Shown: positions 1-64,000 of the stretch, in pieces
How the letters are laid out: each line of letters begins with the position of its first letter
Numbering within the stretch: position 1 is the first letter of the stretch
Translations under genes and position numbers: made by a program
Source of the DNA: Beijerinckiaceae bacterium
GTDB taxonomy: Bacteria; Pseudomonadota; Alphaproteobacteria; Rhizobiales; Beijerinckiaceae
NCBI GenBank assembly: GCA_947475995.1
Contig: CANJNI010000006.1
Coordinates: forward strand, 87,325 to 151,324
Direction: 5' to 3'
Length of the DNA: 64,000 nt
Notes under the pieces: generated by a model
Told to the model about the DNA's origin: nothing
What the model saw: the letters and a program-made list of their open reading frames with translations, nothing else
Databases searched by the model: none

Positions 1-118
1 GCTCGCCAGCGGGGATCACGAAATCATCATCGGAGACGTGGTGGACTGCATGCATCGCGACGGCGACCCGCTGGTCTTCTTCGCAGGAAAGTATGGGCTT
101 ATCGAAATGCGCGCCTGA
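1..118 (+). CDS. C-terminal fragment of a flavin-reductase-like protein (5' end outside window)
   Basis: Open frame from position 2 to TGA at 116-118 reads LASGDHEIIIGDVVDCMHRDGDPLVFFAGKYGLIEMRA, typical of the flavin reductase domain C-terminus (GDH..IGEV). Confidence 0.6.
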   Translation, partial: LASGDHEIIIGDVVDCMHRDGDPLVFFAGKYGLIEMRA

Positions 119-148
119 GCGCGAATAAACGTCAAAGGGGAGGCGCAT

Positions 149-1195
149 ATGACAGATCGTAAAGGACAAAACCGCCGTAAAGTTCTTCTGGGTGGCGCAA
201 GCGTCGTGGGCGGCATTTGCATGCCGGCCATCGTCTCCGCCGTCGCGCAGACGAAATACAAGGTGAAGATCATCAACACTGCGTCGAACACCGTCCAGAC
301 GATGCAGGAACTGGTGAAGCAACTCGGCTATCTGGACGAATTCGGCCTTGAAGTTGAAGCGTTGAACGTTTCCGACGGCAGCAAGGTGATGGCCTCGCTG
401 ATCAGCGGCGAGGTGGACGCCGTGATGTTGTCCGGTTTCTCGCAAGTCGTGCCGGCCATCGAGAAGGGCGCGCGGCTCAAGATAATGGCCGGGGCTCTTC
501 TGAAATCCAATTCAATGATCTACACCGCGAAGTCCGACGTGCATTCGGTGAAGGACCTGATGGGCAAGACCATCGGGACGGGCGCGGTCGGCTCCAGTCT
601 CCATACGCTCGTGACAGCGCTTCTGCGCAAGAACGGCATTGAGGAAAGTCAGGTCAAGTTCCTCAACGTCGGCAGCGGAACCGACGTGTTCAAGGCCGTC
701 GCGGCGGGCATCGTGGACGCGGGTCCGTCTCAGGTCGAGTTTCAGGATCAGGCCGCCAAGCTGAACATCAAGGCGCTTCCGGATGGGAAATTCTGGGAAC
801 AACTGCCTGAATATTCCGATCAGGGTTCGTTCACCGCAGACCGCACCATCGCGTCCAGACGCGACGCGATTGTTCGTCTGCTGGCGGCCTACGGGAAGAT
901 GTATCGCTTCGTATGCGCTCCTGGGTCTAAGGAGGCCTACATCAAGGCGCGTGTTGCGGCGCTTGGCGCCAAGGCAGACATTCCGGGCGGCGAGGCGCTC
1001 TGGCAGTTCATGCAGGATTTCCAGCCCTACGCGCTGAATCTCACGCTAACTGAAGCGCGCATTGCGGTGACGCAAAAGATCAATATCGAACAGGGCGTCC
1101 AGAAAACCAATCTGCCATACGACAGGGTTGTCGATGCTTCGCTGGCGCGTGACGCTGTCGCGATGCTCGGCGGTCCGGTCAACCATCCGGGCTGA
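149..1195 (+). CDS. ABC-type nitrate/sulfonate/taurine-like (NMT1 family) substrate-binding protein, Tat-like signal
   Basis: ORF 348 aa; twin-arg-like N-terminus (NRRKVLLGGASVVGG); 'GEVDAVMLSGF', 'DLMGKTIGTG' typical of NMT1/SsuA-like proteins; paralogous to 5746-6768. Confidence 0.85.
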   Translation: MTDRKGQNRRKVLLGGASVVGGICMPAIVSAVAQTKYKVKIINTASNTVQTMQELVKQLGYLDEFGLEVEALNVSDGSKVMASLISGEVDAVMLSGFSQVVPAIEKGARLKIMAGALLKSNSMIYTAKSDVHSVKDLMGKTIGTGAVGSSLHTLVTALLRKNGIEESQVKFLNVGSGTDVFKAVAAGIVDAGPSQVEFQDQAAKLNIKALPDGKFWEQLPEYSDQGSFTADRTIASRRDAIVRLLAAYGKMYRFVCAPGSKEAYIKARVAALGAKADIPGGEALWQFMQDFQPYALNLTLTEARIAVTQKINIEQGVQKTNLPYDRVVDASLARDAVAMLGGPVNHPG

Positions 1196-1209
1196 AGGAT
1201 CAAGCATTC

Positions 1210-1953
1210 ATGACCAATCGCGTTGCGCTGGTTACCGGCGGTTCCTACGGCATCGGCGCAGCAGCGGCGATCACTTTGGCGCGCGACGGCTGCGATGTGG
1301 CCGTCGCTGATCTTCGGCGTGAAACACTCGTCGATACGGTGAAGAGCATCGAGGCGCTTGGGCGTCGCGCTGTTGCGGTCGAACTGGATCTGCGCGAACA
1401 GGCCAGCATTGAAGCCGCAGTCGGTGCAGCGGTCATGGAACTCGGAACGATTGATGTTCTGGTGAATAATGCAGGCGTGCCGCAGCGCAAGGCTGCGCTC
1501 GACGTCACTCGCCAGGACTGGTCGCTGGTGATGGAGGTCAACCTCGCCGGTACATTCTTCATGTCGCAGGCGGCGGGTCGCTACTGGATCGAGTCACGCA
1601 AGGCCGGAGCCATCGTGAGCGTGGCTTCCACCCACGGAATTGTCGGCCTCGCCATGAGCACGACCTACGGCGTCTCCAAGGCTGGCGTCAGTCACATGAC
1701 GCGGATGCTGGCGATCGAATGGGCGCAATACGGCATAAGGGTGAACGCGATTGCGCCTGCGTCTACCGAGACGCCGACCCGGACCGGCCTCTCGGACCCG
1801 TCGAAGCGTGATCTTTTCCTCGCGCGCATTCCGCTCAACCGCTTCGGCTCCGTGCAGGATATGGCTGAGGCGATTGCATATCTTGCCGGCGAAAAAGCCG
1901 GCTTCGTGACCGGGCAGACGCTTGTCGTCGATGGCGGCCTCACGTCGCAGTAG
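1210..1953 (+). CDS. SDR family oxidoreductase
   Basis: TGGSYGIGAA cofactor motif, NNAG, YGVSK catalytic motif, C-terminal VVDGGLTSQ. Confidence 0.93.
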   Translation: MTNRVALVTGGSYGIGAAAAITLARDGCDVAVADLRRETLVDTVKSIEALGRRAVAVELDLREQASIEAAVGAAVMELGTIDVLVNNAGVPQRKAALDVTRQDWSLVMEVNLAGTFFMSQAAGRYWIESRKAGAIVSVASTHGIVGLAMSTTYGVSKAGVSHMTRMLAIEWAQYGIRVNAIAPASTETPTRTGLSDPSKRDLFLARIPLNRFGSVQDMAEAIAYLAGEKAGFVTGQTLVVDGGLTSQ

Positions 1954-1973
1954 TCAATTCTGGAGCAATCGAA

Positions 1974-2845
1974 TGTCGGACCAGGCGGCGGCGCCGAAGA
2001 AATATCGCTTTCTTCTCATTCAGGCGTTCCGCCTGCCGGAAGACTCGCCCTATCTGCATCGCAAGCTGACGGGTCCGAAAGAAACGACCCTCATGAACTT
2101 CAACACCCTCGCGCCCATTCTGTCCGATGTGGATTGGGATGTGCATCCGGGCGCACTCACCACTTATGGCAACTGGCCTGTCGAGACGCGTGAGGAGTTC
2201 GCCTATTCGGCGGCGGCGCGTCTCCCGCTCGTGCGGGAGGCTTGCGAGAGCGGCAAATACAACGGGATCGTCCTGCTGGGCGGCGGCGAGCCGGGATTTC
2301 AGGAGTCGCGCGAAATCGGACGCCGCTACCGGATTCCGGTCACCTCCTGCGCATTCTCGCAGATGCATGTGGCGACGATGCTGGGCAACAAGTTCAGTAT
2401 CATCGACCTCTCCGAAAATCATAATATGTACTACTACAATCTTGTCGTTCAGCACCGTATGACAGATCGCTGCGCGTCGATCCGCTCTCTCAACTTTCCG
2501 CATGAGCGTCCCGGTTGCGACCCGGTGCGGCCATTGCATGTCGAGCGCGACAAGGCGCGGCGCGGCGAACGATCCGAGGCGGTGGAAGAGGCGGTGGCAG
2601 CTGCGGTCGCGGCCATAGAGGAGGACGGCGCCGAGGTGATCACGTTCGGATGCTCGGGCTCGTTCTGGCTTCAGCCCTTTGTTGAAAAGCGTCTGCACGA
2701 AATGGGGTGGGAAGTGCCGGTGCTGGAAGGCTATCGTTGCGCGATCACGCTCGCCAAGATGATGGTCGATCTCGGTGTCGACGCCAGTGGTCTGATGTTC
2801 CCGGGCGAACGCCCGAAGCAGTGGCGTCGCAAAAAGGTTTTTTGA
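1974..2845 (+). CDS. Aspartate/glutamate (hydantoin) racemase family protein
   Basis: ORF 1922-2845 with ATG at 1974; 'GIVLLGGGEPG' and 'EVITFGCSGSFWLQPF' correspond to the two half-site motifs of the family. Confidence 0.7.
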
Positions 2846-3083
2846 GGAAGGCTGATAAGTGTTCTGCACGGTCCGCTGCGTCGGACTGCGTAATCTTCGC
2901 CCCCGCGATCGGATGAATGTTCAAAGTTGGTCTGCATCAATCAGTCTTGGCGGGAGTGCCGGAGTCGGCATGTTCGTCAGGATGCTTTGATCTTGCAATT
3001 TACGCGCAGGACTCCCTCAAAAAGCAGCTTGGAAAGGGATTGGTTTGTGCTAAGCTCATTCCACAATAGTGGGAGCGAAACTC

Positions 3084-4325
3084 ATGGACGCCGCCTCCGA
3101 TCCAAGCCTCCGTCATCTTCGAGTTTTCGAGATGGTGTCGAGATTGCAGGGTGTCCGCAAGGCTGCAGACGCGGTCCACATGAGCCAGCCTGCCGTCACT
3201 CAGGCGATAACCAAACTTGAATCGCAGGTTGGTGCGACCCTTTTTGAGCGGCGCAGCAAGGGCACCTACCTCAGCCCCGAGGGAGAAATTTTCGTAGCGC
3301 GCATCCGGTTGATGTTCGCGCAGATCGAGGAGGCGCTCGGGGCCTTCGGGGTTGCTTCCACCAAGGTGCGTTCTCTGGCGATGGTGGCCGAGCGGATTAC
3401 GCGCCCGCAGATCCGTGGTCTCTCGGCGATTGCCGATGGTCGTTCGTTTGCAGACGCTGCACGCAAGATCGGCATATCCCAGGCTTCGCTCCACCGTGCT
3501 GCGCGTGAACTGGAACGCAATCTCGGCAAGCCGCTGTTTCACAATACAGCTTCCGGGGTCATTACCACGCGCGGCGGCGCGGAACTGGCGCGGCGTCTGT
3601 CGCTCGCCATGCGTGAAATCGAATGGGGCGTCGAGGAAATTCAGGCCGCGGCCGGGGTCCGCGGCGGTCAGTTGCGCATCGGGGCGCTGCCGCTCGCAGG
3701 AAGTTTTCTGCTGGCTCCGGTAATCAATGAAATCACCCGGATGTTTCCGGACGTACAGGTGCAGGTTCGCACAGGCGACGGCGCGTTGCTGGCCCGCAGT
3801 CTGCAACTCGGCGACATCGATTTCGTCGTCGGGATGGTGAGGGCGAGCGTCGATCCTGCCGAGATCGAGCAGGAGGAACTCGTTTCGTCACCCTATGTGG
3901 TCGTGGCCCGCCGGGGCCATCCGTTGACGCGAAAGAGCCGGCTGTCCCTGTCCGATCTCGAGCGCTACGAATGGATTGCGCCGATGGCGGGCGCGGCGCG
4001 AAGGGCCGCTTTCGACGAGCTTTTCAATACGATGAAGCGCAAGCCTTCCGCCAATGTCGAAACCTATACGCTTTCGACCATTCGGCTGCTGCTGGAGGAT
4101 AGCGACCGTCTGGCTTTGCTCAGCCGTTTTGAATTCGAGTACGAGAAAGGCGCAGGCGTGCTGACAGCGCTTCCGATCCTTCCGATTCAGAAAGAACATG
4201 CGGTGGGAGTTTCCCGGCGCGTGAAATGGACGCCGACCGCGTTGCATTTGACGTTTCTCGATCTGGTGCGTCGTCATGCGGCGAAAATTGCCGCGCAGAA
4301 CGCGCCCAAGCGCAAGGCGGCCTGA
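3084..4325 (+). CDS. LysR-family transcriptional regulator with two tandem N-terminal winged-HTH domains
   Basis: First HTH: LRHLRVFEMVSRLQGVRKAADAVHMSQPAVTQAITKLESQVGATLFERR; second: ITRPQIRGLSAIADGRSFADAARKIGISQASLHRAARELERNLGKPLFHN; then LysR effector domain. In-frame GTG start at 3069 also possible. Confidence 0.88.
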   Translation: MDAASDPSLRHLRVFEMVSRLQGVRKAADAVHMSQPAVTQAITKLESQVGATLFERRSKGTYLSPEGEIFVARIRLMFAQIEEALGAFGVASTKVRSLAMVAERITRPQIRGLSAIADGRSFADAARKIGISQASLHRAARELERNLGKPLFHNTASGVITTRGGAELARRLSLAMREIEWGVEEIQAAAGVRGGQLRIGALPLAGSFLLAPVINEITRMFPDVQVQVRTGDGALLARSLQLGDIDFVVGMVRASVDPAEIEQEELVSSPYVVVARRGHPLTRKSRLSLSDLERYEWIAPMAGAARRAAFDELFNTMKRKPSANVETYTLSTIRLLLEDSDRLALLSRFEFEYEKGAGVLTALPILPIQKEHAVGVSRRVKWTPTALHLTFLDLVRRHAAKIAAQNAPKRKAA

Positions 4326-4350
4326 CGGCGCCATCTCTGCAGGGGAAAAC

Positions 4351-4545
4351 ATGCCGGAAATCTTTGTTTACGCTGTCGAAGGCAAGAGCGTCGAACAGAA
4401 GCGCAGGCTCGTGCGGGCCATCACGGACGCCATGGTGAAGGAATTCGGGGCGCGGGAGCAGGCCGTGATGGTGCAGATCATCGAGTCGCCCAAGCACAAC
4501 AAGGCCAAGGGCGGGGTCCTGTTCTCCGACGCGCCGCCGCCCTGA
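4351..4545 (+). CDS. 4-oxalocrotonate tautomerase-family small protein
   Basis: 64 aa MPEIFVYAVEGKSVEQKRRLVRAITDAMVKEFGAREQAVMVQIIE; Pro at residue 2 and tautomerase-like pattern. Confidence 0.8.
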   Translation: MPEIFVYAVEGKSVEQKRRLVRAITDAMVKEFGAREQAVMVQIIESPKHNKAKGGVLFSDAPPP

Positions 4546-4703
4546 CGCCCAAAAATGATCGACGGGGACCAGGTTCCTATAGGACCGTGACTTCGGGGAG
4601 CTGCACAATGCTGCCTTGGGTCGCGCGTCCAGTTCCGGATTTACCGTCGGCTGACGACCGGACGCGCGATGCTGCAAATTGTGAAACGTCCAGGTCAGGA
4701 AAC

Positions 4704-5561
4704 ATGAACGAACCCGTTATCGACATTCATCCCCATATCGTGTCGCATGATACGGACCGTTATCCGATCACACCCATCGGGGGTACGCGGTCGGACTGGT
4801 CGAAGGAGCGGTCGGTTACTTTCGGTGAACTCGTCTCCGCCATGGACGACGCCAACGTGATCAAGGCTGCGATCGTTCATTCGTCTACCACCTACGGATT
4901 CAACAACGATCTCGTCGCCGACGTACTGGAAGGCCAGAAGAGCCGTTTCACCGGCGTTTTTTCCGTGAACATCACCCAGCCTGACGCGCCGGAAAGAATT
5001 CGCCATTGGCATTCGCGCGGCATGACCGGGATGCGCATCTACGTGCGCGGCACCACCATCAAGGAAGCATGGCTGGCGATTGACGATCCTGCTTTCGCGC
5101 CTTCGTGGAAGACCGTTGCTGACCTTGGCATGTCCATGTGCGTCAACGTGCTGGCCAAGCCGGTCGGAATCCAGCAGATCCGCAATTGCCTCGAAGCCTA
5201 TCCGTCGGTGCCTTTGATCGTCGATCATCTCGGTCGCCCGCCGATCGAGGATGGTCCTCCCTATGAACTGGCCAAGCCGTGGTTCGAATTGGCGAAGTAC
5301 AAAAATCTGTACCTCAAGCTGACACCATCCGGCCTCGAGGCGGTCCATCAGGGCAAGGCCGACAAGAAGAGCTACATTTCCAAACTGGTCGAGGTTTTCG
5401 GCGCTGACCATATCGCGTGGGGATCGAACTTCCCCTCCAGCCCGGGCAGTTTGCGGGATATTGTCGCCGAGGCGCACACGGATCTCGCGCACCTGAAGAC
5501 GGAAGATCGCGACTGGATTTTCCGTAAGACAGCCCAGAAGCTTTATCCCTCGCTCGCGTAA
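4704..5561 (+). CDS. Amidohydrolase (metal-dependent TIM-barrel, amidohydrolase 2 family)
   Basis: IDIHPHIVSHD metal motif, VDHLGRPP, WGSNFPSSPGS C-terminal motif; ATG at 4704. Confidence 0.88.
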   Translation: MNEPVIDIHPHIVSHDTDRYPITPIGGTRSDWSKERSVTFGELVSAMDDANVIKAAIVHSSTTYGFNNDLVADVLEGQKSRFTGVFSVNITQPDAPERIRHWHSRGMTGMRIYVRGTTIKEAWLAIDDPAFAPSWKTVADLGMSMCVNVLAKPVGIQQIRNCLEAYPSVPLIVDHLGRPPIEDGPPYELAKPWFELAKYKNLYLKLTPSGLEAVHQGKADKKSYISKLVEVFGADHIAWGSNFPSSPGSLRDIVAEAHTDLAHLKTEDRDWIFRKTAQKLYPSLA

Positions 5562-5745
5562 ACTGGCCGGGACCGTCATCCTGATTGGCCAATAATGCGC
5601 AGGGAGTGAGCTGGCCCGAGGCCGCGGAGTCCTGCTTCATTCGCGAATTACTTATTGCGACCGCAGCCGATTTTATTGGCTGCGCGGCAGGACAGGGGCG
5701 ACCTTCGGGAGCTTGACAAATAGCGTTACATTCCGGGAGCGAACG

Positions 5746-6768
5746 ATGAGTGAAGGTTTTCGCGCGGGCGTCCATCGCCGGGCATTTCTGGGCCTTGCCG
5801 GCGCGGTGACGGCGCAGACGGTGTTTCCGCGCTTCGCCTTTGCGGCGGACCCCATAGGGGTTCGGGTCGTGACCAATGGCGGAGTTGAAAATGCCACCAT
5901 CCAGAGCGTTCTCAGCCAGCAGAAGTTTCTGGATTCAGTTGGAGTCGCGCAGACGCTCGTCAATGTGAACACTCCGGTTGCGACGCTGGAAGCTCTCGTC
6001 GACAATCGCGCAGAGATCTGTGTCGTTTCCGGTTTCAACGGCTTGCTGCCCGCCATCGAAAAGGGCGCACCCGTGAAGGTCGTAGGCGCTGCTGCACAGA
6101 CTCCGGCGCTTGCGGTCTATTCGTCGAACAAGGACGTCAGGAAAGCTGCCGATCTGGTCGGCAAGACGGTGGGAATAGGTCCTAACAATGGACTTCTGCA
6201 TGTTGTGGCGCTTGCGCTTCTTAAGGCGAAGGGAGTCGACGCGGCCGGCGTGAAGTTCGTCAACATCGGCAGCAACGCCGAAGTGTATCAGGCAGTGAAG
6301 GCCGGCAAGGTCGACGCGGGTCCGTCGGATGTCTCGAATGCGGCGGACGCGGAGAAATCGGGCCTCAGCATGTTGAGCGACGGCAAGCTGTGGGTCGAGC
6401 TGCCGAATTACCCGTACCAACTTGCCTATGCATCCGACAAGGCCATCAAGGATAACCGCGACGGTCTGGTCCGCGCGCTCGCCGCCTACGGCAAGGTGTT
6501 TCGCTTCATCTCCGCAGCGGATTCGCGCGCGGCCTATGAAGAAGCCCGGAAGGCAGCCAACAATGGCGTGGCCGCCCCGGCGGCGCTCGACGCCTGGAAT
6601 TACGTTCAGGCCAACAAGCCTTACGCAGGCACGCCGGAGACGAGCCGCGAGCGGCTCGACTATCTCCAGCAATTGCACGTTTCGCTCGGGTTGCAGAAGG
6701 AAGTGCTGCCGCTCGAAAGGATTGCCGATCTGTCGCTGGCGCGCGACGCCGTGCGGTTGATGGGCTGA
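5746..6768 (+). CDS. ABC-type NMT1-family substrate-binding protein
   Basis: HRRAFLGLAG Tat-like signal; colinear with the 149-1195 protein (AIEKGAPVKVVG, DLVGKTVGIG, SLARDAVRLMG). Confidence 0.83.
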   Translation: MSEGFRAGVHRRAFLGLAGAVTAQTVFPRFAFAADPIGVRVVTNGGVENATIQSVLSQQKFLDSVGVAQTLVNVNTPVATLEALVDNRAEICVVSGFNGLLPAIEKGAPVKVVGAAAQTPALAVYSSNKDVRKAADLVGKTVGIGPNNGLLHVVALALLKAKGVDAAGVKFVNIGSNAEVYQAVKAGKVDAGPSDVSNAADAEKSGLSMLSDGKLWVELPNYPYQLAYASDKAIKDNRDGLVRALAAYGKVFRFISAADSRAAYEEARKAANNGVAAPAALDAWNYVQANKPYAGTPETSRERLDYLQQLHVSLGLQKEVLPLERIADLSLARDAVRLMG

Positions 6769-6793
6769 CCTTTCCCCATTCAGGAGAAGAACC

Positions 6794-7693
6794 ATGGATT
6801 TTCCTTCCAGCGGTCCGGTGACCCTGCGAACCAACCTGTCTGAATATCCGGTGACGTCGGCCATTCGCAGCGGCGTCGTGTCGTCGCCAATCGTCAGGAT
6901 GGACTTCTGTGGTCCGCCCGTCGCGCATGATGGGTTCAAGGCCATGGTGCGCGAAAACAAGTACGATTGCGGCGAGCTCGCCATCGTGACCTATCTGCAG
7001 GCGCGTGTGTACAACAAGCCCTACGTGCTGCTGCCTACGCCGATCTCCGGTCGTTTCCAGCATCATGTCATCGGCTACAATGTCGATTTCGGAGACGTGA
7101 AGCCCAAGGATATCGAGGGCCACAAGGTCGGCGTGCGCACCTATGCGCAGACGACGTGCCTTTGGGCGCGCGGCATTCTGCAGCACGAATTCGGTGTCGA
7201 TCTCGACAAGGTCACCTGGATGACCATCGATGAAGGCCATCTGGCCGAATATGCAGATCCGCCGAACTGCGAGCGCCTGCCGAAAGGCTCGAAGCTCGAC
7301 GAGATGATGATGAAGGGCGAGCTGAAGGCGGCCATTCTGGGCGCCTATCTGCCGGATGATCCGCGCGTACGGTCGCTGGTTCCGAACCCGCAGGAAGCCG
7401 CCAAGGAATGGCATGCACGGATGGGGCTGATCCCGATCAACCACATGTTCGCCATTCACCGGGATCTGTCGAAGCAGCGTCCCGACGTCGTCAAGGAAAT
7501 TTTCCGCATGATCGTTGAAGGTCGCAAGCATGCGCCCGAAAAGGCGGTGGCGACCATTCCGCCGATCGGGCTTGAGGCGAACCGCAAGGGTCTGGAACTG
7601 GCGATCGACTGGGCCTATGAACAGAAGATCATTCCGCGCCGGCTAAGCGTCGACGAATTGTTCGACGATGTCACGGCCTCGCTGACGGCCTGA
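6794..7693 (+). CDS. 4,5-dihydroxyphthalate decarboxylase-like protein (PBP2 fold, no signal peptide)
   Basis: LRTNLSEYPVTSAIRSGVV...FKAMVRENKYDCGELAIVTYLQARVYNKPYVLLP resembles Pht5-type proteins. Confidence 0.72.
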   Translation: MDFPSSGPVTLRTNLSEYPVTSAIRSGVVSSPIVRMDFCGPPVAHDGFKAMVRENKYDCGELAIVTYLQARVYNKPYVLLPTPISGRFQHHVIGYNVDFGDVKPKDIEGHKVGVRTYAQTTCLWARGILQHEFGVDLDKVTWMTIDEGHLAEYADPPNCERLPKGSKLDEMMMKGELKAAILGAYLPDDPRVRSLVPNPQEAAKEWHARMGLIPINHMFAIHRDLSKQRPDVVKEIFRMIVEGRKHAPEKAVATIPPIGLEANRKGLELAIDWAYEQKIIPRRLSVDELFDDVTASLTA

Positions 7694-7822
7694 ACTGCAG
7701 CGACCACAGGCGCAAAGGACGGACGGGCGCCAGCCTGTCCGTTTGCGTTTGGGCCTGCAGCGTGCCCGGGGGCTGATTATCGACTAGAGTTGCCAGGTTT
7801 CTGTGATTCGAAAGCGAACGAC

Positions 7823-8224
7823 ATGAAAATCCTGTCTGGCATCTTGCTCGGAGCATCATTGATCATGGCTGCATCAGGCGCATCCTCGGCCGAACTGAAA
7901 ATGGTCGACACAAAGGTCGGAACCGGCGCTGAAGCCGTGGCGGGCAAGAATATCGCCGTTCATTATGACGGTTACCTCAGCGACGGCGGCAAGAAGGGCC
8001 GCAAGTTCGACAGTTCGCGCGATCGCGGTCAGCCTTTCACGTTTGACCTGGGGGCAGGGCGCGTCATTCAGGGCTGGGAGCAAGGCTTCAAGGGAATGAA
8101 GGTAGGCGGGACGCGCACGCTCGTCATTCCGCCCGAGCTTGGCTATGGAGCGCGCGGCGCGGGCGGCGTCATTCCTCCCAATGCGGAGCTCATATTCGAC
8201 GTCGAACTGCTGGGCGTTCGCTGA
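7823..8224 (+). CDS. FKBP-type peptidyl-prolyl cis-trans isomerase, exported
   Basis: Signal peptide; GQPFTFDLGAGRVIQGWEQGFKGMKVGGTRTLVIPPELGYGARGAGGVIPPNAELIFDVELL. Confidence 0.95.
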   Translation: MKILSGILLGASLIMAASGASSAELKMVDTKVGTGAEAVAGKNIAVHYDGYLSDGGKKGRKFDSSRDRGQPFTFDLGAGRVIQGWEQGFKGMKVGGTRTLVIPPELGYGARGAGGVIPPNAELIFDVELLGVR

Positions 8225-8337
8225 AGCAGGACGTTCAAGACAAGCCTGGCCGCGCAGTCGCGAACTGCTGCGGCTATGCTTGTTTGCCGGAACAACGCCG
8301 TCTAGTGTCGGGCCTCGCTGCCTGACCGGGACGTCTG

Positions 8338-10533
8338 ATGCCATTTAATGCTCCGCTTCCGGTGAAGTTTATCCGGCAGGACCGGAAGCTGTATTGGCTG
8401 TTCGCCATTGTGCTGCTCCTTCCGCTGATCGGTTGGGGATTTACATCCTGGCAGCTTTACCGGTCCTTTGAAGAATCTGCGCGCGATCGCACGCTTCGTG
8501 TCGCCGACGTGCTGACCGAGCACGCGATCAAGACCTTCGAGACGCAGGAGCTTGTCGCCAGCCAGATCATGCAGCTTGTCGCCGGGATGGACGACGACAC
8601 AATCCGGCAGAAGGAAGCGGAAATCCACCTTGCCATGACCCGGCTGGTGGGGGCCTTCGAGCAATTGCAGGATATCTGGATCATCGACGCCAAGGGGCGG
8701 GTGCTGATCACATCCAAATATCTTCCTGCGCCGCGCGATGTCGTGGCGGCTGATCGCGAGTATTTTTTCGTCCATCGCGACCGCCTCTACTCGCCGGGCC
8801 GCTATTACGTGAGCGAGCATTTGCAGGGCCGGATCGATCCGTCGGCCTTTTTCTTCCAGACCAGTGTCGGGCGTTATGGTCCCAATGGCGAATTCCTGGG
8901 CGTCATCGCGCTGTCGATCGAACCGAAATATTTCGCGAATTTCTACGCCAAGGTGGCGGCCGGCGAATTTGCAGCCGTGGGGCTCGTGCGCGAAGACGGC
9001 TCGGTTCTGGCGCGCTATCCCGAACTTGCCAATACGCAGGTTCAGGCCCCGGCAGGCGTGTCTTTCCTCACCCAGATCAGGCAGGGCCGTGATCGCGGAA
9101 TCTATGAAGCGGTGTCGCCCTACGACAAGACTCCGCGCATCTATGCCTATCGGAGAATGCGGACCTATCCGCTTTATATTCTGGCGAGCACGGATTCATC
9201 CACTGTCTCGGCAAGCTGGGGAAATCAGGCGGTCAGTCATCTCTATTTCGGCTTGCCGGCACTTCTGGGCCTTGTGGGACTGATCATCTATTCGGCGCGT
9301 CAGCACCGCAGCATCGAGGCAGGAGTTGCCGAGCTGCAAAGCGAAGTGGAGCGGCGTCATTTGCTTCAGGAGCAATTGTACAATACGCAAAAGCTGGAAG
9401 TGCTCGGCCAGCTGACGGGCGGCGTGGCGCACGATTTCAACAATATCCTGCAGATCATCAGCGGCGGCGCTCGGCTGATCCAGAGACGGATCGGCGAGGC
9501 GGATCAGGTGGACCGCTTCGCGAAGGCCATTCTCGAAGCCACGCAACGCGGCGCATCGATCACCGGGCGGCTGCTGTCAATTGCCCGTCAGGGCGTGGTG
9601 AACAGGCAGGTCGTGAAGACTGAAGAATTGATGGAAGGCGTGCGCGAGATTGTCACGCACACGCTTCCCAGTTCGATCAAGATTCGTCTCGACGGAGCCA
9701 GGAACGTTCCGTCGGTACTGGCCGACAAGAGCCAACTTGAAATCGTGCTCATCAATCTCTGCACCAATGCGGCGGACGCCATGCCCAACGGCGGCTTTCT
9801 CTGGCTCTCTGCAAATGCGGCGGAAATCGGCGATGCATTCCACCCGGCTGGTTTGCCGCGTGGCCATTATGTGCGCCTGAGCGTCAGCGACACGGGCTTC
9901 GGGATGGAGCCGGAGCTGATCGGCCGCGTCACCGAGCCGTTCTTCACCACCAAGGCGCCGGGCAAGGGAACAGGCCTCGGGCTCGCGATGGCCAAGAGTT
10001 TTGCGGAACAGAACGCGGGTGCGCTGCAGATCGAGAGCAAGGTGGGGCAGGGCACGCGCGTCACGCTCTGGCTGCCGGTGTGTCACGACGCCGCCGACTA
10101 CAAGGTCGAAGCGACAATCGTGCAGACTCGGTTGCTGGACCAGCGCACCGGAAAGCTGCGCGTGCTGATCGTCGATGACGACGATCTCGTGCGCGAGGGA
10201 CTGGTCGAACAACTCGGCGTTGTTTTCGATGTCGTGCAGGCCTCGGGTGGTGAAAAGGCTCTCGAAATCCTGTCACAGATCGGCGGAGTTGACGCGCTGG
10301 TGACGGATCTGTCGATGCCGGGCCTCGATGGCGTGGGCTTGATCAAGGCTGTCCGGGCGCGCTTGCCGGATACGCCGGCGATTCTGTTGACCGGGTTCGC
10401 CAGCCTTGAAAGCGAAGCCGGGTTTGGCGTGGAAATCACGCAAAGGTTTGCGGTGTTGCGCAAGCCTGCGAGCGGGCAGGATGTCATCGACCGGCTTGAG
10501 GCCCTGATGGAGGGCGCAGCCGCCTCCGGGTGA
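8338..10533 (+). CDS. Hybrid sensor histidine kinase with extracytoplasmic Cache-like sensor, HisKA, HATPase and C-terminal receiver
   Basis: TM segments; H-box GGVAHDFNNILQII; GFGMEPELIGRVTEPFFTTKAPGKGTGLGLAM; receiver LIVDDDDLVREGL...VTDLSMPG...LLTGFA. Confidence 0.93.
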   Translation: MPFNAPLPVKFIRQDRKLYWLFAIVLLLPLIGWGFTSWQLYRSFEESARDRTLRVADVLTEHAIKTFETQELVASQIMQLVAGMDDDTIRQKEAEIHLAMTRLVGAFEQLQDIWIIDAKGRVLITSKYLPAPRDVVAADREYFFVHRDRLYSPGRYYVSEHLQGRIDPSAFFFQTSVGRYGPNGEFLGVIALSIEPKYFANFYAKVAAGEFAAVGLVREDGSVLARYPELANTQVQAPAGVSFLTQIRQGRDRGIYEAVSPYDKTPRIYAYRRMRTYPLYILASTDSSTVSASWGNQAVSHLYFGLPALLGLVGLIIYSARQHRSIEAGVAELQSEVERRHLLQEQLYNTQKLEVLGQLTGGVAHDFNNILQIISGGARLIQRRIGEADQVDRFAKAILEATQRGASITGRLLSIARQGVVNRQVVKTEELMEGVREIVTHTLPSSIKIRLDGARNVPSVLADKSQLEIVLINLCTNAADAMPNGGFLWLSANAAEIGDAFHPAGLPRGHYVRLSVSDTGFGMEPELIGRVTEPFFTTKAPGKGTGLGLAMAKSFAEQNAGALQIESKVGQGTRVTLWLPVCHDAADYKVEATIVQTRLLDQRTGKLRVLIVDDDDLVREGLVEQLGVVFDVVQASGGEKALEILSQIGGVDALVTDLSMPGLDGVGLIKAVRARLPDTPAILLTGFASLESEAGFGVEITQRFAVLRKPASGQDVIDRLEALMEGAAASG

Positions 10534-10590
10534 CAAGTCTGCGCGGTGGTGCGAACATGCGCGCCGTAGCATTTCTTCCCGCGAGCCTCC

Positions 10591-12195
10591 ATGCGGCTAG
10601 TTTCTTCGATAGACAAGCAATCAGCGTCCTTTTCTGAAAACGCCGCGCATATGAAATCGCTGGTGGCGGACCTCAGGGCAAAGGCGGCCGAGATAGCGCT
10701 TGGCGGCGACGAGCGCTCCCGCGAACGCCATTTATCGCGAGGCAAGATGTTGCCGCGCGAGCGGGTGCGGGCCTTGCTGGACCCCGGATCGCCTTTCCTC
10801 GAAATTGGCCAGATGGCGGCGTGGCGCATGTATGGCGGCGAGGCGCCTTCGGCGGGCCTGATCGCAGGCATCGGCCGCATCGCTGGGCGCGAATGCATGG
10901 TCGTCTGCAATGATGCGACTGTGAAGGGCGGAACCTACTACCCGATGACCGTGAAGAAGCATCTGCGGGCGCAGGAAATCGCCCGGGAAAATCATCTTCC
11001 GTGCCTCTATCTGGTGGACTCGGGCGGCGCCTATCTGCCGGCTCAGGATGAGGTGTTTCCGGACCGGGAGCACTTCGGCCGCATCTTTTTCAATCAGGCG
11101 AATATGTCTGCGATCGGCATCGCGCAGATCGCCGTCGTGATGGGGTCCTGCACAGCAGGCGGCGCCTATGTGCCGGCCATGGCGGACGAGAGCGTCATCG
11201 TGCGCAATCAGGGGACCATCTTTCTCGGCGGGCCTCCGCTGATAAAAGCCGCAACCGGGGAAGAGGTAACGGCCGAGGAGCTTGGAGGCGCCGAAGTTCA
11301 CGCCCGCGTGTCGGGCGTCAGCGACCATTATGCAATGGATGATCGCCACGCGTTGAACATCGCGCGCGAAATTGTCGGCTCGCTCAACCTCAAAAGACGC
11401 GAGCAGCCGGATGCCGTTGCGGCGCGGCCCCCGCAATATCCTGTCGACGACATCTATGGAATCATTCCGAAGGACGCCCGTACGCCTTACGATGTCCGGG
11501 AAGTCATTGCGCGCATCGTGGACGACAGCGATCTGCACGAGTTCAAGAAGCTTTATGGAACGACGCTCGTCTGCGGATTCGCGCACATTCAGGGACATGC
11601 AGTCGGCATACTCGCGAACAATGGGGTGCTGTTTTCTGAAAGCGCCCTGAAGGGCGCGCATTTCATTGAACTCTGCTGCCAGCGCAACATCCCGCTCGTG
11701 TTCCTGCAGAACATCACAGGGTTCATGGTGGGAAAGAAGCACGAGGCCGGCGGCATCGCGCGCGACGGCGCAAAGCTCGTGACGGCTGTCGCCTGCGCGA
11801 AGGTGCCGAAGTTCACGATCATCATCGGCGGTTCTTATGGCGCAGGAAACTACGGCATGTGCGGACGGGCCTTCGGGCCGCGCTTCCTGTGGATGTGGCC
11901 CAACGCACGCATCGGGGTGATGGGCAGCGAGACAGCGCCTGCCGTCCTGGCGCAGGTGCGTCGGGATGCGCTGGCCGCGCAGGGCCGCGATTGGTCGCCC
12001 AGCGAAGAAGCCGAATTCATGAAACCCATCCGCGAGCAATATGAAACGCAGGGGCACCCCTATTATGCGACGGCGCGGCTTTGGGATGATGGAATCATCG
12101 ACCCTGCCGATACACGCATGGTGCTGGGCCTGGGCCTCGCGGCAGCCGCAAATGCGCCGACGGAAGAAACACGTTTCGGTGTGTTCAGGATGTAG
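10591..12195 (+). CDS. Acyl-CoA carboxylase carboxyltransferase subunit (methylcrotonyl-CoA carboxylase beta-like)
   Basis: [78 protein letters not shown] typical of MCC beta. Confidence 0.9.
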
Positions 12196-12197
12196 TC

Positions 12198-14183
12198 ATG
12201 TTCGACAAGATCCTCATTGCAAATCGCGGTGAAATCGCCTGCAGGATCATGCGGACGTGCCGCCGCATGGGTGTCCGGACCGTCGCGGTCTATTCCGACG
12301 CAGACGCAAGCGCCTTGCATGTGCGAGCGGCCGATGAGGCTGTGCGGCTGGGGCCGGCGCCTGCGGCGGACAGCTATCTGAAGGGCGAGGCGATCATCGC
12401 GGCTGCGTTGCAGTTCGGCGCACAAGCGATCCATCCGGGCTACGGGTTCCTGTCCGAGCGCGCTGAATTTGCGCTCGCGTGCCATGCGGCCGGCATCGTC
12501 TTCATTGGTCCTCCGGTGGAGGCGATCCGGACGATGGGCCTGAAGGGCGCAGCCAAGATCCTGATGCGGGAAGCGGAGGTTCCGGTTCTGCCGGGCTATG
12601 AGGGAACTGAACAGAGCGACGATTTTCTGATGCAGCAGGCTGTGGCGACCGGCTGGCCCTTGCTGATCAAGGCGGAAGCAGGCGGCGGCGGAAAGGGGAT
12701 GCGCAAGGTCGTCTCGCCCGATGAGTTCCTGCCAGCACTTGCCGGAGCGCGCCGCGAAGCGCTTGCGGCATTCGGCGATCACCGCGTCGTGCTGGAAAAA
12801 TATCTGGCGCAGGCGCGCCATATCGAAGTGCAGGTGTTCGGCGATCAGTCCGGCAATGTGGTGCATCTTTTCGAACGTGATTGTTCGGTCCAGCGGCGGC
12901 ACCAGAAAATCATCGAGGAAGCTCCGGCGTTCGGCCTTCCGGACGAGATGCGAGCCGCGATGGGCGCCGCCGCCGTGGCAGCCGCGAAGGCGGTGAACTA
13001 CACGGGCGCAGGAACAGTCGAGTTCATCGCGGATGTGTCGGCAGGACTGCGTCCCGACCGCTTCTACTTCATGGAAATGAATACGCGCCTGCAGGTCGAA
13101 CATCCGGTGACGGAGGCGATCACCGGCGTCGATCTTGTCGAATGGCAGTTGCGAATTGCGGCGGGCGAGAGGTTGCCTCTGGGGCAGGAGCAGATTTCAT
13201 TCGACGGCCACGCGATCGAAGCGCGCATCTATGCAGAAAATCCGGCACAGGGGTTTCTCCCCTCGACCGGTCAGTTGCTTCATCTGCGGGCTCCGGGGAG
13301 TTCGCGCTTCGTGCGCGTCGATACGGGCGTGCGGCAAGGCGATACGGTGACGCTTCACTATGATCCGATGATCGCCAAGCTCGTGGCGCGGGGCGCTTCG
13401 CGGGAAGACGCGCTTCGCCGTTTGCGTCTTGCGCTTGAAGCCTATGAAATAGCCGGTCCGCACACGAACAGGGATTTCCTGCTGCGGGTCGCGGAGCATC
13501 AGGCCTTCGCGGCCGGAGACGTCGACACAGGTTTTGTGGACAAACACGCGACAGACCTGCTGGCCGCTACTGAAGATGTGGCGGATGTTCTGGTGTTGGC
13601 GACGCTTCATCTGATGCTCATGCGTCGCACCCTTGCAGGCCCGCAATCTGCGTGGGACGAGTCCTGCTGCTGGCACAACAATCTCGATGTGCGCGAGACG
13701 TTCCGTTTTACGCGTGGCGACGTGGGGCATGAGGTTGTCGCGGTTCACGCGCGTGGCCGCCTTTCGCTGATATGTGGCGAGCGCACTTTCGATATAGCAA
13801 GCTATCGTGAGGATGCCGGCCATATCGAGGTCGAATGCGGCGGCCGGCGGCTTCGAAGCGCTGTCGCACAGGGCGATGCGGAATTGACGATCATCACGCG
13901 CCGCCAGACCGTACGGCTGATGCTCGACGCGAATGTTCGAGCCGATGATGCGGAAGAGGGGTCGTCCGCCGGCGTTGTCGACGCGCCCATGCCGGGGCGC
14001 GTCATCGAAGTGTTTGTCCGCGATGGCGACAGCGTCGAGAGAAATGCACCGGTTCTGGTGCTGGAAGCGATGAAGATGGAATATACGATCCGGGCTCCGG
14101 TGGCCGGAGCTGTTCGGTCTCTTTTGCTGCGCGCAGGCGATCAGGTCAGCGAAGGTGCGCGGCTTTTTGCCATCGAACCATAG
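12198..14183 (+). CDS. Acyl-CoA carboxylase biotin carboxylase/BCCP subunit (methylcrotonyl-CoA carboxylase alpha-like)
   Basis: MFDKILIANRGEIACRIMRT; GGGGKGMR; EMNTRLQVEHPVTE; C-terminal biotin site EAMKMEY. Confidence 0.92.
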   Translation: MFDKILIANRGEIACRIMRTCRRMGVRTVAVYSDADASALHVRAADEAVRLGPAPAADSYLKGEAIIAAALQFGAQAIHPGYGFLSERAEFALACHAAGIVFIGPPVEAIRTMGLKGAAKILMREAEVPVLPGYEGTEQSDDFLMQQAVATGWPLLIKAEAGGGGKGMRKVVSPDEFLPALAGARREALAAFGDHRVVLEKYLAQARHIEVQVFGDQSGNVVHLFERDCSVQRRHQKIIEEAPAFGLPDEMRAAMGAAAVAAAKAVNYTGAGTVEFIADVSAGLRPDRFYFMEMNTRLQVEHPVTEAITGVDLVEWQLRIAAGERLPLGQEQISFDGHAIEARIYAENPAQGFLPSTGQLLHLRAPGSSRFVRVDTGVRQGDTVTLHYDPMIAKLVARGASREDALRRLRLALEAYEIAGPHTNRDFLLRVAEHQAFAAGDVDTGFVDKHATDLLAATEDVADVLVLATLHLMLMRRTLAGPQSAWDESCCWHNNLDVRETFRFTRGDVGHEVVAVHARGRLSLICGERTFDIASYREDAGHIEVECGGRRLRSAVAQGDAELTIITRRQTVRLMLDANVRADDAEEGSSAGVVDAPMPGRVIEVFVRDGDSVERNAPVLVLEAMKMEYTIRAPVAGAVRSLLLRAGDQVSEGARLFAIEP

Positions 14184-15806
14184 TCAACTGTGCAGGCCGG
14201 GCGCTTCGTGTCCGGTGCGGGCGACATATTCGGTGTAGCCGCCCCCATAGGCGTGAACGCCGTCGGGCGTGAGTTCGAGAACACGGTTCGACAATGCGGC
14301 GAGAAAATGCCGATCGTGCGAAACGAACAGCATGGTGCCTTCATAATTGCCGAGCGCGGCGATGAGCATTTCCTTGGTGGTCATGTCGAGGTGGTTGGTT
14401 GGTTCGTCCAGCACCAGGAAATTCGGCGGATCGTAAAGCATCTTCGCCATGACCAGGCGGGCCTTCTCGCCGCCGGACAAAACGCGGCATTTCTTCTCGA
14501 CATCGTCGCCCGAAAATCCGAAGCAGCCTGCTAGATTGCGCAGCGAGCCCTGTCCGGCTTGCGGAAATGAATGTTCCAGCGACTCGAAGATCGTCTCGTC
14601 GCCATCGAGCAGTTCCATGGCATGCTGGGCGAAGTAACCCATCTTGACGCTGCCGCCGACCGTCACGCTTCCGGCGTCCGGCTGCGAGGCGCCGGCGATG
14701 AGCTTCAGGAGAGTCGACTTGCCTGCGCCGTTGACGCCCAGCACGCACCAGCGCTCGCGCCGCCGGATCTCAAGGTTGAAATCGTCATAGACGCGCAGGC
14801 TGCCGTAGCTTTTCGAAATCTTCTTCAGGCTGGCGACATCGTCGCCGGAGCGAGGCGCCGGCGGAAAATCGAACAGGACCGTCTGGCGACGCTTCGGGGG
14901 TTCGACGCGGTCGATCTTTTCCAGTTTCTTGACGCGGCTCTGCACCTGAGACGCATGGGAAGCGCGCGCCTTGAAACGTTCGATGAACTTGATTTCCTTG
15001 GCGAGCATCGCCTGCTGGCGTTCGAATTGCGCCTGCTGCTGCTTCTCGTTCAGCGCTCGCTGCTGCTCGTAGAATTCGTAATTGCCCGAATAGGTGTTGA
15101 GGCTGCCGGCGTCGATCTCGATGATCTTCGTGACGATGCGGTTCATGAACTCGCGATCGTGCGAGGTCATGAGCAGCGCCCCTTCGTAGCCCTTCAGGAA
15201 CTGCTCCAGCCAGATCAGGCTTTCGAGATCGAGATGGTTGCTGGGCTCGTCCAGCAGCATCGCGTCCGGCCGCATGAGCAGAATGCGAGCCAACGCGACG
15301 CGCATCTTCCAGCCGCCCGAGAGCAGGCCGACGTCGCCGTCCATCATCTCGGGAGAGAAGCTGAGGCCTGCCAGCACCTCGCGGGCGCGCCCGTCCAGCG
15401 CATAGCCGTCGAGTTCCTCGAAACGGGCCTGAACTTCGCCGTAGCGCTGGATGATGTCGTCCATCTCGTCTGCGCGGTCGGGGTCCGCCATTGCGGATTC
15501 CAGTTCGCGGAGTTCCGCCGCGACTTCGCTGACCGGACCAGCGCCGTCCATGACCTCGGCCACCGCGCTGCGGCCGCCCATCTCGCCTACATCCTGCGAA
15601 AAATATCCTATGGTGACGCCGCGATCGACCGCCACCTGGCCTTCGTCGGGCTGTTCGCGGCTGGTGATCATCCTGAACAGGGTTGTCTTGCCTGCTCCGT
15701 TCGGCCCTACGAGACCGACCTTTTCGCCACGCAGGATGGTGGCCGAGGCCTCGATGAACAGGAGCTGGTGTCCGTTCTGCTTGCTGATGTTTTCAAGGCG
15801 AATCAT
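14184..15806 (-). CDS. ABC-F family ATP-binding protein (tandem ATPase)
   Basis: Two Walker A ([18 protein letters not shown]), two LSGG signatures, two DEPxNHLD, ABC-F linker; no TM. Confidence 0.93.
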   Translation of the reverse strand: MIRLENISKQNGHQLLFIEASATILRGEKVGLVGPNGAGKTTLFRMITSREQPDEGQVAVDRGVTIGYFSQDVGEMGGRSAVAEVMDGAGPVSEVAAELRELESAMADPDRADEMDDIIQRYGEVQARFEELDGYALDGRAREVLAGLSFSPEMMDGDVGLLSGGWKMRVALARILLMRPDAMLLDEPSNHLDLESLIWLEQFLKGYEGALLMTSHDREFMNRIVTKIIEIDAGSLNTYSGNYEFYEQQRALNEKQQQAQFERQQAMLAKEIKFIERFKARASHASQVQSRVKKLEKIDRVEPPKRRQTVLFDFPPAPRSGDDVASLKKISKSYGSLRVYDDFNLEIRRRERWCVLGVNGAGKSTLLKLIAGASQPDAGSVTVGGSVKMGYFAQHAMELLDGDETIFESLEHSFPQAGQGSLRNLAGCFGFSGDDVEKKCRVLSGGEKARLVMAKMLYDPPNFLVLDEPTNHLDMTTKEMLIAALGNYEGTMLFVSHDRHFLAALSNRVLELTPDGVHAYGGGYTEYVARTGHEAPGLHS

Positions 15807-15881
15807 GGCGGTCCGGCGAAAGGTTTTCCGGGGCGTCTTAAGCCATTCGGCCGGTGCTTGGAAATCCGTTGGCGGCCTCTG

Positions 15882-16766
15882 TCAGGACGACATGTCCACG
15901 ACTTCCCGGATTGCGGCGGCCGTGGCCGCATCGAGACCGGCGGGCACAAAGGTCACGGTCCGCACATAGGACTGCATCATGTATTTATACATGACAAGCG
16001 CAGCCATGTAGGAGCCCGCAACCGAGGGACTGTCCTCGCTCTCGTAAAGCAGGATTTTCGGGTATCGAAGGCGCATCAGTTCAGATGTGTGAGCGACATT
16101 CACCAGTCCGATCTCGTTGCTCGCGCTGAGGCCGCGATAGATGCCCTGCGTGTCCGAGACGGCCTTGGTGCGGACGTCGTTGCGGCGCGATGCCGGATAT
16201 TTCGTATAGAAAATATCGCTGTAGCCCGGCGAGACCAGCATGGCGGGCTGCGACTTGCTCGCTTTGGCTGCGAGTATGAGCTTTGCCCCATAGTCGACGA
16301 AATCGCGGCGGGTTTCGTTGGACTTGCGCGGGTTGATTTCACCCTGAAGCAGGACGTGGTCCCACTTGTTCTTCAGGGCGCTCTGGACTCCGGAGCTTTC
16401 CCAATGCGTCTTGAATGCGACATCCTTGCCGGTTTTGGTCGTGACCGAGAACCGCACGGGTGCATTGGCCGACTTGCCGATGTCCTCCAGCATGTCGGCG
16501 ATCTCGTGCTGGATGGTCCGGTTGCTGCCGATGATCAGAACGGTCCTGACCGGCCGGGAATCGAAGAACTTGGAGAAAGGCTTCGCGATGGTCGCGAAAG
16601 CGGCGCTGACGGGCGGCACAAACCAGACAAGCAGGAAGAGGGCGAATGCGCCTAGGATGACGCCGATCAGCGTCTTTTCGAGCCGGGAATCGCTATCGCC
16701 CGCTGCGGTTGCAGCAACGCGCTGCGAGCCGCGATTCCCAAATCCTGCCACCCCGTTCCCTGACAT
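15882..16766 (-). CDS. Membrane-anchored SGNH/GDSL-like (DUF4886-like) protein, apparently lacking catalytic residues
   Basis: Single N-terminal TM (TLIGVILGAFALFLLVWFVPPV); VLIIGSNRTIQHEIADML, KWDHVLLQGEINPR, LLYESEDSPSVAGSYMAALV follow the fold pattern but not the Ser/Asp/His residues. Confidence 0.6.
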   Translation of the reverse strand: MSGNGVAGFGNRGSQRVAATAAGDSDSRLEKTLIGVILGAFALFLLVWFVPPVSAAFATIAKPFSKFFDSRPVRTVLIIGSNRTIQHEIADMLEDIGKSANAPVRFSVTTKTGKDVAFKTHWESSGVQSALKNKWDHVLLQGEINPRKSNETRRDFVDYGAKLILAAKASKSQPAMLVSPGYSDIFYTKYPASRRNDVRTKAVSDTQGIYRGLSASNEIGLVNVAHTSELMRLRYPKILLYESEDSPSVAGSYMAALVMYKYMMQSYVRTVTFVPAGLDAATAAAIREVVDMSS

Positions 16767-16949
16767 TGCCGTCTCCGGTGCCTGCGGCGGACACTAGCGG
16801 GCATTTCTTGATGTTCTTCCCTGACCGGGGCGCCCGTGGAGTCGGGCGGTCTTGCTTTCCTTGGCGTTTGGTTGACGGGCGGTTACGTCTGCGGCTCAAA
16901 TCCAATGGAGACTCCCTGCAACGGCGGGTCCAGAAAGTCGGGATTCACA

Positions 16950-17771
16950 ATGGTTCAGCACACCGACCCCAAGGTCCATATGGGCACAATCACCGGCGGG
17001 GAGGCGCGGGACATTTACGCCGCGAATCCTGTCGTCCTGTTGCCGCTCGGCAGTCACGAGGATCAGGGCCCGCACGCCATGATGGGCGACTACCTGCTTG
17101 CGGAGACGATGAGCGAGATCATCGCGCTGAAGGCCACGCGGGCCGGGACACGCACGGTCGTGGCGCCTGTCCTGCCATACGGCGGGCAGGACTTCTTCGG
17201 GCCGATGATCGGCGGCATGACGATCACGCCTGCGGTGCTGACGGGCGTCATCACCGACCTCGTCGCGTCACTGCACCGGAACGGACTGACGCGCGTGATT
17301 GTCATCAACGGTCACGGCGGTAATGTGGGGCCGATCTATGAAGTGACGCGCGAGATCTATCGCCGCACGAAGCAGATCGTTCCGAGCCTCTATCTGTGGC
17401 GCATCGCCTATCCGATGCTCGCGAAGGTCATCGGGGCGGAGAAGGCCGCAACGGCGGCCAGCCACGGTTCCGATCCGCTGACCAGCGTCGGCCTGCATCT
17501 GCATCCGGAGTGGATGCGGATGGATCTCGCCCCCGAACCGAAGCCGATGCAAAGGCTCGATGCGCTCGATCTGCCGTTTACCGGCCTTGGCACGGCGAGC
17601 TTTGAGGGTGCGGAAGTGGCGGTGCCGCACGAATATGACGAGGTTTACAATCTGGGCGTCGGCAAGGGCGATCCGCGCATGGGCTCGGCCGAGACAGGCG
17701 AGAAGCTCACCGAAATGGTGACCGACGTGTGCGCGCGCTTTGTGCAGCATTTTGCGGCGCGCGTGAGCTGA
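16950..17771 (+). CDS. Creatininase family protein
   Basis: VLLPLGSHEDQGPHAMMGDYLLAE, VINGHGGNVGPI; ATG at 16950. Confidence 0.9.
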   Translation: MVQHTDPKVHMGTITGGEARDIYAANPVVLLPLGSHEDQGPHAMMGDYLLAETMSEIIALKATRAGTRTVVAPVLPYGGQDFFGPMIGGMTITPAVLTGVITDLVASLHRNGLTRVIVINGHGGNVGPIYEVTREIYRRTKQIVPSLYLWRIAYPMLAKVIGAEKAATAASHGSDPLTSVGLHLHPEWMRMDLAPEPKPMQRLDALDLPFTGLGTASFEGAEVAVPHEYDEVYNLGVGKGDPRMGSAETGEKLTEMVTDVCARFVQHFAARVS

Positions 17772-17778
17772 AATGCGA

Positions 17779-17804
17779 ATGCCGGACGCGAGAGCGTCCG
17801 GCAT
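17779..17804. terminator. Perfect hairpin between convergent genes (ATGCCGGACGC-GAGA-GCGTCCGGCAT)
   Basis: 11-bp perfect stem with GAGA tetraloop, between stop codons of 16950-17771(+) and 17828-19966(-); no U-tract. Confidence 0.6.
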
Positions 17805-17827
17805 GTCCGGTTGCGGCGACTTCGTGT

Positions 17828-19966
17828 TTATTTCGCCAGCGGATCAGGCCGCAACTGGAAGTGCGCTGCGAGCGGCTTCGTGCCCTTGCCGCCCTCGATC
17901 AGCCAGGGCGTGCGGTCTCCATTGGTGGTCCAGAGGCCGCGGCCTTTCCAGCCGGCGTTCGGATCGTCGATCCGCCCGTCGAAGCCTTTCGCGTAAAAGC
18001 CCATCGGGTAAGGCACGCGCAGCACGACCATCTTGCCGTCCTTAAGGGCCACAAGGCCGTCGTTGAGATTGCCGGTCGACATGGGGACGTTTTCGCCCAG
18101 GCCGAATGTGTTGTGCTGATCGACCCAGGTGTAATAGCTCGATTCTGCGCTGTTATCGCCGATCCCCTCGAAGCCGGGGCCGGGATATTTGTGCAGCGTC
18201 CAGCCTTCCGGGCAATGATCGCCGAGCGCCTTCGGACCATTCAGCGGGCCCTTGCATTTGGACCGGTCAAAGGCCCCCAGATGTCCGCTCGCGAGCGAAA
18301 CCCAGACGACGCCGTTCTTGTCGATGTCGCCGCCGCGCACGCCAAAGCCGGGCGCGGGGACGTTGTAGACTTCCGCCAGCGCAGTCTCGGGCGGATTGGA
18401 ACCCGGATCAAGCCGCACGACCGCACCCGGATTGGAGCGTGACGCGCCCCATATCGAGCCATCCTTCGTGTGCGGCATCACCGCATAGAAGCCCGCCACG
18501 ACGCGCTTGTCCTTTGTCGGATCGACCGGCTGGTTGGGCTCGACATAATCGTCGCGCTTGCCGTTGCCGTTCGTGTCGAGCACAAGCGCCGTCCAGCCCT
18601 GCGCCTTCTGGATATCTCCGGTCTCCTCCAGAAGTTTGGTGTTGATCCAGCCGACAACCTGTCCGCCGCCGCTTGTCCACAAGGTGTTGTTCGCGTCGTA
18701 GCCGAACTGCAAATGGTGCGTGCCGAAGCAGGTCTGAAAGGCCGTGTATTTCTGCGTTTTCGGATCATACATGGTGATCCGGCGGGCGGAGGAATCGAGC
18801 GGGAACAGCTTCGCGGACGGGTGAGCCGAGCCCTTGCGGCAGAAGTCCGGATTCTCGGGCTTGTGTCCGGTGGCGGAAAGCCACAGGCGGCCCTTCTCGT
18901 CGAACATCGAATTGTGATTGTTGCCGTGCGTATCCCAGATCTTTTCCTCGCCCCAATAGGCCGAGGGCATCAGTGGATCTTTCGAGGCTGCGTGACCGGG
19001 GCCGAGCGCTTCGGGCGTGCCGGGCTCGTAGGTCATCATGAAGGAACTCTCGGCATTCTTCACGGGATCGAGAGTCGGAATCCTGTCGGTCGAATATTCG
19101 GGCGAGCCGTAGAGCGGGCCATAGCCGTTGACGGTCGGGTTGCGGCGGTCGCTGGAAATCAGGTCGTGCAGATATTGCTTTTCGTTCATCCAGTCGCGCA
19201 ACGTAACGACGATATTGCGCTCCTCGCCTTGCGGGCGCTGCGGTTTCGTCTTTGGCAATTCTCCCGCGGCGATCCGTCGTGTCCAATCGGCAAAATATTT
19301 CAGGGGCTCCGCATTCAACTGGCCCGCGACGATGTTGACCATGCTTTCGCCGCCCTGGCCCGACTGGATGCGCCGCATCCAGGCGTCCTCGTGCGTCGGC
19401 AAGTTGCTGAAGGCAGGCGGGAATGTGCGGGTCGAAAGTTGCCCGAGCTGGTGACAGCCCACGCAACCATTGTTCTTCATCAGGTTGATCCAGTCGGACT
19501 GCTTGATGTTCTTGGGAATATCCCCGGTTCCGCCGAACTGGTCGGCCCCCGGCATCCTGAGCATCGAATACCAGTAGATCGCGGGATAATAATGCGCCGC
19601 TGCGGCTTCACTGGGTGCGGGCTTCGCCGAGATCTGAACGGTCTTGCCGGGCTCGACCTTCTGCTTGTCGGAGTCGACAAGTCCATAGCCGCGCGCCCAG
19701 ACGTCATAGGCGCCCTTGGGAAGATCCGGCAGGACGAAGCGGCCCTGATCGTCCGTGACGACCATCTTGATGTAGCGCATCGGAAGCCGCGTCTCGGCGA
19801 TCACCCAGACGCCCGCCTCTGGCCCGTTGGGTCCGCGCACGACGCCGCCGATGTCGTCGGAATCAATGGCAGGCGCTTCCTGCGCGCGCAGCGAATGACT
19901 TGCAGACAGCGCCATTGCGGCGCCCGCAATTGCTCTCATGCTTCGACGGAATCCAGCTTTCTTCAT
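17828..19966 (-). CDS. Secreted carboxypeptidase-regulatory-like domain protein with a single CXXCH motif and Vgb-like beta-propeller
   Basis: Signal peptide; GGVVRGPNGPEAGVWVIAETRLPMRYIKMVVTDDQGRFVLPDLPKGAYDVWARGYG; NNGCVGCHQLGQ; repeated propeller-like segments. Confidence 0.75.
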   Translation of the reverse strand: MKKAGFRRSMRAIAGAAMALSASHSLRAQEAPAIDSDDIGGVVRGPNGPEAGVWVIAETRLPMRYIKMVVTDDQGRFVLPDLPKGAYDVWARGYGLVDSDKQKVEPGKTVQISAKPAPSEAAAAHYYPAIYWYSMLRMPGADQFGGTGDIPKNIKQSDWINLMKNNGCVGCHQLGQLSTRTFPPAFSNLPTHEDAWMRRIQSGQGGESMVNIVAGQLNAEPLKYFADWTRRIAAGELPKTKPQRPQGEERNIVVTLRDWMNEKQYLHDLISSDRRNPTVNGYGPLYGSPEYSTDRIPTLDPVKNAESSFMMTYEPGTPEALGPGHAASKDPLMPSAYWGEEKIWDTHGNNHNSMFDEKGRLWLSATGHKPENPDFCRKGSAHPSAKLFPLDSSARRITMYDPKTQKYTAFQTCFGTHHLQFGYDANNTLWTSGGGQVVGWINTKLLEETGDIQKAQGWTALVLDTNGNGKRDDYVEPNQPVDPTKDKRVVAGFYAVMPHTKDGSIWGASRSNPGAVVRLDPGSNPPETALAEVYNVPAPGFGVRGGDIDKNGVVWVSLASGHLGAFDRSKCKGPLNGPKALGDHCPEGWTLHKYPGPGFEGIGDNSAESSYYTWVDQHNTFGLGENVPMSTGNLNDGLVALKDGKMVVLRVPYPMGFYAKGFDGRIDDPNAGWKGRGLWTTNGDRTPWLIEGGKGTKPLAAHFQLRPDPLAK

Positions 19967-20069
19967 GCGTCTCTCCCCGTGGCCGATCTTGCAGCCGGTT
20001 CCTTAGCTGGAACTTGGCCGCAAGTGTGCCGTTGAAAGAGCGCTCTGGCAAGCGAGGATATTCCGCCGT

Positions 20070-21386
20070 TCAGGCGTAGATGTTCTTCTTCGCCTTGGAG
20101 GGGAGGACGCGCTGTTCGATGAAGTTGCTGACGAGCGCCCGCATTTTCTGCTCGTCCCATGTGTTTCCGTCTACGGCGTCCACCGGGAAGTCGAGCACCG
20201 GAATGCCGGCCTCCTCAAGAGCCTGATTGACTGTCTTGACGCCCCACCAGCCGGCGATGGACAGGCCGCCGTCGACGCGATGCGTGCGGGCTTCCTCGAT
20301 CGCCCATGCGCTGCCGAGCCCCGGAATGTGCATCTGTTCCGACATGGTGACATAGCGGCTGGCGAGGGCGCGGATCGGGTCGCGGCCGCCGTAACGGATG
20401 TAGCCATCGCTGGCGATGGACAGATAATTGGAGCGCACGAAGACCGCGCCGTACTTCTCTTCGAATTCGGTGAAGAAATCGAGGTTCTGCCAGAGGCCCT
20501 GTCCGACATACATCAGCCGGATCTGCTCGTTGGGGCAGGCCCACATCTGGTTGTCGGCGCGGTGCTTGATCTCGTCGCGGAAAGCGCGCGCCTGCTGGTA
20601 AGCCCATTCGGTGCCGCGATGCCACTGGATGCCCATCACCTGTCCCATCACTTCGCCAAGTCGTGCGGGAAGCTTCGGGGCGGTCTCGATGATGGTGCGG
20701 ATTTCATGGAAGTACTCTTCCTGCGCGTTCACCCGATTGATGATCTCGCGCAGGCGGTCGTAATCGAGTTTCTTGCCCGCGACCTTTTCGGCGGCCGCGA
20801 TGAGATCCTGATATTGGGCGGCGAGCGCGTCGATGCGATAGTCGCCGTCGAGATCTTCCCACTGCCAGCGCGACATTTTCCACCACTCGGGCGTGGGACG
20901 GTCCAGCACCGGCTGTTCGATGGGAATGAAGGGCGCGCCCGAAATCGCCGACATGACCTCGGCGCTGCGCTCATTGATCGAGGTGCAGAGCAGCGAAGGC
21001 ATCGGCAGGCCGCCCCACGGCTTGTCGGGATTTTCCTCGTCGAGCATCACCGCGAGAGTGAGCGCCGCATAGCGACTGAGATTGCGATGGTAGCCGCACT
21101 TGTCGAGAAAGTTCGAATAATAGCCCGACTGACGTTTGGCGGCCACGAGGCCCGAATACCAGACGTCCGTGATGAACGGGATGTCGAGCGCTTCGAGAAT
21201 TTCGTGCGGCACGAGTGCGCCCACAACCGCATAGGGCTGGCCGCCCTGGAACACGTCCTTGCGCAGGCCCTCGAACCATTCGCGCTGATAGGCCCGCAAG
21301 GTATGGCTCACCTTGAGTTGCGTGAGCGATTCATGTTTGCGCTTTGCTTCTTCACGGGCCTTGGCGGCGTCAGTGGGAGCGCTCAT
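20070..21386 (-). CDS. 2-hydroxyacyl-CoA dehydratase / benzoyl-CoA reductase-like subunit
   Basis: HGD-D family layout (PFITDVWYSGL, C-terminal DGGLSIAGWWGVKTVNQALEEAGIPVLDFPVDAVDGNTWDEQKMRALVSNFIE); start ATG at 21386. Confidence 0.75.
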   Translation of the reverse strand: MSAPTDAAKAREEAKRKHESLTQLKVSHTLRAYQREWFEGLRKDVFQGGQPYAVVGALVPHEILEALDIPFITDVWYSGLVAAKRQSGYYSNFLDKCGYHRNLSRYAALTLAVMLDEENPDKPWGGLPMPSLLCTSINERSAEVMSAISGAPFIPIEQPVLDRPTPEWWKMSRWQWEDLDGDYRIDALAAQYQDLIAAAEKVAGKKLDYDRLREIINRVNAQEEYFHEIRTIIETAPKLPARLGEVMGQVMGIQWHRGTEWAYQQARAFRDEIKHRADNQMWACPNEQIRLMYVGQGLWQNLDFFTEFEEKYGAVFVRSNYLSIASDGYIRYGGRDPIRALASRYVTMSEQMHIPGLGSAWAIEEARTHRVDGGLSIAGWWGVKTVNQALEEAGIPVLDFPVDAVDGNTWDEQKMRALVSNFIEQRVLPSKAKKNIYA

Positions 21387-22537
21387 CGGGCGGCCTCCTT
21401 GCGGCCGGGGATGCCGGCAAAAAACGGTTCGAGTTCGGATGCGATGGCAGAGCGGCCCTTGTCGCGCAGGGCGTCGTGGAACAGGAGCTGGACCGGCTTG
21501 CCCATGTCGCGGAAGGTCTTCGCAAGGCGCGGCGTGTCCCAGCCGAGCATACGGTCGCTGGGGGGGATGTACATGACGATGGCGTCGATATCGCTGCGCG
21601 CAGCTTGCTCCATCATCCATGTCTCGCGCGCGGCGGGCGGCCAGACGCCGGTTGTCGGCACGTCGCTCCAGTATTTGTCGAGGATGGCCTGCAGCGGATC
21701 GAGCTTCGTTGAAATGTCGTCGCCTGCGGCGCGTGCGCCCCAGGTGTCATCCTCGGCCACCACATTGGCTCCGGCCGCTTCGATCAATTGATGGACGTTG
21801 GTGTGGCCGAGCGGCTCGGCGGTGATGAGCAGCACATTGTGTCGCGCCGAAAGGGCGGGGCCGGCGGCTGCTTCGGAGATGAAGGATGCGAGCGCCTGCG
21901 CATAAGACTGCGGGTCCATGAAGTAACCTGCGCCGATGGCCTGCATGGCTTCGACGCCGCCGACCGTCCCGGTGGCGCGCAGATTGCCGAGCCGGCGCTG
22001 CAAGGCGCGCGTGCTGTTCGTCGTCTCGATGGCGGCCACCAGCGCGGCGTCGTCGACCTTTGCGGCGATGCGTCCGATGCGTTTCACGAGATCGCGGATA
22101 CGGTCCTCGTTATAGACGCGCACGGCTTCGCGCTGGCTTTGCATCAGATCGTAGATGGCAAAGGGCGGCATTTTCGGCGCGCGGCCGAGACGATAGATTT
22201 CCTTCAGGAAATAATAGAGCTTGTCGTAGGGGCGCGAGAGCACGAGCAGATCGAGAAACTCGAAATCTCCGTCCACACCAGCCTCGAACAAGGTTCGTGT
22301 TTCGGGCGGCAGCTCAGGATCGACATAGATGTCGGCGACCGGCGTCTTGCGGTCGAGATCGGCGGTGATCAAGATCGGCACTGCGCCCGCAGCCATGATG
22401 AGTTCCGTCGGGACCGTGTGGCCAATGCGGCCGATCACCTTGCGCCCTGCGGCGTGAGCGGCACGCGCGGCTTCCTGCCGATGCGCATAATGGTGCGCGA
22501 GCGTCTGGAACGCCGCTCCGCGTTGAGGTTTTTGCAT
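21383..22537 (-). CDS. 2-hydroxyacyl-CoA dehydratase-like second subunit, cysteine-free
   Basis: KVIGRIGHTVPTELIMAAGAVPILITAD, FEFLDLLVLSRPYDKLYYFLKEI, DAIVMYIPPSDRM...FRDMGKPVQLLFHD match the HGD-D family layout; no Cys in 384 aa; 4-bp overlap with 20070-21386. Confidence 0.72.
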   Translation of the reverse strand: MQKPQRGAAFQTLAHHYAHRQEAARAAHAAGRKVIGRIGHTVPTELIMAAGAVPILITADLDRKTPVADIYVDPELPPETRTLFEAGVDGDFEFLDLLVLSRPYDKLYYFLKEIYRLGRAPKMPPFAIYDLMQSQREAVRVYNEDRIRDLVKRIGRIAAKVDDAALVAAIETTNSTRALQRRLGNLRATGTVGGVEAMQAIGAGYFMDPQSYAQALASFISEAAAGPALSARHNVLLITAEPLGHTNVHQLIEAAGANVVAEDDTWGARAAGDDISTKLDPLQAILDKYWSDVPTTGVWPPAARETWMMEQAARSDIDAIVMYIPPSDRMLGWDTPRLAKTFRDMGKPVQLLFHDALRDKGRSAIASELEPFFAGIPGRKEAAR

Positions 22538-23718
22538 TAGACCACTCCAGCCGCTTTCAGGCGTTCTGTTTCATCTGCGCTGTAGCCGAGTTCGGCCAGC
22601 ACTTCATTCGTATGTTCGCCGAGTTCGGGCAGGCGCTTTTCGAGAGCGGGACCATCGGCATCGGCCACGAAGCCCGCGTTCATCAGACGCATGGCCTTGC
22701 CATCGGCGGTGGCGCTGTCCTGCAACATGCGTCGCTCGCGCAGGGATGGCATGGACAGAAGTTCGCCGGATGTGCGGACTTTTGCGGCGGGCGCGCCGGC
22801 CTCCATCAAGGCCCTTTCGAGATCGCTCGCCTTCAGCGGCGCGATGCGGCGCGACAGTTCGGCGCGCAATTCATCCTTGTTGGCGAGACGCGACGCGGGC
22901 TTTTCATAGCGCGGGTCCTTGATCAGTTCGGGAGCGCCGAGCACGCCGCACAGGGCTTCCCAATGGTTCTGGAAATTGCCGCTGAGCCACAGCCATCCAT
23001 CGGTGGTGCGGAAAGGTCCGACCGTGGGGCGATCCTGCACGATCGGTTGCGTCGCCTTGATGCGGTCGCCGCTGATCATTTGGCGCACGAGGCCGGGCCC
23101 CATGAGGACGAGCGTTGCGTCCAGCATGGCGACGTCGAGATGCTGCCCCTCGCCGGTGCGTTCGCGTCGGATGAGCGCCTGGAGGATCGCCGAATAAGCC
23201 ACGAAGCCACTGAAACAATCGATGCTGAAGCCGCGACCCTGCGAGGGAATGTCGTTGTCTTCGCCGCTCCACGCCATCCCGGTCATGGCCTGAATGGTAT
23301 GGTCATAGGCGGGCCATCTGGCCATCTCGCCGCCCTGTCCGAAGCCGGTGATGCTGCAGGTGATGAGGCGCGGATTCAGCGCGCGCAGATCCTCATGGCC
23401 GAGGCCTATTTCGGTGAGCGCGCCGGGGCGCTGGTTCTCCACCATGACGTCGGCCGTCATCGCGAGTGCGCGCACGATGGACTGGCCTTCGGGGCTCTTG
23501 AGATTGACGGTGATGGAGCGCTTGCCGGCATTCACCGCCGCAAAGGCAGATCCGACATTCCAGCCCGGCTCCTTGATGAATTCGCGGAAATCATCGCCGA
23601 TGCCGGGACGCTCGACCTTGACGACGTCCGCGCCCAGAAGGCCCAGATGGTAGGTGCAGAAAGGCCCGGCGAGCGCATGGGTCAGATCGAGAATTCGCAG
23701 GCCTTCGAGCGCCTTCAT
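22537..23718 (-). CDS. CaiB/BaiF (class III) CoA-transferase family protein
   Basis: LEGLRILDLTHALAGPFCTYHLGLLGADVVKVERPGIGDDFR; NAGKRSITVNLKSPEG; 1-bp overlap with the dehydratase subunit. Confidence 0.93.
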   Translation of the reverse strand: MKALEGLRILDLTHALAGPFCTYHLGLLGADVVKVERPGIGDDFREFIKEPGWNVGSAFAAVNAGKRSITVNLKSPEGQSIVRALAMTADVMVENQRPGALTEIGLGHEDLRALNPRLITCSITGFGQGGEMARWPAYDHTIQAMTGMAWSGEDNDIPSQGRGFSIDCFSGFVAYSAILQALIRRERTGEGQHLDVAMLDATLVLMGPGLVRQMISGDRIKATQPIVQDRPTVGPFRTTDGWLWLSGNFQNHWEALCGVLGAPELIKDPRYEKPASRLANKDELRAELSRRIAPLKASDLERALMEAGAPAAKVRTSGELLSMPSLRERRMLQDSATADGKAMRLMNAGFVADADGPALEKRLPELGEHTNEVLAELGYSADETERLKAAGVV

Positions 23719-23776
23719 GTCTTTTTAATTCCCCGAATGGTGTGCGCCGCCGCTGATGCGCGGCGGCGCTTCTTGA

Positions 23777-24796
23777 TCAGTTGGCGCCGAGCAATTGCAC
23801 GAGGCCGGGGATTTTTTCCTTGATGGTCCGGAAGTCGGGCGTCGCCATCTGGGGGAGCGGCAGCGTGCCGGGCACACCGTTGATCGGCGAGAAACCGTCC
23901 TTGTTAAGCACGGCCTGCCCGTCGACGCTCAGCGTAAAGGCGGCGAGCAACCTGGCGATATTCGGATGCGGGGCCTTCTGCATGATCATCATGCTGGTGT
24001 CGGAAGAGATCGTCGGCTGCGGGAAAATCTCGCCGATCGGCGCGCCCTTATCGAGCAGACCCACGACGACCTGATGGATGCCGGGCGCGTAGATTGCCTT
24101 TGCGCCGGCCGCAATCTGCTGAATGCCCGGAACCGCGCTCGGCGAGAGCGTCGCGTTCTGGCCGAGCGCCTTGATGAAGCCCTCCCCATAGGTGTCGCGC
24201 ATCAGCACATGCCAGAGGGCAGGCGAGCCGCCGACGCGCGGGTCGATGGTCAGCACGCGGCCCTTCCACTTCGGGTCGATCAGGTCCTGCCACGTCTTCG
24301 GCGGGTCCTTGATCTGGTCCTTGTTGTAGATCAGCGAATAGGGAATGTGCGAAACGATCACCGAGAACGGCGTCTTCACATGCGCATAGGGAGCCAGACC
24401 CGGCACGATATCGATGGAGGCGAACATGCCCTTGGCGTGCATCTGCTCCTGCAGCAACTTATCGGTGTCCAGGACGACATCCGCGACCGGGCTGCCGCTT
24501 TCGTGCTCGGAAAGAAGACGTTGGCCGAGCGCGCCGGAGATGAGGCGCGTCACCTCCAGTTCGATGCCGTACTTTTCCTTGAACTTGGCCACGAAGGCCT
24601 GAATGATCGCCGGATCGGTGACGGCATAGAGCGAGCCCTTGCCTTCCTTCTTGGCGGCCTCGATCAACGCCGCGTCGACCTGCTGGGCGGAGGCGATGGA
24701 GGGCAGCATGGCGGCGGCCATTGCCGCACCCGCAACCTGCTTGATGAATTTCCGGCGCGTCGTCCGGCCTTTTAGCATTCTGGTCATCTGTTTCAT
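23777..24796 (-). CDS. ABC transporter extracellular solute-binding protein (ferric/organic-ligand type, family 1), Tat-like signal
   Basis: TTRRKFIKQVAGAAMAAA; SLYAVTDPAIIQAFVAKFKEKYGIELEV; DLIDPKWKGRV. Confidence 0.88.
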   Translation of the reverse strand: MKQMTRMLKGRTTRRKFIKQVAGAAMAAAMLPSIASAQQVDAALIEAAKKEGKGSLYAVTDPAIIQAFVAKFKEKYGIELEVTRLISGALGQRLLSEHESGSPVADVVLDTDKLLQEQMHAKGMFASIDIVPGLAPYAHVKTPFSVIVSHIPYSLIYNKDQIKDPPKTWQDLIDPKWKGRVLTIDPRVGGSPALWHVLMRDTYGEGFIKALGQNATLSPSAVPGIQQIAAGAKAIYAPGIHQVVVGLLDKGAPIGEIFPQPTISSDTSMMIMQKAPHPNIARLLAAFTLSVDGQAVLNKDGFSPINGVPGTLPLPQMATPDFRTIKEKIPGLVQLLGAN

Positions 24797-24821
24797 CCCC
24801 TTCCTGTTATGGCGGTCCCGA

Positions 24822-26519
24822 TCAGCTCATTCTTGCAGAGTATCGCGAAAAGAAAAGCATGATGGCGACGCCGACGGACGTTACCGCCGTCACCACGATC
24901 GACATGGCGGCAAGCTGCGGAAACGATCCGAAAACCCACAGTTCCGTCATGACGCGGCCGATGACCGGATTGCGGGCTCCGCCCAGCAGGCTCGACGCAG
25001 TGACTTCGCCTGCCGTGTGAATGAAAACGATGATCCAGCCCGCCACCAGCCCCGGAACCGAAAGCGGCAGAAGCACGCGCCAGAATGTGCGGCCGGGTCC
25101 TGCGCCGGCGATCCGGGAGGCTTCGGACAGGTCGATCCCGATGCCGGACGCAGCCGCCGCCGCCGCACGCGCCGCGAAGGGCAGGGCCATCGCCAGATAA
25201 GCGAGGAAGAGGATCGTCAATGTGCCGTAGAACTGGAAAGGTTTGGGGGTGAAGGTGATCAGGAACGCGATGCCGATCACCGTATGCGGCAAGGTTGCCG
25301 GAAGGCTCATCACGATATCGGCCCAGCGGCTGCTCGCGCCTTTCTGCTGGCGGGCCTGCAAGGTCACCAGCGCGGCGATCAGCACCGCCACCGTCGCGAC
25401 GGCCGCTCCCAGTGAAAAGCTGGTGACGAAGGCGCGGCTTGTGGGTCCGTTTTCGAACAGCACGAAGCGATAATTGGCGAGACTGAGCTGGTTCCAGCGC
25501 ACGATCGGCGTCCAGAAGGATTGCAGCGAGACCAGAATGAGCCCCAGCACCGGCAGGACGGACGTCGAGACCAGATAGGCGATTGCGAGAATTTTCGCCG
25601 GGATGCGCAAACGTCCCAGTCTTATGCGACCGGCGCGCGCGCCGCGTCCGCCTGTCACCGCATTGCGGTCTCCCGGCGCCAGATAGCGCTGCGCCAGAAG
25701 CAGCGATTGCACGACCGCCACCATGGCGGCGCTCAGCAGAAGTCCGGCTGCGGTCTGCGGCGGGAATTGCTCGAAGAGCCGATAGATATAGACCGAAATC
25801 ACATCCATGCGGGCCGCCGTGCCGAGCACGATCGGCACCGAGAACAGCCCGATGCCGGCGATGATCGCCAGCAGCGACGCCGACGCAATGGCCGGGCGTA
25901 TGGCGGGCAGCGTTACTCGCAACATGGTGCGAACAGGAGGAGCGCCGCTGACGCGCGAGGCTTCCTCCAGAGCGGAATCGAGTCCGCGCAGGGCCGCCGA
26001 AACGACGAGATAGACGTAGGGCGTCAGATAGAGGCCCGTGATGGCCATGAGGCCGGCGGGCGTATAGATGTTCAGCGGGCCGGTGAAGGACTCGACGCCC
26101 ACCAGCCCCAGCAGCCAGCGCAGAAAGCTGTTGCCGAATCCGACATTCGGATCGAGCAGGATCGCCCAGCCGATGACTCCCGCGATGGGCGGCACGATCA
26201 TCGGCGCGAGCGGCAGCAGTTCGCCGGCAGCTCCCAGATCGCCGTCCGTGCGCTCATTGATGAAGGCCAGCAGGGAGCCGATGATGGTCGCGATAAAGGC
26301 TCCGCCCATCACGATGATGGCGGTGTTGAACATCACGCGGCCTAGCGCCCCGGAGGCAAAGGCCGCAGTGAGTTCCTTCAGGCCTGCGGGCGCTTCGCCG
26401 ATCGTGCGCCAGATGGTCACCCCGAACGGAAAGATCAGAAAAACCGCGACGAGCGCCACAACGCCCATCACGAGGGGCGCGAAAAGCGGCTTGCGCCGGA
26501 CTGGGCGGGAGGCGCTCAT
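24822..26519 (-). CDS. ABC transporter permease (fused double-domain, FbpB-like)
   Basis: Multiple TM helices; two EAA-type loops (EEASRVSGAPPVRTMLRVTLPAI, SEASRIAGAGPGRTFWRVLLPL); in-frame ATG at 26519. Confidence 0.9.
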   Translation of the reverse strand: MSASRPVRRKPLFAPLVMGVVALVAVFLIFPFGVTIWRTIGEAPAGLKELTAAFASGALGRVMFNTAIIVMGGAFIATIIGSLLAFINERTDGDLGAAGELLPLAPMIVPPIAGVIGWAILLDPNVGFGNSFLRWLLGLVGVESFTGPLNIYTPAGLMAITGLYLTPYVYLVVSAALRGLDSALEEASRVSGAPPVRTMLRVTLPAIRPAIASASLLAIIAGIGLFSVPIVLGTAARMDVISVYIYRLFEQFPPQTAAGLLLSAAMVAVVQSLLLAQRYLAPGDRNAVTGGRGARAGRIRLGRLRIPAKILAIAYLVSTSVLPVLGLILVSLQSFWTPIVRWNQLSLANYRFVLFENGPTSRAFVTSFSLGAAVATVAVLIAALVTLQARQQKGASSRWADIVMSLPATLPHTVIGIAFLITFTPKPFQFYGTLTILFLAYLAMALPFAARAAAAAASGIGIDLSEASRIAGAGPGRTFWRVLLPLSVPGLVAGWIIVFIHTAGEVTASSLLGGARNPVIGRVMTELWVFGSFPQLAAMSIVVTAVTSVGVAIMLFFSRYSARMS

Positions 26520-27673
26520 TATCCTTGCGCCAGCGGAAAGATCATGGTGCGCGCCTTGGGGAAGGACACCGTCAGATTCTCCCCGTGCGGATGACGTTCG
26601 CCGCCGATCGCAATGGCGACTATGAGCTTGTCGGCAACGCGCAGCACATGTTCGAAGGTGGAGCCCTGAAACAGGGATCTTTCGAGAACTGCGCTCACCG
26701 TATTGTGCGTCGCGGGCGCGGCCCCGTCGACAGCAAGGCCGCATTGCTCTGGCCGGAACATGACGGCGACCTTCTGGCCGATGGTCGCAACACCGGCACC
26801 GGCCGAGCCCGCAATGACTCCGGCGGGCGTCGAGACGACACATGTCCTGCCGTCAAGCGCGGTGACTTCGCCCTGCATTTCGTTGGCGCTGCCGATGAAG
26901 TCCGCCACGTAGCGGGAGGCGGGCGCATCATAGATCTCTTCGGGCGTGCCGATCTGGGCGATCTTTCCCACTTCCATCACGGCGATCCGGTCTGCCAGGG
27001 CGAGAGCCTCGCTCTGGTCATGCGTGACGTAAAGACTCGAAAAGCCGATTTCCTGCTGGAGCGCGACGAGTTCGATCCGCAGGCGCGCGCGCACCTTCGC
27101 GTCGAGATTGGAGAGTGGTTCATCGAACAGCACGAGGCCGCCGGTGGAGACGAGGGCGCGGGCGAGCGCCACGCGCTGCTGCTGGCCGCCGGACAATTGT
27201 CCCGGGAAGGATTGGGACAGATGGGCAAGCCCGACGCGGTCCAGCGCCTGCGTGACGCGCGGGCGCAGCTCAGCATCCTTCACGCGTTGATTTCGCAAGG
27301 GATAGGCGACGTTCTCAAAAACGCTCATATGCGGCCAGAGCGCGTAGGACTGGAACACCATGCCCAGATTGCGCTCTTCCGGCGGAAACCAGATGTCCCG
27401 GCCGGCGGAGGACACGATCTGCCCTTCTATCTGGATATCGCCGCCATCGGGCTGTTCCAGTCCGGCGATGGAGCGCAACAGCGTTGTCTTGCCACAACCT
27501 GAAGGCCCGAGCAGCACGACGAACTCGCCGGGGTGAATATCGATGGACACGCTGTCGAGCGCCGTGTGTTCACCGGCGCGCGTGCGATAACGCTTGGTCA
27601 GATTCTGCACGGAGACGCGCGGCGTCGTCGACGCTGCGCTCTGGCCCGGTTTGGCCGCGTTCTGCTCGCTCAT
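26519..27673 (-). CDS. ABC transporter ATP-binding protein (FbpC/PotA-like)
   Basis: GPSGCGKTTLLR, LSGGQQQRVALARAL, LFDEPLSNLDAKVR; TOBE-like C-terminus; alternative start 27712. Confidence 0.93.
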   Translation of the reverse strand: MSEQNAAKPGQSAASTTPRVSVQNLTKRYRTRAGEHTALDSVSIDIHPGEFVVLLGPSGCGKTTLLRSIAGLEQPDGGDIQIEGQIVSSAGRDIWFPPEERNLGMVFQSYALWPHMSVFENVAYPLRNQRVKDAELRPRVTQALDRVGLAHLSQSFPGQLSGGQQQRVALARALVSTGGLVLFDEPLSNLDAKVRARLRIELVALQQEIGFSSLYVTHDQSEALALADRIAVMEVGKIAQIGTPEEIYDAPASRYVADFIGSANEMQGEVTALDGRTCVVSTPAGVIAGSAGAGVATIGQKVAVMFRPEQCGLAVDGAAPATHNTVSAVLERSLFQGSTFEHVLRVADKLIVAIAIGGERHPHGENLTVSFPKARTMIFPLAQG

Positions 27674-27980
27674 GCCGGTCGCGTTCCCTCTCGCAACAGG
27701 TTCGGCCGCCAAGCGGCTCCAATTAGTTATGGGCTATATCATTGCCCCGATCCGACCGCTAGTGGGCCCGTTCAGAGAGGTGTTCCGTTGCACGTCCGGA
27801 CGGCGAATTCAATTATCGCGTGTTTGTCGGACCTGCAGCGCGCGTCCGCGAAGTCAATAGTTGCTCGAAACGATATAGCGTTAGTTGTGATGGCTTTTTA
27901 CCGCGAACCTGTTTTGTTCAATTGACAACGTGAATCGACCGCTCCATTTAGCGCTTTGTAGGCAACAATGGGTTTGGTGA

Positions 27981-28181
27981 ATGGCACGCGCTACGGTTGA
28001 AGAAGACGCAAAGGTATTTTTGACGGCGCTGCGCAAATTGCGCGTTCGTGTTGGCAATGGATTTCTGCGGACGCAACTTGGTTGGAAAGACGAGCGCTAT
28101 TGGCGCGCTCACGGACTTCTTCTGGAAAAGGGCAAGATCGTGCCGGGCCGCGGCCGCGGCGGCTCGGTTGGACTGCAATAA
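27981..28181 (+). CDS. Small (66 aa) putative winged-helix protein ending GRGRGGSV
   Basis: MARATVEEDAKVFLTALRKLRVRVGNGFLRTQLGWKDERYWRAHGLLLEKGKIVPGRGRGGSVGLQ; helix-turn-helix plus basic Gly-rich wing pattern. Confidence 0.5.
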   Translation: MARATVEEDAKVFLTALRKLRVRVGNGFLRTQLGWKDERYWRAHGLLLEKGKIVPGRGRGGSVGLQ

Positions 28182-28188
28182 AGCAGGT

Positions 28189-28773
28189 TCAAGCTTTTCT
28201 TTGTTTCAGCAATTCGCTTACGAGCGCCAGGCCAACCATCAAGGTTGCGGCCATTCGGGGCGCATCGTAGGCGTTGACGACCTTGCGCTGCAGGTCGCCA
28301 AAATGCTCACGCCAGAGCTTTCGGGCCAGATCGCTGGAGAGCAAGTGACCGGGCGCCGCAGAACCGGCGCTGTTTCGGCCCGTTTCGCCAAGAAAGAAGC
28401 CCACCGCGAGGGGCGCGAGCGACGCCGCGAGGGTTTTGAAGGAAAATTCCGCCGGCTTGCTGGCGGTGGCTGCTGTTTTCGTGGGCGAATGATGGGCAGC
28501 GGCTCCAAAGTCCGGCAGACGCACTCCCGAGCGCGACGCCAGCAACAGGCCGCCAATTATCACCAGCCCGCCAATCAGCAATCCCTTATGTTGTGACGCA
28601 TCGCGCCGCAGCGTCCGCGTGAAGTGACGGGCGCTGCTTTTGACGGTGTCTTCCATCTGATGCGTCAGGGCCGATGGCGACAGTTGCGCCCGGATGTTGT
28701 GCCCCGACTCGACCAGACGCGCCCGCGCCCGTTCGGCTTCGGCCTGCAGATCGTTCAGCCTGTCATCCGGCAT
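28189..28773 (-). CDS. DUF3618-like stress/membrane protein
   Basis: N-terminal amphipathic helix (LQAEAERARARLVESGHNIRAQLSP), TM segments; downstream of DUF1469 and DUF883 genes. Confidence 0.65.
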   Translation of the reverse strand: MPDDRLNDLQAEAERARARLVESGHNIRAQLSPSALTHQMEDTVKSSARHFTRTLRRDASQHKGLLIGGLVIIGGLLLASRSGVRLPDFGAAAHHSPTKTAATASKPAEFSFKTLAASLAPLAVGFFLGETGRNSAGSAAPGHLLSSDLARKLWREHFGDLQRKVVNAYDAPRMAATLMVGLALVSELLKQRKA

Positions 28774-29167
28774 GACGTGTCCCCGATATGCTGGCCTTGA
28801 GGGCCTGCCAGTCCTGCTTCATCTGTTCGGCCGTGCGGTGCGGGAACGCCTCGATGCTTCGCGCTCTGCTCACCGCCATCAGCACGAGGCCGACTGTCAG
28901 AACCAGGAAAAATCCCGAGACGATGAGGGAAGAGACGAGCGGCGTCAGCTCGAAAGTCAAAAGCCAGAAGAAAAGGCTGACGGACAGAAAGACCGTCAGC
29001 ATCGTGACGGATGCAAAGGCCAACGCGCCCAGCACCGCCACCATGACGACGCTCCGCAGCGTCGAACTCGCCTCGGCCTTCAACATCGCAACGTTGAGAC
29101 GACCGAGCGCGCAAAGCTCTGCCCAATAAGTGGAAACGGACCCGCTGAAGGATAATCCGGAACGCAT
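28763..29167 (-). CDS. Phage-holin-superfamily (DUF1469-like) membrane protein
   Basis: Two adjacent TM helices; architecture and position downstream of DUF883; ATG at 29167. Confidence 0.65.
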   Translation of the reverse strand: MRSGLSFSGSVSTYWAELCALGRLNVAMLKAEASSTLRSVVMVAVLGALAFASVTMLTVFLSVSLFFWLLTFELTPLVSSLIVSGFFLVLTVGLVLMAVSRARSIEAFPHRTAEQMKQDWQALKASISGTRHAG

Positions 29168-29181
29168 GACGCCTCCGGGGA

Positions 29182-29586
29182 TCAATCGTTCGAACGCAGG
29201 AGTCGTGAGGCCACGATGCCCGCCACCAATCCGCAACCAACAAACACGAGCGGTTTGCGACGTGCGAAATCGGTAATGGAATCGAGCATCTCGTTAAAGC
29301 TCATGTCGCGCAGATCGGCGGAAATCTTTTCCACGCGCTCGGCTGCATCGCGGACAGCGCCCGCAATCTGCGGAGCTTCGTCCTTCATGCTTTCGGCTGC
29401 ATCCTTGGTGGATCGCGCCAGGCGCGAAATGGCGTCGGCGCCGGACGCCTTGCTCTCGTTCATCGAATCGCGGAACGATTCAGCTACATCCGCCGCAACC
29501 CCAGTGATCGTGTCCTTGGCGGCCTTCGTGGCGCTGGTCGCGCTGGAAAGCATCGTGTCGCTGTCTCGCGTCGTGGCGTTCGTCAT
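29182..29586 (-). CDS. DUF883 (YqjD/ElaB-like) membrane-anchored protein
   Basis: Long amphipathic helix and C-terminal ARRKPLVFVGCGLVAGIVASRLLRS. Confidence 0.75.
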   Translation of the reverse strand: MTNATTRDSDTMLSSATSATKAAKDTITGVAADVAESFRDSMNESKASGADAISRLARSTKDAAESMKDEAPQIAGAVRDAAERVEKISADLRDMSFNEMLDSITDFARRKPLVFVGCGLVAGIVASRLLRSND

Positions 29587-29612
29587 GGTCCCGCTCCTGT
29601 TTGGCCAACCTT

Positions 29613-29637
29613 AATGCGCGGCTCTCCGGAAGGTTCC
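29613..29637 (-). promoter_or_regulatory. Candidate EcfG-type promoter, GGAAC-N16-CATT, upstream of DUF883 operon
   Basis: Minus strand GGAAC (complement 29633-29637), 16-nt spacer, CATT (complement 29613-29616); 27 bp upstream of the 29586 start. Confidence 0.5.
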
Positions 29638-29691
29638 CGGTTGCGAACTTCGGGTGCGATGCGACGTTCCGCAACATCGAGAGGAGCGCAG

Positions 29692-29994
29692 ATGGATTGG
29701 GTTACGATCGTCGGCAGCGCAGCGGCGCTGTGTTCAATGGTGAGTTTCGGGCCGCAGGCATGGCGGATCATACGCACACGCGACACAGCCGCTATTTCGG
29801 CTGTTACATATTCGGTCACGGTCTGCGGCTTTGTGCTCTGGGTTTGTTACGGACTGCTGCTTGGTCAGTGGCCGATCATTGTGACCAATTCCGTGTGCTT
29901 TCTGCTCGCCGGATTCATTCTTGTCATGAAGCTTTTGCCCCGGCGCAAGAGAGAGGCTCTCGCCGACGCGCTCGATCCGAATTCCGACGCCTAG
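29692..29994 (+). CDS. SemiSWEET (MtN3-like) transporter
   Basis: MDWVTIVGSAAALCSMVSFGPQAWRIIRTRDTAAISAVTYSVTVCGFVLWVCYGLLLGQWPIIVTN; three TM. Confidence 0.88.
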   Translation: MDWVTIVGSAAALCSMVSFGPQAWRIIRTRDTAAISAVTYSVTVCGFVLWVCYGLLLGQWPIIVTNSVCFLLAGFILVMKLLPRRKREALADALDPNSDA

Positions 29995-30007
29995 ATCAAA
30001 AGCCAGC

Positions 30008-30032
30008 GGAACCAAGTGCGCCGCTTCCGGTT
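30008..30032 (+). promoter_or_regulatory. Candidate EcfG-type promoter, GGAAC-N16-GGTT, upstream of 30060 operon
   Basis: GGAAC at 30008-30012, 16-nt spacer, GGTT 30029-30032; 27 bp upstream of the start codon. Confidence 0.6.
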
Positions 30033-30059
30033 GAGTAGCGATCTTCAAAGGAGGCTCGC

Positions 30060-30374
30060 ATGCCGCGCGGCGAAAAGTCGAAATATACGGACAAGCAGGA
30101 GCGCAAGGCGGACCAAATTGCGGAAAGCTACGAACAGAAAGGCGTTCCGGAGAACGAAGCCGAGCGCCGCGCATGGGCGACCGTGAACAAGGACGACGGG
30201 GGCGGCAAGAAGGCAGGTTCGGGCCGGGGAAAAACGACCGGCCATCCGGCCGCTCATCGCGGCGGCCGCAAGGGCGGCGCAGCCTCGGCGGCCCGCCCGG
30301 CATCCGCCCGCTCCGCTTCGGCCCGCAAGGGCGCAGCAACGCGAAAGAAGAACGCCAAAGGCAGCGGTTCCTGA
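30060..30374 (+). CDS. Small basic protein (plasmid-stabilisation-like/KGG-rich stress protein)
   Basis: MPRGEKSKYTDKQERKADQIAESYEQKGVPENEAERRAWATVNKDDGGGKK then Ala/Lys/Arg-rich tail. Confidence 0.7.
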   Translation: MPRGEKSKYTDKQERKADQIAESYEQKGVPENEAERRAWATVNKDDGGGKKAGSGRGKTTGHPAAHRGGRKGGAASAARPASARSASARKGAATRKKNAKGSGS

Positions 30375-30383
30375 GGGCGCATC

Positions 30384-31256
30384 ATGATCGAACTTGCGCA
30401 TCACAACTGGCCGAAGCCGCCGTTTCCGAAACAGCCGCAATCCATGCCGGGCGAAACCCGAAAGATGGATCCGGTCCCGGATCACGGCGAAAGTTCCTAT
30501 CGAGGCTCGGGCCGTCTCGAGGGGATGAAAACGCTCATCACCGGCGCCGACAGCGGCATCGGAAGAGCCGTCGCGATTGCGTTCGCGCGTGAAGGCGCCG
30601 ATGTGCTGATCTCATACCTGCAAGAGGATGCCGATGCGGCCGAGACCAGACGTCTGGTCGAATCTGCGGGCCGCAAAGCTGTTCTGGTGCGGGGCGATAT
30701 CCAGTCGGGCGACCATTGCCGCGCGATAGTCAGCAAGTGTGTCGAGGAACTTGGCGGGATCGACATTCTCGTCAACAACGCTGCGCATCAGGCGAGCTTC
30801 AAGGACATCGTGGATATCAGCGACGAGGAATGGGAGCTTACCTTCCGGGTCAACATCCACGCAATGTTCTATCTCAGCAAAGCTGCTGTGCCTTACATGA
30901 AGCCGGGCAGTTCGATCATCAACACGGCCTCCATCAATTCCGACAGTCCGAATCCGCATCTGCTCGCTTACGCGACAACGAAAGGCGCAATCCAGAATTT
31001 CACTGCGGGACTTGCGCAATTGCTTGCCGAAAAAGGCATACGGGCGAATTCGGTCGCGCCCGGACCGGTTTGGACGCCGCTGATCCCGTCCACCTTGCCT
31101 GAGGAATCGGTTTCAAGCTTCGGACTTCAGACGCCGATGAAGAGGCCTGCGCAACCGGCGGAACTTGCGTCCGCCTTCGTGATGCTGGCCGATCCACGCT
31201 CCAGCTACACATCCGGCGCGACGATCGCCGTGACCGGCGGAAAGCCCATTCTCTAA
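30384..31256 (+). CDS. SDR family oxidoreductase (general stress protein 39/YghA-like)
   Basis: Long N-terminus before GMKTLITGADSGIGRAVAIAFAREGADV; NNAA; YATTKGAI; IAVTGGKPIL. Confidence 0.92.
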   Translation: MIELAHHNWPKPPFPKQPQSMPGETRKMDPVPDHGESSYRGSGRLEGMKTLITGADSGIGRAVAIAFAREGADVLISYLQEDADAAETRRLVESAGRKAVLVRGDIQSGDHCRAIVSKCVEELGGIDILVNNAAHQASFKDIVDISDEEWELTFRVNIHAMFYLSKAAVPYMKPGSSIINTASINSDSPNPHLLAYATTKGAIQNFTAGLAQLLAEKGIRANSVAPGPVWTPLIPSTLPEESVSSFGLQTPMKRPAQPAELASAFVMLADPRSSYTSGATIAVTGGKPIL

Positions 31257-31270
31257 ACCAGCGAGGCTTC

Positions 31271-32086
31271 ATGTATCATCACATCAAGGAACTAATGTAC
31301 ACGGTGAATGTCGGCGATCCTGATCCGCGTTTCGGCAATATGTTGCTCGAACAATTCGGCGGCGCGAACGGCGAACTCGCCGCCGCCATGCAATATTCCA
31401 TTCAGGGATGGAACTGCCCCGATCCGGCGCTGAAAGACCTCCTGCTCGACATCGGCACGGAGGAATTGAGCCATCTGGAAGTGATCGGCAATCTGGCGCG
31501 TCTGCACTTGCAGCCGACGAAATCGGATCGTGACGCGGCCGAAGCAGATCCGTTGATCGCGATTGCGGGTGGGGGCGGCGTCGCGCTGCAGAATTCCCAA
31601 GGCAATCCGTGGACCGCCGATTATCTTAAGATCACAGGCGAAATCGACGTCGACCTTCGCAGCAACATCGCCGCCGAGGCACGCGCCAAGATCGTCTACG
31701 AACGGCTCATCAACTTCTGCGACGATCCCGGCACAAAAGACGCGCTGCAGTTCCTGATGACGCGCGAGATCACTCACATGAAGGCCTTCGGCAAGGCGCT
31801 CGAAAGCCTTAGAAAGCCGCCGCTCAAGATCGGCAGGATCGAGCCTACGCCTGTACTGGTGGATCAATATTTCAATGCGTCAACGGGCGAAAGTCAGGAC
31901 GGCGATACGGACATTCGTGGACCCTGGAACGAGGGCGAGGACTGGGAACGTGTCGACGCGCCCGCCTTCCGCGAATTCGCCGACGAGGAAGCCGGCACAC
32001 GCGAACCTTCTGAAGAGGACGAAGGCTCTTCCGGCGACGCGGCAAAGAAAGCCAAGGGACGCCGTAAGTCCAAGGGCGGCGAGTGA
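31271..32086 (+). CDS. Manganese catalase
   Basis: MYHHIKELMYTVNVGDPDPRFGNMLLEQFGGANGELAAAMQY; ELSHLEVIG; TREITHMKAF. Confidence 0.95.
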   Translation: MYHHIKELMYTVNVGDPDPRFGNMLLEQFGGANGELAAAMQYSIQGWNCPDPALKDLLLDIGTEELSHLEVIGNLARLHLQPTKSDRDAAEADPLIAIAGGGGVALQNSQGNPWTADYLKITGEIDVDLRSNIAAEARAKIVYERLINFCDDPGTKDALQFLMTREITHMKAFGKALESLRKPPLKIGRIEPTPVLVDQYFNASTGESQDGDTDIRGPWNEGEDWERVDAPAFREFADEEAGTREPSEEDEGSSGDAAKKAKGRRKSKGGE

Positions 32087-32141
32087 CGCCCCGACCGTGA
32101 TCTGCAATCAGCGCAGAACATTCCATCAAAAGGAGAACTCC

Positions 32142-32507
32142 ATGCGGAAAGCATTTGTCGTTGCGGCCTTCTGCGCCGCCTATTCCTGCTCTGTGAGCGC
32201 TGTGCTTGCACAGGCCAACAATCAGCCGGCCCCGAATCCCGCGCCTGCGCAGTCGAATCCGCCTGCCCAGAACGCGCCCAACAACAATGCGGTCAATTCG
32301 CCTGGCGCCAACAATGCAGCTGCGCCGGTGGCCGGCGCCAACAGCTTCACAGAGGCGCAGGCCCGTTCGCGCATCGAGTCGCAAGGCTACACGAACGTCT
32401 CCGGCCTCGCGAAGGACGGCAACGGCGTCTGGCGGGGCAACGCCATGAAGGACGGAAAGAACACCAATGTGAGCCTGGATTTCCAAGGCAACATTTTCGC
32501 GCGCTAA
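32142..32507 (+). CDS. Secreted small protein with Asn/Pro/Ala-rich linker and PepSY-like C-terminal domain
   Basis: Signal peptide (ALAQA); SFTEAQARSRIESQGYTNVSGLAKDGNGVWRGNAMKDGKNTNVSLDFQGNI. Confidence 0.6.
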   Translation: MRKAFVVAAFCAAYSCSVSAVLAQANNQPAPNPAPAQSNPPAQNAPNNNAVNSPGANNAAAPVAGANSFTEAQARSRIESQGYTNVSGLAKDGNGVWRGNAMKDGKNTNVSLDFQGNIFAR

Positions 32508-32524
32508 CAGCAAAGGATAAGATC

Positions 32525-33115
32525 ATGGCCACCTTGTCACGTCTTTACGATGATTATGAAACAGCCTCCACGGTTGTTCGTGCGCTGGAGAATGCCGGCG
32601 TTCCGGCGGGCGACATCAGCCTGATTTCCAACAATGCCGAAGGACGCATCCGCACGAGCTCTGCCGATGGCACTGGTACCGGGGACGCAGCCGGTGCTGG
32701 CGCAGGCGTGGGGGCCATGGTTGGCGGCGCGGCGGGCCTTCTCGCCGGCCTCGGGATGATTGCCATTCCGGGCATCGGCCCGGTTGTGGCCGCTGGCTGG
32801 CTTGCCTCGACGCTCGTGGGCGCTGCGGCCGGCGGCGCTGCAGGCGGGATTCTTGGAGCGCTCAGCGAAGCCGGCATCGAGGAAAGCGACGCTCCGGTGT
32901 ATGCCGAAGGGCTGCGCCGCGGCGGAGCGATTGTCACCGTGCGGGTTTCGGATGCTGATCGTCTGCGTGTCGAAAACCTGCTGGATCGTTCGTCGGTGAA
33001 CCTGCCGGAGCGCGCCGCCACATATCGCAGCGCCGGATGGACCGGCTTTGATCCGGCCGCACCCTATCCGGTGGATCGGGATCGGGACATCCTGAACAAG
33101 CCTCGAACGTTCTAG
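32525..33115 (+). CDS. General stress protein 17M-like protein with Gly/Ala-rich hydrophobic core
   Basis: MATLSRLYDDYETASTVVRALENAGVPAGDISLISN; GAGAGVGAMVGGAAGLLAGLGMIAIPGIGPVVAAG. Confidence 0.75.
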   Translation: MATLSRLYDDYETASTVVRALENAGVPAGDISLISNNAEGRIRTSSADGTGTGDAAGAGAGVGAMVGGAAGLLAGLGMIAIPGIGPVVAAGWLASTLVGAAAGGAAGGILGALSEAGIEESDAPVYAEGLRRGGAIVTVRVSDADRLRVENLLDRSSVNLPERAATYRSAGWTGFDPAAPYPVDRDRDILNKPRTF

Positions 33116-33126
33116 GCCAACGTTGA

Positions 33127-33156
33127 AAAGCCCGGCAGTTTTGCCGGGCTTTTTTT
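33127..33156 (+). terminator. Rho-independent terminator
   Basis: AAAGCCCGGCA-GTTT-TGCCGGGCTTTTTTT immediately after 32525-33115; also lies at the end of convergent 33156-35045. Confidence 0.92.
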
Positions 33157-35045
33157 CATGCGGCGTCGCGGTCTCCGCGCTTGGGTCTTGGCTCTTCGTC
33201 CTTCACTTCGATGACTATATCCGGGACGTTATCCTTTCGGTCCTGCCGGGAGATTCGTTTCAATAGCGAGGACACGACACGCCCGCCGATGCTCACCCTG
33301 AGCATGTCGCCTTCGTGCACGACTGCCGGACCGCCTCCCTCACGCTTCAGCACGAGTTCGCGCGTGTGGTACTTGTCCAGTCCCGGGCGATGCGCAACGT
33401 GGATCACCATCGCCTTGGGCAGGTGTTCCATCATCATTTCCATCATGCGGCGCTGACTGATTTCATCGAGCGCGGACGTCGCCTCGTCCATGATGACGAT
33501 ATCCGGCTTCTTGAGAAAGACGCGCGCGAAGGCAAGTCGCTGCTGCTCGCCGCCCGACATGATCGAGGACCAGTTGTCCTCTTCGTCGAGCCGCGCGGTG
33601 AAATGTTGTAATCCGCATTCCTCAAGAATAGCCGCGATGTCGTCATCGGAAAAAGGCAAGCCGTCGTCCGGATAGGACAGGGCCGTGCGGAGTGTCCCGA
33701 GCGGAATATAGGGCCGTTGCGGCATGAAGGAGAAACGCGCGTCGAGCGGTCGCAGGATTTGTCCCGAGCCCCACGGCCACAGGCCCGCAATGGCGCGGAT
33801 CAACGTGCTTTTGCCGCTGCCGGACTCGCCTTTGACGATGACCTTCTCGCCCATCTCGATCCGCGCGTCGGATTCATCGAGCATGATCTTCCCGTCGTGC
33901 TGGGAGATTGAAACTGCGATGAGGCGGACGGCGCCATCCTCGCTGTCCTTGATTTCGATGGACGTCCCGTCCTGCTTGGCGGAAAAAGTGTCCATGTCGT
34001 CGAAGGCCTGATCGAGCGCAGCGACGCGCCGCGCGGAGGCGGACCAGTTGGCGAGGCTGAGGGCGTTGTCGGCGAGCCAGTTCAGCGCCGTCTGCACAGA
34101 TGAAAACGCGGCGGCGGCTTGCATCAAATCGCCTAACGTCATTTCACCGGAGAGAAATTTCGGCGCGCCAAGGAGCAGCGGAACCGCCGGCGCAATCACA
34201 TTGTTTCCGCTCGACAGGAAAATCATCCGCACCTGACGGCCGATGACGAGGATCCAGCGTCGGGCGAGCTCCGAAAAATTGTCCTTGAGCATTCTCTGCT
34301 CGTCTTCCTCGCCGCCAATCAGCGCAATTGTTTCTGCATTTTCACGCGTTCGGGTGAGCGCATAGCGAAAGTCGCCTTCACCAGCGGCCTTCTCTTCGAC
34401 GCGCTCCACCAGCGGCCGGCCAAGCTTGTACATGCCGAAGGTCGTCAGGGAGGTGTAGATCACCACGGCAATCACCAGATAGCCGGGGATTGTGTAGCCC
34501 CAGACGGTGAGTGATCCGCCCACTTGCCAAAGCACGAAGACGAACGCCATCGACAGCATCAGCGTATTCAGAACGCCGCCCGCGAGATCGACGAAAAGTT
34601 CGATGGACAGGCGCCCGTCTTCGGCCATTCGGGCTTCGGGATTGTCGACAGTCCTGAGAATGCTCAGCTTGTAGAAGCGGCGCTCGCTCAGCCATCGCCC
34701 GGCGAGCTTGTGCGTCAGCCATTCGCGCCAGCGCAACTGCAAGCGCATCCGGGCCTGCGTCAGGCCGACCATCGCGATCGCGCTTGCAAGTGCAAGACCC
34801 GCGACGACGGCCACCGACCATATCAGTGCTTCGATGTCCTTGTTCTGCAGGGCGTCGAAAAAATATTTGTTCCAGCGATTGACCGCGATGGACAGGAGCA
34901 TGTTCACGGCCAGCGCGCCGAGAAAAGCCAGCGCGAGAATCCAGGCAATTTTCCTGGATGATCCGGACCAGAAGCGAAACGACAAGGTAATGAAGCGTCG
35001 CAGGAGCCCACGCTCGCGCTGCTCGGTCTGTGCTGTCTGTTCCAT
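33156..35045 (-). CDS. SbmA/BacA-like ABC transporter, fused TM domain and ATPase (YddA-type)
   Basis: NRWNKYFFDALQNKDIEALIW; GESGSGKSTLIRAIAGLWPWGSG; MSGGEQQRLAFARVFL; DEATSALDE. Confidence 0.9.
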   Translation of the reverse strand: MEQTAQTEQRERGLLRRFITLSFRFWSGSSRKIAWILALAFLGALAVNMLLSIAVNRWNKYFFDALQNKDIEALIWSVAVVAGLALASAIAMVGLTQARMRLQLRWREWLTHKLAGRWLSERRFYKLSILRTVDNPEARMAEDGRLSIELFVDLAGGVLNTLMLSMAFVFVLWQVGGSLTVWGYTIPGYLVIAVVIYTSLTTFGMYKLGRPLVERVEEKAAGEGDFRYALTRTRENAETIALIGGEEDEQRMLKDNFSELARRWILVIGRQVRMIFLSSGNNVIAPAVPLLLGAPKFLSGEMTLGDLMQAAAAFSSVQTALNWLADNALSLANWSASARRVAALDQAFDDMDTFSAKQDGTSIEIKDSEDGAVRLIAVSISQHDGKIMLDESDARIEMGEKVIVKGESGSGKSTLIRAIAGLWPWGSGQILRPLDARFSFMPQRPYIPLGTLRTALSYPDDGLPFSDDDIAAILEECGLQHFTARLDEEDNWSSIMSGGEQQRLAFARVFLKKPDIVIMDEATSALDEISQRRMMEMMMEHLPKAMVIHVAHRPGLDKYHTRELVLKREGGGPAVVHEGDMLRVSIGGRVVSSLLKRISRQDRKDNVPDIVIEVKDEEPRPKRGDRDAA

Positions 35046-35068
35046 ATGGCCCCTCTGGCTTCGCAGTA

Positions 35069-35093
35069 AACGCGGGCGGAGCGGGACAGTTCC
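35069..35093 (-). promoter_or_regulatory. Candidate EcfG-type promoter, GGAAC-N16-CGTT, upstream of SbmA-like ABC gene
   Basis: Minus strand GGAAC (complement 35089-35093), 16-nt spacer, CGTT (complement 35069-35072); 24 bp upstream of the 35045 start; exact consensus. Confidence 0.75.
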
Positions 35094-35135
35094 GTTTCTG
35101 GTGAACCTTATGCGCGACCGTGCGTTACATCCGCC

Positions 35136-36959
35136 ATGGCCATGGGCCGGAAAGCAACACGCATGTGGCCTGGAGCATCTTCGAACTCTACCATTCTGAG
35201 CGCCGCGAGCCTGACAATTGCGGCCATTGTGGTGGGCGGTCTTTCCCTCGGTCGCGACATTCTCATTCCTCTCGCGATGGCCGGGCTGCTAAGCTTCGTA
35301 CTCGCGCCGCTTGTGAAGCGGCTGGGCCGTCTGGGCCTGCCGAGAGGTCTGGCGGTCAGCCTTGTCGTGCTGTTGCTGCTGGCCATCATTGCAACGAGTT
35401 TCTGGCTGCTGGGAAAGCAGGCCGCGTCGCTGGCTGAATCCCTGCCTGCCTATCAGGCCAATTTGTCGAGGAAGGTCGAACTGGCGAAGGAGTTCTTCGG
35501 CAACGGCGGCATCTGGAAGCAGGCGCTGCGCGTGCTGGAGGGCATCCAGTCGCAGCTGACGTCCGTGGTGACCGCGCCGGACCGGACTCTGGAGGTTCGG
35601 CAAGCATCGCAGCCCGTAGGCGCCTTCATGTCCTACGTGAGCGGCACCATTCCGGCCCTCGGGACGGTTGTGCTTATCGTCATCCTGACGACGTTCATTC
35701 TCCTGCAATACGAGGATATTCGCGACCGATCAGTGCGGTTGATGGGCGTGCAGGAAATCGGCCGGTCCACGCAGGCGCTCGATGAAGTCGGCAAGGACCT
35801 TGCCCGGTTCTTTCTCTTGCAGGCCTCGCTTAACGCCAGCTTCGGTGTGGTGATCGGATCTGCGCTATGGATGTTCGGCGTACCCGGCGCGATCCTTTGG
35901 GGTTTCGTGGCCGCCGCCATGCGATTTGTGCCTTATGTGGGCAGCATCGTAGCGGCATTCTTTCCATTGATGGCGGCGGCCCTTTTCGATTCCGGCTGGA
36001 ACATGCTGATCGAGACGGCCGCGCTGTTTGTCGTCAGCGAGTCACTGGTGGGCCAGGTTGTCGAGCCGTTGTTGTTCGGGCATCGGACCAGCCTGTCGCC
36101 ACTCGCCGTCGTGGCGAGCGCGGCCTTCTGGACCTTCCTCTGGGGGCCGCTTGGACTGTTGATTGCAACGCCTCTCACGCTCACCATCGTGGTGCTGGGG
36201 CATCATGTACCGGCGTTGAATTTTATTTCCGTCATCCTCGGGAATGAACCGCCGCTGGAGCGACCGGCGCAATTGTATCATCAGCTTTTGCAGGCCGATG
36301 TCGCGCGGGCGACGCGCGATGCAGAGGAATGGATCGTCGAGAAGTCCCCCAGGGAATATATCGATGAAGTCGTCCTGCCGGCTTTTGCGGCGGCCGCCTA
36401 TGATCAACGGCGGGGTGTGCTGGAAGGGGGCACGCTCGAGCGGGCTGCGCATGGGACCGACGAGTTCATCGAAACGTTCGGGGATCTGTTGCCTGAAGCA
36501 ATCGAGGAATCCGCGCAGGTCTTTCGTCCGTTGCTTGCGATTTTCGGCGTACGCGGCCCGTTCGATCAGGCGGCGGCTGCCGTCGTCGGCGATTATGCCG
36601 CGCGTACGACCGGGTTCCAGGTGGCTCGCCCGGCCATGCCGGGCCTGAACGGCATTGCAAGCCTGCTGGCGGAAAACGACTCTCCCGACGTTGTGGCCAT
36701 TGTCGCAGCAGGGGGAGGAACGCCGGGCCAGTTGCGTCTCATCGTGCGCAAGATCAGACGTACTTTTCCGCACGCATCGCTGCACATTTTGGCCGTGGAC
36801 ACAGAACGTGAAATGGCCGCGCAGACGGACCGTTACGATGGCGCCTCGATGTTTGACAAGGCCGGAGAACTGATCAGCGCACTCGAGCGCTGCTATCATC
36901 AATTGCGGGCCGATGCTACGCCGGAACAGACCGATGCTGTTCCGGCGGCTGCCAAATGA
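35136..36959 (+). CDS. AI-2E family transporter with extended C-terminal domain
   Basis: GLLSFVLAPLVKRLGRLGLPRGLAVSLVVLLLL; FVPYVGSIVAAFFPL; EPLLFGHRTSLSPLAVVASAAFWTFLWGPLGLLIATPLT; about 240 extra residues. Confidence 0.9.
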   Translation: MAMGRKATRMWPGASSNSTILSAASLTIAAIVVGGLSLGRDILIPLAMAGLLSFVLAPLVKRLGRLGLPRGLAVSLVVLLLLAIIATSFWLLGKQAASLAESLPAYQANLSRKVELAKEFFGNGGIWKQALRVLEGIQSQLTSVVTAPDRTLEVRQASQPVGAFMSYVSGTIPALGTVVLIVILTTFILLQYEDIRDRSVRLMGVQEIGRSTQALDEVGKDLARFFLLQASLNASFGVVIGSALWMFGVPGAILWGFVAAAMRFVPYVGSIVAAFFPLMAAALFDSGWNMLIETAALFVVSESLVGQVVEPLLFGHRTSLSPLAVVASAAFWTFLWGPLGLLIATPLTLTIVVLGHHVPALNFISVILGNEPPLERPAQLYHQLLQADVARATRDAEEWIVEKSPREYIDEVVLPAFAAAAYDQRRGVLEGGTLERAAHGTDEFIETFGDLLPEAIEESAQVFRPLLAIFGVRGPFDQAAAAVVGDYAARTTGFQVARPAMPGLNGIASLLAENDSPDVVAIVAAGGGTPGQLRLIVRKIRRTFPHASLHILAVDTEREMAAQTDRYDGASMFDKAGELISALERCYHQLRADATPEQTDAVPAAAK

Positions 36960-36960
36960 T

Positions 36961-37140
36961 TTATTTCGGCTTCTTGTCCTTCCCGGATTCCGATCCGACC
37001 CGCATCTGGTAGTAAGCGGGCGGATCGCTTGCCGGAAAGGATTCCAGCGAGGCTTCCTCGACTTCATCCTTCGCGCGGGGCTTCACCTGCGCCTGCTTCT
37101 TGGCCTTGTCGTCGGACGTTTTCTCGGGCTTCTTCATCAT
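36961..37140 (-). CDS. Small charged protein
   Basis: MMKKPEKTSDDKAKKQAQVKPRAKDEVEEASLESFPASDPPAYYQMRVGSESGKDKKPK; follows the PRC-barrel gene by a few bp. Confidence 0.6.
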   Translation of the reverse strand: MMKKPEKTSDDKAKKQAQVKPRAKDEVEEASLESFPASDPPAYYQMRVGSESGKDKKPK

Positions 37141-37147
37141 CAACTCC

Positions 37148-37519
37148 TTACCAGTAAGGCGCCACGCCCCAGTAATCGTTGAGCTCGCGCTCGCGATTGC
37201 GGTCGGTCCAATTGTATTCGGGCTCACGATAGAAAGTCGGTGCGCCCCGCAATTGCTGCTCATTGATGTCGACGCGGTAGCCGCCGAGCGAGGTGTCGTA
37301 AGTCAGCTTGTTCCATGGAATCGTGTGTTCTTCCGAGCCCATGCCGAGAAAGCCGCCGAACGACATGACGGCATAAACCGCCTTGCCGCTGACCTTTTCG
37401 AGCATGATGCGCTTGATGGTGCCGATGTCGCGGCCGCTGGTGTCATAGACGGTTGTGCCTTCGACCCGATCGCTCTCGATGAGCGGCTTGCCCGTAAGGA
37501 TGGAAGATGACGTCGCCAT
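37148..37519 (-). CDS. PRC-barrel domain protein
   Basis: DRVEGTTVYDTSGRDIGTIKRIMLEKVSGKAVYAVMSFGGFLGMGSEEHTIPWNKLTYD; ATG at 37519. Confidence 0.9.
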   Translation of the reverse strand: MATSSSILTGKPLIESDRVEGTTVYDTSGRDIGTIKRIMLEKVSGKAVYAVMSFGGFLGMGSEEHTIPWNKLTYDTSLGGYRVDINEQQLRGAPTFYREPEYNWTDRNRERELNDYWGVAPYW

Positions 37520-37549
37520 TTTAGCCTCCACAGGTTGATGGTGAACCGT

Positions 37550-37574
37550 AACCTTGGAGGCGGATGGAGGTTCC
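37550..37574 (-). promoter_or_regulatory. Candidate EcfG-type promoter, GGAAC-N16-GGTT, upstream of PRC-barrel gene
   Basis: Minus strand GGAAC (complement 37570-37574), 16-nt spacer, GGTT (complement 37550-37553); 31 bp upstream of the 37519 start. Confidence 0.6.
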
Positions 37575-37595
37575 TGGCGATCTGAAGGGTCGCGT

Positions 37596-37621
37596 GGAAC
37601 ATCCGGCAACGTGGCGGCATT
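37596..37621 (+). promoter_or_regulatory. Candidate EcfG-type promoter, GGAAC-N17-CATT, divergent, upstream of 37652 gene
   Basis: GGAAC 37596-37600, 17-nt spacer, CATT 37618-37621. Confidence 0.4.
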
Positions 37622-37651
37622 CAGAATGGAGTGAACCAGCGGAGATTCGCC

Positions 37652-37957
37652 ATGAAGCGCGCGTTCGTGATGATTGTTGCTGCATTCGCCCCGCTCGGCT
37701 TTGCGGTTGCGCAGGAAAAGCTGCCCCAATCTCCTCACCCGACGGAAACCGACAAGGTGATCCGGGAAAAGATGGACAAGCCGGCCGATCAGACCCGCGG
37801 TGGCGAGACCCTGACGGAAAAGCTCGACCGCACCGACGGGGTGATTGCACCTCCTAAAATCGATCCGGACATCAACAAGGGTGCGCCAGCCGCAGGGAGC
37901 AATATGCCGGTCATCCGTCCGCTCCCCAATCAGGACATGGATGCGAAGCCGAAGTAG
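37652..37957 (+). CDS. Small secreted protein of unknown function
   Basis: MKRAFVMIVAAFAPLGFAVAQEKLPQ signal peptide, polar Pro-rich mature part. Confidence 0.6.
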   Translation: MKRAFVMIVAAFAPLGFAVAQEKLPQSPHPTETDKVIREKMDKPADQTRGGETLTEKLDRTDGVIAPPKIDPDINKGAPAAGSNMPVIRPLPNQDMDAKPK

Positions 37958-38041
37958 CTTTGGCCGGAGGATTGGGCTGCAGGATTGCGGGGTCGCCGGG
38001 GACGTCCTAGATTGCCGGCGATCCCATTCGCCGGAATGCCC

Positions 38042-38410
38042 ATGACCGACCCGAAAATGTACTACGACTCCCATGTTTTCGTCTGCAAGAACGAGCGTCC
38101 GGCAGATCATCCGCGCGGATGCTGTCTGCATCGCGGCTCGGGCGAATTGCACGCCTATATGAAGGAGCGCACGAAGAAGCTGGGGATCAAGAACGCCCGC
38201 ATCAACCAGTCGGGTTGTCTGGAGCGGTGCGAAATGGGGCCGGCGATGGTGATCTACCCCGAGGGCGTCTGGTACACCTATCGCAACAAGGATGACATTG
38301 ATGAGATCATCCAGACCCACATGATCGACGGCGGGCGGGTCGAGCGATTGATGCTTTTGCCAACCGACAAGTTCCCGGCCGACCGCGAGTCCCGGCTGAC
38401 CGAAAGGTGA
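38042..38410 (+). CDS. Thioredoxin-like (2Fe-2S) ferredoxin
   Basis: HVFVCKNERPADHPRGCCLHRG...NQSGCLERCEMGPAMVIYPEGVWY. Confidence 0.9.
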   Translation: MTDPKMYYDSHVFVCKNERPADHPRGCCLHRGSGELHAYMKERTKKLGIKNARINQSGCLERCEMGPAMVIYPEGVWYTYRNKDDIDEIIQTHMIDGGRVERLMLLPTDKFPADRESRLTER

Positions 38411-38475
38411 TGCCCGCGCTTGTCGACAAGCCTGCTTCTGCGCTCTAGTTTATTCGGCATTCAGGGAGTGGCATT

Positions 38476-39507
38476 ATGGCGATGGGGCAAAAAAGTCTGT
38501 CGGTTGCGGCATTGGCGATCGGCGCAACTGCGCTGGTCTTCTCGCTGCCTGCCGTGGCGCAAGTCTACAAAGGCAAACAAATACGCATGATCATCGCCAG
38601 CGGCGCTGGCGGCGGTTATGACGCTTACGCCCGCATCCTGCAGCGCTATCTTGAAAAACATATCGACGGCAATCCGACCATCGTGAACCAGAACATGCCC
38701 GGCGCATCCGGCATGCTGGCGATGAACTGGGCCTTCAATGCGGCTCCCAAGGATGGCACGGTCATTCTGGCGACCTATAATGCGCTGCTGGCCGAACCGC
38801 TCTACGGCAATCCTTCGGTGCAATATGATCCGCTGAAGTTCGAGCTGATCGGCAGTTTCTCGAAGCAGCAGAACATCTGCGTCACGTGGAATACCAGCCC
38901 CATCAAGTCAGTCCTTCAGGCGAAGGATCGCGAGGTGATTGTTTCGTCCACGGGCGCGACGGGCAATTCGGCCACGATGCCGAAGATTCTCAACACCGTG
39001 CTGGGTACGAAATTCAAGGTTGTGATGGGCTACGGCACCACCGAAGCGCGGCTCGCGGTCGAGAAGGGCGAGGTCGAGGGCATTTGCGGACTTTCATGGT
39101 CCACCCTGAAAGCCTCAAATCCCGATTGGGTGCAGAACAAGCGCATCAATATTCTCGTGCAGACAGGCGCGAAGGCGCAGGCCGATCTGCCTGACGTGCC
39201 GGTTCTGCTGGATCTGGTGAATGACCCGGAAAACAAGGCGATCATCAAGCTGCTGGGCTTCCCGGAAGACATGGGACGACCGTTTGTGATGCCGCCCGGC
39301 ACGCCCAAAGAGATGGTGGCGGCGGTGCGTCGGGGTTTCGACGCCGCTCTCAAGGACCCGCTGCTCAAGCAGGAAGCCGAGAAGCAACTTCTGGAAGTCG
39401 ATCCGGTCACGGGCGCGGAGATGGAGCAGATCCTGAAGGAGGCATACAGCCAGCCGAAGGATCTGGTGAAGAAGGCCTCGCAGTTCGTGACCAGCGAGGG
39501 CCGCTAG
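38476..39507 (+). CDS. Tripartite tricarboxylate transporter (Bug family) substrate-binding protein
   Basis: YKGKQIRMIIASGAGGGYDAYARILQRYLEKHIDGNPTIVNQNMPGASG. Confidence 0.92.
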   Translation: MAMGQKSLSVAALAIGATALVFSLPAVAQVYKGKQIRMIIASGAGGGYDAYARILQRYLEKHIDGNPTIVNQNMPGASGMLAMNWAFNAAPKDGTVILATYNALLAEPLYGNPSVQYDPLKFELIGSFSKQQNICVTWNTSPIKSVLQAKDREVIVSSTGATGNSATMPKILNTVLGTKFKVVMGYGTTEARLAVEKGEVEGICGLSWSTLKASNPDWVQNKRINILVQTGAKAQADLPDVPVLLDLVNDPENKAIIKLLGFPEDMGRPFVMPPGTPKEMVAAVRRGFDAALKDPLLKQEAEKQLLEVDPVTGAEMEQILKEAYSQPKDLVKKASQFVTSEGR

Positions 39508-39563
39508 TCGTTGGTGCTGCGGATCGCCGAGGCTTCGCGCCGCGGCGATCTTCCACTTGCGGA

Positions 39564-40307
39564 TTAGTGTTCGCTCAGCAGGCGTCCATAGCCCTTGATC
39601 TTGTCGTTGACGCCGGTCTTGCGCATGGACTCCCAGGCGATGGCCTGTAGCGACGCCATGCAGCTTACCTTCAATTCCTGCTCGATTGCCTCGATAGCGT
39701 CGATGACGCGCCAGTGCGGGCAGGCGAAGTTGAACGTGTCGATTTCAGGACGTTCCTTTTTCAGCGCGCGGGCCCATTGCAGCGCGCTGTCGACCGGGAT
39801 CTTGCCGAGTTCCTTCAGGTTGGACATGCCAGCGTAGCAACCAGCCGGTTCGAGTCCGAAAAACTCCTTCAGGTACTTTTCGTGGCGCGGATGCTGGTCC
39901 GGCATGAATGGATGAATGGTGCCGACCTTGCGGCTCCCAAGCGCCTTGTAGGCATTGCGTTGCGCGCTGCTGCTGCTGGAAACCGGCACGCCGATCTCGT
40001 CTTCAAGCTGCTTCAGATAATCATCCAGCTTGTCGGCGCCGCGCGACAGGTTGACCGGTACGCCACCGAGCAACACGAGGTCTGCGCCGGATTGCGCGAA
40101 GGCGTGCGCTGCCTCGTGGCTGGCGTCGTTGCATTTCTTCACGTCCTCCGGGCTTCGATCGCCAAGCGGCAGCGTGATCATCATCAGCGTCACGCCATCC
40201 GGGACGATCTTGTACCAGTCGATGGGGAAGACTTCGGTCGTGACGGCTGCGACCGTGTAGCCGATGCGGGCGCGATGCCCGTAGGTTCCGGAGGGGCTTG
40301 GCATCAT
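39564..40307 (-). CDS. Asp/Glu racemase-family protein (arylmalonate decarboxylase/maleate isomerase-like)
   Basis: GADLVLLGGVPVNLSRG (Gly at first Cys site) and IDTFNFACPHWRVIDAIE (Cys at second site). Confidence 0.8.
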   Translation of the reverse strand: MMPSPSGTYGHRARIGYTVAAVTTEVFPIDWYKIVPDGVTLMMITLPLGDRSPEDVKKCNDASHEAAHAFAQSGADLVLLGGVPVNLSRGADKLDDYLKQLEDEIGVPVSSSSSAQRNAYKALGSRKVGTIHPFMPDQHPRHEKYLKEFFGLEPAGCYAGMSNLKELGKIPVDSALQWARALKKERPEIDTFNFACPHWRVIDAIEAIEQELKVSCMASLQAIAWESMRKTGVNDKIKGYGRLLSEH

Positions 40308-40322
40308 GTGTCCTTTCGAAGG

Positions 40323-40700
40323 TCAGGCCTGTCGGCCCCGTTGACTGAAGAGAATCGTGAAGGGGCGTCCGGCAAGCGCCCCGCCGAGCGCAGGCGTGAT
40401 CGAAACCGGCACGCAGGTCTGAAGCGACTGAAGAACGGAAGCTACGAATTCGGCATTCAGCTTCTCGTCCTTGCCGAGGGTCGAATGCGTGATGGCGGGT
40501 TTGCCCAGAAGCCCTCCGTCGCGTTTCAGGCTCATCCGCACGGTCAGTTGCATCGCTTCAGTACCGGCGGGCGGCCGCCAGCATTTCGTTACGGCGGCGA
40601 ACATGTCTTTCATTGTGTTGGCCGGGTTCGCCTGCGCGTGGACCTTTGTTGATGACAGGGCGCATGCCAGCAAGGCGAATGCGCCGACAACACGCTTCAC
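40323..40700 (-). CDS. Small secreted protein (GTG start), TonB-C-like
   Basis: VKRVVGAFALLACALSSTKVHAQA signal; MQLTVRMSLKRDGGLLGKPAITHS. Confidence 0.55.
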   Translation of the reverse strand: MKRVVGAFALLACALSSTKVHAQANPANTMKDMFAAVTKCWRPPAGTEAMQLTVRMSLKRDGGLLGKPAITHSTLGKDEKLNAEFVASVLQSLQTCVPVSITPALGGALAGRPFTILFSQRGRQA

Positions 40701-41518
40701 CAAAGCCTGTTCTCCGTGAAGAATCTCGCGACCCGCGCATTGAAGGCGGCAGGCTGCTCGATGAAGCAGCAATGACCCGCATCGGGGAGGATCACATGTT
40801 CCGATTGGGGAACGAGGCCCGCCGTGCGTGCGCCGCCCTTGAGTGCGTTGTCGTGTTCGCCGTTCACGATCAGCGTCGGAGAGCCATAGGACGACAGGCG
40901 CGGCGTCAGGTCGGACTCGCCGACAGCGTGAAAGACGCTGACAATGCTTTCGGGATCGAGGGCCGCGCCGCGCTCCACGAAGCCTCCCAACAGGTACTGG
41001 CCCGTCGGGGTGTCGGCCCATTTCGCCGTTACGCCGTGGCGCAGGTGTCCCAGATGATAGGCGGGCAGACGGCCTGCGGCATGTTCGGCCCGGTAGGCCG
41101 CAATGCGGTGGTCGAACTGCGCCTGCAATCCGCTATTGCCGCCGACGAGCACCGCAGCCCGGTATAGTTCCGGATGGTCGCAGGCCAGCATCAGGGCGAT
41201 CTTCGATCCGACGCTGCACCCCATGACGACCGCGCCGCAATCGAAGCCCGCATCATGCAGCACGCCGGTGACGTCATGGCCCATCTCTTCCAGCGAGAAA
41301 CGGTCACGGGGTTTGCCGGAGGCGCCCCAGCCGCGCAGGTCCATGGCGAGCGTGGTGAACCGGCTTGAAAAGCGCTCGACCTGATAGAGCCACACATGGT
41401 GGTCGAACGGCATGGCGTGGATCAGCACCAGCGGGGGGCCTCGCCCGACCTTCTCGTAATAGATGTCGACGCCGTTGCGGTGACTGACTGGCAAAATGTC
41501 CTCCCGATCAGACGCCAT
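40697..41518 (-). CDS. Alpha/beta hydrolase
   Basis: GPPLVLIHAMPFDHHVW, VVMGCSVGSKIALMLA nucleophile elbow, ILPDAGHCCFIEQPAAFN. Confidence 0.9.
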   Translation of the reverse strand: MASDREDILPVSHRNGVDIYYEKVGRGPPLVLIHAMPFDHHVWLYQVERFSSRFTTLAMDLRGWGASGKPRDRFSLEEMGHDVTGVLHDAGFDCGAVVMGCSVGSKIALMLACDHPELYRAAVLVGGNSGLQAQFDHRIAAYRAEHAAGRLPAYHLGHLRHGVTAKWADTPTGQYLLGGFVERGAALDPESIVSVFHAVGESDLTPRLSSYGSPTLIVNGEHDNALKGGARTAGLVPQSEHVILPDAGHCCFIEQPAAFNARVARFFTENRLW

Positions 41519-41602
41519 ACTAGACAGCGCCGCCACGCCCGCAAGACTGGCGCGCCGCCCCGGCCTTCGCTACGATGCGGGAAACGAATTCCGGGAGACC
41601 AC

Positions 41603-42355
41603 ATGGCCTACAAGACCATTGAGACGCGGGCGCGCATCGGCTTCATCATTCCGTCTTCCAACCGCATGGTTGAGCCGCAGGCGGCACGCTACATGCCTGA
41701 AGGCGTGCAGCCGCATTTCACCCGGATCGGGATGACGAACCGCCACAAGGCGCCGCTGGAGAAGCTGCTGCCGCGCATTCTGGACGCGGCTGAGTTGCTG
41801 GGCGACTCAAAGTGCAACGTCACCGTCCTGCAATGCACCGGCACCTCGATGTCGGGCGGCGTGGATATGGAGGCGCACGTCATCCGCGAGATCGAGCGCG
41901 TGACCGGCAAGCCGGCGCTGAGCGCGGCGTCGTCGCTGACGGCGGCGTTCCGGACGCTGAATGCGCGCAAGCTCGTTTTCATTTCGGAGAACAAGCAGCC
42001 GGATCACGACAAGAAAAAGGATTTCGTTGTCGAGGCCGGATACGAGATCGTTGCCGACAAGGCGGTGGGGCTTTCGGGCACGGATGAATATTGCATCATG
42101 CCGCCGGAGCTTTGGTACGACACGGCGATCTCATTGCGTGACGAATCTGCCGACGCCTATTTCATTTCCTGCGCCAACATTCGCTCGATCGACGCCATCG
42201 AGGCGCTGGAGAAGGAACTCGGCAAGCCGGTCGTAACCAGCAATCAGGCGGCATTCTGGTGTTCGCTGCGCATGGCGGGCATCAAGGATCAGGTGCCGGG
42301 GCTGGGCAGACTGATGCAATACGATCTGCCAAAAGCGGCTGTGGCGGCGGAATAA
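41603..42355 (+). CDS. Maleate isomerase-like Asp/Glu racemase-family protein (both Cys sites present)
   Basis: RIGFIIPSSNRMVEP; NVTVLQCTGTSMSGG; ADAYFISCANIRSIDAIEALE. Confidence 0.85.
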   Translation: MAYKTIETRARIGFIIPSSNRMVEPQAARYMPEGVQPHFTRIGMTNRHKAPLEKLLPRILDAAELLGDSKCNVTVLQCTGTSMSGGVDMEAHVIREIERVTGKPALSAASSLTAAFRTLNARKLVFISENKQPDHDKKKDFVVEAGYEIVADKAVGLSGTDEYCIMPPELWYDTAISLRDESADAYFISCANIRSIDAIEALEKELGKPVVTSNQAAFWCSLRMAGIKDQVPGLGRLMQYDLPKAAVAAE

Positions 42356-42387
42356 AAAACCCAGCAAGCGCCAGGGAGGGCGAACAA

Positions 42388-43254
42388 TTGGAGAAGCTGA
42401 TCATTTATGCGGCCGTAGGGTATCCGCGGAAGACCGAGAACCCGCATTTTCCGGCTGTGCCGCAGACATGGGAAGGGCTGGTGGACAGCGCTGTGCGAGC
42501 CGCGGAGGCAGGAGCCAGCATCGTGCATTTCCACGGGCCGCACGACGACAAGCATCGCATCATTCCGGAAGGCTGGGGCAAGCTGGTCGAGGAAATCCGC
42601 AAGCGCAGTGATGTGCTGATTGACTTCGGTCAAGCCGGCGCGCCGCTCGATCAGCGCAAGCCGCTTCTGGAACTGGGCGCGAACAAGCCCGACTTCATGG
42701 CTGTTTCGCTGACCAATCACGACTATCGCCGACACAGCCCGGAGCGCGGGGCGTTCGATGTCTATTACCAGCACCCGCGCGACGAACTGGAAGAATATGC
42801 GCGTTGCCTCAAGGCAGCAGGCGTGAAGCCGGCCTGGGAGATCTGGCATCTGGGCGGCATGTGGAATTTTGAATATCTGGAAAAGCTGGGGCTCGTCGAG
42901 AAGCCTTACTGGCTGAACATTTTCTTCGGGACGCCCGGCGGTGTCTGGTCGCCCCCGACCGTCGAGGAAATCAGTCACCGCATCGCCAATCTGCCGGCTG
43001 ATGCGCCCTTCATGCTCGCCCCGCGCGGCACGGCTGGACCCATGGGCCAGACGCGCATGTTGACCTTCGGGATCATCAAGGGCGGTCACGTTCGGCTCGG
43101 GACGCAGGACATGGCCTGGTATACGGACGGCGTTCCGGCGGAAAGTAACGCCCAGATCGTGGGTCGCATCGCCCGCATCTCGCGAGAGCTTGGCCGCGAA
43201 GTCGCCACGCCGGACGATGCGCGCCGCATTCTCGGCCTGCCGCCGCGCAAGTAA
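42388..43254 (+). CDS. 3-keto-5-aminohexanoate cleavage enzyme family (BKACE)
   Basis: TTG start; AVRAAEAGASIVHFHGP, GGHVRLGTQDMAWY; GIIKGG; family C-terminal RRILGLPP. Confidence 0.88.
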   Translation: MEKLIIYAAVGYPRKTENPHFPAVPQTWEGLVDSAVRAAEAGASIVHFHGPHDDKHRIIPEGWGKLVEEIRKRSDVLIDFGQAGAPLDQRKPLLELGANKPDFMAVSLTNHDYRRHSPERGAFDVYYQHPRDELEEYARCLKAAGVKPAWEIWHLGGMWNFEYLEKLGLVEKPYWLNIFFGTPGGVWSPPTVEEISHRIANLPADAPFMLAPRGTAGPMGQTRMLTFGIIKGGHVRLGTQDMAWYTDGVPAESNAQIVGRIARISRELGREVATPDDARRILGLPPRK

Positions 43255-43265
43255 CGGAGAGGGCG

Positions 43266-44180
43266 ATGAAGATTCTCCGTTTCAACGACGACCGCATCGG
43301 CATTCTGAAAAACGACAGCCATGTGGTCGATATCAGCGCCATCATCAGCCACCGCGAGGAGCGTGGCCCGCAACGCACGATGGAAGTGCTCATCGAGAAT
43401 TTCGATGATCTGCGTGGCGAGATCGACCGGATGGTGGCGGCAAGCGACGGTGTTCCGCTGGCGAGCGTGAAGCTGCTCGTTCCGCTGCCGCGTCCGTCCA
43501 AGGTTCTGGGCGCGTTCCTGAACTATCTGGATGCGCCGGACCGCAAGCTGGAGCTTCTGCCCAACGAGTTTTTCCACAAGGCGCCCGAGCTGCTGGGCCC
43601 CGAAGGCGACATTATTTTTCGCGATCTTGCTCCCGTGAAGGAATGCACGCCCGAGGCGGAGCTGGCTTTTGTGGTCGGCAAGCGCGCGAAGGATGTGTCC
43701 GAAGATGACGCCATGAGCCATGTGTTCGGCTATGTGCCGTTCTTCGATATTTCGGTGCGGGGCATCAAGCGGCGCAGCCTTGTCATTCCCAAGGGGCAGG
43801 ATACGCACGGCCCATGCGGCCCGTGGATCGTGACGCGCGACGAGATTCCAGACCCGCACAATCTCAACGTCAAATCATGGGTCGATGGGACATTGCGGCA
43901 GGACTACAACACCTGCGACATGGCGCACAAAATTCCCGAACAGATTTCGTGGCTGAGCAAGTTCATCCAGTTGCAGCCCGGCGACGTGATCGCGACCGGC
44001 ACGCACCATAAAGGTCTGGGGCCGTTGAATGTCGGCAACATTCTCGAAATCGAGATCGAGAAGATCGGCAAGGCGCGCTTCTACGTGAAGGGCGACATGC
44101 CCTACAAGGACACGAAGAAGAGCGGGACCAGCAAGAGTCCCGATCCGCTGCCGCCCGGCATGGTGATCACGCCGATCTGA
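43266..44180 (+). CDS. Fumarylacetoacetate hydrolase family protein
   Basis: PSKVLGAFLNYLDAP; TPEAELAFVVGKRAKDV; GPCGPWIVTRDEIPDPHNLNVKSWVDG; GDVIATGTHHKGLGPL. Confidence 0.93.
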   Translation: MKILRFNDDRIGILKNDSHVVDISAIISHREERGPQRTMEVLIENFDDLRGEIDRMVAASDGVPLASVKLLVPLPRPSKVLGAFLNYLDAPDRKLELLPNEFFHKAPELLGPEGDIIFRDLAPVKECTPEAELAFVVGKRAKDVSEDDAMSHVFGYVPFFDISVRGIKRRSLVIPKGQDTHGPCGPWIVTRDEIPDPHNLNVKSWVDGTLRQDYNTCDMAHKIPEQISWLSKFIQLQPGDVIATGTHHKGLGPLNVGNILEIEIEKIGKARFYVKGDMPYKDTKKSGTSKSPDPLPPGMVITPI

Positions 44181-44195
44181 GATCGGCGCGAAGCA

Positions 44196-45140
44196 TTACA
44201 ACGTAATGAGCGCCTTCGGCTTTTCGCCGCGCACGAAAGCAGCGACGTTTTCTGCCGCGAAACCCGCGAGGCGCTCCGCGCTGCCGGCTGCCGAGACATG
44301 CGGGGTCAGCACGAGGTTCGGGGCTTTCCACAGCGGATGCTCGGGCGGCAAAGGTTCGGGGTCGGTCACGTCGAGACCCGCGCCGCCCAGATGTCCCGAA
44401 TTCAAAGCCTCTGTTAGCGCATTCGTGTCGATGATCGAACCGCGTGCGATATTGATCAGGATCGCGCCCTTCTGCATGCGGGCGATGCGAGCCGCATCGA
44501 ACATGCCCTTGGTCTGCGGCGTCAGCGGCGTCGAGATCATCACGATGTCGGAATGGCCGAGCACTGAATCGAGCTGATTGATCGTCAGTTTCTCATCCGC
44601 CAGTGGGCTGACGGGCCGTGTGCGCGAAATGCCGATGATGTGCGCGTCAAAGGCTTTCAGCCGTTTGGCCGCCTGCTGCCCGATGGCTCCGAAGCCCACG
44701 ATGGTGACGATCTTGCCTTCGAGGGTGAACATTTTGGTGTTGTAAGCGCCGTCCCATTTCGCCGAGGGAATGTTGGCCTGCGCATCGTGCAGCCGCCGTG
44801 ACAACGCGAGCATCATCGCAACCGCATGTTCGCCGACTGCGGGCGCAAGGCTGTCTCCGGCGCTCGAAACCGAGACGGTCGATTGCGGCTTGTCGAGCGC
44901 CATGCGGTCGTAGCCGATGGTGAGAAGCTGGATGAATTTCAGCTTCGTCGAGGCGCGAACCGCATTTGCCACGGCCGGTGTGTAATTGAACACGGGCGCG
45001 ACCAGAACATCGGCGTCTGGCAGGGCTGCAATCGTTTCATCCGCGTTTTTCACGCTGGTGAATTCGATATTTGGAATTTTGGCGAAAGCCGCTTCGAGTG
45101 AGGCCCGCGAGATGGGCGCAGCCCACATGACGATGCGCAT
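44196..45140 (-). CDS. D-2-hydroxyacid dehydrogenase (NAD-binding)
   Basis: GKIVTIVGFGAIGQQAAKRLKAF; INIARGSIIDTNALTEALNSGHLGGAGLDVTDPEPLPPEHPLW; LTPHVSAAG. Confidence 0.93.
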   Translation of the reverse strand: MRIVMWAAPISRASLEAAFAKIPNIEFTSVKNADETIAALPDADVLVAPVFNYTPAVANAVRASTKLKFIQLLTIGYDRMALDKPQSTVSVSSAGDSLAPAVGEHAVAMMLALSRRLHDAQANIPSAKWDGAYNTKMFTLEGKIVTIVGFGAIGQQAAKRLKAFDAHIIGISRTRPVSPLADEKLTINQLDSVLGHSDIVMISTPLTPQTKGMFDAARIARMQKGAILINIARGSIIDTNALTEALNSGHLGGAGLDVTDPEPLPPEHPLWKAPNLVLTPHVSAAGSAERLAGFAAENVAAFVRGEKPKALITL

Positions 45141-45225
45141 CTTGTTCTCCTGATGTCTTCAATTGCACGAATGCGATTGCGGGTGGCCCGCCGCCCGTTG
45201 AAGCAACCCATCTGTGCGCGCACGA

Positions 45226-45258
45226 CTATGGATTGCTTCGCTTCGCTCGCAATGATGG
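45226..45258. repeat. Short dispersed intergenic repeat (ATGGATTGCTTCGCTTCGCTCGCAATGATGG)
   Basis: Inverted ATTGC/GCAAT arms around TTCGCTTCGCTC; resembles intergenic repeats I recall from Rhizobiales genomes. Confidence 0.5.
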
Positions 45259-45262
45259 AATG

Positions 45263-46429
45263 TCACTTGATCGGAATAACGTCCTGTTCACGGAATTCCA
45301 GTCCAAATCCGGGCGCATCCGAGGGTCGCACGACGCCGTTCACCGGCACATTCATGCCCGGATACTTGTTGGCTTCCGCGAGCGGCACGCCCGGATCGGA
45401 ATGCAGCCAGAACTCGGCAATCGAGGCCTCCGGCATTGCGATGGAGAAATGCTGGCCGAAGGGCGAACTGGCTCCCGAATGCGGGATCGTCTGAATGCCA
45501 GCCGCTTCGCCGATGGTGTAGATTTTCAAGATCTCCGTCATGCCGCCGCACCAACGGAAATCCGGTTGCAGAATATCCACACAACGGCGGTCGACCAGTT
45601 CGCGGAAGTTGAAGCGGCCGTGAAGATCCTCGCCGGTCGCGATGGGCACGGTGGGATTGGCTTTCTTCAACTGCGCCATGCCATCAAAGTCGTGCGGCAT
45701 CAGCGGTTCCTCGAACCAGCGCAGCCTGTAAGGCTTAAGCCGCTCCATGATCCGCGCCGCATATTCGACGTTGAAGGACATGACCGGATTGTACATGAGG
45801 TCAGCTTTGTCGCCGACGGTCTCGCGCGCTTTGGCGACCTTCTCCTCGATGCGGTTGATGCCGTCGAGGCCCTCGTCATAGTGAACCGGATTGCTGATCT
45901 TGAACTTGGTGAAACCCAGTTCCATCGTCCAGTCGAGATCGTCGCTCGTGCAATAGGGGGTGATTTCCTCGCGGCATGGTCCGCCGATGAGGCTGTAAAC
46001 CGGAACGCCGAGCAGCTTGCCCTTCAGATCCCACAGCGCAAGGTCGATGGCGCTGCGCGCGACCATCGCGAGGCCGGTTGCGCCGAAGCGCATCGAGGAG
46101 CGCCACATCAGGTCGTTCAGATATTCGATGGCGAAGCAGTCGCGGCCTGTCAGGAGCGGCGCGAAATGATCGCGGATCAGCGGCGTCACCAGATTGGCCC
46201 AGTTGCAAAGGCCGATGCCCCAGACGCCGTTTTCCGCCGTCACCTTCACCCATAATTCGGGGCCGACTTCGCCGGGAATATTGTGCAGGCTGCGTGGAAA
46301 TTCCGGATATTTGTTGATCGGAAAGGCGCGCTTGGCGGATTTGTTGTAGCTGGCGCGGCGCGGCGGAGTCTTCGGCTTGGGACGCGGGGCGACCGTGCAG
46401 GCCTCTATGGATTTGATCTTGATGGTCAT
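45263..46429 (-). CDS. Enolase-superfamily protein (mandelate racemase/muconate lactonizing; L-rhamnonate-dehydratase-like)
   Basis: ARSAIDLALWDLKGKLLGVPVYSLIGGP; LRWFEEPLMPHDFDG; TGEDLHGRFNFRELVDRRCVDILQPDFRWCGGMTE. Confidence 0.88.
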   Translation of the reverse strand: MTIKIKSIEACTVAPRPKPKTPPRRASYNKSAKRAFPINKYPEFPRSLHNIPGEVGPELWVKVTAENGVWGIGLCNWANLVTPLIRDHFAPLLTGRDCFAIEYLNDLMWRSSMRFGATGLAMVARSAIDLALWDLKGKLLGVPVYSLIGGPCREEITPYCTSDDLDWTMELGFTKFKISNPVHYDEGLDGINRIEEKVAKARETVGDKADLMYNPVMSFNVEYAARIMERLKPYRLRWFEEPLMPHDFDGMAQLKKANPTVPIATGEDLHGRFNFRELVDRRCVDILQPDFRWCGGMTEILKIYTIGEAAGIQTIPHSGASSPFGQHFSIAMPEASIAEFWLHSDPGVPLAEANKYPGMNVPVNGVVRPSDAPGFGLEFREQDVIPIK

Positions 46430-46440
46430 CGTTCTTCCGT

Positions 46441-47178
46441 TCAGGCGGAGAGCAGCTTGCCGTGGCCCTGAATGGGCTCCCAGGCGTTCAGCATTTGCAG
46501 CATGTGGCGCACGCGGGCCGTCTGGTTGCAGATGACGGGCTTGCCGAATTCATCTTCGAGCTTGCGGCAAACGGGTTCCGCCAGCCAGGTGCCGCCGCCG
46601 ATGTAAAGCGCATCGGCTTCCGGATGATCGAGCAGCGCCTGCCGTCCGAGGTCCCACGCAAGCTGGATGTGATCGCCGGTCTTGATCTTCACGAATTCCG
46701 AGGGCTTCAGCGCCTTGTTGACGACGCCGCACAGTTCGACGCCTTCGCGGGCGAAGAACTGCCCGAGATTGCGGTTCATCTCGTCGGTCCATTTATTGGC
46801 CGCTACGATCTTCTTCACGCCGATCTGCGCGGTGGTCTTTACCACGGCGTTCACGGTGCTGGTCGCCGGCACGCCCGTGTGCTTGCCCATCAGGTCGACG
46901 AGCCGATCATGTCCGTCGAGCCCGAGCAGGATCGGCAATGGCACGCCGTTCTGGATCACCATGTCGACGCCGCGCTCCATGAGCTGATCGAGGTAGGACG
47001 TCATGGGGGCGAAGACGCGCTCCACGTCGGCGCTCGAAAACTCCTTCAGGCCGACTGGAATCATGATGAGCATGATTCCCGGTGGGGCGATGCGGTAGAA
47101 TTCGTAAGGCTCGTTGCCGATGACGCCAAGCGGCGTGAGGCAGCCGATCTTGAAGCGGGGCTGGCTTTCTTCGAACAT
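46441..47178 (-). CDS. Asp/Glu racemase-superfamily protein lacking both catalytic Cys
   Basis: IGCLTPLGVIGNEPYEFYRIAPPGI; DMVIQNGVPLPILLG; ADALYIGGGTWLAEP; tandem paralogue of 47194-47934. Confidence 0.72.
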   Translation of the reverse strand: MFEESQPRFKIGCLTPLGVIGNEPYEFYRIAPPGIMLIMIPVGLKEFSSADVERVFAPMTSYLDQLMERGVDMVIQNGVPLPILLGLDGHDRLVDLMGKHTGVPATSTVNAVVKTTAQIGVKKIVAANKWTDEMNRNLGQFFAREGVELCGVVNKALKPSEFVKIKTGDHIQLAWDLGRQALLDHPEADALYIGGGTWLAEPVCRKLEDEFGKPVICNQTARVRHMLQMLNAWEPIQGHGKLLSA

Positions 47179-47193
47179 GTTGGGTCCTCGCTC

Positions 47194-47934
47194 TCAGGGC
47201 GTCGAGAAGATGCGGCCGAAGCCTTCGCGAGGCTTCCAGTCTTTCAGGATTTGCATGACATGGCGCACGCGCGCTGTCTCGTTGCAGATGACCGGCTTGC
47301 CGATGGCCTGTTCGAGCCGGTTCGCGACCGGTTCGCAGAGCCAGGAGCCGCCGCCGAGATAGACGCCGTCGCAATCGGGATGTTCGTCTGCTGCACGCTT
47401 GCCGAGTTCCCAGGCGAGCCGCATGTGCGTCTCGTCCTCGATCTTCATGAAGTCCTTCGGGGCGATAGACTTGTTGGCTATGCCGCAGACCGTCACGCCC
47501 TCGCGGGCGAAAAATTGCGACAGGCTGGCGTTCATCGCGTCGGTCCATTTGTTGGCGACGGCGATTTTTTTGATGCCTATTTCGGCGGCGGACTTCGCCA
47601 CTGCCAGTACGGTGCTGGTGGCCGGAAGGCCCGTGTATTTCGCCATGTGGGCAATCATCCGGTCATGCGCGTCGACACCGATCAGAATGGGCAGCGGCAC
47701 GCCATTCTGGATCACGATCTCGACGCCGCGCTGCATGAGCTGGTCGAGGTATCCATCGAGCGGCGCAAAGGCGCGCTCTACATCCGTGGCGGAAAATTCG
47801 GTCAGCCCGACCGGAATGATCACCGACATGCAGCCCTTCGGCCAGAGGCGGTAGAACTCATAGGCTCCGTTGTCGATGACGCCCAGCGGGGCGAGCGTGC
47901 CGATCTTGTGAGTCGGAACCTGATCGTCGAACAT
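47194..47934 (-). CDS. Asp/Glu racemase-superfamily protein lacking both catalytic Cys (tandem paralogue)
   Basis: IGTLAPLGVIDNGAYEFYRLWPKG; EIVIQNGVPLPILIG; CDGVYLGGGSWLCEPV; ATG at 47934. Confidence 0.72.
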   Translation of the reverse strand: MFDDQVPTHKIGTLAPLGVIDNGAYEFYRLWPKGCMSVIIPVGLTEFSATDVERAFAPLDGYLDQLMQRGVEIVIQNGVPLPILIGVDAHDRMIAHMAKYTGLPATSTVLAVAKSAAEIGIKKIAVANKWTDAMNASLSQFFAREGVTVCGIANKSIAPKDFMKIEDETHMRLAWELGKRAADEHPDCDGVYLGGGSWLCEPVANRLEQAIGKPVICNETARVRHVMQILKDWKPREGFGRIFSTP

Positions 47935-48033
47935 GTTTCCTCCGCGTTTCGCGCATTTTGCATCAGGCTCCACCAAAGCGCAAAGCCCGGCAGGCTTGTG
48001 TCCGGCGCAGGGGTCGGCAATATGCTGGCATGA

Positions 48034-49245
<1,212 letters not shown>

Positions 49246-49298
49246 AGGCCAATTTTCATTGCCAGCGGTCGAGCGACGCCGAGTCAACTCAAACTGAA

Positions 49299-49318
49299 AG
49301 CGCCCTTTTAGGGGCGCT
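49299..49318. terminator. Hairpin between convergent pobA and SGNH genes (AGCGCCC-TTTTAG-GGGCGCT)
   Basis: 7-bp perfect stem in a convergent intergenic region; no long U-tract. Confidence 0.5.
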
Positions 49319-49374
49319 CGCGATGGAGCAGCGGATCGTCCCGGCTCACTCCGGCCGGGAGGGCGATGCAGCGG

Positions 49375-50217
49375 CTAGTTGACCTTGGCCGGAAGTCCCT
49401 GCGGGCGGCGGATGAACAGGTTGGCGGTCACCGCATGGGCGACATGTTCGGCCATGCACTGATAGCCGAGATCGTTCAGGTGAAACTCATCGCCCGCCAG
49501 CATCTGCAGGTTGGCGCGGGTCTTGGCCAGAAACTGCATGGCGTCGTAGCGGCGGATGTAGAGAACATTCTCGGCTGCGGCGACGCGGCGGAGCGCATCA
49601 CGGATGCCGGTGTAATTCTCGTCGCGCGCATATTTCGGGGTGTACTGCAGCCCGACGAGGACGACGTCGATGTTCTTTTTCTTGAGACGGCGGACAGCGG
49701 CAGACACCGTGTTTTCGAAATCCTCGGGCGAGATGCCCGAAAGCGCGTCGTTCGTGCCCAACTGCCAGAGCACCAGATTGGGGTGGGTGAGGGCAACTTC
49801 AGACTTCAGGCGCTCGGCGGTCGCCGAAGCGATCTCGCCCGAAACGCCCCGATTGATGATCTTCACCTCGACGCCCGACAGGGTCTTTTCCAGAATCTGC
49901 TCAAGCTGCGCCGGATAGGCCTTGCCGCGCACGGTCGCTCCAATTCCGTAGGTGGAGGAGGAGCCGATCGCCAGAATCCGGACTTTCTTGCTGTTTTCAA
50001 GAAGGGTGGCGGTGGTCGGCAGGGGAGCAGGGGTGGCGATGTCGCTGTTCGGGACCTCGCATTGCGGACTCAGGCTCCCGGCCGAGCGAGCGGCGTCCGC
50101 CGCAGGCGCAGCAGCGTCCTGCGCCAGAGAAGCTCCGGCGAGCAATAGGGACAGGCCTGCCACGAGGCAGGCTCCGGTCACGGTGCGCGCAAGCGTTGAC
50201 GCCATTCTGACACCCAT
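49375..50217 (-). CDS. Exported SGNH/GDSL hydrolase
   Basis: Signal peptide; ILAIGSSSTYGIGA, WQLGTNDA, GDEFHLNDLGYQCMAEH (Ser, GxND, DxxH present); alternative ATG at 50205. Confidence 0.88.
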   Translation of the reverse strand: MGVRMASTLARTVTGACLVAGLSLLLAGASLAQDAAAPAADAARSAGSLSPQCEVPNSDIATPAPLPTTATLLENSKKVRILAIGSSSTYGIGATVRGKAYPAQLEQILEKTLSGVEVKIINRGVSGEIASATAERLKSEVALTHPNLVLWQLGTNDALSGISPEDFENTVSAAVRRLKKKNIDVVLVGLQYTPKYARDENYTGIRDALRRVAAAENVLYIRRYDAMQFLAKTRANLQMLAGDEFHLNDLGYQCMAEHVAHAVTANLFIRRPQGLPAKVN

Positions 50218-51407
50218 CCTGTCAGACTCAGCACGAGAATGCCGAGCGTAACTATGAGGAAATCTATCCACAAACCGCCGGAAAAAGCGAATCTTACGTA
50301 CTGCCCGGTCAGGCTCAGGATCGATCCCACACAAAAAACATTGAGGGAATTACGGCCCAGCATGGAAAACAACCGCGTTAACGGCCGCGCATATCCATGC
50401 AGAATGGTAAACGCTCCCCCAAACATTATTGCGAGAGATAATAAGTGGATGATCCGAGCGGGAGTCAAGAAGGTCTTGTCGATCGTGAAAAATAGCCAGC
50501 CCTGCTGGTCGCCGACTTCGTAGGCCCATTCGGTGAGGCCGGCCCAGGCCCCGACGGCCAGCACGGGGACAACCAGCGCCCGGGCCGTCCAGCGGTGATT
50601 CTTGATCCAGTTTCCCACCGGATTCGGCTTCGCGATCATGAACCCGAGGACGAACATGAGCTGCCAGGCGAGCGGATTGAAGAACCAGCGTCCCTCCACC
50701 GGCCATGTCGCCAGGTTGATCTCGAAGAACACCGCAGTCAGGTAGACCGCCAGCGACAGGGGCAGAAGCGCCCAGCGGGCATAGTAATCCACAATGGCGA
50801 TCAGCGGCGCGAGGCCCATCAGCACCACATAAAGCGGGAGAATGTCGAAATAGCCGAGCTGGTAGGTCAGCAGCACGAAGCCCACATGGGCCTGCACGGG
50901 GTCCTGGAAGGCCGCCGCCGCATTGTTCCATTCGAGCAGCAGCGGGGCATCCAGGATGATCGCCGCCGCCGCCACGATGGCGAGCGCCAGCATGGTGATG
51001 AGCAGCTGCGCCATGTAGATCGCCCAGGCGCGGCCGCCCAGATGCAGCAGCAGACGGGGAAAGGTGATGACCTTGTACTGGCTGTTCACCACCAGCCGCA
51101 GGGACCAGCCGGCCAGAAAGACGAACAGCTCCGCCGCATCCGAGACGCCCAGATGCCGGTGGGTGAAATTCTCGAAATAGATGCCCGGAATATGGTTGAT
51201 GAAGATCGTGATGAGCGCGAATCCACGCCAGAAGTCGATTTCGTTCGGCTTCCGGGTCCCGCCGCTGGCATAATCGTCCTTGGCGGCGCGCGCGCGTATC
51301 CAGCCGAGGAAAGGCCCGGTATTGGGGCTCCCGAAGATGCTTCGCAGAAAGCCGGGAGTTTTTGGCTTTTGGAGAAGGGAGGACATGCGCGTGACCGAGC
51401 TAGTCAC
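50178..51407 (-). CDS. OpgC-family membrane acyltransferase
   Basis: RKPNEIDFWRGFALITIFINHIPGIYFENFTHRHLGVSDAAELFVFLAGWS; about 10 TM segments. Confidence 0.92.
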   Translation of the reverse strand: MTSSVTRMSSLLQKPKTPGFLRSIFGSPNTGPFLGWIRARAAKDDYASGGTRKPNEIDFWRGFALITIFINHIPGIYFENFTHRHLGVSDAAELFVFLAGWSLRLVVNSQYKVITFPRLLLHLGGRAWAIYMAQLLITMLALAIVAAAAIILDAPLLLEWNNAAAAFQDPVQAHVGFVLLTYQLGYFDILPLYVVLMGLAPLIAIVDYYARWALLPLSLAVYLTAVFFEINLATWPVEGRWFFNPLAWQLMFVLGFMIAKPNPVGNWIKNHRWTARALVVPVLAVGAWAGLTEWAYEVGDQQGWLFFTIDKTFLTPARIIHLLSLAIMFGGAFTILHGYARPLTRLFSMLGRNSLNVFCVGSILSLTGQYVRFAFSGGLWIDFLIVTLGILVLSLTGWVSEWRQRLRAP

Positions 51408-51442
51408 GCGAGCCTGTCAAAATCAAGACAGGACTTGTGCGG

Positions 51443-52249
51443 CTATTCGAGACGCTTGTTTTTCGAGAAGTCGTAATTGCGGCTGTAGGCCGCCTCGAAA
51501 TTGCAGGTGATCGTGCCGGAATCGTAGGTCGGGCTCAGCACTTCCGCCAGGAAGCGTTGCTGGGCGGCCCAGCCGGCCTCGGCCTGCGGCTTGCGGTAGC
51601 GGCCCGGCATGGTGTCGTTGAGCCAGCCGTGCGGCGCGCCGTTGTAGATGTGAATGTCGTAGCTCTTCTGGTGCTTTTCGAGCGTGTCGCGCAGGCGGCG
51701 CACGTCATCGACCGAGATGATGTGGTCGTCCGACCCGAAGGCGCCGAAAACCGGGCACTGTATCTTCGCGATCATGTCTTCCAGAGGCTTGGGCTGGCGC
51801 TCGGTCACCCCCCATTCGCGCTTCGAAGCGGCCCCGTACCAGACGACTGCGGCCTGAATCGGCACTTCCGATGCGAAAACCAGCGGATGACGACCGGTCT
51901 GGCAATAGCCCCCCACTGCCACGCGGCTCATGTCCGCCGCCGGAACGTCGCGAATCGAGTCGAGCGCGGCCTTGAGGTATTCCACGGCTTCCGTATCGGT
52001 CAGATCGTAGCGGGAATCGCCCTTGTTCAGGGCCTTCTTGTCCGGATGCTTGAAGAAGAAATCCGGCGCCAGAACGAAAAACCCGTCCGCCGCGCAGCGC
52101 ATCGCCAGATCGCGCGTGTGCTGCACGAGCCCGTAGCGCTCGTGCATGAAGACGTAAACCGGATGCGGACCGGGCGACAGCGGGCGGGCCATGAAGCCCG
52201 GCATGCCGTTCGACAGAAGCAGATCGCTGGAAACAACCTTGGCGGCCAT
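51443..52249 (-). CDS. Dienelactone hydrolase family protein
   Basis: PVYVFMHERYGLVQHTRDLAMRCAADGFFVLAPDFF; VAVGGYCQTGRHPLVFA; HIYNGAPHGWLND. Confidence 0.92.
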   Translation of the reverse strand: MAAKVVSSDLLLSNGMPGFMARPLSPGPHPVYVFMHERYGLVQHTRDLAMRCAADGFFVLAPDFFFKHPDKKALNKGDSRYDLTDTEAVEYLKAALDSIRDVPAADMSRVAVGGYCQTGRHPLVFASEVPIQAAVVWYGAASKREWGVTERQPKPLEDMIAKIQCPVFGAFGSDDHIISVDDVRRLRDTLEKHQKSYDIHIYNGAPHGWLNDTMPGRYRKPQAEAGWAAQQRFLAEVLSPTYDSGTITCNFEAAYSRNYDFSKNKRLE

Positions 52250-52260
52250 TGTTTTCTCCC

Positions 52261-52905
52261 TCAGGCGTGCATCAGCGCGACGGTCTGGTCCACTGTCATC
52301 ACGCGGCCCATGCGGGGGAACACGCGCTCCATGAAAAACTCGTTGTTGTTGCCGCGCGCGGAATAGCAGCAATCCTTGACGACCACGATGCCGTAGTCGA
52401 GGTCGCGCGCCGCGAAGACCGTGCTGGCGATTCCCACATCAGTCGAGCCGCCGCAGATGATGATCGTATCGATGCCGCGCACCCGCAATTGCAGGTCGAG
52501 ATCGGTCTGGAAGAAGGAATTCCAGCGGTGCTTCGGCACCACATAGTCGCCCTTCACGGGCGCAATTTCCGGGGCGATCTCGGCGTCCTTGCCGCCGCGA
52601 TGGAAGCGCGGAACGATGGGCTTGTCGGCGCTGCCGCCGGGGCCGAGATCCATATCGGTGTCCGTGAGGCGCGCCACCACGTCCGAACCGTCCTCCGCAT
52701 GGGCGCCGCTTGGATAGAAGGTCGTCATGCCGGCGTTCCGGGCCCCGGCGAGCAAACGCTGCATGTTGGGCAGGATGTTTCGCTCGGCCAGGAACTGGAC
52801 CTTTTTCGGATCGGCCGGATGAAGGTATCCGTTCAGCGCATCGAACATGATCAGGCCCGTCGTCTGGCCGGGAAGCTTCGGATTGAGCCTCGAAATGCGC
52901 GCCAT
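52261..52905 (-). CDS. Isochorismatase-superfamily protein with Gly at the usual catalytic Cys site
   Basis: TGLIMFDALNGYLHP; YVVPKHRWNSFFQTDLD; IIICGGSTDVGIASTVFAARDLDY. Confidence 0.87.
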   Translation of the reverse strand: MARISRLNPKLPGQTTGLIMFDALNGYLHPADPKKVQFLAERNILPNMQRLLAGARNAGMTTFYPSGAHAEDGSDVVARLTDTDMDLGPGGSADKPIVPRFHRGGKDAEIAPEIAPVKGDYVVPKHRWNSFFQTDLDLQLRVRGIDTIIICGGSTDVGIASTVFAARDLDYGIVVVKDCCYSARGNNNEFFMERVFPRMGRVMTVDQTVALMHA

Positions 52906-53009
52906 GAAACCCTGTCTCCCTGTAAATTAGTCTCGTCTACGCATAGCGTCTCGGAGGTCCTTGCACAATTGTTCGGCTATGGTCATTCTGCCGCAAAACG
53001 GAGCACAGG

Positions 53010-53816
53010 ATGGGTCGGGGACAGTTGCAGGGGCGCGTCGCGCTGATCACAGGCGGCGGCGAGATCGGCGGGGCCATCGCGCGGCGTTTCGCGCTGGAAG
53101 GCGCGCAGATCGCAGTGGCGGACATACGCGCCGAAGCAGCCGAGGCCGTCGCCAACGACATTACGGCCGCAGGCGGAAAAGCGATCTGGTTTGAAGCCGA
53201 TACGTCGAAGCCTGCCGATTGCCAGCGCATCACGGCCGAGACCGTGACGGCCTACGGCAAGCTCACCACCTATGTGAACACGCCGGCCGCCGTGACGCCG
53301 GATTCGCTCGTCGAGGACCTGCCTGTCGAGAAATGGGAGGAGGCGCTGGCGGTGAACCTGACGGCCGCCTTCCTGATGAGCCGGCAGGCGATCCCGGCGA
53401 TCCGCAAGGCCGGCGGCGGAACCATCGTGATGGTGGCCTCGCAACTCGGGCAGATCGGCGTTCCGCTGCGGGCGGCCTATTCGACCACCAAGGCGGCGCT
53501 GATCCAGTTCACCAAATGTCTGGCGGTCGATCACGCCCACGACAACATCCGCGCCAATTCGATTTCGCCCGGCTCCATCGATACGCGGCGCACATTGCGG
53601 CGTTTTGGATCGCGAGAGGCCGCCAACAAGGTGCGCGGACCCTATCATTTGCTGGGGCGCACCGGGCAGGCTCATGAAATCGCCAATGGCGCCCTATTTC
53701 TGGCGAGCGAGGAATCCTCCTTCATGACCGGCGCGGATTTGCTGATCGATGGCGGATATCTTGCATTCAAGGGTCTCCAGCGGCCCGACGGGCCGAGTGG
53801 AACACGTGCGGAGTGA
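53010..53816 (+). CDS. SDR family oxidoreductase
   Basis: LQGRVALITGGGEIGGAIARRFALEGAQIAVAD; AYSTTKAALIQFTK; DLLIDGGYLAFKG. Confidence 0.9.
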   Translation: MGRGQLQGRVALITGGGEIGGAIARRFALEGAQIAVADIRAEAAEAVANDITAAGGKAIWFEADTSKPADCQRITAETVTAYGKLTTYVNTPAAVTPDSLVEDLPVEKWEEALAVNLTAAFLMSRQAIPAIRKAGGGTIVMVASQLGQIGVPLRAAYSTTKAALIQFTKCLAVDHAHDNIRANSISPGSIDTRRTLRRFGSREAANKVRGPYHLLGRTGQAHEIANGALFLASEESSFMTGADLLIDGGYLAFKGLQRPDGPSGTRAE

Positions 53817-53821
53817 TTTCA

Positions 53822-54850
53822 ATGAGCATTCATCATTTTCTTTCGTTTGGCGTTGCAGCGGCGGTGCTGGCTTCCGCGGCTGGCGCTCAGGCGCAAGCTC
53901 CCGCTGAATTCTACAAGGGCAAGACCGTCACGATGGTGATTGGCTCTGCGCCGGGCGGTGGTTACGACGCGCTCGGTCGCGCCGTGGCGCGTCATCTGCC
54001 GAAGCATATTCCGGGCAACCCGACGCTCGTGCCGCAGAACATGTCGGGCGCGGGCGGGATCATTCCCGGAAATCATCTCTATCGCGCCGCCGCCAAGGAC
54101 GGCACGGTAATTGGCACCGTGAACAATACAGTTCCGTTCGAGCCGATGTTCGGCACCAAGGAAGCCACCTACGACGCCACGCAGTTCAACTGGCTCGGAA
54201 CGCCGAGCGTCGAGATCGGCCTCGTGGCTTTGTGGAACACCTCGAAGGTCAATAACATCGACGACCTGCGCAAAATCGAGATCAACGTCGGCGCATCGGG
54301 GGCGAATTCCACTCCGAGTTTCTATGCGCGCCTGCTGAACGAAACACTCGGCGCCAAGATGAAAATCGTCGTTGGCTATCCGGGCCAGAACGAGGCGTTT
54401 CTGGCGATGGAGCGCGGCGAACTCGACGGTTATCCGAGCACGTTCTACAGCGCTCTCACTTCGACGCGGCCCGAATGGCTGCGGGACAAGAAGGTCAAGC
54501 TGATCGTCCAGTATGGACCCATGAAGCTTGCCGCCTTGCCGGATGTGCCATTCGCGCCCGATCTCCTGACAAAAGATGAGGACAAGGCCCTGCTCAACGT
54601 GGCCTTCGCGCCGCTGGCGATTGGTCGCCCGTTCCTGATGCCGCCGGGCGTTCCGGCGGACCGGGTCGCCGCTATGCGCAAGGCGTTCGAGGATGTGTTC
54701 AAGGACCCCGAATTCATTGCAGAGGCGAACAAGCTGCAGTTGAGCGTCGATACGCCGCGCACGGGCGAGCAATTGCAGAAGGAGATCGAGACCGCCTACA
54801 AGGCCCCGCCCGAACTTCTGGCGCGCCTGCGCCGCCTCGCGCAACAATGA
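53822..54850 (+). CDS. Tripartite tricarboxylate transporter (Bug family) substrate-binding protein
   Basis: FYKGKTVTMVIGSAPGGGYDALGRAVARHLPKHIPGNPTLVPQNMSGAGGI. Confidence 0.92.
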   Translation: MSIHHFLSFGVAAAVLASAAGAQAQAPAEFYKGKTVTMVIGSAPGGGYDALGRAVARHLPKHIPGNPTLVPQNMSGAGGIIPGNHLYRAAAKDGTVIGTVNNTVPFEPMFGTKEATYDATQFNWLGTPSVEIGLVALWNTSKVNNIDDLRKIEINVGASGANSTPSFYARLLNETLGAKMKIVVGYPGQNEAFLAMERGELDGYPSTFYSALTSTRPEWLRDKKVKLIVQYGPMKLAALPDVPFAPDLLTKDEDKALLNVAFAPLAIGRPFLMPPGVPADRVAAMRKAFEDVFKDPEFIAEANKLQLSVDTPRTGEQLQKEIETAYKAPPELLARLRRLAQQ

Positions 54851-54857
54851 AAGCCAT

Positions 54858-55814
54858 ATGACCACTCTCGTCACCGGAGCCGGCCTGATCGGCACATCTT
54901 TCGCTCGCCACGCCATCGCGCGCGGCGAGCATGTCGTGTTCTTCGACCCCGAGCCGCGCGAGGACTTCATCGCGTTCAAGCTCGGCAAGTCCGGGTATAC
55001 GTTCCTGCGCAAGGATGTGCGCGATCTGCCGGCGCTGGTCGCGGCGATGCAGGAGCACAAGGTCTTCAGCGTGGTGCATACGGCGGGGTTGATCGGCGGG
55101 CGCGTCGATCAATCGCTGTCTGCGGCCTTCGACATCAATCTCGGCGGCACCCGCAATGTGGCCGAAGCCGTGCGGCTGACCAGCGTTAAGCGTCTCGTGC
55201 ATATCAGCACGTTCGGCGTTTATGATTCCCGTCGTCCGCAGGACAGCCTCATCGACGAGGATTTCCCGCGCGGGGCAGGGCGCGGCTACGGCAATTTCAA
55301 GGGCGCGAAGGAACTGATCCTCGAAGCCTATGCGGCCAATTACAAATTTGAACTGATCATGTTGCGGCCCGCGAATGTGTTCGGCTTCGGGCATTTCTGG
55401 TCGGGATCATCGGGCGGCATGAAGATGCAGGCGTTGCTCGAAAGCGGGCTGGACAACAAGCCTGTGCGCATCGCGGCGGCGGATGCGGTGAACAACGAAT
55501 ATGTCTATGGGGCCGACATGGGCCGGGCGGTTGATCTGGCGGCGACCGTGGCGATGCCGCCGGTGAACATCTTCAACATCGGCAGCGGGCGCGTGACGCC
55601 CTTTGCGGAAGTCGTCGATGCCGTGCGGCAAATATTTCCCGCGTTGCAGGTCGAGGTGGAGGCGGGCAATTCAGCGAAGTCGAAGAACACCGGGCTCGAT
55701 CTGTCGCGCGCCAAAAAACATCTGGGGTGGGAGCCCGCCTTCACGATGCGGGCCGCCCTTGAGGATTATCTCGCGGAGCTGAAAGCAGCCCGTGCATTGA
55801 GGAAGACGCCATGA
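54858..55814 (+). CDS. NAD-dependent epimerase/dehydratase
   Basis: MTTLVTGAGLIGTSFARHAIARGEHVVFFD; LVHISTFGVYDS; LGWEPAFTMRAALEDYL. Confidence 0.88.
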   Translation: MTTLVTGAGLIGTSFARHAIARGEHVVFFDPEPREDFIAFKLGKSGYTFLRKDVRDLPALVAAMQEHKVFSVVHTAGLIGGRVDQSLSAAFDINLGGTRNVAEAVRLTSVKRLVHISTFGVYDSRRPQDSLIDEDFPRGAGRGYGNFKGAKELILEAYAANYKFELIMLRPANVFGFGHFWSGSSGGMKMQALLESGLDNKPVRIAAADAVNNEYVYGADMGRAVDLAATVAMPPVNIFNIGSGRVTPFAEVVDAVRQIFPALQVEVEAGNSAKSKNTGLDLSRAKKHLGWEPAFTMRAALEDYLAELKAARALRKTP

Positions 55815-56500
55815 AGGAATGGATGAAGCAGGTTCCTCCCGACGAGGTGAAGAACTACGACAAGGCCGGATTCATGTCCGAAGCGAAGATCGGTGAACGC
55901 ACGGCGCTCATCGTGATCGACGTCACGTACGGCTTCACGGGTTCGGAAGGCCTCACGATGGATGAAGCCATCGCGGAATTTCGTCCTGCCTGCGGGCCGA
56001 TCGCGTGGGAAACGATGCCTCGCATCGCGCGCCTGATCAACATGTTCCGCGAACTCGGCAGGCCGGTCGTGTTCACGCGCGGCCATCCCTACAATGTGCT
56101 GTTCGCCGGCAAGGCGACGAAAAGCACGCGCAGCATGAAGCAGCCGCCGAAGTTCAATGAATTTCCGCCGCAGATCATGCCGCGCGAGGACGAATTCATT
56201 CTCGAAAAGACACGCGCCAGCGTGTTCTTTCAGACGCCGATGGCCAGCTATCTGGTGCAGAACCAGATCGACACGGTCATCGTGTGCGGCGTCTCGACCT
56301 CAGGCTGCGTGCGCGCTTCGGTGGTGGATTGCTTCTCGCACGGGTTCAACACGATCGTGGTGGACGATTGTTGTTTCGACCGGTCGAACTATGCGCATTG
56401 CGCCAATCTGTTCGACATGCATGCCAAATACGCCAACGTCGTGTCGCTGGACGAGCTTGAGCCGCTGATGCTTGGCAAGCAGATGCAGAAGGCGGGATAA
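55811..56500 (+). CDS. Isochorismatase-superfamily cysteine hydrolase (N-carbamoylsarcosine amidase-like)
   Basis: ALIVIDVTYGFTGSEG; VIVCGVSTSGCVRASVVDCFSHGF (catalytic Cys present); 4-bp overlap with the epimerase. Confidence 0.9.
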   Translation: MKEWMKQVPPDEVKNYDKAGFMSEAKIGERTALIVIDVTYGFTGSEGLTMDEAIAEFRPACGPIAWETMPRIARLINMFRELGRPVVFTRGHPYNVLFAGKATKSTRSMKQPPKFNEFPPQIMPREDEFILEKTRASVFFQTPMASYLVQNQIDTVIVCGVSTSGCVRASVVDCFSHGFNTIVVDDCCFDRSNYAHCANLFDMHAKYANVVSLDELEPLMLGKQMQKAG

Positions 56501-56516
56501 TGCGGTCCACCCCCGT

Positions 56517-56620
56517 GCTTCGAGACGCATTGCTTCGCAATGCTCCTCAGCATGAGGGCTGCCGGCAACAAGGCCCTCAGAAACGCCGCAGGCGCGTCTC
56601 GAAGCAATGCGTCTCGAAGC
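56517..56620. repeat. Composite intergenic repeat with inverted GCTTCGAGACGC / GCGTCTCGAAGC arms
   Basis: GCTTCGAGACGC at 56517-56528, exact reverse complement at 56594-56605 and 56609-56620; internal hairpins GCATTGC-TTC-GCAATGC (56527-56543) and CCTCA-GCA-TGAGG (56545-56557). Confidence 0.85.
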
Positions 56621-56634
56621 AGGAGGGCGCGCGG

Positions 56635-57381
56635 TTACTCCAGCTCCCAATCGGTCGGCAGATAACCGGCAGCGCGGCCCTTGCCGACGTAATAGGTCCA
56701 CAGCTTCGACACATGCGGCACGCGCTTGAACTCGCGCGAGAAGGCCGCAATGTCGGCCTCGGTCAGCGGCATGACTTTGCCGAGCATCGACGCCTGATAC
56801 ATGGTGACGGCGTTCTCGACGAAGTGAACGCAATCAACCAGCAGGGCAGGCACGGATTCAGCGGTGATGATCTGGCCGTGCGCGCGGATCTGCATCGCGT
56901 GATGCGGACCGAGCGTGTCGGCGACGGCCTTGCCGAGTTTTGAATCGCTCACATGGGACGGGTCCGGATGGATCGGCATGCCGCTGACCCAGCGGATCGA
57001 ATGGTTCTTGAGCGGCAGGAGCTTTGCGCCCTCGACCAGCGTGAAGACATTGGTGAGATCGTGGTGGAAATGCGCCACGGCGTTCACGTCAGGCCGCACG
57101 CGCAGGATCTCGCCGTGCAGGAACACTTCCGCGGGCGGGCGCGTCCCCCTGGGGCCTTCAACCACCTTGCCGTCATAGTCGCAGATCAGCAGGTCGCTCG
57201 GCTTGAGGCCGGCGCGGCTCGTCTCGAATGGCTGGATGAAATAGTGGTCGGTGCCAGGCACGCGCGAACTGACATGGCCGCTGTAGCCCATCAGGCCTTC
57301 GGCATTCAGCAACAGCGTGCAGGCGGCCACCTGTTCGCGCAGACGCAGATGGGCGGTGTCGGAATTGGAAAGAGTGGTCAT
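56635..57381 (-). CDS. Class II aldolase/adducin family protein
   Basis: GLMGYSGHVSSRVPGTDHYFIQP; EVFLHGEILRVRPDVNAVAHFHHDLTNVFT; HGQIITAESV. Confidence 0.93.
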   Translation of the reverse strand: MTTLSNSDTAHLRLREQVAACTLLLNAEGLMGYSGHVSSRVPGTDHYFIQPFETSRAGLKPSDLLICDYDGKVVEGPRGTRPPAEVFLHGEILRVRPDVNAVAHFHHDLTNVFTLVEGAKLLPLKNHSIRWVSGMPIHPDPSHVSDSKLGKAVADTLGPHHAMQIRAHGQIITAESVPALLVDCVHFVENAVTMYQASMLGKVMPLTEADIAAFSREFKRVPHVSKLWTYYVGKGRAAGYLPTDWELE

Positions 57382-57516
57382 GGGGTTTCCTGAACGAGCC
57401 ACGATGGCCATATTTTGCGAGAGGTTTAGCGGAAGGGGCGTGCGTGTCCAGAGAATTCCGGCACAGCTCCAAAGCGGCGTCGTTGACTTTTCTGTATATT
57501 TTCATAATATACAAAT

Positions 57517-57819
57517 ATGGTCGATCTTGCGAGCACCGAAGGGTTTGACTGGGATTCCGGAAATGCTCGAAAGAGCGTTGAGAAGCATGGCGTCAGTCAA
57601 GCGGAGGCAGAGCAGATTTTTTTCAACGAGCCTTTGCTTCTGCTTGAGGATGCGGCGCATAGCCGGGGCGAGTTACGCTACCATGCTCTCGGCAAGACGA
57701 ATGAGGGCCGCAGGTTGCACATAACCTTCACGTTGCGGGGTGATGGGCGCCTGATCCGGGTCATCTCCGCCCGCGACATGAGCAACAGGGAGCGAATGAT
57801 TTATGAAAAAGAATCGTGA
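57517..57819 (+). CDS. brnT: BrnT-family toxin
   Basis: FDWDSGNARKSVEKHGVSQAEAEQIFFNEPLLLLED...EGRRLHITFTLRGDGRLIRVISARDMSNRERMIYEKE. Confidence 0.9.
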   Translation: MVDLASTEGFDWDSGNARKSVEKHGVSQAEAEQIFFNEPLLLLEDAAHSRGELRYHALGKTNEGRRLHITFTLRGDGRLIRVISARDMSNRERMIYEKES

Positions 57820-58063
57820 AGCCATCCCGACCTTCGCCAATGAAGCGGAGGAGCGCGCCTATTGGGAACGGACCGACTCCACTATGCATATGGACTGGAG
57901 CAAGGCCGAGCGGGTTCGCTTGCCTAATCTGAAGCCGAGTACGACGGCGATTTCGCTACGTCTGCCGGTGAGCCTGCTCGAGCAGATCAAGATCGCGGCG
58001 AACAAGCGCGATGTGCCTTATCAGTCGTTGATCAAGATGTGGCTGAGCGAGAAGGTGGGGTAG
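57803..58063 (+). CDS. brnA: BrnA/CopG-type antitoxin
   Basis: ISLRLPVSLLEQIKIAANKRDVPYQSLIKMWLSEKV ribbon-helix-helix; overlaps brnT by 17 bp. Confidence 0.85.
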   Translation: MKKNREAIPTFANEAEERAYWERTDSTMHMDWSKAERVRLPNLKPSTTAISLRLPVSLLEQIKIAANKRDVPYQSLIKMWLSEKVG

Positions 58064-58117
58064 TCAGTCGGGGCAACAATCAGAGGTCCAGACGGCGGCA
58101 ATGCCGCCGCCTGTCCA

Positions 58118-59770
58118 TCACCTCGAAAACTTCTTGTACTTCAGCCGGTGCGGGATCACGGAATCGATCCCCAGCCGCCGCTTCTTGTCTTCCTCGTAGT
58201 CGGCGAAGTTGCCCTCGAACCATTCCACATGGCTCTCGCCCTCAAAGGCCAGCATGTGGGTGGCGATGCGGTCGAGGAAGAAGCGATCATGCGAGATGAT
58301 GACCGCGCAACCGGCGAAGTCGGTCAGCGCTTCCTCGAGCGCGCGCAGGGTTTCGACGTCGAGGTCGTTGGTCGGTTCGTCGAGCAGCAGGACGTTCGCG
58401 CCGCTCTTGAGCATCTTGGCCAGATGCACGCGATTGCGCTCGCCGCCCGACAGCATGCCGACCTTCTTCTGCTGGTCGGCGCCCTTGAAGTTGAAGGTCG
58501 AGCAATAGCCGCGCGAATTGATCTCGCGCTTGCCCAGATAAATGATGTCGTTGCCGCCGGAGATTTCTTCCCAGACGGTCTTCTTGTCGTCGAGCGCGTC
58601 GCGCGACTGGTCCACATAGCCGAGTTGCACGGATTCGCCGATGGCGATCTTGCCGCTGTCGGGCTGTTCCTGTCCGGTAATCATGCGGAACAACGTCGTT
58701 TTACCCGCGCCGTTCGGGCCGATCACGCCCACGATGCCGCCGGGCGGCAGCTTGAAGGACAGGTCGTCAATCAGCAGCTTGTCGGCGAAACCCTTGTTGA
58801 GGTGCTCGAAATCGATGACGTTGTTGCCGAGGCGCTCGGCGACCGGGATGATGATCTGCGCGGTCGTGGGCGCCTTGTCGTTCTGCTTGGCGACGAGGTC
58901 ATCGTAACGCTGGATACGCGCCTTGGACTTGGCCTGGCGCGCCTTCGGCGAAGCGGAAATCCATTCGCTTTCGGCTTCGATCGCGCGCTGGCGGGCCTTG
59001 TCTTCGGAGGCCTCCTGCATCAGGCGCTTCTGCTTCTGCTGCAACCATCTGGTGTAGTTGCCCTCATACGGAATGCCGCGGCCGCGATCGAGTTCGAGAA
59101 TCCAGCCCGTCACATTGTCGAGGAAGTAGCGATCGTGGGTGACGATCAGGATCGCGCCCGGATAGTCGCGCAGATGGCCTTCAAGCCAGTTCACCGTTTC
59201 GGCGTCGAGATGGTTGGTGGGTTCGTCGAGCAGCAGCAGCTCCGGCTTTTCGAGGAGAAGCTTGCAGAGCGCCACGCGGCGGCGCTCACCGCCCGAAAGC
59301 TTTTCGACTTCCCAGTCGTCGGGCGGGCAGCCAAGCGCGTCCATCGCCTGTTCGACCTGCGAGTCGAGATCCCACAGGCCCTGCGCCTCGATCTCGTCCT
59401 GCAGTTTGGTCATCTCGTCGGCCGTCTCGTCCGAATAGTTCATGGCGAGATCGTTGTAGCGGTCGAGAATGTCCTTCTTGGCCTTCACGCCCAGCATGAC
59501 ATTGCCGCGTACATCGAGAGTCGTGTCGAGCTGCGGCTCCTGCGGCAGGTAGCCGACGCGGGCGCCTTCGGCCACCCAGCCATCGCCGGTGAATTCCTTG
59601 TCGATCCCGGCCATGATCTTCAGCAGGGTGGACTTGCCGGAGCCGTTGACGCCCAGCACGCCGATCTTGGCGTCCGGATAGAAGGACAGGTGAATATTCT
59701 CCAGAACCTTCTTGCCGCCCGGCCAGGTCTTGGTGAGGCCCTGCATGTGATAGATGAATTGCCGCGCCAT
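58118..59770 (-). CDS. ettA: Energy-dependent translational throttle protein EttA (ABC-F)
   Basis: [53 protein letters not shown]; full-length EttA architecture. Confidence 0.95.
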
Positions 59771-59979
59771 GAGGCTCAATTCTCGCTCGTTGGGGAAACT
59801 GTTGGGCCGTGTTCTAGCGGCGCAATCGGGCGGGGTCCAGCGCGGCGAGAAATGCGGTGGACGAATGCCCGGCCTGCCCCCACCCGGTCACATTGTCGGG
59901 ATACTCGGCCAGCCCCACTATGCTAGAAGGCGGCCTATATTGCCGCCAAGTCATTGATCCGCACACACCGGAGACCGAA

Positions 59980-61797
59980 TTGACCGATACGCCCGCGGAT
60001 GCCGCTCCCGTCGCCGCGACGACGGGTTCCACCACCCTGCTTTTCGCCAGCGACCGCGCCGGCGGGCCGGACCGGCACGGGATCGGCGTCGCGATCGAGC
60101 CGGTGGCGCGGCTGATCGCGCATCCGCAGGCTGAAGCGCCGTTTACGGTCGGGATTTTCGGCGGCTCGGGCAGCGGCAAGAGCTTCGCGCTGGAGACGCT
60201 GCTGCGGCGGGTGAGCGAAATCGCCAGGGGCGGCGACCGGGCGGTAGCCGGACTGGTGACGGTTCGGGTCGATGCGGCGCGGGCGGGCGATGAGCCTGCA
60301 ACCCTGCTGGCGGGCGACATTTATGAAGCGTTGAACGAAGCGTCCTTTTCCGAGCTCGCACAGGATTGCGCCCAGTCGGGCCGCGATCCGGCGGCTGTCG
60401 CCCGCGAAGCCGCCGACCGTCTCGGCGAGACGCGCCGGAAGCTCGACGCCGAGCGCCTGTCGCTGAACGAACTCGAAGGTCGCCGCCTGCGGCTCACTGA
60501 AACGGTTCTGTACGACACGACCGGCTCGCGCATCGAATCCTATGCGCGCGCCAACCGGGCGAGGGTGGACAGCCGGCTGCGCGCCTTCGGGTTCAAGTCG
60601 AATGATCCGGTCGCGACCTACAAGGATCTGGTGCGCGATATTGCGGAGGGCGGGGGCCTGACGGGCCGGGCCGGGGCATTCCTGCACTCCCTCTGGGCTT
60701 TCAAGGGCCAGACCAAGCTGCTCGTGTGGGCCGTGGTCTTCTTCCTGCTCGCTTTTGGGCTGGAGCGCCTGTTCGGCAGCCGCGAGGTCTGGCTCGGCTG
60801 GTTGCGCGAAACGGGCGGCGAGAAGCTCGGACCCACGATGGGCTTCGTGCAGGAGAACGTGGGAATTGTGACGCTCGCGGCGCGCGTGGCCTTCTGGGCG
60901 GGCGTGGCGGCGCTGGTGGTCAATGTTCTGCGCGCCCTGCGCTTCACCATGCCGCTGTTTCGCGGCGTGCGGCTGCTGCGCGGCGACATCGAAACCCGCA
61001 AGCGCGAGCTGGACGGGTTGATCGCGCATCAGACCCGTCTGGTGAACGCCCTCAATGCGGAATCCGAATCCCTCGCGCGGCGTGTGGACGAGGCCGAGAA
61101 GCGGGCAGGTTCATCGGCTCCCGCAGCGCCTGCAGTCGAGCGGCCCTTTGATGGGCCGGGGGCCGGCAAGCTGGCCCAGGCGGCGCGTCATTTTCTCGCC
61201 GCGCTGGGACGCGAAATACCCAGGCGCGGCAGCCGTGCGCCGGGCCGCATCGTTGTGGCGATCGACAATGTGGATTCGGCTTCTCCGGAAGTGGCCGCGC
61301 GACTGATCGAGACGGCGCATAACCTCCTTGGCGCTTCTTTCGTCACCGCCATCTCGTGCGATCCGGCGCGCCTGTGGGGCGCCGATGAGGCGCGACAGGC
61401 GAAATTCGTGAACGTGCCGTGGCGGGTTTCGGCCGCCATCGCGTCGAACGACGTGCAGAAAGCAGCGCTGGAAGAATCGCTGACGAGCGTCGAGGCGCAG
61501 ACGATCGAGCGGCTGAACGCACTGTTTTCATCAGGGCCGCGCGCCGCGAAAATGTTCGCCAATCTTTATCGCCTCGCCCGCACGCAGACCTCGGCGCGCG
61601 CCGCGCTCGCGCTGCTGCTGGCTGTCGATGTGCACGGGTCCGGGGAAGAGCGCGCGCAGCTTTCGAGCGCTCTGGCGGATGGCCGTGCGGCCTTCGGCGG
61701 GCGCGTTGAGCAAGCCTATGGGGTCGTCGGCCCGGTTCCGGTGGACGATCTGCGCGCAGCCGCTTCGGTGGCGCGCATCTACGCTCTGCACGCCTGA
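59980..61797 (+). CDS. KAP-family-like P-loop NTPase with two TM helices inserted
   Basis: GIFGGSGSGKSFALETLL Walker A; TM segments LLVWAVVFFLLAFGLERLF and VGIVTLAARVAFWAGVAALVVNVL; Walker B RIVVAIDNVDSA; TTG start in frame with upstream 59857. Confidence 0.7.
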   Translation: MTDTPADAAPVAATTGSTTLLFASDRAGGPDRHGIGVAIEPVARLIAHPQAEAPFTVGIFGGSGSGKSFALETLLRRVSEIARGGDRAVAGLVTVRVDAARAGDEPATLLAGDIYEALNEASFSELAQDCAQSGRDPAAVAREAADRLGETRRKLDAERLSLNELEGRRLRLTETVLYDTTGSRIESYARANRARVDSRLRAFGFKSNDPVATYKDLVRDIAEGGGLTGRAGAFLHSLWAFKGQTKLLVWAVVFFLLAFGLERLFGSREVWLGWLRETGGEKLGPTMGFVQENVGIVTLAARVAFWAGVAALVVNVLRALRFTMPLFRGVRLLRGDIETRKRELDGLIAHQTRLVNALNAESESLARRVDEAEKRAGSSAPAAPAVERPFDGPGAGKLAQAARHFLAALGREIPRRGSRAPGRIVVAIDNVDSASPEVAARLIETAHNLLGASFVTAISCDPARLWGADEARQAKFVNVPWRVSAAIASNDVQKAALEESLTSVEAQTIERLNALFSSGPRAAKMFANLYRLARTQTSARAALALLLAVDVHGSGEERAQLSSALADGRAAFGGRVEQAYGVVGPVPVDDLRAAASVARIYALHA

Positions 61798-61896
61798 GCT
61801 TTCAGGGCGGCGACATGTGTCCGGGGCGATTTGCCAAATCGCCCCGCCTGCGGCATCGTCCGCCGCCTTCAGGGGACGGCTAACCCGGCAGACCAT

Positions 61897-62529
61897 ATGG
61901 CTTATCTCGATCTTCCCGCGCTTGAGCGGACACAGCTCGAACGCGACCCGTACGATTATCTGATCGTGCCGAATTTCATCGAGCCTTCGCGCTTCAGCGC
62001 GGTCTCGAAAGATTATCCGCAGGTGCCGGGGCCGGGCTCGCATCCGCCGTCCGAACTCGACATACGCGGCGAATTCGCGGCGCTCATCGAGGAACTGCAC
62101 GGCGAGGCTTTCCGCAAGTCCATTGAGCAGAAGTTCGACATCGACCTCGCCGGCCGCCCGACCATGTACACGGTGCGGGGCTTCGTGCGCGCGCGCGACG
62201 GCGAGATACACACTGACTCGCGCACCAAGATCATCACGGTCCTGCTTTACATGAACGAGGGCTGGGAAGCCGATGGCGGGCGGCTGCGGATCTTGCGCAG
62301 CGGCACATCGCTTGAAGATCCGGTTGCGGAAGTGCCGCCGAACGGCGGCACGCTTCTGGCCTTTCGCCGGGCCGACAATTCCTGGCACGGCCACAAGCCG
62401 CATGAGGGGCCGCGCCGCGCCATCCAGTTGAACTGGGTGACCAGCCAGGACGTGGTGGATCGCGAGCAGGGCCGCCACCGCTTTTCCACGCGGATCAAGA
62501 AGATCGGCAACGTGCTGCTAGGCCGCTGA
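61897..62529 (+). CDS. 2OG-Fe(II) oxygenase superfamily protein
   Basis: GEIHTDSRTKIITVLLYMNEGWEADGGRLRIL...GTLLAFRRADNSWHGHKPHEGPRRAIQLNW (HxD...H...R). Confidence 0.85.
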   Translation: MAYLDLPALERTQLERDPYDYLIVPNFIEPSRFSAVSKDYPQVPGPGSHPPSELDIRGEFAALIEELHGEAFRKSIEQKFDIDLAGRPTMYTVRGFVRARDGEIHTDSRTKIITVLLYMNEGWEADGGRLRILRSGTSLEDPVAEVPPNGGTLLAFRRADNSWHGHKPHEGPRRAIQLNWVTSQDVVDREQGRHRFSTRIKKIGNVLLGR

Positions 62530-63732
62530 CGCCGGCTTGCTGCGCCACGGCGGGCGCTTGAACCAGCCGACGATGCGTGCCGCTGCGATCAGCACCGCAA
62601 AGCCGGCGAGATTCACCAGGGCAGTGGTCCAGATATTGCGGCCGATCAGGTCGAGCGTGATGCCCATGATCTGCGCCGTCACGAGACCAGTAAGGAACAC
62701 GGCCAGAGTCTGCTGACCGACCTGCAGGGTGATTGCGACGAGCGGACCCGCCAGATTTCGGCCGCGCTCTCCGGCCAGCACATAGGCGAGATAGACGGTC
62801 GCCATGAAATGCACGTAGCGCAGCGGGCCATAGTTCGTCTTCTCGGTCCACCACTCGCGCAGATGGTCCTGAATCTCCGCCAGCGCCGGAAAATAGCCGT
62901 AGCCCGCATAGCAGGAATAGCCGCCCTGACACGAGATCGGCAGTGCGACGATCACCATCGCGACAGACGCGATCACCAGCCAGCGATGGACCGGCGGCGC
63001 GGGAATCCAGCCGCGCATGAAGGCGAAGCCGGTGAAGAAAATGACCTGCCAGCCGAACGGATTGAAGTACCAGCCCTGTCCGGTGCGCGGATCGCCGACA
63101 AAATTCAGGTGAAGAAAATTCGCCCCGATCCAGCAGGCCAGCATGAAGGCCGCAACCAGCCAGCGATTGATTTTCGCCAGCAGCATCACGACCGGAATCA
63201 TGGCGAGGATCGCCAGATACATGGGCAGAATGTCGATGTAGGGCGGCGTGTAATGCAGCGTCAGAAGCTCGGGCAGCCGCTCGCGCGCATTGGCCAGTAT
63301 GTCGCCCAGCGGGATTTCGCCGTTGATGTAATGGTCGCCGCCCAGCCACGAATCTGCTGTCAGCAAAACCAGCGCGACGGCCAGAAACGACCCTATATGC
63401 GCCCAGTAAACCTGCCAGATGCGGAACAGGATGCGCGCGGCCCCCTGAAACCATCCGGCGTCGACAAAAAGACGCCCGAACGCGATGGCGGAGGCCATCC
63501 CGGAGCAGAAGACAAACATGTCCGCCGCATCGCTGAAGCCGAATCTCGCCGGAATCCAGTTCGCCCAACCGTTCGCCCGCACATGGGCGATGAGGATGAT
63601 GAACATGCCGAGGCCGCGAAAGAAATCGAGGCGCGGATCGCGCGCTCGCTTCGCAGGAGCTGTAGCGTTGAGCGTTTGGGGCTGGATGTTCAAGCAGATT
63701 GTCCGGACACGCCGACGGATCGATAGAGGCAC
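62518..63732 (-). CDS. OpgC-family membrane acyltransferase (second copy)
   Basis: RDPRLDFFRGLGMFIILIAHVRANGWANWIPARFGFSDAADMFVFCSGMASAIAFG; colinear with 50178-51407. Confidence 0.92.
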   Translation of the reverse strand: MPLSIRRRVRTICLNIQPQTLNATAPAKRARDPRLDFFRGLGMFIILIAHVRANGWANWIPARFGFSDAADMFVFCSGMASAIAFGRLFVDAGWFQGAARILFRIWQVYWAHIGSFLAVALVLLTADSWLGGDHYINGEIPLGDILANARERLPELLTLHYTPPYIDILPMYLAILAMIPVVMLLAKINRWLVAAFMLACWIGANFLHLNFVGDPRTGQGWYFNPFGWQVIFFTGFAFMRGWIPAPPVHRWLVIASVAMVIVALPISCQGGYSCYAGYGYFPALAEIQDHLREWWTEKTNYGPLRYVHFMATVYLAYVLAGERGRNLAGPLVAITLQVGQQTLAVFLTGLVTAQIMGITLDLIGRNIWTTALVNLAGFAVLIAAARIVGWFKRPPWRSKPASAA

Positions 63733-63887
63733 GGCGTGTCGGGCTCAAGTCGCGTTGACGTGAATTCAGGCGACGTCGCGAAGCGCTTTCGTTGCAAGGC
63801 CGGCCTCAAGCCGCTTCGCCATGGTCTTGACCCCGAAAAGTGATCCTCCCTGAAGTATGGCTTTATGGCCTGATGGAGGACTACGAG

Positions 63888-64000
63888 ATGCCGAGGAAAA
63901 GACACAAGGCGGAGGAGATCGTCACCAAGATTCGGCAGGAGTAAGTGCTGACCGCACAGGGCAGATCGGTCGCCGAGGCGATCAGATCGATTGGGGTGAC
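63888..64000 (+). pseudogene. IS3-family OrfA transposase remnant, in-frame TAA, truncated by window edge
   Basis: ATG 63888: MPRKRHKAEEIVTKIRQE*VLTAQGRSVAEAIRSIGVT; TAA at 63942-63944 in an otherwise continuous IS3 OrfA-like N-terminus. Confidence 0.8.

Follow-up and report, generated by a model that had tools for sequence, protein, structure and literature searches.

The HAD/BCR enzymes are the textbook case of low-potential [4Fe-4S] chemistry, in which a cluster with an open iron site works together with an ATP-driven activator, and in the FldA/HadA systems CoA is cycled catalytically by a class III CoA-transferase. The family reaction depends on the activator as well as on a reduced cluster whose iron site is open (PMC11574389). 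In the class I benzoyl-CoA reductases, the published cluster ligands of BzdO are C95, C128 and C380, and its E65 is described as an acid/base catalyst (PMC11971306). No description of PF06050 pairs lacking such cysteines was found in the open-access literature searched; a paper on SAR202 mentions an expansion of CaiB genes and does not mention a dehydratase. In the public annotation of two Novosphingobium plasmids, subunit A is named a '2-hydroxyacyl-CoA dehydratase family protein' and subunit B a 'hypothetical protein'. The large clade of PF06050 pairs to which the window pair belongs is apparently undescribed.

The locus lies in a window of 64,000 nucleotides from a Beijerinckiaceae bacterium. 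On the minus strand, the gene order is the ATPase of an ABC transporter (PotA/PhnT2-like, 26519..27673, start set at MSEQNAAKP), the fused permease of the same importer (24822..26519, start set at MSASRPVRR..., a longer ORF overlapping the ATPase gene), a periplasmic solute-binding protein (SBP_bac_6/SBP_bac_1, 23777..24796), a class III (CaiB/BaiF) CoA-transferase of 393 aa (22537..23718), subunit B of 384 aa (22537 down to its end at 21383, i.e. 21383..22537) and subunit A (20070..21386). An ORF of 516 aa at A reads back into B, and A proper, starting at 21386, has 438 aa. CaiB is the first gene of the CaiB-B-A run, which had been recognised from the letters alone; the overlaps are 1 nt for CaiB/B and 4 nt for B/A. 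The CaiB protein is a clear member of the class III CoA-transferases (formyl-CoA, succinate-glutarate, mesaconate), with a PF02515 match above the cut-off at 337.6 bits, and its segment DVAMLD is expected from sequence to hold the catalytic Asp. Against all curated equivalog models every CaiB score was far under the cut-off, so that none of them assigns a substrate.

Two adjacent PF06050 subunits with a class III CoA-transferase are also the arrangement of HadBC/HadA, and likewise of FldBC/FldA and HgdAB. Membership of the window pair in PF06050 was confirmed over the full length of both subunits, with 107.5 bits for A and 121.8 bits for B against a cut-off of 28.4, and the two are the sole PF06050 genes across their own 4.14-Mb genome. 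All scores of A and B against the curated equivalogs of the family were far lower than the cut-offs; the top NCBIfam model of B is the DCCP/YjiM type (77.5 bits, under the 350-bit cut-off). Each subunit was modelled singly by AlphaFold2 from 62-64 sequences, and confident folds without clusters were predicted for both (A: pLDDT 92.4, pTM 0.91; B: pLDDT 95.1, pTM 0.93). When these models were searched against the PDB with Foldseek (E<=0.001), the matches came exclusively from the HAD/BCR family. The best folds for A were the active-site (alpha) subunits MbdO, BzdO and HadB, and those for B were BzdN, HadC, which shares the fold at TMt 0.83-0.85, and DCCP; A matches HadB at TMt 0.85-0.86. A is therefore alpha-like and B beta-like. 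The class I benzoyl-CoA reductases BzdNO/MbdON give the top matches in sequence as well as in fold (MbdO/BzdO for A, BzdN among others for B).

The cluster-ligand positions were mapped in a MAFFT alignment of A, B and their relatives that included HadB, BzdO, HadC, BzdN and other canonical members, and a second, separate mapping was made by profile-profile alignment (hhalign). The canonical ligand columns are invariant where filled (36, 36 and 35 rows for A; 34, 34 and 35 rows for B). For A they are the columns of HadB C84, C117 and C346, the first two of which coincide with BzdO C95 and C128, the aligned BzdO segment excluding C380. In the window A, C84 is replaced by S104, C117 is deleted (after N138) and C346 is deleted in the AGWWGVKTV loop, which the preliminary description had placed at the C-terminal cysteine site. 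Its claim that A keeps two early cysteines as ligands does not hold: C97 and C134 exist but align with no ligand, and none of the three cysteines of A is at a ligand site. In B, both mappings put P77, Y104 and D328 in place of HadC C72, C99 and C325, within ELPPETRTLF, SRPYDKLYYF and MYIPPSDRM, the very segments that had been proposed as ligand sites. As had also been seen, B contains no cysteine whatsoever, and hence none for an [8Fe-9S] double-cubane cluster. All six cluster-ligand cysteines, three per subunit, are gone from the window pair. In addition, HadB E55 (the counterpart of BzdO E65) is replaced by V75 in A, and HadB S37 by A57. The pair differs in these respects from HadBC, whose ligand cysteines, E55 and S37 it lacks, and from BzdNO, since C95/C128/C380 and E65 of BzdO and the double-cubane cysteines of BzdN are missing. 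Unlike DCCP/YjiM, B has no [8Fe-9S] cysteines and belongs to a two-gene alpha/beta pair.

A scan of GTDB genomes with the A alignment gave 324 pattern matches, of which 274 are relatives, and the best 80 of these 274, from 79 distinct loci, were taken as the clade set. The loci span Alpha-, Beta-, Gamma- and Deltaproteobacteria, Acidobacteria, Chloroflexota, Bacteroidota, Bacillota and Actinomycetes; many of the genomes are MAGs, and some taxon labels may be wrong. The split between the clade and the canonical members is supported at 100/99 (100 in another tree). The closest relatives (69-89% in A) come from MAGs that carry the labels Beijerinckiaceae, Rhizobiales, Ramlibacter, Phenylobacterium and Chloroflexota, and only 3 of 298 sampled genomes of the same order have a clade-type A, the own genome counted; this distribution suggests horizontal spread. 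B adjoins A in nearly all loci, and B-A single-chain fusions occur in six of them (L094, L095, L120, L123, L124 and L130); it is on gene order and these natural fusions that the pairing of A with B rests. The idea of a divergent PF06050 branch without cluster ligands is supported and has to be widened: the pair is not alone but belongs to a clade of many phyla.

An activator had not been visible beside the pair, and the wider search agrees with this. In the own assembly, which is 95.9% complete, PF01869 (BadF/HgdC) gave two sub-threshold matches only and none above the cut-off; there is also no BzdPQ-type ATPase, unlike in the BzdNO systems. Where HadBC/HadA is concerned, the window operon differs in having an ABC importer and no activator gene. 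PF01869 matches are present in many of 50 clade genomes, being weaker or partial in most of the proteobacterial ones, where they are probably sugar kinases, and a match above the cut-off is absent in 18 of the 50, including the five closest relatives searched. Strong activator matches were found in ten genomes (G325-G330 and G333-G336). Among the matches listed, none of these is near the clade pair; they lie beside other PF06050 pairs, on a different contig, or over 1 Mb away from it. As both the ligand residues and the activator genes are missing, dehydration of 2-hydroxyacyl-CoA by ketyl chemistry is, judged from sequence, very unlikely for the window pair.

The loss of cysteines is graded across the clade. 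Of 94 B proteins, 93 have no Cys in any of the three ligand columns, the exception being an outlier pair in L112 with Cys at two of them. Only the window B and seven others among the 94 are wholly free of cysteine, so the conserved feature of B is the loss of the ligand positions, and total absence of Cys is a quirk of a few. In the clade A proteins the pattern is all-or-none, with at least 4 Cys in 34 rows and none in 59, while one further row keeps the +3 Cys alone. Read over the positions C84, +3, C117, +2 and C346, canonical A is C-x-C-x-C, while the Cys-bearing clade rows keep C84 and C117, gain a Cys at +3 and have one more at +2 or at C346. The HadB E55/BzdO E65 column reads E in all 36 canonical rows, Q in all 34 Cys-bearing clade rows, and Q, V, N, T or P in Cys-free members. 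As an extra control we took 20 A-type proteins from activator-bearing genomes: 16 have the three ligand cysteines and E at the HadB E55 column, with Cys never found at +3, and of the other four, three represent a second variant and the last belongs to the clade.

Cys-free A arose repeatedly and not from a single origin. Parsimony on the tree needs 3-4 changes, at least 3, a single change was seen in 0% of the bootstrap trees, and the constraint uniting all Cys-free A rows was rejected (p-AU 8.7e-6). The simplest reading of the order is that the beta cluster was lost first, the alpha site was then closed by a fourth Cys together with the Glu-to-Gln exchange, and the alpha ligands were dropped afterwards. 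A four-Cys cluster would be present in the Cys-bearing members. We give an even chance to the broader proposal that the clade represents a distinct class of cluster-free CoA-thioester enzymes in the HAD/BCR fold, reached through a stage with a closed four-Cys cluster in alpha and no beta cluster, from which the cluster was discarded several times independently. The clade forms a natural series in which to follow the loss of the metal from a metalloenzyme fold and the later use of that fold. Novosphingobium and Saprospiraceae are known as aerobic groups. Oxygen was considered as the sole driver of the loss and set aside; Cys-bearing members also occur in these two groups, so air alone fails to explain it.

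The setting of the pair is conserved as well. A CaiB-type gene was found within the examined flanks in 71 of 83 loci (25/32 with Cys-bearing and 46/51 with Cys-free A), while for the 12 CaiB genes of the own 4.14-Mb genome, if scattered, the expectation is about 6% per 20 kb. Partners were found by gene clustering and Pfam searches of representatives, on gene calls from raw contigs that are imperfect. Recurrent beside the pair are transporters (TRAP, ABC, MFS, TonB), MarR/IclR/GntR regulators, PGA_cap proteins (27 loci), Peptidase_S15-type hydrolases, esterases, P450, MmgE/PrpD, enolase-superfamily and zinc-dehydrogenase (quinone-oxidoreductase-like) genes. The gene cluster to which the solute-binding protein of the window belongs is represented in 10 loci. 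Linkage to a class III CoA-transferase, noted earlier for this one locus, and to importers is a conserved trait of the clade, and the neighbour set looks like a pathway that imports organic acids, often released from esters, and breaks them down via CoA thioesters.

From sequence features the pair very likely performs CoA-ester chemistry different from that of canonical HAD/BCR enzymes, and the fold has probably been reused for it. Our preferred reading, which we hold to be fairly probable, is an acyl-CoA-handling heterodimer in acid catabolism that has given up radical chemistry and is free of clusters. The importer would take up an organic acid, and CaiB would form its CoA thioester, probably with CoA from the product thioester, so that CoA would be cycled catalytically. 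A and B would make up an alpha/beta heterodimer in the HAD/BCR fold without [4Fe-4S] and without ATP-activated radical chemistry, A binding the acyl-CoA in the pantetheine channel of the family and B closing the site. A non-reductive step would then be carried out by acid/base side chains inside the emptied cluster pocket, most likely of the elimination/hydration (lyase) type and less likely hydrolysis or isomerisation. We infer the heterodimer in this organism, the binding of the CoA ester, the reaction type and the direction of flow. The fold with its CoA channel, the partner CoA-transferase and the new conserved residues of A favour the lyase/hydratase-type step, although the class itself is a guess. 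The '2-hydroxyacyl-CoA dehydratase' annotations on clade genes are probably wrong, and the clade marks a putative, so far uncharacterised route of acid degradation that includes a CoA-transferase and a dedicated importer.

The main competitor is that the pair is non-catalytic and binds or channels CoA esters as a partner of the CoA-transferase, as a scaffold or product trap. Every known catalytic residue is lost and the linkage to CaiB is close, as this explanation would have it. Selection speaks to it in both directions. Comparison with three relatives gives dN/dS values of about 0.07-0.10 (A) and 0.20-0.28 (B), which are rough, dS being near or above 1; both subunits are under purifying selection, with B less constrained. 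The rate of evolution of B is about threefold that of A, which fits a non-catalytic role, and in some clade members B is shortened to about 295 aa; both points count against the preferred reading, since B may be structural only. On the other hand, the strong constraint on A is not what a scaffold leads one to expect, and A has about 20 positions invariant across phyla, many of them missing from canonical members. Among the conserved residues W76, W255, R257, W261, G297-x-W299, E309, R344 and W361, R257 is common to the clade and the canonical members and the others are clade-specific. Cys-bearing members also occupy like neighbourhoods. We consider the non-catalytic role unlikely, though a serious candidate.

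Instead of the acid/base side chains of the preferred reading, a metal could do the work: a mononuclear or other oxygen-stable metal, held as a Lewis acid by the third-site Asp of B together with Asp, Glu, Ser or His of A. The third ligand column of B (D328, HadC C325) is Asp in 88 of 94 members, Glu in 5 and Cys in 1, i.e. acidic in 93/94, and Asp fills the C346 column in 33 Cys-free A rows. By sequence, a metal may also be ligated by Asp/His, or a cofactor supplied in another way. Nevertheless, with two of the ligand positions of the window A deleted and the other a Ser, there is no consistent ligand set, and we find this explanation rather improbable.

That the pair is the decayed remnant of a once-canonical dehydratase losing its function in aerobic lineages would fit the repeated loss of ligands, but is very improbable given the intact overlapping genes, the dN/dS values, the confident folds, the occurrence in many phyla together with retained CaiB and importer genes, and the E-to-Q exchange and fourth Cys already present in Cys-bearing relatives; purifying selection and recurrence in dozens of genomes make the ligand loss of the window pair more than chance. 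A canonical HAD-type dehydratase with ligands elsewhere in the sequence and a borrowed activator has real family membership in its favour and nothing direct, and we give it hardly any credence, as B is without Cys, the cysteines of A are all off the ligand sites and no PF01869 match above the cut-off is in the genome.

Two further genes of the locus may be mentioned. Reading the importer substrate off from the solute-binding protein failed, since its nearest solved relatives bind iron, pyridoxal phosphate, thiamine and phosphonate. At 104 bp downstream of A, also on the minus strand, is the gene of a 712-aa protein (17828..19966) that has a single haem-c-like motif, CVGCH, and matches a carboxypeptidase-regulatory-like domain weakly. 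It is a possible member of the operon, and an 88% homologue immediately follows A in locus L056 only.

The minus-strand operon of importer genes, CaiB (a class III CoA-transferase), B and A may extend further, with the gene at 17828-19966 (minus strand), just downstream of A, as a candidate member. It encodes a 712-aa protein with a single CVGCH haem-c-like motif, and an 88% identical homologue lies immediately after A in locus L056. The richest cluster among the relatives is found on plasmid pHM3 of Rhizobium sp. SSA_523 (L032), where a single run holds one ABC importer of the window operon's type and a second importer, together with an enolase-superfamily gene, MmgE/PrpD-like and CaiB genes (two of each), B, A, a quinone-oxidoreductase-like gene and an IclR-like regulator.

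PGA_cap (CapA-like) proteins adjoin the pair in 27 loci (e.g. L035:6112-7245), and are more common with members whose A is Cys-bearing, with at least four Cys (CapA-like neighbours in 20/32), than with Cys-free ones (7/51). A role of CapA-like proteins in catabolism, if true, would be unexpected.

Three to four PF06050 pairs are clustered in each of L073 (Alteromonas lipolytica), L112 (a Dehalococcoidales MAG) and L061 (a Sphingomonadales MAG). Several of these are divergent paralogues, which suggests that the family expanded inside single pathways. Another PF06050 variant, in L149 (G334:C49), L145 (G328:C7) and L154 (G330:C132), is separate from the A/B clade. Its A retains the ligand set only in part, the ligand columns of B read D-D-R in L149 and L145, and matches to the activator family PF01869 lie near the pairs on the same contig.

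In the window, an acyl-CoA carboxylase-like pair (10591-14183, plus strand; carboxyl transferase and biotin carboxylase with biotin domain) lies about 6 kb from the CaiB-B-A operon on the opposite strand, and a creatininase-family amidohydrolase (16836-17771, plus strand) is located between the two gene groups.
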